In this document: one piece after another, positions 1 to 32,629 of the stretch
Position numbering within the stretch: the stretch's first letter is position 1
Layout: the number at the start of each line of letters is the position of its first letter
Source of the DNA: a bacterium
Lineage (GTDB): Bacteria > RBG-13-66-14 > B26-G2 > WVWN01
Reading direction: 5' to 3'
NCBI GenBank assembly: GCA_035529855.1
Contig: DATKVX010000101.1
Location: forward strand, 1-32,629
Length of the DNA stretch: 32,629 nt
Program-made: the position numbers and the translations under genes
Notes under the pieces: generated by a model
Told to the model about the DNA's origin: nothing
The model's database searches: none
Seen by the model: the letters and a program-made list of their open reading frames with translations, nothing else

Positions 1-18
1 CCGCAAGGATTTACGCGC

Positions 19-852
19 TCAGAACGGCGGCGTGAAGTCGGGGTGCTCTTTGAGCCATTTGTTTTGGGCGCGGCGCGCGCCCCATTCGGTGTCGATTCCC
101 CAACCTATGACGTAGCCGAGGCCGAAACTAAGCGGAGGTGCGATAATCATTATAGCCGTAGCTTCGCCACCGCGGCCGGCGAAGCCGGCACCTAAAGCGG
201 CCAGAAAGGCTAACGAACTCGCCACACCCGTTAGCGACGGCGCGATTATCCATCGCGAGTAGCCGCGGTTGGCTTTGATTACCTCTTTGGGAATAAGCGT
301 GCCGTCGGGGTAGAAACCGACGCTTTTACCCGTTCCGTCGCGACCCTGGTACGGGACGTACGCCGAGCCCGATTTACGCGTTTCTTCCACCGCGTAAACG
401 TCAACCGATAGCGCGGCCGCCGACGGTAAAGGCCAGCGCGCGCCGACGAACCATGCGTCGCCTGCGGTGAGCGTACCGCCTTTTTTCAATTCGAATCCGG
501 CCCACGTATCGTCCGGCGAGCCGTCGGCCTCGGGGGCAAATATCACCGGCGCGTCGCGCGCGCCGCGTACGTTGAGGGCGCCCGCGACGACGACCTCGAC
601 GTCGTAGTTAGCCCCGTGCTTCACGAACGTTCGGGATAGCGCGTCCTCCCGGCTCACCGTCACGCGCGTCCCCGGCTCGAGCGTCAGCGTCGCCCCGGCC
701 GCTATTAGTAGGTCGCCGGCGAGGTAAACCTCTCCCGCCCACGTCGCGTCCTCGGCGATTATGCCGGCGACCGGCGGGTCGTCGTTATCGGCGGCGCCGG
801 CGGCCGCCGACGCGCAAACGCAAGCCGCAACCGCGTACTTAAATATTTTCAT
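19..852 (-). CDS. Exported protein with beta-rich repeat-like domain and C-terminal hydrophobic segments
   Basis: The 277-aa product opens with a clear signal peptide (MKIFKYAVAA, then an Ala-rich core, with cleavage likely near AGA-AD at about residue 21). Residues of about 30-130 alternate short Gly-rich turns and hydrophobic strands (for example LAGDLLIAAGATLTLEPG), resembling polymer-forming or parallel beta-helix surface proteins. The C-terminal third has two hydrophobic stretches (about 205-225 and 230-255) that could be membrane helices. No enzymatic motif is visible and I do not recognise the family. The ATG at 852 is preferred because the signal peptide starts there; extending upstream would translate the tRNA. 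There is no Shine-Dalgarno sequence, and the start codon directly follows the U-tract of a strong terminator. Expression may therefore depend on readthrough. Confidence 0.7.
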   Translation of the reverse strand: MKIFKYAVAACVCASAAAGAADNDDPPVAGIIAEDATWAGEVYLAGDLLIAAGATLTLEPGTRVTVSREDALSRTFVKHGANYDVEVVVAGALNVRGARDAPVIFAPEADGSPDDTWAGFELKKGGTLTAGDAWFVGARWPLPSAAALSVDVYAVEETRKSGSAYVPYQGRDGTGKSVGFYPDGTLIPKEVIKANRGYSRWIIAPSLTGVASSLAFLAALGAGFAGRGGEATAIMIIAPPLSFGLGYVIGWGIDTEWGARRAQNKWLKEHPDFTPPF

Positions 853-891
853 AAAAATCAAGCCGCAACCCGCCCGGGCGGGTCGCGGCTT
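853..891 (-). terminator. Strong intrinsic terminator after tRNA-Val
   Basis: On the minus strand AAGCCGCGACCCGCC pairs with GGCGGGTTGCGGCTT (one G-U), followed by GATTTTT. The stem of about 15 bp starts immediately after the tRNA 3' end. The plus strand also ends in a T-run (890-894), so it could work in both directions. Its T-tract (853-857) touches the ATG of the next gene. Confidence 0.9.
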
Positions 892-893
892 TT

Positions 894-966
894 TGGGCGC
901 TACAGGACTCGAACCTGTGACTTCTGCTCTGTGAAAGCAGCGCTCTACCAACTGAGCTAAGCGCCC
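894..966 (-). tRNA. tRNA-Val, anticodon CAC
   Basis: The 73-nt sequence folds as a full cloverleaf on the minus strand. The acceptor stem is GGGCGCT with AGCGCCC and an A discriminator. The D-arm region is GCTCAGTTGGTAGAGC. The anticodon stem is CTGCT/AGCAG with loop TTCACAG, giving anticodon CAC (codon GUG). The T-arm contains GGTTCGAGTCC. The 3' CCA is not encoded, since AAAAGCC follows directly. It has its own consensus promoter just upstream and a strong terminator just downstream. Confidence 0.97.
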
Positions 967-997
967 GCGCCGGCGTCCTTTACCTCCTTCGCCTTTT

Positions 998-1026
998 ATT
1001 ATACTCCCCGCCGGAGCGGGTGTCAA
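998..1026 (-). promoter_or_regulatory. Perfect sigma-70-type promoter for tRNA-Val
   Basis: On the minus strand TTGACA (1021-1026) and TATAAT (998-1003) are separated by exactly 17 nt. Both hexamers are full consensus. Transcription would start around 990, giving a leader of about 24 nt before the mature tRNA. It lies in the 81-bp gap between the [2Fe-2S] gene and the tRNA. Confidence 0.93.
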
Positions 1027-1047
1027 CCGCGTTCGCGGCCCGGGGCG

Positions 1048-1413
1048 CTACAGGAGCTCGCCGGCGTCGAGGACGTAGGCCCCGACCGGCTCGTCGCGGC
1101 CTACGTGGGAGGCGACGACCTCGCGCGCCCGCGCCGGCGTCACGTCGGCGTATATTACCTCTTCCTTTTCCGGCGACGTTATATAGACCAGCGGCTCGCG
1201 TTCGCACAGGCCGCGGCAGCCGCACTGCGACACGATAACGTCCGTTATGCCCTGCTCGTCGAGCTCGTCTATTATCGCGGCCAGGACCTCCCGGGCGCCG
1301 GCGGCGATGCCGCACGTCCCCATCCCCACGACTATGGTGTAGCGCGCGCCCCCTTCGGCCAATTCGTCGGGGGCGGTCTTCTCGACGATCTTGCGCAGGT
1401 CTTCGAGCTTCAT
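1048..1413 (-). CDS. Thioredoxin-like [2Fe-2S] ferredoxin of the HydS cassette
   Basis: The 121-aa protein resembles stand-alone thioredoxin-fold [2Fe-2S] proteins (NuoE/HydA-like, TM1420 type). Cysteines are C34 (GTCGIAAGA), C64, C66 and C70 (QCGCRGLCEREP). The C-terminal C-x3-C followed by EP is typical of the family. The second N-terminal ligand of NuoE (C-x4-C) is absent, and C64 may substitute. It probably passes electrons to or from the neighbouring hydrogenase-like protein. The ATG overlaps the TGA of the HATPase gene (ATGA) and a GGAGGG Shine-Dalgarno precedes it. It is the last gene of the cassette, and no terminator is visible before the tRNA promoter. Confidence 0.88.
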   Translation of the reverse strand: MKLEDLRKIVEKTAPDELAEGGARYTIVVGMGTCGIAAGAREVLAAIIDELDEQGITDVIVSQCGCRGLCEREPLVYITSPEKEEVIYADVTPARAREVVASHVGRDEPVGAYVLDAGELL

Positions 1414-2000
1414 ATTTTTCCCTCCGCCTCGAGGCGCGGCGCTTCCGGGCCCGCTCCGGCGGCCGCCAGCCGCTCCTCGTTTTCGGAGATGTACTTGCGG
1501 AGCGCCTTGGCCAGCCGGGGCGTACCCAGCCGGCGGCGCCGGAGTTTGGCCTTGAGGTCCTCCGTGCTGAGCTCGAACCGGGCGCCGTCGAGCTCGTGGC
1601 GATAGTCGAACTCGACCCGCGGGTTCGTCACGATGAGCGTCCATATCGTCGTCGCGACGTCGCCCAGCGGCGGCCTGTCGATGCTGTCGAGTCGGTACCG
1701 CGCTTCCACCGTCGTTCCCTCGCCGGGCGCCGACGTGACGGCCAGGCCGCCGCCGGCCTGTTCCGCGGTTTGTTTTAACAGCGGTAACCCGAACCCCACG
1801 GCGCGCGTGGTGCGGGTGGTGAAGAAGGGGTCGTGGACGCGCGAAAGCTGCGCTTCGGTCATCCCGGAGCCGTTATCGCGGATGACGAAGAGGAGCACGT
1901 TTTCCCGCGTATTTTCGACTACCTCGACCCTCACCTTCGTCGCGCCGGCGCGGATGGAGTTCTGAGTTATGTCGAGAATATGCAGGGAAATGTCTTCCAC
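1410..2000 (-). CDS. Stand-alone GHKL (HATPase_c) ATPase / anti-sigma-like kinase
   Basis: The 196-aa product carries a histidine-kinase-type ATP-binding domain. The N-box is at N14 (ITQNSIRAG), G1 is DNGSGM (42-47), the F-box is DPFFTTR (57-63), G2 is VGFGLPLLK (68-76) and GEGTT lies at 93-97. There is no dimerisation or phosphoacceptor His domain, no sensor domain and no receiver. It is therefore either a switch-type protein kinase (RsbW/SpoIIAB style) or an ATP-dependent partner of the hydrogenase-like protein. The C-terminal ~75 residues are charged and helical. The start is GTG, 13 nt after the PHP stop codon. Homologues are known to sit beside HydS in Thermotoga-type clusters. Confidence 0.88.
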   Translation of the reverse strand: MEDISLHILDITQNSIRAGATKVRVEVVENTRENVLLFVIRDNGSGMTEAQLSRVHDPFFTTRTTRAVGFGLPLLKQTAEQAGGGLAVTSAPGEGTTVEARYRLDSIDRPPLGDVATTIWTLIVTNPRVEFDYRHELDGARFELSTEDLKAKLRRRRLGTPRLAKALRKYISENEERLAAAGAGPEAPRLEAEGKI

Positions 2001-2013
2001 GTTGCCACCGTTC

Positions 2014-2742
2014 TTATGTGCCGTAGCCGGCGATGCGGCGGCCGCCTTCGCCGGCGAGGGCCATCTTAATTTCGGCGAACGTCGGCGCGGCGAGTTCGAA
2101 TATCGTGAAGCCGGCGCCTACCTCTTGGGGGCGGTGGGCGTCGGAGGAACGGATTATGGGGTACCCGCAGTCGGCGTAATCTTCCGCGTCGGCGAAGGGC
2201 GATATCTCGACGGCGTCGAAGAGGTCGGCCGGGACGAAACCCAATTGGCTGGTGCAGCTGAAGGCCGGCCGGTCGACGTGGCTGGCGACGGCCAGGCCGC
2301 CGTAGCGGTGGATGTATTCCACCGTCGCGTTGAGGTCCATGTCGGTGGCGCCGATAAGCAGCCGCCTGTTAATGCCGAGTATGTTTTCGTTCTCGTCGAC
2401 GACGACCTGGTAGCCGAAGCGCTCCGGGTCGTTCTCGCCCTCCTGTAGTCGTTGGTATACTTTACCCTGCATCTCCCCCGCGTCGGCCAGGTCGCCGAAG
2501 AGCGCGACGACGTGGACTTCCTCGGCGGTGGTGACCTCCATCCCGGGCATGACGGCGACGCCGGACTTCTCGCCCAGCCGGACCGTCGGGAGGGCGTTTT
2601 CGGAAGCGTTATGGTCGGTGAGGCCGATAATGGCGAGGCCGCGTTTTCGGGCCGCTTGGATTATCCGGCGGGGCGACTGGTCGAGGTCGCCGCAGGGTGA
2701 GAGGACGGTATGGATGTGAAGGTCGGCGCGGAACGTTCGCAA
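2014..2742 (-). CDS. PHP-domain phosphoesterase
   Basis: This is a PHP-superfamily metal-dependent phosphoesterase of about 242 aa. The metal-binding motifs are DLHIHT (7-12), TDHN (42-45), MEVT (68-71), EVHV (H77), and later SHVDRP and SSDAHRP. The full set of His/Asp ligands looks intact. The open frame extends upstream to 2955 but that part only shadows the DRTGG gene. I choose TTG at 2742, two bases after the DRTGG stop, because the fold begins at RTFRADLHIH and an AGGGGG-type site lies upstream. The substrate is unknown. PHP proteins recur next to group C hydrogenase sensors, so a nucleotide or phosphoester signal is possible (inference). Confidence 0.88.
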   Translation of the reverse strand: MRTFRADLHIHTVLSPCGDLDQSPRRIIQAARKRGLAIIGLTDHNASENALPTVRLGEKSGVAVMPGMEVTTAEEVHVVALFGDLADAGEMQGKVYQRLQEGENDPERFGYQVVVDENENILGINRRLLIGATDMDLNATVEYIHRYGGLAVASHVDRPAFSCTSQLGFVPADLFDAVEISPFADAEDYADCGYPIIRSSDAHRPQEVGAGFTIFELAAPTFAEIKMALAGEGGRRIAGYGT

Positions 2743-2744
2743 GC

Positions 2745-3092
2745 TCAGCGCTCTTTCCCCCTGATACCCATTTTGTAGAGTTCGCCCGCCAGCTCGAAAC
2801 TGCTCTTGGGAGACAGCAGGACCGTTACGCCCTCTTCCTCGGCCTTGGCGATGGTTTCGGCGGCGGGCCGCTTTCCGTTCGCGACTACGACGCCGGCCAG
2901 GTCGTTCAACGAGCACACCGCTACGATATTGGTGTGGGTTTGGATGGTAACCCAAAGCGCGCCCTCGCCCGCGTTCGCCATTACGTCGGAAAGCAGGTCC
3001 GAGGCGTACCCGGCGGTGACCTCCCGGCTCAGGCCTCCCGCGCCCGCGGTTACCTCGAGCCCGAGTTTGCCAGCGATCTTCTTCAGTTCCAT
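2745..3092 (-). CDS. DRTGG-domain protein
   Basis: The 115-aa single-domain protein matches the DRTGG fold. It has an N-terminal helix (LKKIAGKLGLEV), a central ALWVTIQTHTNIVAVCSLNDLAGVVVANG segment split over residues of about 45-75, and a C-terminal GVTVLLSPKSSFELAGELYKMGI stretch. DRTGG domains bind small ligands and occur in phosphotransacetylase and CBS proteins. No catalytic residues are visible. It lies 8 bp after hydS and 2 bp before the PHP gene, so it is certainly in the same operon. A sensory ligand-binding role for the cassette is an inference. Confidence 0.82.
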   Translation of the reverse strand: MELKKIAGKLGLEVTAGAGGLSREVTAGYASDLLSDVMANAGEGALWVTIQTHTNIVAVCSLNDLAGVVVANGKRPAAETIAKAEEEGVTVLLSPKSSFELAGELYKMGIRGKER

Positions 3093-3100
3093 CGTCGACC

Positions 3101-4474
3101 TTACTTTCTTTGGTTTTTGAGGGTAGGCGGTAGTTGCTCCGAAAGCGTGCCCATTTGTTTAGCCAATTCCTGAATTCGTTCCCGGAGTTTAAACGTGCAA
3201 TCGGTGATGTGCGCTCTTTCGAGGACGACGTCTTCCGCGAAGGCCCGGCAGGTAGGCGCCCCGCACGAGCCGCAATCGATGCCGGGCAGCGACGCGGAGA
3301 CCGCCTCCAACTTTTTCATCAAAGCGATGGTCTCCGTAATGTCGGTCCCGAGCGTAAGGGTGGGCCGCGGCCCCGGCGTCATTCTGAGGTTGAACTCCCC
3401 GTCCTCGATCAGTCCCGTAATCTCTTGGAACGTCAGGTCCGGCGGCCGGTTCTCCTCGATGCCGAACTTCTCGCTCCGCGTCGCCCGCAACTCGTCGATG
3501 CGGTTTTTGGCCACGAACGGGTCTTCTACCGTAAGCGGCCCGCCGACGCAGCCGCTGGTGCACGCGCGGAGCTCCAGGTAGTCGTAGCCGTGATGGTATT
3601 CGTCGCTCTCGATAAGTTCCAGTACGCGGACGACGTTGGCGATGCCGTCCACCGCCAGGCGGCGGCCTTTGCCGATGAGCGTGTTTTCGCCGCCCGCGGC
3701 CCCCCACCCCAGCGCGAGCCCCGACGCGCGGGCGATGCCCGGGACGACCACCACCTTCTCCAGGTTGCTCATTATGCGGTTGTAGACGTCGGAGATGGCG
3801 ATCGCGCCGTCGAGCGCGGTACGGGGGGTGGCCAGCGGTTGTTTGATGGCGGTGACTTTGGCCGAGCAAGGGGTTATGAAGAAGACGCCTATTTCTTCCG
3901 GCGGTATGCCCAGCTCGCGGCTGCGGCTCGCCTTGACCACCCGCGCCGCCGCGTCCATCGGCGCCTCTATCGGGATAATGTGGTTTAAGAGCGACGGGAA
4001 CCGCACCTGAATCAAGCGTACTACGGCCGGGCACAACGAGGAGATAACGGGCTTTAAGTGTTCTTCATTCTCCAGGAATCTACGGGTGGCCAGCGTGACG
4101 ATTTCGCCCCCCAGCGCGCCCTCGTAGACTTCGTCGAACCCCAAGTATATAAGGCCCGATAGGATTTTGTCCGGCGGTATCGACGTTTTGAATTGGCCGG
4201 CGAAGGCCGACGCCGGTACCGCTACCTTATGCTTGAAACGATGGATGGCTTCGAGCGGGTCCGTCCGGGCGTATTTGGCGTCCGTGGGACAAACCCTTAT
4301 ACACGCGCCGCAATCGATGCAGCGCACCGGATTTATCTCCGCCTTCCCGGAGCGGACCCTGATGGCCTCGGTCGGACACTCCCGCACGCAATGCGTACAG
4401 GCGATGCACCGGTCCTCGGCCAACCGTACCGAGTGGTAATATTCTTTTTCTACCTTTTTCTGCTTTTCGGCCAT
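3101..4474 (-). CDS. Putative sensory [FeFe]-hydrogenase (HydS-like, group C type)
   Basis: The 457-aa protein has two [4Fe-4S] ferredoxin motifs (C23/26/29/33 and C52/55/58/62), then the H-cluster domain. L1 is SSLCP (C148), L2 is TPCSAK (C203) and L3 is ACTSGC (C305, C309). A further Fe-S motif lies near the end (C401, C404, C409, C426). All four H-cluster cysteine ligands are present. The first Cys of canonical L1 (TSCCP), used for proton transfer in catalytic enzymes, is Leu147, and the Met and Glu residues of L2/L3 also differ. These features fit sensory rather than catalytic [FeFe] hydrogenases. Unlike many HydS proteins it ends with no PAS domain. It is the first gene of the cassette and has its own promoter. 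No hydABC or maturation genes are in the window. Confidence 0.87.
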   Translation of the reverse strand: MAEKQKKVEKEYYHSVRLAEDRCIACTHCVRECPTEAIRVRSGKAEINPVRCIDCGACIRVCPTDAKYARTDPLEAIHRFKHKVAVPASAFAGQFKTSIPPDKILSGLIYLGFDEVYEGALGGEIVTLATRRFLENEEHLKPVISSLCPAVVRLIQVRFPSLLNHIIPIEAPMDAAARVVKASRSRELGIPPEEIGVFFITPCSAKVTAIKQPLATPRTALDGAIAISDVYNRIMSNLEKVVVVPGIARASGLALGWGAAGGENTLIGKGRRLAVDGIANVVRVLELIESDEYHHGYDYLELRACTSGCVGGPLTVEDPFVAKNRIDELRATRSEKFGIEENRPPDLTFQEITGLIEDGEFNLRMTPGPRPTLTLGTDITETIALMKKLEAVSASLPGIDCGSCGAPTCRAFAEDVVLERAHITDCTFKLRERIQELAKQMGTLSEQLPPTLKNQRK

Positions 4475-4529
4475 GGAGCTAAACCTGCGCCGCCTATATT
4501 AACCAATCGTAAATCACGTATCTTTTTAA

Positions 4530-4558
4530 ATTATAAAATGCCTTCTAATGAAGGGCAA
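4530..4558 (-). promoter_or_regulatory. Promoter of the HydS cassette
   Basis: On the minus strand TTGCCC (4553-4558) and a perfect TATAAT (4530-4535) are 17 nt apart, giving a start near 4523 and a leader of about 48 nt before hydS. An imperfect palindrome at 4540-4556 (GCCTTC, TAATG, AAGGGC) fills the spacer and touches the -35 hexamer. It could be an operator, or a weak terminator for the upstream radical-SAM gene. Confidence 0.72.
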
Positions 4559-4591
4559 GCGGTTTTTGGAAATACCGCCTCGAGCGACGGG

Positions 4592-5617
4592 TTAAGGCCG
4601 GGGCCGGCGCGCCCCGAACGGTAGTCCCAGCAACGTACGTACGTACGCCGCCGCGGCCCAGCACCCGACGCGCAGCGGATGGTCCATTATGGCCGTGCGG
4701 GCGGTGCACACCATCCAACATTGCGCCGGGCACGCCCGGCCGGTCGTCGCCAGCAGCGCCCGGCGCGCGTCGCCTTCCCAGATTTCGTCGAAGCTTTCGC
4801 GGTAGAGGTTGCCTACTTTCTCGGCGCGCACGTTGCACAGGTAGACGTCCGCCGCGGGGTCGAGATAGAAGAACCTTTCGCCCGCGCGGCACGGTATGGG
4901 CCGGCGGCGGCGGACCACTATGTCCCGCAGACCCGCGGCGAAGTAGGCCCGCGCGGCGCCGCCCGGCGTGAACCGGCGGAGGTAGTACCGCGTCGCGGCG
5001 TCGACCGCCCGCAGCGCCGCCTCCCGCCCCGGGACGGCGCCCTCCCGCGGCTTGAAGTAATGCTCGGAGGTGTGGGTGAGGGCAAGGCTCAACGGCAAGC
5101 GGTATTCCGCCGCCAGCTTCGCGACGCCGTCGAACTCGTCCGCGTTGGCCGCCGATATCGTGAACGCGAGGTGGAGGTCGGGGCCCAACAGCGGCGCCAG
5201 CCGGCCGACGGTCTCGAGCGCTTTCTTGAACGAGCCGGGGGCCTGGCGTACTTGGTCGTGGGTGGCTTCCAGGCCGTCGAGCGAGACGGCGACGTGAAGG
5301 CCGGGTACGTCGCCCGACAACCGGCGCACGACTTCCTCGGCCCGCTCGGGCAGCGTGCCGTTGGTAGAGATGGTTATCCGAGCCCCGGTCGCGTCGTAGA
5401 TGGCGCGGACGCGCGGCACGAGGTCCGCCACCAGCAGCGGCTCGCCGCCGGTAACGTTTACGAATTTGAGCGGCGCCGGCAGCTTCCGCAGCGTCTCGGG
5501 CGTCAACCGCTCGTCGGTCTCGCGCTCGGCCAGGTCGCACGTAAGGCAGCGGAGGTTGCAGCGGTAGGTCAACGCGACTACGGCGTCGGCCGGCCCTTTA
5601 TGCGTCGTCGGCGACAT
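4592..5617 (-). CDS. Radical SAM protein with SPASM-like C-terminal cysteines
   Basis: The 341-aa enzyme has the radical-SAM cluster motif C20-x3-C24-x2-C27 (CNLRCLTC) and GGEP at 57-60, plus STNGT and SLDG strands of the TIM-barrel. The C-terminal half has further cysteines (PCRAG, YLCNVR, ACPAQCWMVC) and the segment VGNLYRESFDEIWEG, typical of SPASM or twitch auxiliary-cluster domains. Such enzymes modify peptides, sugars or cofactors; the substrate cannot be read here. The ATG overlaps the upstream glycosyltransferase by 20 bp, and it is the last gene of the long minus-strand run. Linkage to two glycosyltransferases hints at polysaccharide or glycoconjugate modification (inference). Confidence 0.87.
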   Translation of the reverse strand: MSPTTHKGPADAVVALTYRCNLRCLTCDLAERETDERLTPETLRKLPAPLKFVNVTGGEPLLVADLVPRVRAIYDATGARITISTNGTLPERAEEVVRRLSGDVPGLHVAVSLDGLEATHDQVRQAPGSFKKALETVGRLAPLLGPDLHLAFTISAANADEFDGVAKLAAEYRLPLSLALTHTSEHYFKPREGAVPGREAALRAVDAATRYYLRRFTPGGAARAYFAAGLRDIVVRRRRPIPCRAGERFFYLDPAADVYLCNVRAEKVGNLYRESFDEIWEGDARRALLATTGRACPAQCWMVCTARTAIMDHPLRVGCWAAAAYVRTLLGLPFGARRPRP

Positions 5618-6695
5618 CGGCTTTATTTCCCAAAAGTAACTTCTTAAACAGCGCGTCGTATCCGTCGAGCATACGGCGCAGGCTGTATCGCCGCGCTACC
5701 GCGGCTCGAGCCAACGCGCCCATCTCCAGCCTTTTGGCCGGTTGCCCGGCCAACCCGGTTAGGGCGCGCGCCAGCTCGCCGCTCGAGCCCGGCGTAAAGG
5801 TTACGCCGGCGCCCCCCGACAATATCGCCGGGACGTCCCCGACGGCGGCCGCGACCGCGGCCAGGCCGTAGGCCATACCCTCCAGCAGCGCCAGCGGCGC
5901 CGACTCCCGGCGCGACGGCAGCACGAAGATGTCCGCGGCGCGGTAGACGGGCGAGACGTCGTCCAGCTCGCCCAGAAACGTGAACCGGCCGCCCAATTTG
6001 GCGCGGGCGAACCCCTCCAGCCGGGACCGTTCCGGGCCGTCGCCCGCGACCGCGAGGAACGGCCGGCTTTCTTCGTCGGCCTCGGCCAGCGCTTCCAAAA
6101 GGACGTCGATTCCTTTTTCGGGCGAAAGGCGGGATACGGCCGCGGCCACGGCGGCATCCGTCGGAAGGCCGAGGGCTTCGCGGGCAAGGCGGCGGTCCGC
6201 GACGGTAGCCGCCGGCGGTACGGCGACGCCGTTGGCGATGACGCGGGCCGAACCTATCCCCGCCTCCCGAAGCAGCGCGAGCTGCGAGTCCGCCACCGCC
6301 ACCACCGCGCCGGCGCGCCCCAGCGCCCGGAGCCACCCGTCGGGCGGTTTTTCCTGGAGGTGGTAGAGAACGACGTACGGCGGCAGCACCCGGCTGAACG
6401 CCGGTAAGAGCCGGAGCACGTCGTTGTGGTCGAGCGCGGCCAACAGGTGACAGCCGCGCAGCCCGCCGATTACGCCGGGCCATCGCGCCGGCCTCTTCGC
6501 GACGTTAACGTCGACGTCGAAGCCGTCGTCGTGAAGCTCGTTTCCCACGGCGCCGGCTCCGCGTAGAATGAAGAAAGAGAACCGGTAACCCCGTTCGCGC
6601 AGGCCGCGCGCCAGCGTCGCGAGCTGGCGCTCCGCGCCGCCCACGGCCAGCGTCGACGCTAACGCGCCGATTTTAATCTCTTGCGAGCTCGTCAT
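5598..6695 (-). CDS. Glycosyltransferase family 4 (GT-B)
   Basis: The 365-aa GT-B enzyme starts with the acceptor-domain motif AVGGAERQLATLARGL (residues of about 17-32). It continues with VSRLSPEKGIDVLLEAL (187-203), VAGDGPER (216-223) and the retaining EX7E motif from E264 to E272 (ESAPLALLE). Donor and acceptor sugars cannot be assigned. The start overlaps the preceding glycosyltransferase by 23 bp, implying translational coupling. It is part of the envelope gene run, so a role in surface glycan assembly is likely. Confidence 0.9.
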   Translation of the reverse strand: MTSSQEIKIGALASTLAVGGAERQLATLARGLRERGYRFSFFILRGAGAVGNELHDDGFDVDVNVAKRPARWPGVIGGLRGCHLLAALDHNDVLRLLPAFSRVLPPYVVLYHLQEKPPDGWLRALGRAGAVVAVADSQLALLREAGIGSARVIANGVAVPPAATVADRRLAREALGLPTDAAVAAAVSRLSPEKGIDVLLEALAEADEESRPFLAVAGDGPERSRLEGFARAKLGGRFTFLGELDDVSPVYRAADIFVLPSRRESAPLALLEGMAYGLAAVAAAVGDVPAILSGGAGVTFTPGSSGELARALTGLAGQPAKRLEMGALARAAVARRYSLRRMLDGYDALFKKLLLGNKADVADDA

Positions 6696-7881
6696 AGAGT
6701 TCGGCTATCTCGGCGTCGCGGGCCGCGGGGGACAGCTCGCGCTCGGCGAAGCGCCTGGCCCCGGCCGACAGCGCGCGCCAGCGCGCGGCGTCGGTTAGGA
6801 GTTCGGCCACGGCGTCGGCGAACTCCCGAGCGCCTTCGGCCACGACGATTTCGGCGCCGTCTCGAGCCGGGATACCCTCGGCCCCCACCGGCGTCGTCAC
6901 CACCGGGAGGCCGTACGCCAGCGCGGTCAGGATTTTAATTTTAATACCTGAGCCTACCCACAACGGCACGACCGCCACGGAGGCGCGGGCGAGGTCCTCG
7001 GCCAGGTCCGCGGCGGTCGGTTTAAACGTTGCCGACGGTTCCCGCGCCATAAGGCGCCGCAGGCCGCGGGGCGGCCGCTCGCCGCGGACCGTGAACGTCG
7101 CCTCCGGGACCGCGGCCTTCACCCGGGGGTAGATGTCCTTTAAAAATACCTCCAGGCCCTGCCGGTTCGCCGGCCTCGTCGTACCGCCGAAGTATATCAG
7201 CGCGGCGTTATTTTGGCCTTGGCACAATTCGTCCGCCGGCGGGAGGTCGACGACCGGGAAGACGACGCGCGGCGGCCTTCGCGTATACGGCGCCACGAGC
7301 GCGGCGTCCGCCGGGCTTAAGCACAGGACGTCGTCGAACTTGCGGCACGCGGCCTGCTCGTAACCCCGCCGCCGTAAGTATTTCAAAAAGAGGGGGAATT
7401 TCTTAAACGGGTTTTTGACGGTGGCGAGGAGGCGGCGGTTGGCGTTGAACTCCGCGTCGTGCTTGAGGAGGGCTTTCCTCACGCCTCGCGTCGCGCCGGC
7501 CGTCGGGTAGAGGAACCAGTATTCGCACTGCAGGAGGTCCGCGCCGGCGGCGGCCTCTTTGACGGCGCGGCGGAAGGCCGGCGGGTTGAAATACCACAGG
7601 TCGCGCGGCGACGCGCTGAGCCAGGAGGCGGCGGTGTAAAATAATTTATAGAAGGCCCGGGCGAACGAGTTCTTCTTGTTGGGCATCATCACCGGGACCA
7701 GCCTGACGCCGACGCGCTCGAACGCCGCGGCGTAGTCGCGCTGGCCGTCGGAGACGATAAGCGAGACGAGCGTCACGTCGTGCCGCGACGCCAACGCGCG
7801 CAGCAGGTTGAACGTCACGACGTCGGTGCCGGTGACGGCGGGATACGGTAGGCGATGTTTAGCTACGACCAAACGCGCCAT
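6673..7881 (-). CDS. Glycosyltransferase family 4 (GT-B)
   Basis: This is a 402-aa GT4-like glycosyltransferase. The N-terminal domain has the usual PYPAVTGTDVVTFNLLRAL pattern at residues 12-30. The C-terminal nucleotide-sugar domain contains GSGIKIKILTALAYGLPVV at 310-328 and TPVGAEGI at 330-337. The extended EX7E motif is replaced by the GSGIK-type variant seen in a large GT4 subgroup. It begins 6 bp after the stop of the exported helical-repeat protein and overlaps the next glycosyltransferase. The specific substrate is unknown. Confidence 0.88.
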   Translation of the reverse strand: MARLVVAKHRLPYPAVTGTDVVTFNLLRALASRHDVTLVSLIVSDGQRDYAAAFERVGVRLVPVMMPNKKNSFARAFYKLFYTAASWLSASPRDLWYFNPPAFRRAVKEAAAGADLLQCEYWFLYPTAGATRGVRKALLKHDAEFNANRRLLATVKNPFKKFPLFLKYLRRRGYEQAACRKFDDVLCLSPADAALVAPYTRRPPRVVFPVVDLPPADELCQGQNNAALIYFGGTTRPANRQGLEVFLKDIYPRVKAAVPEATFTVRGERPPRGLRRLMAREPSATFKPTAADLAEDLARASVAVVPLWVGSGIKIKILTALAYGLPVVTTPVGAEGIPARDGAEIVVAEGAREFADAVAELLTDAARWRALSAGARRFAERELSPAARDAEIAELYDELARD

Positions 7882-7887
7882 GAAGCG

Positions 7888-8472
7888 TCATCCCGTGAAG
7901 AGCTCGATAAACGCCGCCGCCTCTTTGCCGTAAGGGCCGGTGGGGTCGGCGGCGAAGGCCTCGGCCCAGAGCCTCAAAGCCTCGTCGAGGTCCCCCTCGT
8001 TTTTGGCCACAAGGCCGAGGATTAGTTTACAACGGGGCGTTTGGTCCGGCAAGGAGGAGTCGCCGCGGTAAAGGTCGCACGCCAGCCGGAGGTCTTCGCG
8101 CGCACTCGCGGCGCTCCACAATACGAAGCCCGTCTCGAAGGCCGAGGCCCCTCGCCAAACGTGCGGCAGCGGGTCCTCCTGGTGGCGCTGTACGTACGAG
8201 TTGAGGGCGGCGAAGCCTTTTCGCATTTCCAGGAATCGACTCGCGGTGAATGCCATTTCGTGACTTTTGAGGACGCGCAGGCGCCCCAGCGCAGCGCCGG
8301 CTAACGGCGCATCCGGCGCGGCCGAGACGAGCTCCAACGCCTCGTCCACCGCCGTTTCCCCCGCCTCCGCGAGGGCTACGACGGCCGCGACCTCGGCGTA
8401 CGTCGACGGCGGTTCGGCGGCGGAGGCCGCGAGCGGGATTACGAACGACGCGATTACTAATGGCTTACTCAT
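7888..8472 (-). CDS. Exported helical-repeat (TPR-like) protein
   Basis: The 194-aa product starts with a signal peptide (MSKPLVIASFVIPLAASAAE, cleavage likely at ASA-AE near residue 18). No lipobox Cys is present. The rest is alpha-helical, with TPR-like features near the end (LGLVAKNEGDLDEALRLWAE followed by AADPTGPYGKEA). Such periplasmic repeats usually act as protein-binding scaffolds. The ATG directly follows the TGA of the Omp85 gene with no gap, so it may support that barrel protein. No known family was recognised. Confidence 0.75.
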   Translation of the reverse strand: MSKPLVIASFVIPLAASAAEPPSTYAEVAAVVALAEAGETAVDEALELVSAAPDAPLAGAALGRLRVLKSHEMAFTASRFLEMRKGFAALNSYVQRHQEDPLPHVWRGASAFETGFVLWSAASAREDLRLACDLYRGDSSLPDQTPRCKLILGLVAKNEGDLDEALRLWAEAFAADPTGPYGKEAAAFIELFTG

Positions 8473-9819
8473 TCAGAAGGCCCGGTGCGCCGTCGCGTAG
8501 AACGCGGGTCTATCGTAGAGGTTGAGCTCCGCCCGCCAGTCGAAGAAAAAAGGCTTACGCATATGGACGCGTATCGCCGGGCCGAAGGCGTAGGAGAGCC
8601 CCGCCAGCGCGAACGGCTGGCCCGGGTCCCAGGTGCGGCCGGCGTCGACGAACGCTACGCCCTCGAACCACGCGTCGAATATGGGCGAGCGGAAGAGCCG
8701 CCGACGAATCTCGCCCGTAACGAGCAAGGCCCGCGTCCCTACGGTAAGGTTAGACCGCGGATTGCGTAGGCCGTCGGAGCCGCGGATGGAAATGCGGCGG
8801 ATGTACGGCGTCGTATCGGACATCGCCCCGCCTTTAACGCGCGTCGCCCACACGAACTCCCGCCACGGGAATACGTACCCGCGTACGTCGCCCTCGACGC
8901 CCGCGTAGTCGTAGTCGCCGACGGTAGGCGACGATAACTCGCTTACGATTTTGGCGTAGACGCCCTCTGTCGGGTAAACGTCGTCGTCGCGGCCGTCCCA
9001 CTCGGTAAAGGGCCGCGCCGCGAAAAGCGCGGCCTCCGGCTCGACGCCGAACCTTCCCCACGGGTCTTCCTTGAAACGGCCGTCGTAATAATTAAGATAT
9101 TCACCGAGGAAACCCAAGCCCGCCTCAAAACGGTGCGTTATTTCGTAGCCGATTAAACCTTCGCCCCCGGCCTCCTCGTGGGAAAACCACTCGCCGGTGA
9201 GCCCTTCGTCGCTCTCGATCTGAGTTTGACGGCCGCCTTCGTAAAAACCGGAGGCGCCCACCGCGAGCCGCGAGCCGAATATCCACGGCTGTTCGTAATA
9301 CAGACGTTGCCGCTCGAGGCCGAACTCCGCGCCCAACGTAACCGCGACGCCGCCGACGTTCTCTTTGCTCAGCCGTACCTGCCGGGTGGAGGCCGAAAGG
9401 TGCCAGCTCGAGCCTTCCGCGACGTCGAGCATGACCACCGCTTCGCCCGGGTCGCTGCGGGGCAAATCGAAGACGTTCACACGGGCGAAGAACTGAGTTT
9501 TGAGCAGGTTGCGCTTCGTCCTTTCTATCTTACGGTCCAACTCGGCCTGGGTTAACGCGTCCCCCACTTTGAATTCGCAATAGTGGAGCAATATTCCCGG
9601 CTCGGTTTTCCGGTTGCCGTAGGTTCGTATCTCCGCGACCCGGACGAGGCCGTCGCCGTTGGTTTCGGCCCGCGCCGGCGAGGGATTTACGGTCGACAGT
9701 AGGGCTACGGCGCAGAAGGCGGCCGAAGCGCCGCGCCCGGGCGGGCCGCTTATCGCAAAACGGCCACGGCGCGGGCCGTGGCGGGGAGCGGGGCGAGGCC
9801 TCACGTTACGAGTTGACAA
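8473..9819 (-). CDS. Omp85-family outer-membrane protein with one POTRA (BamA/TamA-like, short)
   Basis: The 448-aa protein has a basic N-region, a hydrophobic signal (ASAAFCAVALLSTVNPSPARA) ending near residue 50, one POTRA-like domain (about 58-135: VRVAEIRTYGNRKTEPGILL and TKRNLLKTQFFARVNVF) and a C-terminal beta-barrel. The barrel carries aromatic strands and IRGSDGLR, a variant of the conserved RGY-type loop. The last residue is Phe, as in outer-membrane barrel recognition signals. BamA normally has five POTRAs, so this is a reduced paralogue rather than BamA itself. The start is either TTG at 9819 (used here) or GTG at 9804, one base after the M16 stop; neither has a clear Shine-Dalgarno. 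It shows that the organism has an outer membrane. Confidence 0.85.
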   Translation of the reverse strand: MSTRNVRPRPAPRHGPRRGRFAISGPPGRGASAAFCAVALLSTVNPSPARAETNGDGLVRVAEIRTYGNRKTEPGILLHYCEFKVGDALTQAELDRKIERTKRNLLKTQFFARVNVFDLPRSDPGEAVVMLDVAEGSSWHLSASTRQVRLSKENVGGVAVTLGAEFGLERQRLYYEQPWIFGSRLAVGASGFYEGGRQTQIESDEGLTGEWFSHEEAGGEGLIGYEITHRFEAGLGFLGEYLNYYDGRFKEDPWGRFGVEPEAALFAARPFTEWDGRDDDVYPTEGVYAKIVSELSSPTVGDYDYAGVEGDVRGYVFPWREFVWATRVKGGAMSDTTPYIRRISIRGSDGLRNPRSNLTVGTRALLVTGEIRRRLFRSPIFDAWFEGVAFVDAGRTWDPGQPFALAGLSYAFGPAIRVHMRKPFFFDWRAELNLYDRPAFYATAHRAF

Positions 9820-11068
9820 TGGCGTCCGCGTTCGGCCCGATGGCTACCATCGCGGGTTCGCGCGAAAGTATCTCGCGGGCGAGGCGATGGACGTTGGCAG
9901 CGGTGACGGCGTCCACGCCCGCCAGCGTTTCCTCCAACGAGACGTGCCTCCCCATGTAGACCTCGTGCCGGACGTTGCGGCCCATACGCGCGGCCGTGGA
10001 CTCCAACGACAGCATCAACGTGCCCTTCAAGTACTCGCGAGTGCGCTTCAGCTCTTCGGCGTCTATGCCTTTCGTCGCCAGCTCGCGGAGTTGTGCCAGG
10101 ATGATGTCGCGCGTCTCGAGAGCGGTGGCGGGGCTGGTGCCGGCGTAGGCGACCAGCGCCCCGGTCTCGTGGAAACCCCGGCTGTAAGCGTATACCGAGT
10201 ACGCCAGGCCGCGTTCCTCGCGGACTTTTTGAAACAGCCGGCTCGAGGTATTCCCTCCCAGAACGGTGGTTAACGTCGCCAAGACGTACCGGTCCGGGTG
10301 GCCGTAGGGGAGCGCCGGGACGCCGAGGCAGAAATGGGTCTGCTCGGTATCTTTGGCGTACGCGGCTCGAGGCGTCGCCGGCGAGCTCGGGCCCCGGCCG
10401 GTGCGCCCGCGCGGCCCGGGCACCGCGCCGAAGTACTCCTCCGCCCGGGCGATGAACTCGCCCGGCTCCACGAAGCCCGCGGCCGCCACTACTATGCGGT
10501 CCGCCGTAAACGTCCCGGCCCGGTACGCCGCCGCGTCTTCGGGGTTGACGGCCGCCAGCGTCTCGAGCGAGCCGAGGATGGGGAGGCCGATGGCTTGCCC
10601 GGGCAAGACCAGCCCTATGATGAGGTCGTGGATCTTTTCGTCCGGCGAGTCTTCGTATAGCCGTATTTCTTCGGCCACGACGTTTTTTTCTTTGGCGAAT
10701 TCTTCCGGGGGGAAGGTCGCGTTTAGCAGGATGTCGGATAGCAGGTCGAGCGCGAGCGGCAGGTGCTCGTACAGGACGTGGGCGAAGAAGGAGACGTTCT
10801 CCTTTTCGGTGAAGGCGTCGAGGGCGCCGCCCACGCCGTCGATTTCGGCGGCGATTTGGGCCGCGGTTCGCCGCGTCGTCCCCTTGAAAAACATATGTTC
10901 TATAAGGTGCGAGATACCGTTGAGGCCGGGGGGTTCGTCCGCCACGCCGGCGCGGCACCAGACGCCCACCGCGACGGAGCGAACCGTCGGTATATGTTCG
11001 CAGATTACGCGTAGGCCGCTAGCGGCGGTCTTTTTTATGACGGTCGTCGCCTGAGGGTCGGCGGTCAT
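9806..11068 (-). CDS. M16-family zinc metallopeptidase (processing-peptidase-like)
   Basis: The 420-aa protein has the inverted zinc motif HLIEH (H54, E57, H58) and a downstream glutamate at E134 (VVAEEIRLYED), the standard M16 spacing. The second half contains the non-catalytic M16 lobe with SRLFQKVREERGLAYSVYAYS, as in MPP-beta and YmxG/MlpA proteins. Its gene overlaps the end of pnp by 50 bp. A pnp-M16 pairing is conserved in many bacteria, including Bacillus. The substrate is unknown; there is no signal peptide, so it is probably cytoplasmic. Confidence 0.93.
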   Translation of the reverse strand: MTADPQATTVIKKTAASGLRVICEHIPTVRSVAVGVWCRAGVADEPPGLNGISHLIEHMFFKGTTRRTAAQIAAEIDGVGGALDAFTEKENVSFFAHVLYEHLPLALDLLSDILLNATFPPEEFAKEKNVVAEEIRLYEDSPDEKIHDLIIGLVLPGQAIGLPILGSLETLAAVNPEDAAAYRAGTFTADRIVVAAAGFVEPGEFIARAEEYFGAVPGPRGRTGRGPSSPATPRAAYAKDTEQTHFCLGVPALPYGHPDRYVLATLTTVLGGNTSSRLFQKVREERGLAYSVYAYSRGFHETGALVAYAGTSPATALETRDIILAQLRELATKGIDAEELKRTREYLKGTLMLSLESTAARMGRNVRHEVYMGRHVSLEETLAGVDAVTAANVHRLAREILSREPAMVAIGPNADAIVNS

Positions 11069-13199
11069 CGCGCCTCCGGGGGGGCCGGCTTTCGCGGGAG
11101 GAGCGTTCGTCGCCTCCCGGTAGGCAAGCTTTCCGGCTGAGGTTTACGCGGCCCATCTCGTCGATTTGGATTACCTTGACCTCGACCTCGTCGCCGACGC
11201 GCACGGCGTCTTCCACCCGGTTCACGCGTTTGTGGTCCAGGTCCGAGATATGGATCATACCCTCCACGCCGGGGAGTATCTCCACGAACGCGCCGAACTT
11301 CATCAGGCGCGTCACCTTGCCTTTGAAGACGGCGCCTATCTCCGGGTCGGTGGCGAGGCTCTTCACCGTCTCCATCGCCCTGCGGGCCGCTTCTTCGTCC
11401 GGCGAGGCGATGGTTACCTTGCCGTCGTCCTCGATGTCTATTTCGACGCCGGTGTCCGCGATGATGCGGCGGACCATCTTGCCCCCCGGGCCTATTACGG
11501 TGCCGATCTTCTCGATGTCGATGTAGGTTATCAGTATCCGCGGGGCGTAGGGCGAGAGCTCGGGCCGCGGCTTGGCCAGTACGGCGTCCATCTGCTCGAG
11601 GATGGCGAGGCGGGTGTCGCGGGCGCGGGCCAGCGCTTCCCGCACGACTTCCAGCGGCAGGCCCCAGACCTTCATGTCGAGCTGTAACGCCGTTACGCCG
11701 TCCCTCGTGCCGGCGGCTTTGAAGTCCATGTCGCCGTAGTAGTCCTCCAACCCCTGGATGTCGGTTAGCAAGACGTAGCGGCCTTCGCCCGCGATAAGGC
11801 CTATGGAGATACCGGCCACCGCCTTTTTGAGCGGGACGCCGGCGTCCATAAGCGAGAGGCTGGCGCCGCACACCGACGCCATCGAGGAAGAGCCGTTGGA
11901 CTCCAATATGTCGGAGACGACGCGAACGGTGTACGGGAACTCGTCTTCCGACGGCAGCAGGCGCCGGAGGGCGCTCTCGGCCAGCTGGCCGTGGCCTATC
12001 TCCCGTCGGCCCGTGCCGCGGATGGGGCGGACCTCACCCACCGAGAACGGCGGGAAGTTATAGTGGAACATAAAGGCTTTGGTGCGCTCCCCCAACAGGT
12101 CTTCGATGCGCTGCTCGTCGGATACGGTCCCCAGCGTCGTGGCGACGAGGGCCTGCGTCTGGCCGCGCGTGAAGATGGCGGAGCCGTGGGCCCGGGGGAG
12201 AACGGACACCTCCACGTCGATGGGGCGGAGCTCGTCGAAGGCGCGGCCGTCCTGGCGGACGCCTTCTTCGAGAACCATACGCCGGACTTCCGCTTCCTCC
12301 AGCTCCCCGAGGATTTTCTCGATGAGGACTTGCCGTGCGCCCTCTTCCTCGCCGCCGTTCGCGCCGATTAACTTGGCGTACGCCTGCTCGAGCAACGCGT
12401 TGCGGGCCAGGTGCCGGGCGCCCTTCTCTTGCGCCTCGATTAAAGGCTTCAATTGCCCCGAGAAGAAGTCTTTAACCTCTCGTTCGAAGGCCTCGTCGCG
12501 CTCCGGCGGGGGGATGGATATCTTGGGTACGTGCGCCGTGAAGTCGCGGATAGCGTCCGCCACCTTACGTGCCGCGGCGAACCCGGCGTCCACCGCCCCC
12601 AGCAGCTCGTCCTCCGCAACCTCGGCCGCGGAGCCGGCCAGCATTATTATTTTGTCGGTGGTGGCGACCACGACCAGGTTCAAAACGCTGGCCTCGGTTT
12701 CGGCGATGGTGGGGTTGACGACGTAGCGGCCGTCGACCTGGGCCACGCGCACGGCGCCGATGGGGCCGTGCCAGGGCATGGCGGAGAGCGCCGTCGCCAG
12801 CGAGGCACCGTTCAGGGCGAGGAGGTCGGTGTCGTTCTCCTGGTCGGCGGAGAGCACGGTCGCGATGATTTGAAGGTCGTGGCGGATGTAGTCGTCGAAC
12901 AGCGGCCTGATGGGGCGGTCGATAAGCCGCGCGGTCACGACCTCCTTCTCGTACGGCCGGCCCTCCCGTTTAAAGAAGCCGCCCGGGATTTTACCCGCGG
13001 CGTAGGTTTTTTCGCGGTACTCGACCATAAGGGGAAGGTAATCCATCCCCGGCCGCGGTTCTTCGGTGTGGCAGAAAGTCGCGAGGACGACGGAGCCGCC
13101 GCAAGTTACGGTGCACGCGCCGTCGGCCAGTTTGGCGACTTTGCCGGTCTCGAACTGTAGGGTTTTGCCGCCTACTTCGAGCTCGAATCCTGATGTCAT
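11019..13199 (-). CDS. pnp: Polynucleotide phosphorylase
   Basis: The 726-aa enzyme degrades RNA 3'-5' by phosphorolysis. Two RNase PH domains are visible: [20 protein letters not shown] with [13 protein letters not shown], and later [14 protein letters not shown] with [15 protein letters not shown]. The catalytic segment [17 protein letters not shown] follows. A KH domain has its GPGGK loop at 570-574, and an S1 domain spans about 621-689 ([21 protein letters not shown]). The last ~30 residues are Arg/Asp-rich. Length is normal. The ATG at 13199 has GAGGT upstream. The usual rpsO partner is absent; pnp here lies 33 bp after an mlaD-like gene. Confidence 0.98.
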
Positions 13200-13216
13200 A
13201 TCTCTGTTTACCTCAA

Positions 13217-13230
13217 CTTACTCTTGTAAG
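13217..13230. repeat. Small palindrome in the pnp leader
   Basis: CTTAC, TCTT, GTAAG form a 5-bp inverted repeat in the 33-bp gap between the mlaD-like gene and pnp. It has the same CTTACT...GTAAG ends as the larger palindrome at 16469-16483. It could be an RNA hairpin in the pnp leader or a chance match; it is short. Confidence 0.35.
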
Positions 13231-13232
13231 GA

Positions 13233-14099
13233 TTAAAAAATCGAAAGGTGGATGTACCGGCCGGGGCGTTCGCGAACGTCCCTTATAAGGCTCTTGGCCT
13301 CGCCGGTCGTCTCCACCAGATCGTTGTAAAATTGGTCGTCTTTGAGGAGCTTGCCGGCCGAGCCCTCGCCTTGCTCCAACCCCTCGGCGACGCCGCGCAG
13401 CGACGTCGCGGTGTAACGCAGGTCCCCCGACATCGCCGACAGGTTATCCAGCGTGACGTCGAAGTTGCCTTCGTTGCGGGCTACCATGCCGTCCAGGCGG
13501 TAACTCATGGCCCGGAGGTTGTCGAGCGTGACGTTGATGTCGTCGCGGCTCTCGTCCAGGATGTAAGCCAGGTCGGAGGACATCACCTCGACGTTGGCGA
13601 CCGTCTCTTTGAACGATTTCACCGTGGGCTCGTCCAGCATTTCGTTTATGGAGCCCAGGCTGTCCTGGACCATCTTGAACATGGCGTCCATACCGATGAC
13701 CTCGGCGCCCTCCACCGTAGCTCCCGGTTTTATTACCTCGGCTTTGGAGGGCCCCGGGTCAATCTCGACGTAGTTGTCGCCCAAAAGGCCTATCATCGTT
13801 ATCTTGAACCGGTCCTTCTCGTGCAGGATGAGGTCCCGCCGGACGAGCACCGTGACCATAACGCGGCGCTTCCCCTTGTAGTCGACGAAATCTATGTTGT
13901 TGACCGAGCCGACTTTCACGCCGCCCATCCGGACCTGGGCCCCCTCGTTGAGGCCCGCGGACGAGTCGAAGATAACGTCGTAGCGATGGCCCCGCTCGAA
14001 CACGCGGATCTCGCCGACGCCGAAGACGAGGATGGACAACAGCACCAGCGCGGCGAAGACCATAATGCCTACTTTTATCTCGTTGGACATCTTATCCAT
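13233..14099 (-). CDS. MlaD-like MCE-domain lipid-transport protein
   Basis: The 288-aa protein has one N-terminal membrane helix (about residues 10-28) and a single MCE domain (about 38-115: YDVIFDSSAGLNEGAQVRMGG, then VKVGSVNNIDF and LLGDNYVEI). A long helical C-terminal tail follows, as in MlaD/TTG2C proteins. It would be the inner-membrane-anchored periplasmic ring of an Mla-type phospholipid transporter. I prefer the ATG at 14099, one base beyond the MlaF TAG (14101-14103), with GGCGGTG upstream. GTG at 14108 and ATG at 14090 are alternatives. No MlaE permease gene is next to it. Confidence 0.9.
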   Translation of the reverse strand: MDKMSNEIKVGIMVFAALVLLSILVFGVGEIRVFERGHRYDVIFDSSAGLNEGAQVRMGGVKVGSVNNIDFVDYKGKRRVMVTVLVRRDLILHEKDRFKITMIGLLGDNYVEIDPGPSKAEVIKPGATVEGAEVIGMDAMFKMVQDSLGSINEMLDEPTVKSFKETVANVEVMSSDLAYILDESRDDINVTLDNLRAMSYRLDGMVARNEGNFDVTLDNLSAMSGDLRYTATSLRGVAEGLEQGEGSAGKLLKDDQFYNDLVETTGEAKSLIRDVRERPGRYIHLSIF

Positions 14100-14100
14100 A

Positions 14101-14886
14101 CTACGCACCGCCTATGACGTCTATGGGCCCTTGCGCACTGCCGTTTATAAATTGCTGCACGTACTCGTCGTGGGACCCCTTTATATCGTCCGGCGCCCCG
14201 AGGGCGATTATCTTGCCGCCGTACATCATGGCTATGCGGTCGGCGATTTTGTACGCGCTCGCCATATCGTGCGTGACGACAATACTCGTTACGTCCAATT
14301 GCTCGTCCATCTTGATTATGAGGTCGTTGATGACGTCCGCCATTATGGGGTCGAGGCCGGTGGTGGGCTCGTCGTACAGCACGACCTTTGGGTCGTGAGC
14401 CAGCGCCCGGGCGAGGCTCACCCGCTTCTTCATCCCGCCGGAGAGTTCCGCCGGCCCCATATTGGAAATATTCTCCAAACCCACCAGCCGGAGCTTCTGT
14501 TCGACCACGTCGGCTATGTCCGCCGGCGAAAGATGCGAGTACTCGTAGAGGAAAAAGCCCACGTTCTCCCCCACCGTCAACGAGTCGAACAGAGCCGCGC
14601 CCTGGAATACCATCCCGAACTTCCGCCGGACGTCGTTGAGCTCGGGCCCTTTCATCTCCGTAATGTCGCGGCCGTCGACCATAATCGTCCCGATATCGGG
14701 TTTCATCAGGCCTATGATATGCTTCAAGAAGACCGACTTCCCGCAGCCGGACCGGCCTATAATGACCATCGTCTCGGCTTCGTGCACCGCCAGGTTGATG
14801 CCGTCCAGGACGAGGTTATCGCCGAACGACTTGTGGACATCGGCGGCCACTATGGCCTCCGGATGGCTTAAAGCGTCGTGGGTCAT
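14101..14886 (-). CDS. MlaF-like ABC transporter ATPase
   Basis: The 261-aa ABC ATPase has Walker A GRSGCGKS (44-51), a Q-loop in VFQGAALFDSLTV, the signature LSGGMKKRVSLARAL, Walker B VVLYDEPTTGLDP and the switch His in VVTHD. The ALFDSLTVGENV segment and the LSGGM signature are typical of MlaF/TTG2A, which powers phospholipid transport with MlaE and MlaD. The ATG overlaps the murE stop (ATGA). The mlaD-like gene follows directly, supporting the assignment. The permease mlaE is missing from the cluster. Confidence 0.92.
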   Translation of the reverse strand: MTHDALSHPEAIVAADVHKSFGDNLVLDGINLAVHEAETMVIIGRSGCGKSVFLKHIIGLMKPDIGTIMVDGRDITEMKGPELNDVRRKFGMVFQGAALFDSLTVGENVGFFLYEYSHLSPADIADVVEQKLRLVGLENISNMGPAELSGGMKKRVSLARALAHDPKVVLYDEPTTGLDPIMADVINDLIIKMDEQLDVTSIVVTHDMASAYKIADRIAMMYGGKIIALGAPDDIKGSHDEYVQQFINGSAQGPIDVIGGA

Positions 14887-16415
14887 GGCGAACGGTTCAC
14901 GCGCGGCTCCGTGCCCGGCGGCGCCGCGGCACTCAGGCCGAGCTCCGACACTACCTCCTCTACGGTTCGACGGTCGCTGTAGGGGACTTCGCTCCCCTTA
15001 ACCTTTTGGACCTCCTCGTGGCCCTTGCCCAGTACGGCGACTATGGTCGCTTCCTCGGTTCGGGCGGACGAGAGGGCGAAGCGGATCGCCTCGGCGCGGT
15101 CCAGGATTACGCGGTAGTCGTCGGGCTCGGCGCCGCCCTCCGCGATTATGCCCGCGGCCACGTCGCGCGCTATGGCCGCCGGCTCCTCGTAGTACGGGTC
15201 GTCGGTGGTGACGACGACGTAGTCCGCGTACCGCCGCGCCAACGCGCCCATCACCGGCCTCTTCTCGACGTCGCGGTCGCCGGTGCAGCCGAAGACGGCG
15301 ACGACGCGGTCGGCGCCCAGGCCGCGAATTTCGGCCAGCGCCTTTTCCATACTATCCGGCGAGTGGGCGTAATCGATTACCACGCGCAGTTTATCGTTTA
15401 CGTCCACCAGCTCCAGGCGCCCCGGGACGGGCGGCGTCCCGGCTATCCCCTTTTGCGCGACGTCGGCGGCCACGCCCAGCTCGCGCGCTAACGCGAAAGC
15501 GGCCGCGCAGTTCAGCACGTCGAAAGACCCGCGCAGTGGCGAGGTTACGGCGACCGTCGCGCCGTCCGGACAACGGAGCGAGAACCGCAGCCCCTGCCAG
15601 CCGGACGACGCGTCGGCGGCGCGATAGTCGCTCGCGGCTTCCGCCGCCCCGTACGTCACCTTGCGCCCCGGCAGCGACGCCGCGAGCTTGCGGCCGTGCG
15701 CGTCGTCGACGTTTACCACCGCCGGCGCCCCCTCCGCCAACTGCTCGAACAACGACGCCTTGGCCGCGAAGTACGAATCCATGTCGCCGTGGAAGTCGAG
15801 GTGGTCGTGGCTGAGGTTGGTGAAGGCCGCCGCGGCGAACGGCGTCCCGGCCACCCGCGACAACGCCAGCGCGTGCGAGGAGACCTCGACCACGGCGACG
15901 CCGCAGCCGGCGTCTGCGGCCTCTCGCAACATCGCCTGCAGCTCCGGCGCCTCGGCCGTGGTAAGGCGGGCGGGCCGCTCCTCGCCGGCGACGACGTTCT
16001 TCACCGTCGACGCCAGGGCCGTCTTGTAACCCGCGGCGCGGAATATCCCGTCCAGCAGGAAGGCGACCGTGGTTTTGCCGTTGGTCCCGGTAACGCCCAC
16101 GACGGCCAGCTCGCGGCCCGGGTGGCGGTAAAAGGTCGCGGCCGCGGCGGCCAGCGCCCGGCGAGCGTCGTCCACGACTACCTGGGGAACGGCGGCCGCG
16201 TCGGCGGATGCCCTCTCGACGACGACGGCCGCGGCACCCCGGCCTAAGGCGTCGGCGAGGAAATCGCGGCCGTCATGCCGCCGCCCCTTAACGGCCACGA
16301 ATAAACTGCCGGGTGTAACCTGCCGGGAGTCGTGAGTGACGGTTGTTATCTCGGGGTCGGCGGCGCCCTTTACCTCCCGGTAAGGGAGCTCTTCCAGTAT
16401 TTCTTTTATTTTCAA
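14883..16415 (-). CDS. murE: UDP-MurNAc-tripeptide synthetase (MurE ligase)
   Basis: The 510-aa Mur ligase adds the third amino acid of the peptidoglycan stem peptide. It has the N-terminal THDSRQVTPGSLFVAVKG, the P-loop GVTGTNGKTT (107-116), LTTAEAPEL, SHDHLDFHG (202-210), a carbamylated-Lys candidate K219, and GKGHEE (463-468). The substrate-specificity loop reads DDPYYEEP (405-412), where meso-DAP enzymes usually have DNPR. The Arg that contacts DAP is therefore Tyr, and the third residue (DAP, Lys, Orn or other) is uncertain. The start is TTG at 16415; an upstream in-frame TAA leaves no better start. It heads the minus-strand run from the divergent region. Confidence 0.95.
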   Translation of the reverse strand: MKIKEILEELPYREVKGAADPEITTVTHDSRQVTPGSLFVAVKGRRHDGRDFLADALGRGAAAVVVERASADAAAVPQVVVDDARRALAAAAATFYRHPGRELAVVGVTGTNGKTTVAFLLDGIFRAAGYKTALASTVKNVVAGEERPARLTTAEAPELQAMLREAADAGCGVAVVEVSSHALALSRVAGTPFAAAAFTNLSHDHLDFHGDMDSYFAAKASLFEQLAEGAPAVVNVDDAHGRKLAASLPGRKVTYGAAEAASDYRAADASSGWQGLRFSLRCPDGATVAVTSPLRGSFDVLNCAAAFALARELGVAADVAQKGIAGTPPVPGRLELVDVNDKLRVVIDYAHSPDSMEKALAEIRGLGADRVVAVFGCTGDRDVEKRPVMGALARRYADYVVVTTDDPYYEEPAAIARDVAAGIIAEGGAEPDDYRVILDRAEAIRFALSSARTEEATIVAVLGKGHEEVQKVKGSEVPYSDRRTVEEVVSELGLSAAAPPGTEPRVNRSP

Positions 16416-16442
16416 AGGTTTATGCGGCCTATAATTTTAGGC

Positions 16443-16471
16443 TTGACTTACAGTAAATATTATGCTATCTT
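16443..16471 (+). promoter_or_regulatory. Candidate promoter for the STAND regulator / glmS run
   Basis: TTGACT (16443-16448) and TATCTT (16466-16471) are 17 nt apart. The spacer contains TTACAGTAA, and the -10 overlaps the start of the 16469-16483 palindrome, so repressor binding there could block it. A second possible -10, a perfect TATAAT at 16557-16562, has no convincing -35. Confidence 0.55.
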
Positions 16472-16483
16472 ACTAATAGTAAG
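16448..16483. promoter_or_regulatory. Two TTAC/GTAA palindromes, candidate operators
   Basis: TTAC-A-GTAA (16448-16456) and CTTACTA-A-TAGTAAG (16469-16483, a perfect 7-bp arm with a 1-nt centre) lie 12 bp apart in the divergent region. They overlap the candidate plus promoter. The XRE helix-turn-helix protein encoded immediately downstream is the obvious candidate ligand. This is inference from position and symmetry only. Confidence 0.5.
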
Positions 16484-16536
16484 AAACGTTTCCCCTCGGT
16501 AAGGTTTGAAGGTCATAAAACAAAGCCTTAGCCCAA

Positions 16537-16565
16537 ATAGTATCACAACCCGACTTTATAATCAA
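16537..16565 (-). promoter_or_regulatory. Candidate promoter for the murE run
   Basis: On the minus strand TTGATT (16560-16565) and TACTAT (16537-16542) are 17 nt apart. Transcription would start near 16530 and cross the palindromes before reaching murE at 16415. Each hexamer matches the consensus at four of six positions. Confidence 0.5.
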
Positions 16566-16608
16566 CCGTTAATTAGTCTCGCCGGTAGACGTTTAGTAGC
16601 ACCTCCAG

Positions 16609-18819
16609 ATGGATGGTAAGAACATAACGTTCGGCAAGGTCCTCCGCGAGAAGCGGATAGGCCGCGGCCTGACCCAAAGGGAGCTCGCGGAGCGGGCCAA
16701 CGTCGACGACTCTTACATATCCCAGCTCGAGCGCGACTACAAGTTCCCCTCCGCCCGCACGATTGAGGGGCTGGCGCGCGGCCTCGGCGTCGAGGTCGCT
16801 GAGCTGCTGACGATGTACTTCCCGCCGGCGGAGGCGAAGGAGCAGGCGGCGTTCGTGGGCCGCGGGGAAGAAGCCGCGGCGTTCGAGCGGGCCCTGGCGG
16901 GGCCCGAGGGCTTGTTGGTGGTCGCGGGCGAGGCCGGCTCCGGGAAGACGGCGCTGGTCAACAAGCGTTTTATCCCCGCGTGCCGGGCCCAACGGGCGCC
17001 CTACATATATTTCGAGAGCCGGCGGATGACGTCGTACCGCGGTTTCTTGAAGGACCTGCGCGACACCTTCGCTTCGCGCAAGGGCGCCTACCGCGCCTTC
17101 GACGAGATATTCGACCAGTGCGAATCGGTGGAGCGGCGGCTGCGGGGCCGGTTCAAAGACCCGTTCAGCGTGCAGGTCACCGGCGGCGTCGCGGAGGCGG
17201 CGCCGGAGGACGACGAGGAACTGACCTACGCCGAGAAGTACATGTACCGCGAGGCCGAAAGGCTCCTGACGGAGGAATTTTTGGCCGGCTGGCGGGCGTC
17301 GTCGCCGAAGGACGCGGCCAAGGCCGTCGTCTTTTTGGACGACTTCCACGACGTCGGCGCGACGGTGGGCTATTGGATATGGCGGTTCGTCGAGCGCCTG
17401 AGCGAGGCCGGCGTCCTGGGGCGGAAGTGGCTTTTCGTCATAACGGCCGCGCCGCCGCGGATGCCGGCGGCGCCGGAGGGCATACGGAACGTTCGGACGC
17501 TCGAGCTGAAGCCGTTCTCGCCCGCCGAAGTGGAGGAATACGTCCACGTCCGCGGCCTGAAGCCGGCCGACGACGAGTGGGCGTTGATATCGTCTCTTCA
17601 AGGCGACGTCCGCTCGTTGAAGTTCTGGGGAGACTACCTGGAGGCCGCGGCGGACTATGCCGAAAACCGCTTGGGGGTGGCGGAGGAAGCGCTGCGGCGG
17701 CTGGACGAGGACCTGTCGCCGTACGTCGCGGAAAACCGCGTGCGGGAGGGCACGCTGCTCCTTATGAAAACGCGCCGCCTCCTGGGTCACCTGACCAGGT
17801 TGCAGGGGCGGCTGGCGGAGGCGGCCGACTATTACGGCTCGGCCGCGGCCCTGGTGGAGAGCTCGGCCGAAAGCCGGCCCGCGGATATGGGTCACCTGTA
17901 CTTGGACCTGGGCCACGTCAGCCGCCACCGCGGCCGGTGGGACGAAGCGGTGGCCTTCTACACCCGCGCCTGCGACGAATTCGCCGCCGCGGCCGAGGCC
18001 ATAGGCGAGGGCATAGCGCACTCCAGCCTGGGCACGGCCTTCCGACTCAAACGTAAATACTCGCGCGCCAAGCAGGAGTACCGCCAGGCGGCGACGATAC
18101 TGGGCGGCCTGAAAGGCCGGGCCGACGCGGCCCCGGAGGCGCGCCGCTGGCTGGCGAGCACGCTGTCCAACAACGCGATAGCGCTCCGCCTCGAGGCGGA
18201 GGAGTTGATGCGTTCGGGCGAGGAGGCCGCGGCCTGGAAGGCGCTCGAGCGCGCCAAGGCCACGTGCCGGGAAGCCGTAACGGTCAGCGACGACGCCGCG
18301 GAGACCGCGGTGGCCGAAAACCGATTCGCGCTGTGCCTGTATACCGAGAGTCGTTGGCTGCGCGACGCCGGCGCCGCGGCCGAGGCGACGGGACTCCTGG
18401 CGGAGGCGACCCGGCGGCACAGGCGGGCGCTGGCCGTCTTCGAGGACCTGGGCGACCGATATCGGGTGGGGCAGGTCCTGGCGGACCTGGGCGTCGCCGC
18501 CGCGGAACAGGGCCTGGTCCACGACGCGATCATAAATTTGAAAAACAGCGTCGCGATATTCCAGCAGATGGACGGCCGGTACCACCGGGCGAAGGTCCTG
18601 GTGGAGCTGGGTCTGTTGTCCGAAGGCGGCGAGCAGCTGTCCTATTTCGCCGAGGCGCTGGCGGCGGCCCGCGACCACAACGACGAGTCGCTGGCCGAAA
18701 TGGCCGCGGCGGTGAAAGGGGCGCTCGCGGCCGGCGACAGCCGGCGCGCTCGGCAATTCATCGACGAGCAAACCGCGGCCGACGCTAAGCTCGGACGTTT
18801 ACTCGGGGAAGCGGGTTAG
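16609..18819 (+). CDS. XRE-type HTH / STAND NTPase / TPR signal-transduction regulator
   Basis: The 736-aa protein combines an N-terminal XRE helix-turn-helix (about 8-65: LTQRELAERANVDDSYISQL) with an AAA/STAND NTPase module. The module has FVGRGEE (82-88), Walker A GEAGSGKT (107-114) and Walker B VVFLDDFHD (240-248). About 390 residues of TPR-like helices follow, from about 345 (for example RPADMGHLYLDLGHVSRHRG, DEAVAFYTRA and KYSRAKQEYRQAATI). STAND proteins use the repeat region to sense a ligand and the NTPase as a switch; here the output would be DNA binding. The ATG has no Shine-Dalgarno (CACCTCC, its complement, precedes it). It is divergent from murE and 36 bp upstream of glmS, suggesting control of both. 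The sensed signal is unknown. Confidence 0.88.
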   Translation: MDGKNITFGKVLREKRIGRGLTQRELAERANVDDSYISQLERDYKFPSARTIEGLARGLGVEVAELLTMYFPPAEAKEQAAFVGRGEEAAAFERALAGPEGLLVVAGEAGSGKTALVNKRFIPACRAQRAPYIYFESRRMTSYRGFLKDLRDTFASRKGAYRAFDEIFDQCESVERRLRGRFKDPFSVQVTGGVAEAAPEDDEELTYAEKYMYREAERLLTEEFLAGWRASSPKDAAKAVVFLDDFHDVGATVGYWIWRFVERLSEAGVLGRKWLFVITAAPPRMPAAPEGIRNVRTLELKPFSPAEVEEYVHVRGLKPADDEWALISSLQGDVRSLKFWGDYLEAAADYAENRLGVAEEALRRLDEDLSPYVAENRVREGTLLLMKTRRLLGHLTRLQGRLAEAADYYGSAAALVESSAESRPADMGHLYLDLGHVSRHRGRWDEAVAFYTRACDEFAAAAEAIGEGIAHSSLGTAFRLKRKYSRAKQEYRQAATILGGLKGRADAAPEARRWLASTLSNNAIALRLEAEELMRSGEEAAAWKALERAKATCREAVTVSDDAAETAVAENRFALCLYTESRWLRDAGAAAEATGLLAEATRRHRRALAVFEDLGDRYRVGQVLADLGVAAAEQGLVHDAIINLKNSVAIFQQMDGRYHRAKVLVELGLLSEGGEQLSYFAEALAAARDHNDESLAEMAAAVKGALAAGDSRRARQFIDEQTAADAKLGRLLGEAG

Positions 18820-18855
18820 GGGCGCATCCCCCGTTAAAGAGAGAGCGAGGAAGGT

Positions 18856-20691
18856 ATGTGCGGTATAGTGGGATACGTGGGTAAGCGAGCGGCGGCGGCG
18901 ATACTGGTCGACCGCCTCGACGACCTCTCCTACCGCGGTTACGACTCGGCGGGCATAGCGGTCGCGAACGACGGCGTGGTCGTCGTCGAGAAGTTGCCGG
19001 GTAAAATAGAAAACTTGAGGAAGGCGCTGGCCGGCAACGAGCCCCCCGGCACCATCGGCGTCGGGCACACGCGCTGGGCCACCCACGGCGCGCCCACCCA
19101 GGTAAATGCCCACCCCCACGCCGATTGCACCGGCAAGCTGTTCGTCGTCCAGAACGGCATAATCGAGAACTTCCCGGCGCTGAAGCGGGAGCTTCTGGCG
19201 CGGGGGCACGAGTTCCGCTCGGAGACCGACACCGAGGTCGTCATCCATTTACTGGAGGAGTACTACGACGGCGACCTGATGGCCGCGGCCAAGCAGACCG
19301 CGGCCCGGCTCGAGGGCTCGTTCGCGCTGGTATTCCTGGCGGCGGACGAACGCCGGCTGGTCGCGGTCCGCTACCACGCGCCGCTCATCGTCGGCGTGGG
19401 CGGCGGCGAGAACGTCGTGGCCTCCGACATCACCGCCGTCCTCCAGGATACCAACAAGGTCTACGTGTTGGAGAACGGCGACGTGGTGTCGGTGGAGGCC
19501 CACCGCATCGACGTCGACACCTTCCTGCCCGAGCGCGCCAAAGTGCCGACCGAGCGCCATCTCACCATCGTCGACTGGCGCGCCGAGGACGTATCCAAGA
19601 ACGATTACCCGCACTATATGTTGAAGGAAATATACGAGCAGCCGCGCGCGGTGGAACGGACGCTGCAGGGCCGCATCAAGGACGGCGAAATCGTCCTGCG
19701 CGAGATGGACCTCTCGCCCGAGCACATCCGGCGCTTCGACTCCTTCCACATCGTCGCCTGCGGCACCGCGTACCACGCCGCCCTCTTCGGCAAGTACCTG
19801 CTGGAGCGCGTGCTGCGCGTCCCGGTATCCGCCGACATCGCCTCCGAGTTCCGCTATCGCGACCCCATCCTGGGGCCGAAGTCGCTCGTGATACTGATAA
19901 GCCAGTCGGGCGAGACCGCGGACACCATCGGGTCGATGGAGGAGGCACAAAGCCGCGGTGCGAAGACGCTGGCCGTCGTCAACGTGCGGGGGAGCACGCT
20001 GGCCCGCGAGGCCGACGCCGTGATATATACCCGCGCCGGCCCGGAAATAGCCGTCGCCTCCACCAAGGCCTTTACGGCCCAGCTCACGGCGCTGATTCTG
20101 CTGGCGTGCTACGTCGCCGACCAGCGCAAGGTGGAGTGGCCGTACTGCCGCGAGGAGCTCTTGCGCCACTTGCTCGAGCTCCCCGCCCACCTCGAGCGGA
20201 CGCTGGAGGTCGCGGCCCCCACCGCCAAGGCGTGGGGCGAGCTCATCGCCGGCGAACGCGACTGCTACTTCCTGGGGCGCAAGGTCGACGAGCCGCTGGC
20301 GCGCGAGGCCGCGCTCAAGCTCAAGGAGATATCGTACGTCCACGCCGAAGCGTACGCTGCGGGGGAACTGAAGCACGGCACTATCGCGCTCATAACGGAG
20401 GGGACGCCGGTCGTATCTTTCATGACGCAAGAGGACGTGTGGGACAAGATGATATCGAACATCCACGAGGTCCGGGCGCGCGGCGCGCGCACGTTCGCCG
20501 TGGCGCGCGAGGGCGGCTACGGCCTGGAGGACTTGGTGGACGACGTGATTACGCTGCCGGCGGTACCGGAGCTGTTCGCGCCGGTGCTGGCGGCCATCCC
20601 GGCGCAACTCATCGCGTACGAGGCCGCCGCGGCGCTCGGCCGCGACGTGGACCAGCCGCGCAACCTCGCCAAGAGCGTTACGGTGGAATGA
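18856..20691 (+). CDS. glmS: Glutamine-fructose-6-phosphate aminotransferase
   Basis: The 611-aa enzyme makes glucosamine-6-phosphate, the first step to UDP-GlcNAc. The N-terminal Ntn glutaminase domain begins with the catalytic Cys2 (MCGIVGYVG) and contains YRGYDSAG and HTRWATHG. The C-terminal half has two SIS isomerase domains (CGTAYHAALFGKYLLE, LISQSGETADTIG). It ends in the conserved DQPRNLAKSVTVE. Length is standard. A GAGGAAGG site precedes the ATG. The 36-bp gap from the upstream gene has no room for a glmS ribozyme. GlmR follows after 22 bp. Confidence 0.98.
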   Translation: MCGIVGYVGKRAAAAILVDRLDDLSYRGYDSAGIAVANDGVVVVEKLPGKIENLRKALAGNEPPGTIGVGHTRWATHGAPTQVNAHPHADCTGKLFVVQNGIIENFPALKRELLARGHEFRSETDTEVVIHLLEEYYDGDLMAAAKQTAARLEGSFALVFLAADERRLVAVRYHAPLIVGVGGGENVVASDITAVLQDTNKVYVLENGDVVSVEAHRIDVDTFLPERAKVPTERHLTIVDWRAEDVSKNDYPHYMLKEIYEQPRAVERTLQGRIKDGEIVLREMDLSPEHIRRFDSFHIVACGTAYHAALFGKYLLERVLRVPVSADIASEFRYRDPILGPKSLVILISQSGETADTIGSMEEAQSRGAKTLAVVNVRGSTLAREADAVIYTRAGPEIAVASTKAFTAQLTALILLACYVADQRKVEWPYCREELLRHLLELPAHLERTLEVAAPTAKAWGELIAGERDCYFLGRKVDEPLAREAALKLKEISYVHAEAYAAGELKHGTIALITEGTPVVSFMTQEDVWDKMISNIHEVRARGARTFAVAREGGYGLEDLVDDVITLPAVPELFAPVLAAIPAQLIAYEAAAALGRDVDQPRNLAKSVTVE

Positions 20692-20713
20692 GCGGCGATA
20701 GAGGTGAAGGTAC

Positions 20714-21853
20714 ATGGCGCTTTCTCTGAATAAATTGCGGCTCGTGGCCGTCGGCGGCGGCACGGGCCTCGCCACGCTGCTGCGAGGCATCAAAGGCTAC
20801 GTCCGCAGACACGACGAAGACGAGGAGGCGCCGCTCGACCTCTCAAGCCTCACGGCCATCGTCACCGTCTCCGACGACGCCGGCGCCGCCGGCAAGTTGA
20901 TAGACGAGTTCGGCATCCTTCCGCCGGGCGACATCCGCGCCTGCCTGGCGGCCCTCGCCGACGAGGAGGAGCTGCTGTCGAAGCTGTTCCTGCACCGCTT
21001 CGTGGGGGGCGGCCCCTTCGGCGGCCAGGCCTTCGGCAACCTCTTCCTCACCGCGCTCGTCCAGATGAACGAGGGCGATTACCTGAACGCCATCAAGGAT
21101 GCGAGCCGCGTCCTCCGCGCGGACGGGACCATCCTGCCGGCCACGCTGGAGCACGTGCGGTTGTGCGCCGAAATCGAGGGAGGCCGGGTCCTCGTGGGCG
21201 AGGACGAGCTGAACCGCAACGGCGGCCGCATAAACCGCGTCTACCTCGCCCGCCGCGAAAACGGCGACGGCGACGGCCCGCCCGAAGAGATAGCTTGCGA
21301 GCCCATGCCCGGCGCGGTCGAGGCCATACTCGACGCGGACGTGGTTATCCTGGGGCCGGGCGGCCTGTACACCTCCATCATCCCCAACCTGCTCGTCGGC
21401 GGCATATCGGACGCCATCAAGCAGGCCAACTGCCGGACGATATACATCGCCAACGTCATGACGCAGCGCGGGAAGACGGACCGCTACTCCCTCTCCGACC
21501 ACATCCGCGAGATAAAGAAGTACGGCGGCTTCCCCGTCGACTACGTGCTGGTCAACGACCGCCAGGTATCGCCGGCGGTGCTCGCGACGTACGCGCAGGA
21601 GGGCGCGACGCAGATACTGTTCGACCCGGACGAGTCGGACGAAGTGTCGGCGGTGTCCTTCGGCGGCGGCCGCGAGCTGTTGGTGGTCGAGGGGAGCATC
21701 ATCCACACCGCCGACGTCATCGCCGAAGTCGAGGAGCAATCCATCCGCCAGGAGGACGGCGCCGGCGACGTCGAGACCAAGACGGTCCTGCGCCACGATC
21801 CGGCCAAGCTGACGGCGGCGTTGATAGAAGTCTTGAAGGCCACGCAGAGTTAG
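20714..21853 (+). CDS. glmR: GlmR/YvcK-type gluconeogenesis factor, UDP-GlcNAc-responsive
   Basis: The 379-aa product belongs to the YvcK/CofD-like family. It has the N-terminal VAVGGGTGLATLLRGIK (11-27), VSDDAGAAGKL, ILPPGDIRACL, GQAFGNLFLTAL, LGPGGLYTSIIPNLL and TQRGKTDRYSLSDHI. In B. subtilis and Listeria, GlmR (YvcK) binds UDP-GlcNAc and stimulates GlmS. Placement directly after glmS (22 bp) strongly supports that role here. It lacks the context of CofD, the F420 enzyme of the same fold. RBS-like GGTGAAGGT precedes the ATG. Confidence 0.92.
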   Translation: MALSLNKLRLVAVGGGTGLATLLRGIKGYVRRHDEDEEAPLDLSSLTAIVTVSDDAGAAGKLIDEFGILPPGDIRACLAALADEEELLSKLFLHRFVGGGPFGGQAFGNLFLTALVQMNEGDYLNAIKDASRVLRADGTILPATLEHVRLCAEIEGGRVLVGEDELNRNGGRINRVYLARRENGDGDGPPEEIACEPMPGAVEAILDADVVILGPGGLYTSIIPNLLVGGISDAIKQANCRTIYIANVMTQRGKTDRYSLSDHIREIKKYGGFPVDYVLVNDRQVSPAVLATYAQEGATQILFDPDESDEVSAVSFGGGRELLVVEGSIIHTADVIAEVEEQSIRQEDGAGDVETKTVLRHDPAKLTAALIEVLKATQS

Positions 21854-21874
21854 AACGCGGCAAGGAGAGAACGT

Positions 21875-22570
21875 ATGAGCGAGGAGCTGAAGCCTGCGGC
21901 GCTATTCGACCTGGACGCTACGGCCTACGGGGAGTTCCTCGCCGCGCTGGAGTGGCCGTGGGACGCGTTGAAGGGAATCGGCGCGCTGGCGCGCGAGCTC
22001 TTGCGCGGCGTTCGCGAGGGCGAGATTATGCCCGGCGCGTACGTCCTGGGCGACGACGTGGATATAGGGCCCGGCACGGTGGTGGAGCCGGGCGCCGTCA
22101 TCAGAGGCCCCACGGTTATCGGCGCCGACTGCGAAATTCGCGCGGGCGCGTACATCCGCGGCAACGCCGTCGTCGCGGACCGCTGCGTCGTCGGCAACTC
22201 CACCGAGCTCAAGAACGCGCTCATGCTCGAGGGCGCCCACGCGCCCCACTTCAACTACGTCGGCGACAGCGTTCTGGGCCTGCGCGCCAACCTGGGCGCC
22301 GGCGTCAAGCTCTCCAACTGGAAGGTGGCCGCGAACAAGAAGGTAAAGATTGCCGTGGGCGGGAAGCTTATCGATACCGGCCTCGACAAGTTCGGCGCCA
22401 TCCTCGGCGACGACGTCGAGATAGGCTGCAACTCGGTGACGAACCCCGGGACCGTCGTCGGGCCGCGCACCATCATATACGCCAACTGCAACGTGCGTGG
22501 TTTCGTCCCCGCCGATTCGGTGTTAAAATTACGCCAGCAACAGGACGTCGTGGCTCGGCGGCGCGTGTAG
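21875..22570 (+). CDS. Left-handed beta-helix acetyltransferase, GlmU C-terminal-like
   Basis: The 231-aa protein consists mostly of hexapeptide repeats (about 55-205). The active-site segment GNSTELKNALMLEG followed by PHFNYVGDS aligns with GlmU's acetyltransferase site: H125 and Y128 match its catalytic His and Tyr. The C-terminal EIGCNSVTNPGTVVGPRTII pattern is typical of stand-alone sugar-phosphate acetyltransferases. The uridylyltransferase domain of GlmU is absent, so that activity must be encoded elsewhere. Position between glmR and a phosphohexomutase supports glucosamine-1-phosphate N-acetylation. It begins 21 bp after glmR. Confidence 0.85.
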   Translation: MSEELKPAALFDLDATAYGEFLAALEWPWDALKGIGALARELLRGVREGEIMPGAYVLGDDVDIGPGTVVEPGAVIRGPTVIGADCEIRAGAYIRGNAVVADRCVVGNSTELKNALMLEGAHAPHFNYVGDSVLGLRANLGAGVKLSNWKVAANKKVKIAVGGKLIDTGLDKFGAILGDDVEIGCNSVTNPGTVVGPRTIIYANCNVRGFVPADSVLKLRQQQDVVARRRV

Positions 22571-22628
22571 TTAAATCATACAGAGGCAACGCACCAGGCC
22601 GCGGCCCAACCGCGGCCGAGGGTTTAAC

Positions 22629-24584
22629 GTGGACAGAATCCAGGGGACCGACGGCATCCGGCGCGACGTCCGGCCTCAGGGCGACCCCACGCTCGCCGGC
22701 CTCTCGCCATACGAGGCGTTCGTCGAGCGTGGCGTGATCACGGACGCTTTCATGGAGGGGTACGCCTACGCCTTCGCGCGGCTCCGCCTCGACGAGTCCC
22801 CCGCTTCGGCCGAGGTCGTCGTCGGCTGGGACCCGCGCGACCCCGCGGGCCTTTTCACCGGCGCCGTCGTGCGGGGCCTGCGGAAGGCGGGCGCGACGGC
22901 GGCCGTGATGGGCATAACGCCCACGCCGGCGGTGCCGATGTATATGGCCTATCGCGGCGCCGCCGCGGGCCTGATGGTAACCGCCTCCCACAACCCGGCG
23001 GGCCAGAACGGCGTTAAAATATTCCTCGCGCCGGCGGGTCTAAAACTATTGCCGGCCGACGACCGCCGCTTGACGGCGGCGGTAGCGGCGCTGAACTGGA
23101 AGGAGGTAGCCGCGGCCGAGCCGCGCGGCGGCGAGGTGGACGTCTCGAGCGAGTGGCGCGAGGTATTCGCGGGATTTCACCTCGCGGAGTGCAACTCCTG
23201 GCTCAGGGCCGGCGAAAGGCCGCTGGCGGACTTCGTTCTGGTGGTCGACCCGGCGCGGGGGTCGTATTCGGGCACGGCGGCGGATATCCTGCGCGCCTAC
23301 GGCGCCGACGTCGTCGAGGTCAACGCCGACGAGGGCGACGGCCTCGTGAACCGGCGCTCGGGCGTCGCGGACCTGGAAGGCGTGGCGTTGATATCGTTCG
23401 GCGACGTCTCGCCCGGCGGCCGGTTCGCCGAATACCCGGCGCTAACGGCGCTGGACAAACTTGCGGGCGAGTACGACGTCGCGCTCGCGACCGGCGAAAC
23501 GCTCCTGGCCGGCGTCATCTTCGACGCCGACGGCGACCGCCTCTTCCTCGTCGTATACGACCCTACCGCCGGCGAATTCGTCGTGTTGAGCGGCGACGAG
23601 GTCGCGATATTACAAGCGGCGGAGCTGGCCCGGCGCCGCGGCGGCGCCGGCGGCCGGGCCTTCATAAACACCGTGGAGAGCGACCTGGCGGTGGCGGGCG
23701 CCGCGGCCTCGCTCGGTTTCGACGACGTCCTGAAACCCGTCGGCGACAAGTGGATATTGACCGAGGCGTGGCGGCTGGCTTCGGGGGCCGCGGAGGTCGG
23801 CGAAGGCGCGTCTTCGTTCTCGGCGGCGCTCGAGCCGCTGTTGGCGGGGGGCGGCGATTCGCCGCTCGCCCGGGAAATCCCGTACGGCGTAGGCTGCGAG
23901 GAGACCGGCCACGCCATAACCTTCGGCGAGCTCGTGCGCGGCGACGGCGCCGTCGTGCCGTTCGCCGCCGGCGATGGCCTGAAGTCGGCGTTGAACACGC
24001 TCGCCGCAATAGCGACGCTGCGGAAAAAACTCGGCCCGGGCGAATTATACGGCCGGCTGCGGGCGCCGTTCGAGCGCGGTTACAAGGGCAACAACTACGT
24101 CTTCTTCACGCACAAGGGGCAGCTCCTTCGGGGCGGCGCGGCGTACGAGTTTATGGACGAAGAGATAAAGGCCGCGCTGAAGAAGCACGCGCCGGCGCTC
24201 GCGCTGGAACGGCTCGATTTCCCCGAGGAGCCGGATTTATTATACCGGGCCGGCTACGACGGCGGCCGGCAAGCGTTGGGCGTCTTCTGCCGCAACTCCG
24301 GCACCGAGGACAAGAGCGCGCTGTACGTACGGGCGGCCGGGCCGTGGGCGGAGGCCGCGTCGACGCTGGAGGCCGAGCTTTACCCCAAGTTCTACGCCGC
24401 GGTCAAAGACGTAAGCGACCCGCGCAGCGTAGCGGAGCTCGCCTGGTTGGCGGGGGGGCCGCGGCCGGACGACGAGGCGTTGCGTTGGGTTGCGGAAGGG
24501 CTCGAGCGCGTTGTCGGCCCCGCGGGCCCCACGCCTCGCGGCGAAGCGGTTCTGGCCGGGTTGCGCCGGGCGAAAAAGTTGTGA
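22629..24584 (+). CDS. Phosphohexomutase, probable phosphoglucosamine mutase, enlarged
   Basis: The alpha-D-phosphohexomutase motifs are all present. GTDGIRRDV is at the N-terminus, the phosphoserine loop is TASHNP (118-123, S120), the metal site is DADGDR (299-304), the sugar-binding motif is GCEETGH, and the phosphate site is NSGTEDKS near the C-terminus. By operon logic it should interconvert glucosamine-6-P and glucosamine-1-P (GlmM step). However, it is 651 aa, against about 450 for GlmM, with extra sequence in the middle and an extended C-terminus. Glucose- or mannose-phosphate specificity is also possible. The start is GTG with GAGGG upstream. Confidence 0.85.
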   Translation: MDRIQGTDGIRRDVRPQGDPTLAGLSPYEAFVERGVITDAFMEGYAYAFARLRLDESPASAEVVVGWDPRDPAGLFTGAVVRGLRKAGATAAVMGITPTPAVPMYMAYRGAAAGLMVTASHNPAGQNGVKIFLAPAGLKLLPADDRRLTAAVAALNWKEVAAAEPRGGEVDVSSEWREVFAGFHLAECNSWLRAGERPLADFVLVVDPARGSYSGTAADILRAYGADVVEVNADEGDGLVNRRSGVADLEGVALISFGDVSPGGRFAEYPALTALDKLAGEYDVALATGETLLAGVIFDADGDRLFLVVYDPTAGEFVVLSGDEVAILQAAELARRRGGAGGRAFINTVESDLAVAGAAASLGFDDVLKPVGDKWILTEAWRLASGAAEVGEGASSFSAALEPLLAGGGDSPLAREIPYGVGCEETGHAITFGELVRGDGAVVPFAAGDGLKSALNTLAAIATLRKKLGPGELYGRLRAPFERGYKGNNYVFFTHKGQLLRGGAAYEFMDEEIKAALKKHAPALALERLDFPEEPDLLYRAGYDGGRQALGVFCRNSGTEDKSALYVRAAGPWAEAASTLEAELYPKFYAAVKDVSDPRSVAELAWLAGGPRPDDEALRWVAEGLERVVGPAGPTPRGEAVLAGLRRAKKL

Positions 24585-24628
24585 CGCCGGCGCCGAATGT
24601 GATATAAATTTTACGCCGAGGTGATCGT

Positions 24629-25357
24629 TTGCCCATAGCTTTCGTATATTTCGACCTGGACGACACGTTGATAGACACGACGAACGCGGTGGTCGACGCG
24701 TACGCCGCGGCGCTGGCCGAGATAAGGCCGGCGGTCGTCGACGCGGGTTGCGCGCCGCCGTCCGAGGCCGTCGAGGAAGAGTTAATCGGTACCTTCGGCT
24801 CGACGATGCCGGACGAATACCTGGCCGCGTGGCTGTACGAGGCGGGCGTGGACGCGGACCTGAGACAAGAACTGGCCGCGCGCGGGACGGCGATATTCAC
24901 GCGACTGACCAGCGAAATAGCGCCTTTCCCGGACGCCAAGCCGGTTTTGGAGTGGCTCGCGGAAGAGGGCATAGGCCGGGGCGTAATATCGGACGGCCGG
25001 CTCGAGGAGCAACGCGCGAAGCTCGAGCAAGCCGGCCTGGCGCGATTCATCGGCCCCGCCTTCATATCCGAGGATTACCCGGTGTTCAAAGGCAAACCCA
25101 GCCTGGCGATGTTCGAGGACGCGCTCGCCGCGGCGAACGCTCCGGCGGCGGCCGTGATGTACGTCGGCGACCGGACGAAGGACGTAATCGGCGCCAACCT
25201 CGCCGGCATGGTTTCGGCGCGGATATTGCAAGGTTGGGCCAACCGGCGACCCGGCGGGGTTAAGCATTTCGCCGCGGCGCGGCCGGATTACGCGATACGA
25301 AACCTGGGCGAGCTTCCGGACGTAATACGCGGCCACGACCGCCCGGAGGCGGCTTAG
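24629..25357 (+). CDS. HAD-superfamily hydrolase
   Basis: The 242-aa phosphatase-like protein has HAD motif I FDLDDT (nucleophile D9, acid D11), a motif II region VISDGR, motif III Lys in KGKPSLAMFEDAL, and motif IV GDRTKDVIGANLAG. A helical cap inserts after motif I (subclass I). The TTG start follows GAGGTGA. The substrate cannot be assigned; phosphorylated sugars or glycolate are common. Its stop codon abuts the ATG of the next TPR gene. Confidence 0.9.
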   Translation: MPIAFVYFDLDDTLIDTTNAVVDAYAAALAEIRPAVVDAGCAPPSEAVEEELIGTFGSTMPDEYLAAWLYEAGVDADLRQELAARGTAIFTRLTSEIAPFPDAKPVLEWLAEEGIGRGVISDGRLEEQRAKLEQAGLARFIGPAFISEDYPVFKGKPSLAMFEDALAAANAPAAAVMYVGDRTKDVIGANLAGMVSARILQGWANRRPGGVKHFAAARPDYAIRNLGELPDVIRGHDRPEAA

Positions 25358-26107
25358 ATGGGCCTCGAGCTCGCGTTCGGCAAAGGCCGGTGGATGTACT
25401 GGTCGATATTGCTCGCGGTCCTCGTCGCGGCCGGTATAATTGTCGCGCGGCGCAAGTCGCCGGAGGAGGTTGCGCGCAAGAGGCTGGTATGGGGCGACGC
25501 CGCGCAGGCCTCGGGCGAATACGACCAGGCGATCGCGTTCTACAAGACCGCCATCGATAAAGACCCCACCCTGTGGGGCGCGTATTTCAACCTCGCGCTG
25601 GCGTACGAGTACGTAGACGAGCAGAAGGCGCTCGCGGCGTGGGAGGAATACCTCGAGGTGGCGGCGGCCGAGCCGTCTCAGGAGGAATGGTCGGCTCAAG
25701 CGCGCGACCACCGCGGCCGGCTCCGGGCGGCGCCCTATTTCGTCCGGGCGCTGGAATTGACGGAGGGGGCCGACTACGAAGGCGCGCGACGGGAGTACGA
25801 GGCGGCGCTGAAATGGAGGCCGGCGGACCTGGATATCCTAAAGGGCGCGGCCGCCAACGAGGTCGCGGCGGGCGATTACGCCGCCGCGGTTCGATACTAC
25901 GAGCGGGCCCTCGAGGCGGCGCCCTATTCCATGAATATCCGGTACGACCTGGCCCTGGTCTACGAAAACTTCGACAAGGGTAAAGCGGCGGCGTTGTACC
26001 GGGAATTATTAGAGATGTCCAAGACGAACGCCGGCATAACGATGGAAAAATTAAAAGATGCCCAGCGGCGACACGCCGCGTTGGCGCGGGAGGGTTATCG
26101 CGGCTAG
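25358..26107 (+). CDS. Membrane-anchored TPR protein
   Basis: The 249-aa protein has one N-terminal transmembrane helix (about residues 12-31, YWSILLAVLVAAGIIVA) followed by TPR-like repeats (EYDQAIAFYKTAIDKDP, DYEGARREYEAALKWRPADL, DYAAAVRYYERALEAAP). It most likely projects a protein-binding scaffold from the inner membrane. The ATG follows the HAD stop without a gap. It is the first of three consecutive TPR genes of decreasing membrane association. No partner can be named. Confidence 0.85.
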   Translation: MGLELAFGKGRWMYWSILLAVLVAAGIIVARRKSPEEVARKRLVWGDAAQASGEYDQAIAFYKTAIDKDPTLWGAYFNLALAYEYVDEQKALAAWEEYLEVAAAEPSQEEWSAQARDHRGRLRAAPYFVRALELTEGADYEGARREYEAALKWRPADLDILKGAAANEVAAGDYAAAVRYYERALEAAPYSMNIRYDLALVYENFDKGKAAALYRELLEMSKTNAGITMEKLKDAQRRHAALAREGYRG

Positions 26108-27386
26108 GCGGCTGAGCCGGACGTTTATCGCTATCTGCGCCGCCGCGGCTTGCGCCGGCGCCGCGCCGCCCGACGACGAGGCCCTCGTGGAGGCGAAGAT
26201 GCTGGAGGCCGAGGCCTCGTTCTGGGCGGCCGACTACGTGGCGGCGGAGCTGGCTTTCTTCGAGACTTTAATGGCGCGCCCCGACGACGGCCGGGCGCAT
26301 TATTATTTAGGAAGAATATACCAATCGCGGGGCTTAAGGGGCAAAGCGGCCGAGCATTACGAGGCGGCGGCGGGGCCGGCGTACCCGGAGACTTATTTCT
26401 TTTTGGGCTTACTCTACCACGACGAGAGGCGGCTCGAGGACGCCGAGGCGCGATACCGTCGCTATTTGGAATTTTACCCGGACGACGCCGCGGCCTGGTT
26501 TAATCTCGGCGTCACCCTGGCCGCCGCGGGGCGACCGGCGGAGGCCGAGGAGGCGTACCTGAAGGTATTGACCGAGGACCCCCGCAGCGTCGCCGCGCTC
26601 CACAACCTCGCCGTCCTGTACCACCGCCGGGGGGATTTCCGCCGGGCGGCGTTCTTTTGGCAGCGCCTGTTGGAGGTGGCGCCGGCCGGCGCCGACGCCT
26701 ATTACGGCCTGGGCCTCGCGAATTATTACGCCGGCGACTACGCGGATGCCGCCGCGGCCTTCAACCAGGGTACGCGGCTCGAGCCGCTGGAGAGCCGCTT
26801 TTTCTACCAATCGGGGCGCGTATATTTCGAGTTGAAGAAATACGACCTGGCGGTGGGGCTTTACAAGCGCGCGTTCGAGCTCGGCTACGACGAAGGGGAC
26901 GTCGCGGAGGGTATGGGCCTGGCGTACGAGGGGTGGCGCCGATACGACAAAGCGACGCCGCTCTTGAGGAAAGCTGCGGAGCTCAAGGGGGACGAGGCGG
27001 GCCGCGCCTATGCGGCGTTGGGCCGGATAGAACGCGAGATGGGGCGGCCGGGCGCGGCGCTGGCGGATTTCTACGAAGCGGCCGCCAGGCTGGAAGACGC
27101 CGCCGACGTGCACAATCAAATCGGCGAGCTCTACCTGGAGGCGGACCTGGCGACGTGGGCCGCGGAGGCTTTCGAGCGGGCGACGGCGCTCGAGCCGTCC
27201 GACCTGGATTTCAACTACAACCTGGCGGTGGCGCGCGAGCGTTCGGAACCGTCCCGGGCGCCGGAGCAGTGGCGCCGGTACCTGGCGTTAGCCGAGGGCG
27301 TCCCGGGCGAGAAGCGTCGCGCCGCGGAGGCGCGCGAGCGGCTCGAGCGCCTGCTCGAGGGAAAAAACCGAGAGGCGACGCCGTGA
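26058..27386 (+). CDS. Exported TPR protein
   Basis: The 442-aa protein has a basic N-region and a hydrophobic stretch (TFIAICAAAACAGAAPP) consistent with a signal peptide of about 36 residues. Around ten TPR motifs follow through the whole chain (for example GRAHYYLGRIYQSRG, DAAAWFNLGVTLAAAGRPAEA, VAALHNLAVLYHRRGDFRRA). The ATG at 26058 overlaps the previous gene by 50 bp; a CTG nearer the signal peptide is the only alternative. It is likely a periplasmic scaffold. The next gene overlaps by 4 bp. Confidence 0.82.
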   Translation: MPSGDTPRWRGRVIAARRLSRTFIAICAAAACAGAAPPDDEALVEAKMLEAEASFWAADYVAAELAFFETLMARPDDGRAHYYLGRIYQSRGLRGKAAEHYEAAAGPAYPETYFFLGLLYHDERRLEDAEARYRRYLEFYPDDAAAWFNLGVTLAAAGRPAEAEEAYLKVLTEDPRSVAALHNLAVLYHRRGDFRRAAFFWQRLLEVAPAGADAYYGLGLANYYAGDYADAAAAFNQGTRLEPLESRFFYQSGRVYFELKKYDLAVGLYKRAFELGYDEGDVAEGMGLAYEGWRRYDKATPLLRKAAELKGDEAGRAYAALGRIEREMGRPGAALADFYEAAARLEDAADVHNQIGELYLEADLATWAAEAFERATALEPSDLDFNYNLAVARERSEPSRAPEQWRRYLALAEGVPGEKRRAAEARERLERLLEGKNREATP

Positions 27387-28051
27387 ATTTTAAGCAGGTA
27401 GCCGTAAAAATACTGGCGTGCGGGGCCGTTGTGGCCGCGAGCGGCTGTTACCGGCTCATCGGCGGCGAAGAGCACCGCCGCAAACAGAGCATAGCCAAGC
27501 ACACCGGTATGGCCGAATTACGCGAGGCGGCCGGCAACTACGAGGGCGCGGCGGACGAGTACCGCGCCGTAATCGAGCTCGCGCCCCGCCTCGCGGAGGC
27601 GTACCTGGGCCTGGGCAACAACCTCAACAAGTTGGGCCGGTACGGCGAGGCCGCGGAGGCGTACCGCAAGGCGGCCGCGCTCGAGCCCCAAAACTACGAT
27701 TTTAGATTTAACCTCGGCGTAACGCTGGCCCGGGCGAAGAAGTACGAGGAGGCCGCAACCGAGCTGGAGGTCGCGGCGTCGCTGGCGCCCGATAAAGCGG
27801 AGCCGTACATATATTGGGGTTCCGCGCTGCGGGAGGCCGGCGACTACGAGGAGGCCGCGGCGGCGTTGGCCCGGGCCCTCGTCGTCGAGCCGGCGAATAC
27901 GCTCGCCCACCTGAACCTGGCGCTGACGCTGGACGAAGTCGACCCGGCTCGAGCCGCGGCCGAGTGGCGGAAAGTGCGGGATGCCCCCGACGCCCTTCCC
28001 GAGTGGCGCGCGATGGCCGACGAGCGGCTCTCCCCCGGCGAGGAGGATTGA
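27383..28051 (+). CDS. TPR lipoprotein
   Basis: The 222-aa product has a lipoprotein signal with lipobox A19-S-G-C22, preceded by K4 and K9 and a hydrophobic core. At least four TPR units follow (EAYLGLGNNLNKLGRYGEA, KYEEAATELEVAASLAPDK, DYEEAAAALARALVVEPAN). The GTG start overlaps the previous stop (GTGA). The open frame continues far upstream inside the preceding gene, but the lipobox fixes the real start. It probably anchors in the outer or inner membrane and works with the two preceding TPR proteins. The last gene of the run; no strong terminator follows. Confidence 0.85.
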   Translation: MNFKQVAVKILACGAVVAASGCYRLIGGEEHRRKQSIAKHTGMAELREAAGNYEGAADEYRAVIELAPRLAEAYLGLGNNLNKLGRYGEAAEAYRKAAALEPQNYDFRFNLGVTLARAKKYEEAATELEVAASLAPDKAEPYIYWGSALREAGDYEEAAAALARALVVEPANTLAHLNLALTLDEVDPARAAAEWRKVRDAPDALPEWRAMADERLSPGEED

Positions 28052-28100
28052 CCGGGAAAATTAGTCGTAAAAAAACCTATGTATGGTATGCTTTTTTCGA

Positions 28101-28129
28101 TTGACACGGCGGGCGCGGTGTGTTAGCGT
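28101..28129 (+). promoter_or_regulatory. Promoter of the HU gene
   Basis: A perfect TTGACA (28101-28106) is followed 17 nt later by TAGCGT (28124-28129). The -10 is weak but keeps the key T, A and final T. It lies 34-62 bp upstream of the HU start. Confidence 0.6.
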
Positions 28130-28162
28130 CGATCGGAGACTTTTAAGAAAGGAGGTCGTGAA

Positions 28163-28441
28163 ATGGCGGTAAGCAAATCGGATATCGCCCAAGCGGTGGC
28201 GCAGAAGGCCGGCATGCCCAAGAGCCGGGCGGACGACGTCGTATCCATGGTGTTCGACACTATCCAGGACAGCCTCCAAAAGGGCGAGCGGGTTTCGATA
28301 GTTTCGTTCGGGACGTTCGAAGTACGTACTAACAAAGGTCGGATGGGTCGGAACCCGAAAACGGGCGAAACGATATACATCCCGGAGAAGCGTTCGGTCA
28401 AGTTCAAGGCCGGGAAAGGATTGAAGGAAACGGTCCGATAG
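28163..28441 (+). CDS. HU-family nucleoid DNA-binding protein
   Basis: The 92-aa protein is a standard HU/IHF-family subunit. It has the N-terminal helices SKSDIAQAVAQKAGMPKSRA, the central VSIVSFGTFEV strands (45-54), and the beta-arm motif GRNPKTGE (62-69) with the DNA-intercalating proline P65. The end is the usual KFKAGKGLKE. A very strong Shine-Dalgarno (AAAGGAGGT) precedes the ATG, as expected for an abundant protein. It has its own promoter and terminator and is probably a monocistronic unit. Confidence 0.95.
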   Translation: MAVSKSDIAQAVAQKAGMPKSRADDVVSMVFDTIQDSLQKGERVSIVSFGTFEVRTNKGRMGRNPKTGETIYIPEKRSVKFKAGKGLKETVR

Positions 28442-28469
28442 CGGTTTTATTTTGTAATTGGAATAAACG

Positions 28470-28492
28470 GGCCCCGGTACGGGGCCTTTTTT
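28470..28492 (+). terminator. Intrinsic terminator after HU
   Basis: GGCCCCG and CGGGGCC pair around the loop GTA (28470-28486), followed by TTTTTT (28487-28492). This is a canonical rho-independent terminator 29 bp after the HU stop codon. Confidence 0.95.
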
Positions 28493-28570
28493 CATATACG
28501 GACCGGGATACGGGAATGCCGGGGAAATCGAACCCGGCGTGCGGCGCCTAAAAATAGGTTTTCCGGGTGC

Positions 28571-28598
28571 TTGACATATCTCGGCTTTGTGTTAATAT
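28571..28598 (+). promoter_or_regulatory. Distal candidate promoter upstream of exported protein
   Basis: TTGACA (28571-28576) and TAATAT (28593-28598) are 16 nt apart. It would give a leader of about 155 nt before the ATG at 28759. It lies in the 317-bp stretch from 28442 to 28758, which otherwise holds only the HU terminator, a hairpin at 28518-28538 and a second promoter. Confidence 0.55.
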
Positions 28599-28691
28599 CG
28601 GTCGAGTCCGCCCCCGCCGCGATTACGATACGGCAGGCGCGTCGAAATAGAATATTTATATACCGTGCCGGGATTTTAAGCAGTAATTTAG

Positions 28692-28720
28692 TTGACCGCG
28701 GGAACTGTTTAAAGTATAGT
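28692..28720 (+). promoter_or_regulatory. Proximal promoter of exported protein
   Basis: TTGACC (28692-28697) and TATAGT (28715-28720) are 17 nt apart; each differs from the consensus at one position. Transcription would start near 28727, with AGGAGA upstream of the ATG at 28759. Confidence 0.8.
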
Positions 28721-28758
28721 AGGGCGAGCGGGACAACGAACCCACAGGAGAATTTATT

Positions 28759-29283
28759 ATGAATAAAACGACAACTTTTTTATGCGTCGCGGCCCTCTGC
28801 GCCGCCGCGGCCGCCGTCGCCGCGGAAGAAGTCATTTGCCGCGGGGCGAAGGTGGCGTTCGAGGTCCCGAGCGGCAATTGGACCGTAAACACGGCCTTCA
28901 CGACGCTCGTCGCCGCCAGCCTCGAGAACAAAAAACTCAACGGCCGTATAACTATAAGTTACGCCGACTACGACATTTACGGTTTCAAAGTCGATTACAA
29001 ATTCCTGAAAGGCCTGTTGGAGAAGAACGAGAAAAACACCTATAAGGTTACGAAGCCGAATTACGACCGGGTCTCGCTCGGCGATAAACACTTCAGCTTC
29101 GGCCGCGCGGCCCGGCTCGAGTTCACCATTTTCGACGAGCTCGGCTACCATCATACCGTGGTGTACGCCATCGCGAACGGGACCATCGTGTACTTCTGCT
29201 CCGCGGAGAGCCTCGAGCGCGAGTGGCCTTTGGTGGAAGAAGATTTCGAGTCTTTGGTCGCGTCGATAAGGTTCACCCCTTGA
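28759..29283 (+). CDS. Small exported protein, PsbP/DcrB-like
   Basis: The 174-aa protein begins with a clear signal peptide (MNKTTTFLCVAALCAAAAAVAAEE, cleavage near AVAA-EE at about 22). The mature part has a mixed alpha/beta pattern: VAFEVPSGNWTVN, a variable middle, then YHHTVVYAIANGTIVYFCSA and a closing EEDFESLVASIRF helix-strand. That ending resembles PsbP-like/DcrB (DUF1795) proteins, but similarity is only in layout. It is a monocistronic unit with strong promoter and terminator, so probably well expressed. Function unknown. Confidence 0.78.
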   Translation: MNKTTTFLCVAALCAAAAAVAAEEVICRGAKVAFEVPSGNWTVNTAFTTLVAASLENKKLNGRITISYADYDIYGFKVDYKFLKGLLEKNEKNTYKVTKPNYDRVSLGDKHFSFGRAARLEFTIFDELGYHHTVVYAIANGTIVYFCSAESLEREWPLVEEDFESLVASIRFTP

Positions 29284-29316
29284 CGTGACGTAAAAAATTC
29301 GGCGCCGAGAAAATCG

Positions 29317-29343
29317 GGCCCGGTTTTGAACCGGGCCTTTTTT
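29317..29343 (+). terminator. Intrinsic terminator after exported protein
   Basis: GGCCCGGTT and AACCGGGCC form a perfect 9-bp stem with loop TTG (29317-29337), followed by TTTTTT (29338-29343). It lies 34 bp after the stop codon and isolates the next genes from upstream transcription. Confidence 0.96.
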
Positions 29344-29399
29344 ATTGCTCTGAGGGAATCTTACCGGTCGCAGTTTGACCGAAATCAGGAGGTGCGGAA

Positions 29400-29810
29400 T
29401 TGGCAGCGTTGACGGCAAATCACGACGCCGAGCGTAAGGACGGCATCCTGGTCGCGTACAAGGTGGCCGCGCGCACGGTGATATACAAGGGGGCGCTGGT
29501 GTGCCTGAACGCCGTGGGGTACGCGGTTCCGGCGGCGGACGAGGCCGGCCTGACGTTCGTCGGCGTCGCGTACGAGCGCGGCGACAACGCCGCGGGCGAA
29601 GACGGCGACGTCTCCGCGCGGGTATGGAAGGACGGCTCGTTCCGCGTCGCGATGCGCTCGCCCCGGCTGGCGGACCTGGGCGCGCCGGCGTACGTCGTCG
29701 ACGACAACACGGTGGCCTTGTCCGCCGCGAACGAGGTCCCGGCCGGGACGCTCGTCGAAATACCCGCCGACGACGTCGTCCGCGTGTTAATCCGGAACGC
29801 GGTGAAGTAG
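29400..29810 (+). CDS. Phage capsid-decoration (cement)-like protein
   Basis: The 136-aa protein has the pattern of phage head decoration proteins: an N-terminal LTANHDAERKDG and YKVAARTVIYKGALVCLNAVG, then TFVGVAYERGDNAAG, a VSARVWKDGSFRVAM strand, GAPAYVVDDNTVAL and a closing VVRVLIR. Similar small proteins follow the protease or precede the major capsid gene in tailed phages. The start is TTG with a strong AGGAGGT 6-12 nt upstream. No promoter is visible after the preceding terminator. No signal peptide. Other phage head genes (terminase, portal, capsid) are absent nearby. Confidence 0.68.
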   Translation: MAALTANHDAERKDGILVAYKVAARTVIYKGALVCLNAVGYAVPAADEAGLTFVGVAYERGDNAAGEDGDVSARVWKDGSFRVAMRSPRLADLGAPAYVVDDNTVALSAANEVPAGTLVEIPADDVVRVLIRNAVK

Positions 29811-29811
29811 G

Positions 29812-30264
29812 GTGCGGCGCGACGCGACGAACTACGTACGAGAGGTCAAAGAGCGGGTCCGCGCGCTAATCGAGCGCGAGCTCGACGGCGCGGTCGTGTA
29901 CCCGGCCGACCCGGAGCACATCCCGGCGTTCGGCGCCGGCGGCACGTTCTGCGTCGAGGCCGCGTCGTCCGGTGTCGAGGCCGCGGCGGCGGACTACGGC
30001 CGCGTCGTAGTAACTCTCCGCATCTGGACCTACGTCGACGGCGACGGGTCCGAGGCGGAGGAGGCCGCGACGGCGCTGGCGCAGCGGCTCGAGGCGGCCT
30101 TGTTCGCCGCAGAAGCGCCTTCGGCCGGCGCCGGCTCGCTCGGCCTCGAGACGGAATATTTACGCACCGATTATTTAACACGGGAGAAAGGCCGCGCGTT
30201 CCGACGGCGGCGCGTCCGAGCGGGGCGCACCGAATGGCGCGTGCGGCTGGCCGCGCGCCGCTAA
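29812..30264 (+). CDS. Phage tail-terminator / head-tail joining-like protein
   Basis: The 150-aa protein has an N-terminal helix (YVREVKERVRALIERELDGA), a strand-rich centre (TFCVEA and RVVVTLRIWTYVDGDG), a helix (AEEAATALAQRLEAALF), and a C-terminal strand (TEWRVRLAARR). This order resembles small tail-completion proteins of tailed phages (gpU/tail-terminator or HK97 gp10 type). Identification rests on layout, size and position between a decoration-like and a tail-tube-like gene. The start is GTG, one base after the previous stop codon. The C-terminus is strongly basic. Confidence 0.5.
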   Translation: MRRDATNYVREVKERVRALIERELDGAVVYPADPEHIPAFGAGGTFCVEAASSGVEAAAADYGRVVVTLRIWTYVDGDGSEAEEAATALAQRLEAALFAAEAPSAGAGSLGLETEYLRTDYLTREKGRAFRRRRVRAGRTEWRVRLAARR

Positions 30265-30287
30265 GGGCGCGCACGCGGGAGTTGCGT

Positions 30288-30995
30288 ATGAAACTAATAG
30301 GAAAAGGTTTGGTAATAGACGCCGAGCGGGGCGAGAACTTCCCCGACTACGGCGACGTGGAAATAGACTTCGGCCTGGCGGTGGCGCTGCCGTCGCCGGC
30401 GGGTTTCGTCTTGCCCAACGACGCCGCCATAACCGGCAAAATAGCCTGGTACGACCTGAACGCCGAGCTGCTGGCCGCGGTCACCGGCGACGCCCTCTCG
30501 GCCGGCACGGTGGCCCGGGCCGAGGCGGAGCCGCACCAGGTCCCGGCGGAGCCGCCGTACGAGGTGGAACTGGTCGAGACGACGGTCGTACCCCTTTCGG
30601 AAATAGTAATCGGCGACGACAACCGGCGGCTGCGGCGCGTGGACGGTATCCCCGGCCCGGACGAGTACGCCGTCGACGGGACGGCGCTGACGTTCCACGC
30701 CGCCCGCGCCGACCTCTACGTCTACGTGGACTACTTTTATTCCGACGCCGCCGGCGGCAAAACGGTCGTCGTGAGTCCGTTCAGCGCGCCCGGCGCGTTC
30801 AAGCTGCTCGCCACTTTGAGGTTGTACGACGGCGACGACGGCCTGTACGAACGCGAACTCGTCCTGGCCGCGGAGCGCTGCCGCCGCACCGGCCCGCTGG
30901 CGGCCGAGTCGCCCGCCGCGGAGCCGGGGTCCTTCGGCTTCTCGTTCGCGGTGGAGAACCGCGTCCCCGGCGACGTCGTCGTGCATTTCCCGTAA
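30288..30995 (+). CDS. Phage tail-tube-like structural protein
   Basis: The 235-aa product is rich in beta-strands and matches the layout of phage major tail-tube-like proteins. An early segment reads DAAITGKIAWYDLNAELLAAVTG. A VPLSEIVIGDDNRRLRRVDG region precedes PDEYAVDGTALTFHAARADLYVYVDYFY (read in two parts). The end has KLLATLRLYDGDDGLYEREL and the FGFSFAVENR closing strand. The ATG at 30288 follows GGGAG; the frame is open further upstream but there overlaps the previous gene. It converges with the SPL-like gene with a 4-bp gap. No baseplate, tape-measure or sheath genes are nearby. Confidence 0.58.
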   Translation: MKLIGKGLVIDAERGENFPDYGDVEIDFGLAVALPSPAGFVLPNDAAITGKIAWYDLNAELLAAVTGDALSAGTVARAEAEPHQVPAEPPYEVELVETTVVPLSEIVIGDDNRRLRRVDGIPGPDEYAVDGTALTFHAARADLYVYVDYFYSDAAGGKTVVVSPFSAPGAFKLLATLRLYDGDDGLYERELVLAAERCRRTGPLAAESPAAEPGSFGFSFAVENRVPGDVVVHFP

Positions 30996-30999
30996 GGGC

Positions 31000-31887
31000 T
31001 TAAAGCGTGCAGTTGCAAACGACGTCGGTTATCCCCAGCGCGCGGTGGCACGCTTCCGTCTCTTTGCACAGGCCGAAGTCCATCCCGGCGGGCACCAGGC
31101 CTATTAAATATTTATAGATGTGCAACCGTCGCGCCGTTGGAATTCGCCGCCGGCCGTCGGCGGGGGTACGTTCGGAGGCGTAGTCGAAGACCGAAGTCTC
31201 CCGCCCTAACTTGCGGGCGTACGTCTTGACGTTGGGGAAATAACGCAGCGAGCCGAACGTGATGCGCTCGGGAGGGGCTACTTCCAGTATATGCTCGAGC
31301 AACGAACGGTACGAGTTCTCCCACCCCGGGATGGGGATTATGGGGTCGACCCGGAAGCGGACCCGGTATCCGGCCGCCGCGGCCCGGCTCGCCGCGTCCA
31401 CCCGCTCGCGGGGAGAGGGCGAACCGATTTCGTATTCCGCGGCTACGTCGGAGGCGTTGACGGAAAAGGATACGACGGTACGGCCGGTGTGCTCGAGCGG
31501 CAACAGGTTATCGACGTTGGTGGATTTCGTCAGCAGCACGAGCAGGTGCCGGTCCTGCGAGGCGAAGCGGGGGACGAGCTCCTTTGTAAGGCCGGTGCGG
31601 TCGTCGACCGCTAACGCGTCGGAGAGTTCGCCGGCGTTGAGGACCGAGGGTTCCTCGCGGGTGAGGAATTGGTCCACCTCGCGGAGCATGTCGTCGGTAT
31701 TCGTGAAGATCGTCTGGTGGACCTTGCCGCGGAAGGTGAGCTGGAGGTAGCAATATGCGCACCGGAAGACGCAACCGTTCCCGTGCGCCAGGATGTAAAA
31801 ATGCGGGCAGACGATTCCGGGCGGCGTTTTATCGAAATACCGAATGAACTTCGACCGCCGCGGCCTCTCTATTATTTCCGCCGTCAC
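31000..31887 (-). CDS. Radical SAM protein, spore-photoproduct-lyase (SplB)-like
   Basis: The 295-aa enzyme has C39-x3-C43-x2-C46 followed by YLQ (CVFRCAYCYLQL), the cluster motif pattern of the SPL family. It also has LLVLLTKSTNVDNLLPL, VVSFSVNASDVAAEYE and RFRVDPIIPIPGW. Four cysteines cluster at the C-terminus (C274, C280, C291, C293). SPL repairs thymine dimers in spores; SPL-like proteins are widespread in non-sporulating bacteria with unclear roles. Nothing else in the window suggests sporulation. The start is GTG with AGGTG upstream. It is divergent from the methyltransferase gene with only 32 bp between. Confidence 0.75.
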   Translation of the reverse strand: MTAEIIERPRRSKFIRYFDKTPPGIVCPHFYILAHGNGCVFRCAYCYLQLTFRGKVHQTIFTNTDDMLREVDQFLTREEPSVLNAGELSDALAVDDRTGLTKELVPRFASQDRHLLVLLTKSTNVDNLLPLEHTGRTVVSFSVNASDVAAEYEIGSPSPRERVDAASRAAAAGYRVRFRVDPIIPIPGWENSYRSLLEHILEVAPPERITFGSLRYFPNVKTYARKLGRETSVFDYASERTPADGRRRIPTARRLHIYKYLIGLVPAGMDFGLCKETEACHRALGITDVVCNCTL

Positions 31888-31901
31888 GCTACGCGCACCT
31901 C

Positions 31902-31913
31902 ACCTCGGGAGGT
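31902..31913. promoter_or_regulatory. Palindrome carrying ribosome-binding sequences of both divergent genes
   Basis: ACCTC, GG, GAGGT form an inverted repeat in the 32-bp gap between the SPL-like and methyltransferase genes. The plus strand GGGAGGT serves the methyltransferase ATG at 31920. The minus strand reads GAGGTGAGGTG before the GTG at 31887. The two transcripts must initiate inside the opposing genes. Confidence 0.6.
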
Positions 31914-31919
31914 TAGTCT

Positions 31920-32585
31920 ATGTTAAACGAGCCCGAATATCAAGGAGCCCTTTCCCTGGAAGGCGACGTCGACGCCATCAACCCCGAGAAGTTCGCCTTC
32001 CGGCGGGATGCGCTGGCGCACGACCGCCGGCGAGCCAAAATTATCGAATTATACGCCGGCGTCGGTTACCTCACCTCCCGCGTCTACGCGCCGGTTTATC
32101 GCGGGGTCGTCGTCGTTGAGAAGAACGCGGAGCACTTTCGGCGCCTCCTGCGGCGCCTCGGCCGCTTCGCCAACGTTCGTTATTACAATAAAGCGAACGC
32201 CGATTTTATCGCCGAGGACTTGCCGAACCACCTCGACTTCTCCGCCGTCGACTTCGACGCTTTCGGCTCGCCGGGCGAAGTCGCGATCAAGCTCTTCGGA
32301 GCCGTTAAGGGCAAAGTGTCCGACCCGTTCCTCCTGTTGATGACCGACGGCGGCCTACTCGCGGCCAGGCGCCGCGCGCCGATGAACCTGTACCGATACT
32401 ACCTCGCGGGCCCTGACGAGACCCGCCGACCCCCGGCCGGCCTCGCCGGGCATTTCGAAGAGTTTCAGGCCCGTTTCGTCGAGCGCCTCGCCTCCCGCCA
32501 CGGCTTCACCTCGAAGGCCACGGCCGCTCAACGCAACCGGAACGAGACTGCACTTTACTCCGCATACGTAATCGGTACGCGCTAG
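31920..32585 (+). CDS. Class I SAM-dependent methyltransferase, short Trm1-like
   Basis: The 221-aa protein has SAM motif I ELYAGVG (43-49), an acidic ribose contact VVEKNA (E67), and motif IV DFDAFGSP (111-118). The last resembles the D-PFGSP motif of Trm1 tRNA (guanine26-N2)-dimethyltransferases. Trm1 enzymes are about 380 aa with a C-terminal RNA-binding domain, which is missing here. It could be a minimal tRNA or rRNA methyltransferase or a distinct branch. GGGAGGT precedes the ATG. It diverges from the SPL-like gene. Confidence 0.65.
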   Translation: MLNEPEYQGALSLEGDVDAINPEKFAFRRDALAHDRRRAKIIELYAGVGYLTSRVYAPVYRGVVVVEKNAEHFRRLLRRLGRFANVRYYNKANADFIAEDLPNHLDFSAVDFDAFGSPGEVAIKLFGAVKGKVSDPFLLLMTDGGLLAARRRAPMNLYRYYLAGPDETRRPPAGLAGHFEEFQARFVERLASRHGFTSKATAAQRNRNETALYSAYVIGTR

Positions 32586-32597
32586 GCCACTTTTATT

Positions 32598-32629
32598 ATG
32601 AGGGCGTTTTTAAACTATATAGGCGGCAA
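32598..32629 (+). CDS. Possible start of a further gene, cut by window end
   Basis: ATG at 32598 opens a frame (MRAFLNYIGG) 12 bp after the methyltransferase stop and runs off the window. There is no clear Shine-Dalgarno, and the fragment is too short to identify. Confidence 0.2.
   Translation, partial: MRAFLNYIGG

Follow-up and report, generated by a model that had tools for sequence, protein, structure and literature searches.

The open reading frame at 16609 to 18819 (forward strand) of the window, the 32,629-nucleotide stretch of DNA analysed here, encodes a 736-residue protein that is probably a local autogenous repressor of a hexosamine operon, acting through two palindromes that overlap its own promoter. 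The gene, which initiates with an ATG codon, is real, conserved and restricted to one lineage, an order of Candidatus Coatesbacteria. Its dN/dS ratios relative to the three congeneric orthologues (0.13-0.25) show that it is under purifying selection. The genomes compared comprise the four of the window's genus (G000, the window's own genome of 2.62 Mb, and G001 to G003), one from the other family of the same order (G004) and nine more from the phylum.

The three-part layout claimed in a preliminary description of this locus was borne out by a Pfam domain search and an AlphaFold2 model, complemented by Foldseek comparisons: an XRE helix-turn-helix (HTH; residues 8-67) is followed by a P-loop NTPase (approximately 82-351) and a TPR solenoid (355-734) of about 380 residues. 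All Pfam matches exceed their cut-offs: HTH_3 at 12-66 (5e-13; 49.3 bits against a cut-off of 23), AAA_16 at 82-248 (1.7e-8; 35.6 bits against 32.6) and TPR_12 at 428-497 (5e-9). The Walker A (GEAGSGKT, 107-114) and Walker B (VVFLDDFHD, 240-248) motifs are present in the open reading frame at the residues originally assigned to them. In the model, which was computed from five sequences (mean pLDDT 77; 82 for the NTPase alone), the five helices of the HTH_3 fold at 8-67 precede an alpha/beta NTPase at 86-300, a helical part extending to about 351 and the TPR helices. Columns invariant across the orthologues are most frequent in the HTH (57%, compared to 32% in the NBD and 39% in the TPR portion), as expected if an operator is kept. 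A block between the two Walker motifs, ELTYAEKYMYREAERLLTEE (residues 204-223), is as conserved across the order as the DNA-recognition helix and may constitute a contact or signalling surface.

The initial classification of the NTPase as STAND-type stood in part. The STAND NOD is defined as NBD-HD-WHD (PMC6468293). The regulator has the P-loop NTPase with both Walker motifs and a repeat-type C-terminal sensor, the latter evident from the TPR_12 match, the TPR helices and the resemblance to LGN/Pins TPR domains. No winged-helix domain is seen between HD and sensor in the five-sequence model, where the chain runs from a helix at 334-351 directly into helical hairpins (355-374 and 381-398) with no beta-wing. 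Nor is the Walker A lysine invariant: the motif reads GITGSGRT in the G004 orthologue, with arginine in place of lysine, and that family may thus hydrolyse ATP weakly or not at all. The helices at 305-351 come after the NBD in the model, and the place of the GxP motif is taken by LGGHPLSVALW in G004 and by LQGDVRSLKFW, without the proline, in the window. As far as the model goes, the protein appears to fall short of strict STAND membership at the WHD while having the layout of a STAND-TPR regulator. The top full-length Foldseek match is 6mfv (PH0952, a STAND protein with a TPR sensor; E 1e-7), with a low TM score presumably because the domain orientation differs, followed by LGN/Pins TPR domains. 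When the NTPase alone was searched against the PDB, RuvBL, CED-4 and Cdc6/Orc1 matched about equally, and Avs4 and RdrA weakly. Like PH0952, MalT and AfsR, the last of which consists of a DNA-binding domain, NOD and TPR (PMC10936776), the regulator combines an N-terminal DNA-binding effector, a P-loop NTPase and a C-terminal TPR sensor. It differs from this group in its DNA-binding domain (XRE instead of ArsR-like, LuxR or SARP), in the winged-helix domain not seen in the model, in the variable Walker A lysine and in its inferred target, which would be cell-wall precursor supply as opposed to maltose use or antibiotics for MalT and AfsR.

ORF and Pfam coordinates agree with the placement first reported, 36 bp before glmS and divergent from murE. 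The glmS gene (18856-20691, forward strand) encodes glutamine amidotransferase and SIS domains (Pfam); the Mur ligase gene murE (14883-16415, reverse strand; Pfam Mur_ligase_M/C), a possible second target, is separated from the regulator gene by 193 bp. Downstream from glmS on the forward strand lie yvcK/glmR, of the UDP-GlcNAc-binding YvcK family (20714-21853; NCBIfam TIGR01826, 278.6 bits with a cut-off of 196), a gene for a GlmU-like left-handed beta-helix acetyltransferase (21875-22570; positions 214-393 of the 393 of profile TIGR03992, below cut-off) and one for a GlmM-like phosphohexomutase of 651 residues (22629-24584; PGM_PMM I-III, with a partial match to the glmM profile TIGR01455, below cut-off). 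This gene content, together with the fixed linkage to glmS and murE, supports the view that the regulator heads an operon for the UDP-GlcNAc pathway. The acetyltransferase corresponds to archaeal-type GlmU in the C-terminal half alone and is devoid of the nucleotidyltransferase half. Control of glmS by a ribozyme or riboswitch was considered and rejected: Rfam detects neither a glmS ribozyme nor any other element at the locus, its sole match in the window being a tRNA (894-966).

Alignment of the intergenic region between murE and the regulator gene in the five genomes revealed two blocks rich in invariant columns, 16442-16484 (24 of 43) and 16536-16574 (15 of 39), compared to 6 of 111 columns elsewhere (Fisher p = 9e-8 for the first block against all other columns, the blocks having been picked after viewing the alignment). 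The first block includes a sigma70-type promoter for the regulator-glmS operon (16443-16471, forward strand), TTGACT-17-TATCTT, in which TG precedes the second hexamer. With 9 of 12 consensus matches and an extended -10, this is the only promoter-like site detected by a scan of positions 16000-19100; the scan also finds it in all four other loci, the G004 version being TTGACT-17-TAACAT. There being one promoter in this interval, and no promoter- or terminator-like site detected in the 36-bp gap between the regulator gene and glmS, glmS probably depends on read-through. The second block likely corresponds to the murE promoter. The candidate sequence (16537-16565, reverse strand), TTGATT-17-TACTAT with an extended TG, matches the consensus at 8 of 12 positions in the window, below the threshold of the scan, and has a counterpart in G004, TTGCCT-17-TATAAT, with 10 of 12. 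The two predicted promoters face each other, so that a transcript overlap of about 50 nt is predicted and a polymerase leaving the murE promoter would have to cross the palindromes.

The palindromes, TTGACTtacAGTAAA and CTTACTaatAGTAAG, are 15 bp long and have their centres 26 bp apart (16450 and 16476). Palindrome 1 (16443-16457; TTGACT-TAC-AGTAAA) lies over the -35 box; it is conserved, occurring as the perfect TTGACTTATAGTCAA in G004, with the qualification that its left arm doubles as the -35 hexamer, which by itself would keep that arm conserved. Palindrome 2 (16469-16483; CTTACT-AAT-AGTAAG) lies over the -10 box and the probable start site. It is conserved in G000, G001 and G003, is found as CTTACTGGTAGTCAA in G002 and is reduced to a half-site in G004, where the left arm is lost. 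A consensus combining the two, YTKACTNNNAGTMAR (YTKACT-N3-AGTMAR), is matched exactly at two places in the entire G000 genome, both at the locus. Since this locus supplied the consensus, finding it here involves some circularity; finding it nowhere else does not. Likewise, G001 and G003 have two matches each, both at the locus, and G004 a single match, at the locus, whereas one of the two matches in G002 is at the locus and the other precedes a DUF4388 gene. When one mismatch is allowed, the count in G000 is at background level (11, versus 10 in a reversed control). Taken alone, the inverted repeats are not significant relative to shuffled sequences, one-mismatch palindromes being present in 57-87% of the shuffles of these AT-rich stretches. 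Since palindromes of such length are common by chance, the case for these two rests on their conservation and uniqueness. Judging from the sequence, the stretch 16443-16490, initially put forward as the target for DNA binding, coincides with the conserved promoter and with two putative operators unique to the locus. Our first guesses at an operator, TTACNGTAA and CTTACN4-6GTAAG, were discarded as too loose, with many matches genome-wide. The off-locus site in G002 (L086, 3194-3208) is itself located at a promoter-like sequence, TTGACT-17-TATACT, before the DUF4388 gene. Another short palindrome, CTTACtcttGTAAG (13217-13230), lies within the 33 bp that separate the mlaD-like gene of the window from the PNP gene; its spacing is unlike that of the operator pair.

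The occurrence of operator-like sites over the -35 and -10/start regions of its own promoter, ahead of the first gene of an operon, makes autorepression the most likely mode of action of the regulator. From the domains, the synteny, the conserved promoter and the conserved, genome-unique palindromes, we infer the following course of events. The XRE domain would bind as a dimer to both palindromes, covering the -35 and the -10/start region, and the bound regulator would repress a single transcript encompassing its own gene, glmS and, in the genus, also yvcK and the genes for the GlmU-like acetyltransferase and the GlmM-like mutase. The TPR half would take up a signal, ligand or protein, for which UDP-GlcNAc or another wall precursor, YvcK and GlmS itself are candidates (the sensing of cell-wall precursor or envelope status, as first proposed, being a conjecture), while ATP would change the conformation or the oligomeric state of the ATPase so that DNA binding is released or tightened. 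Given the facing orientation of the murE and operon promoters, and the need for the murE polymerase to cross the palindromes, the bound regulator may also hold back murE. A more far-reaching version, in which the XRE-ATPase-TPR protein integrates a wall or amino-sugar signal with the ATP state and, from the two operators between the facing promoters, sets the expression of both the UDP-GlcNAc supply operon (glmS-glmR-acetyltransferase-glmM) and murE, reciprocally or jointly, and would thereby do with a protein what the glmS ribozyme and GlmY/GlmZ circuits do, is conceivable and must be considered doubtful. It is rather unlikely that the protein activates the operon, and perhaps murE, through an ATP- and inducer-driven assembly. 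The factors of known mechanism that join a DNA-binding domain to an NTPase and TPRs, MalT and AfsR, do act in this manner (PMC6468293, PMC10936776), and the best full-length fold match in the PDB, 6mfv, is a STAND-TPR protein; however, the palindromes lie over the -35 and -10/start regions, a position typical of repressor sites, and not upstream of the -35, and a promoter with 9 of 12 consensus matches and an extended -10 may not need an activator.

Full-length, single-copy orthologues of the regulator are found in G001 (90% identity), G003 (79%), G002 (67%) and G004 (44%). The protein is thus present in five of the five genomes of the order and in none of the nine other genomes of the phylum. 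A scan of the genome contigs recovered the same four relatives, and a search of 386 genomes with a profile of the NTPase gave full matches only in the order and P-loop fragments elsewhere. The divergent arrangement of murE with regulator-glmS is maintained at all five loci. The connection with glmS and murE suspected in the preliminary description is therefore fixed in every genome that carries the regulator; homologues scattered away from these genes, which would have spoken against it, were looked for and the five found occupy one and the same locus. In the nine other phylum genomes, glmS and murE are near neither each other nor any orthologue. In sister families of the same class (G005 and G006), glmS is alone elsewhere and yvcK-acetyltransferase(-glmM) forms a separate cluster, indicating that the joint placement of glmS and the regulator is peculiar to this order. 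The right flank is not directly readable in G004 and G002 due to 100-N joins in the MAG pseudo-chromosomes, which, and not gene loss, account for the apparent truncation of glmS in the former and of yvcK in the latter. The missing half of the G002 yvcK gene continues on another piece, where it is followed by the acetyltransferase gene and glmM; the end of G004's yvcK was found elsewhere, with no acetyltransferase gene or glmM after it. It would appear that the regulator and glmS precede yvcK throughout the order and that, within the genus if not beyond it, the genes for the acetyltransferase and the GlmM-like mutase come after them as well.

All five genomes belong to one lineage, and vertical synteny accounts for part of the linkage. 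Conceivably it could account for all of it, if a lineage-specific regulator of itself alone, or of something else, had kept its position through slow change in gene order; the neighbouring PNP-mlaD-mlaF-murE segment is also conserved in G004. We hold this to be improbable, as regulator-glmS is retained in G004 in spite of rearrangements further left (where TPR genes lie beside an M16 peptidase gene), as glmS and yvcK-acetyltransferase-(glmM) stand apart in the sister families and as the 36-bp gap contains no promoter. The mlaF-mlaD pair is found beyond murE in all five loci; in the window (13233-16415), murE is followed by genes for an MlaF-like ATPase and an MlaD/MCE-like lipid transport protein, a peptidoglycan/lipid-transport association fixed in the order. 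Naming in the databases is inconsistent, two MAGs of the genus being called Zixiibacteriota and two related loci of the order Coatesbacteria. An anti-phage role, as an NLR-like protein (effector, Orc1-like AAA+/STAND ATPase, TPR sensor) with an incidental HTH, can be dismissed as extremely improbable, for although the NLR-like defence protein LypB has an Orc1-like AAA+ domain and TPR-like repeats (PMC13236601) and the matches to the NTPase model include CED-4 and, at a weak level, Avs4 and RdrA, the gene occupies a single fixed locus in a housekeeping context in all five genomes of the order, no toxic effector, or effector of any kind other than the HTH, is found in the protein, its occurrence is not variable, and PADLOC and PHROGs returned no defence family, their matches being confined to the HTH, generic TPRs and, weakly, the P-loop.

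Autorepression from paired sites has precedents. The best-scoring solved XRE relatives of the regulator's HTH include C.AhdI (3.5e-8) and C.Esp1396I. XRE controller proteins bind paired inverted repeats (C-boxes, in which GTC is recognised) in their own promoters and repress them (PMC4041747); C.Kpn2I additionally serves as a roadblock to elongation at a divergently arranged locus (PMC6237814). C.AhdI and C.Esp1396I are small, consist of one domain, are associated with genes for methyltransferases and nucleases and, unlike the regulator, have neither NTPase nor TPRs. By analogy, the paired use of operators may reasonably be modelled on restriction-modification controller proteins, and a divergent roadblock on C.Kpn2I. 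A likeness in operon layout is seen with the YvcL-controlled operon yvcJ-glmR-yvcL, which combines GlmR with its own DNA-binding autoregulator and is tied to UDP-GlcNAc and wall stress. In Enterococcus faecalis the regulator is the third gene of this operon, which lacks glmS (PMC10986989); here the regulator is first and glmS next.

Several unrelated ways of controlling glmS are known, namely the glmS ribozyme, the GlmY/GlmZ-RapZ small RNAs and the stimulation of GlmS by GlmR. The latter operates in Bacillus subtilis unless UDP-GlcNAc is high (PMC7525490). At the present locus glmR/yvcK directly follows glmS, and a dedicated regulator would act on the promoter. The literature searched, mostly papers accessible without subscription, yielded no glmS regulator built in this way. 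What is new is a conserved sigma70-type promoter overlapped by two genome-unique palindromes, with a predicted function and a narrow distribution. Should the repressor model be correct, an NTPase-TPR repressor dedicated to the glmS step would add another solution to those above, in a phylum that has hardly been studied at the functional level. It would also mean that an NTPase-TPR switch, seemingly without the classical STAND winged-helix latch, serves housekeeping wall metabolism as opposed to sugar uptake, antibiotics or immunity. The 15-bp palindromes make the repressor idea directly testable in vitro. Elsewhere in the window, the reverse-strand gene at 3101-4474 encodes a protein with an Fe-only hydrogenase large-subunit C-terminal domain and several 4Fe-4S domains.
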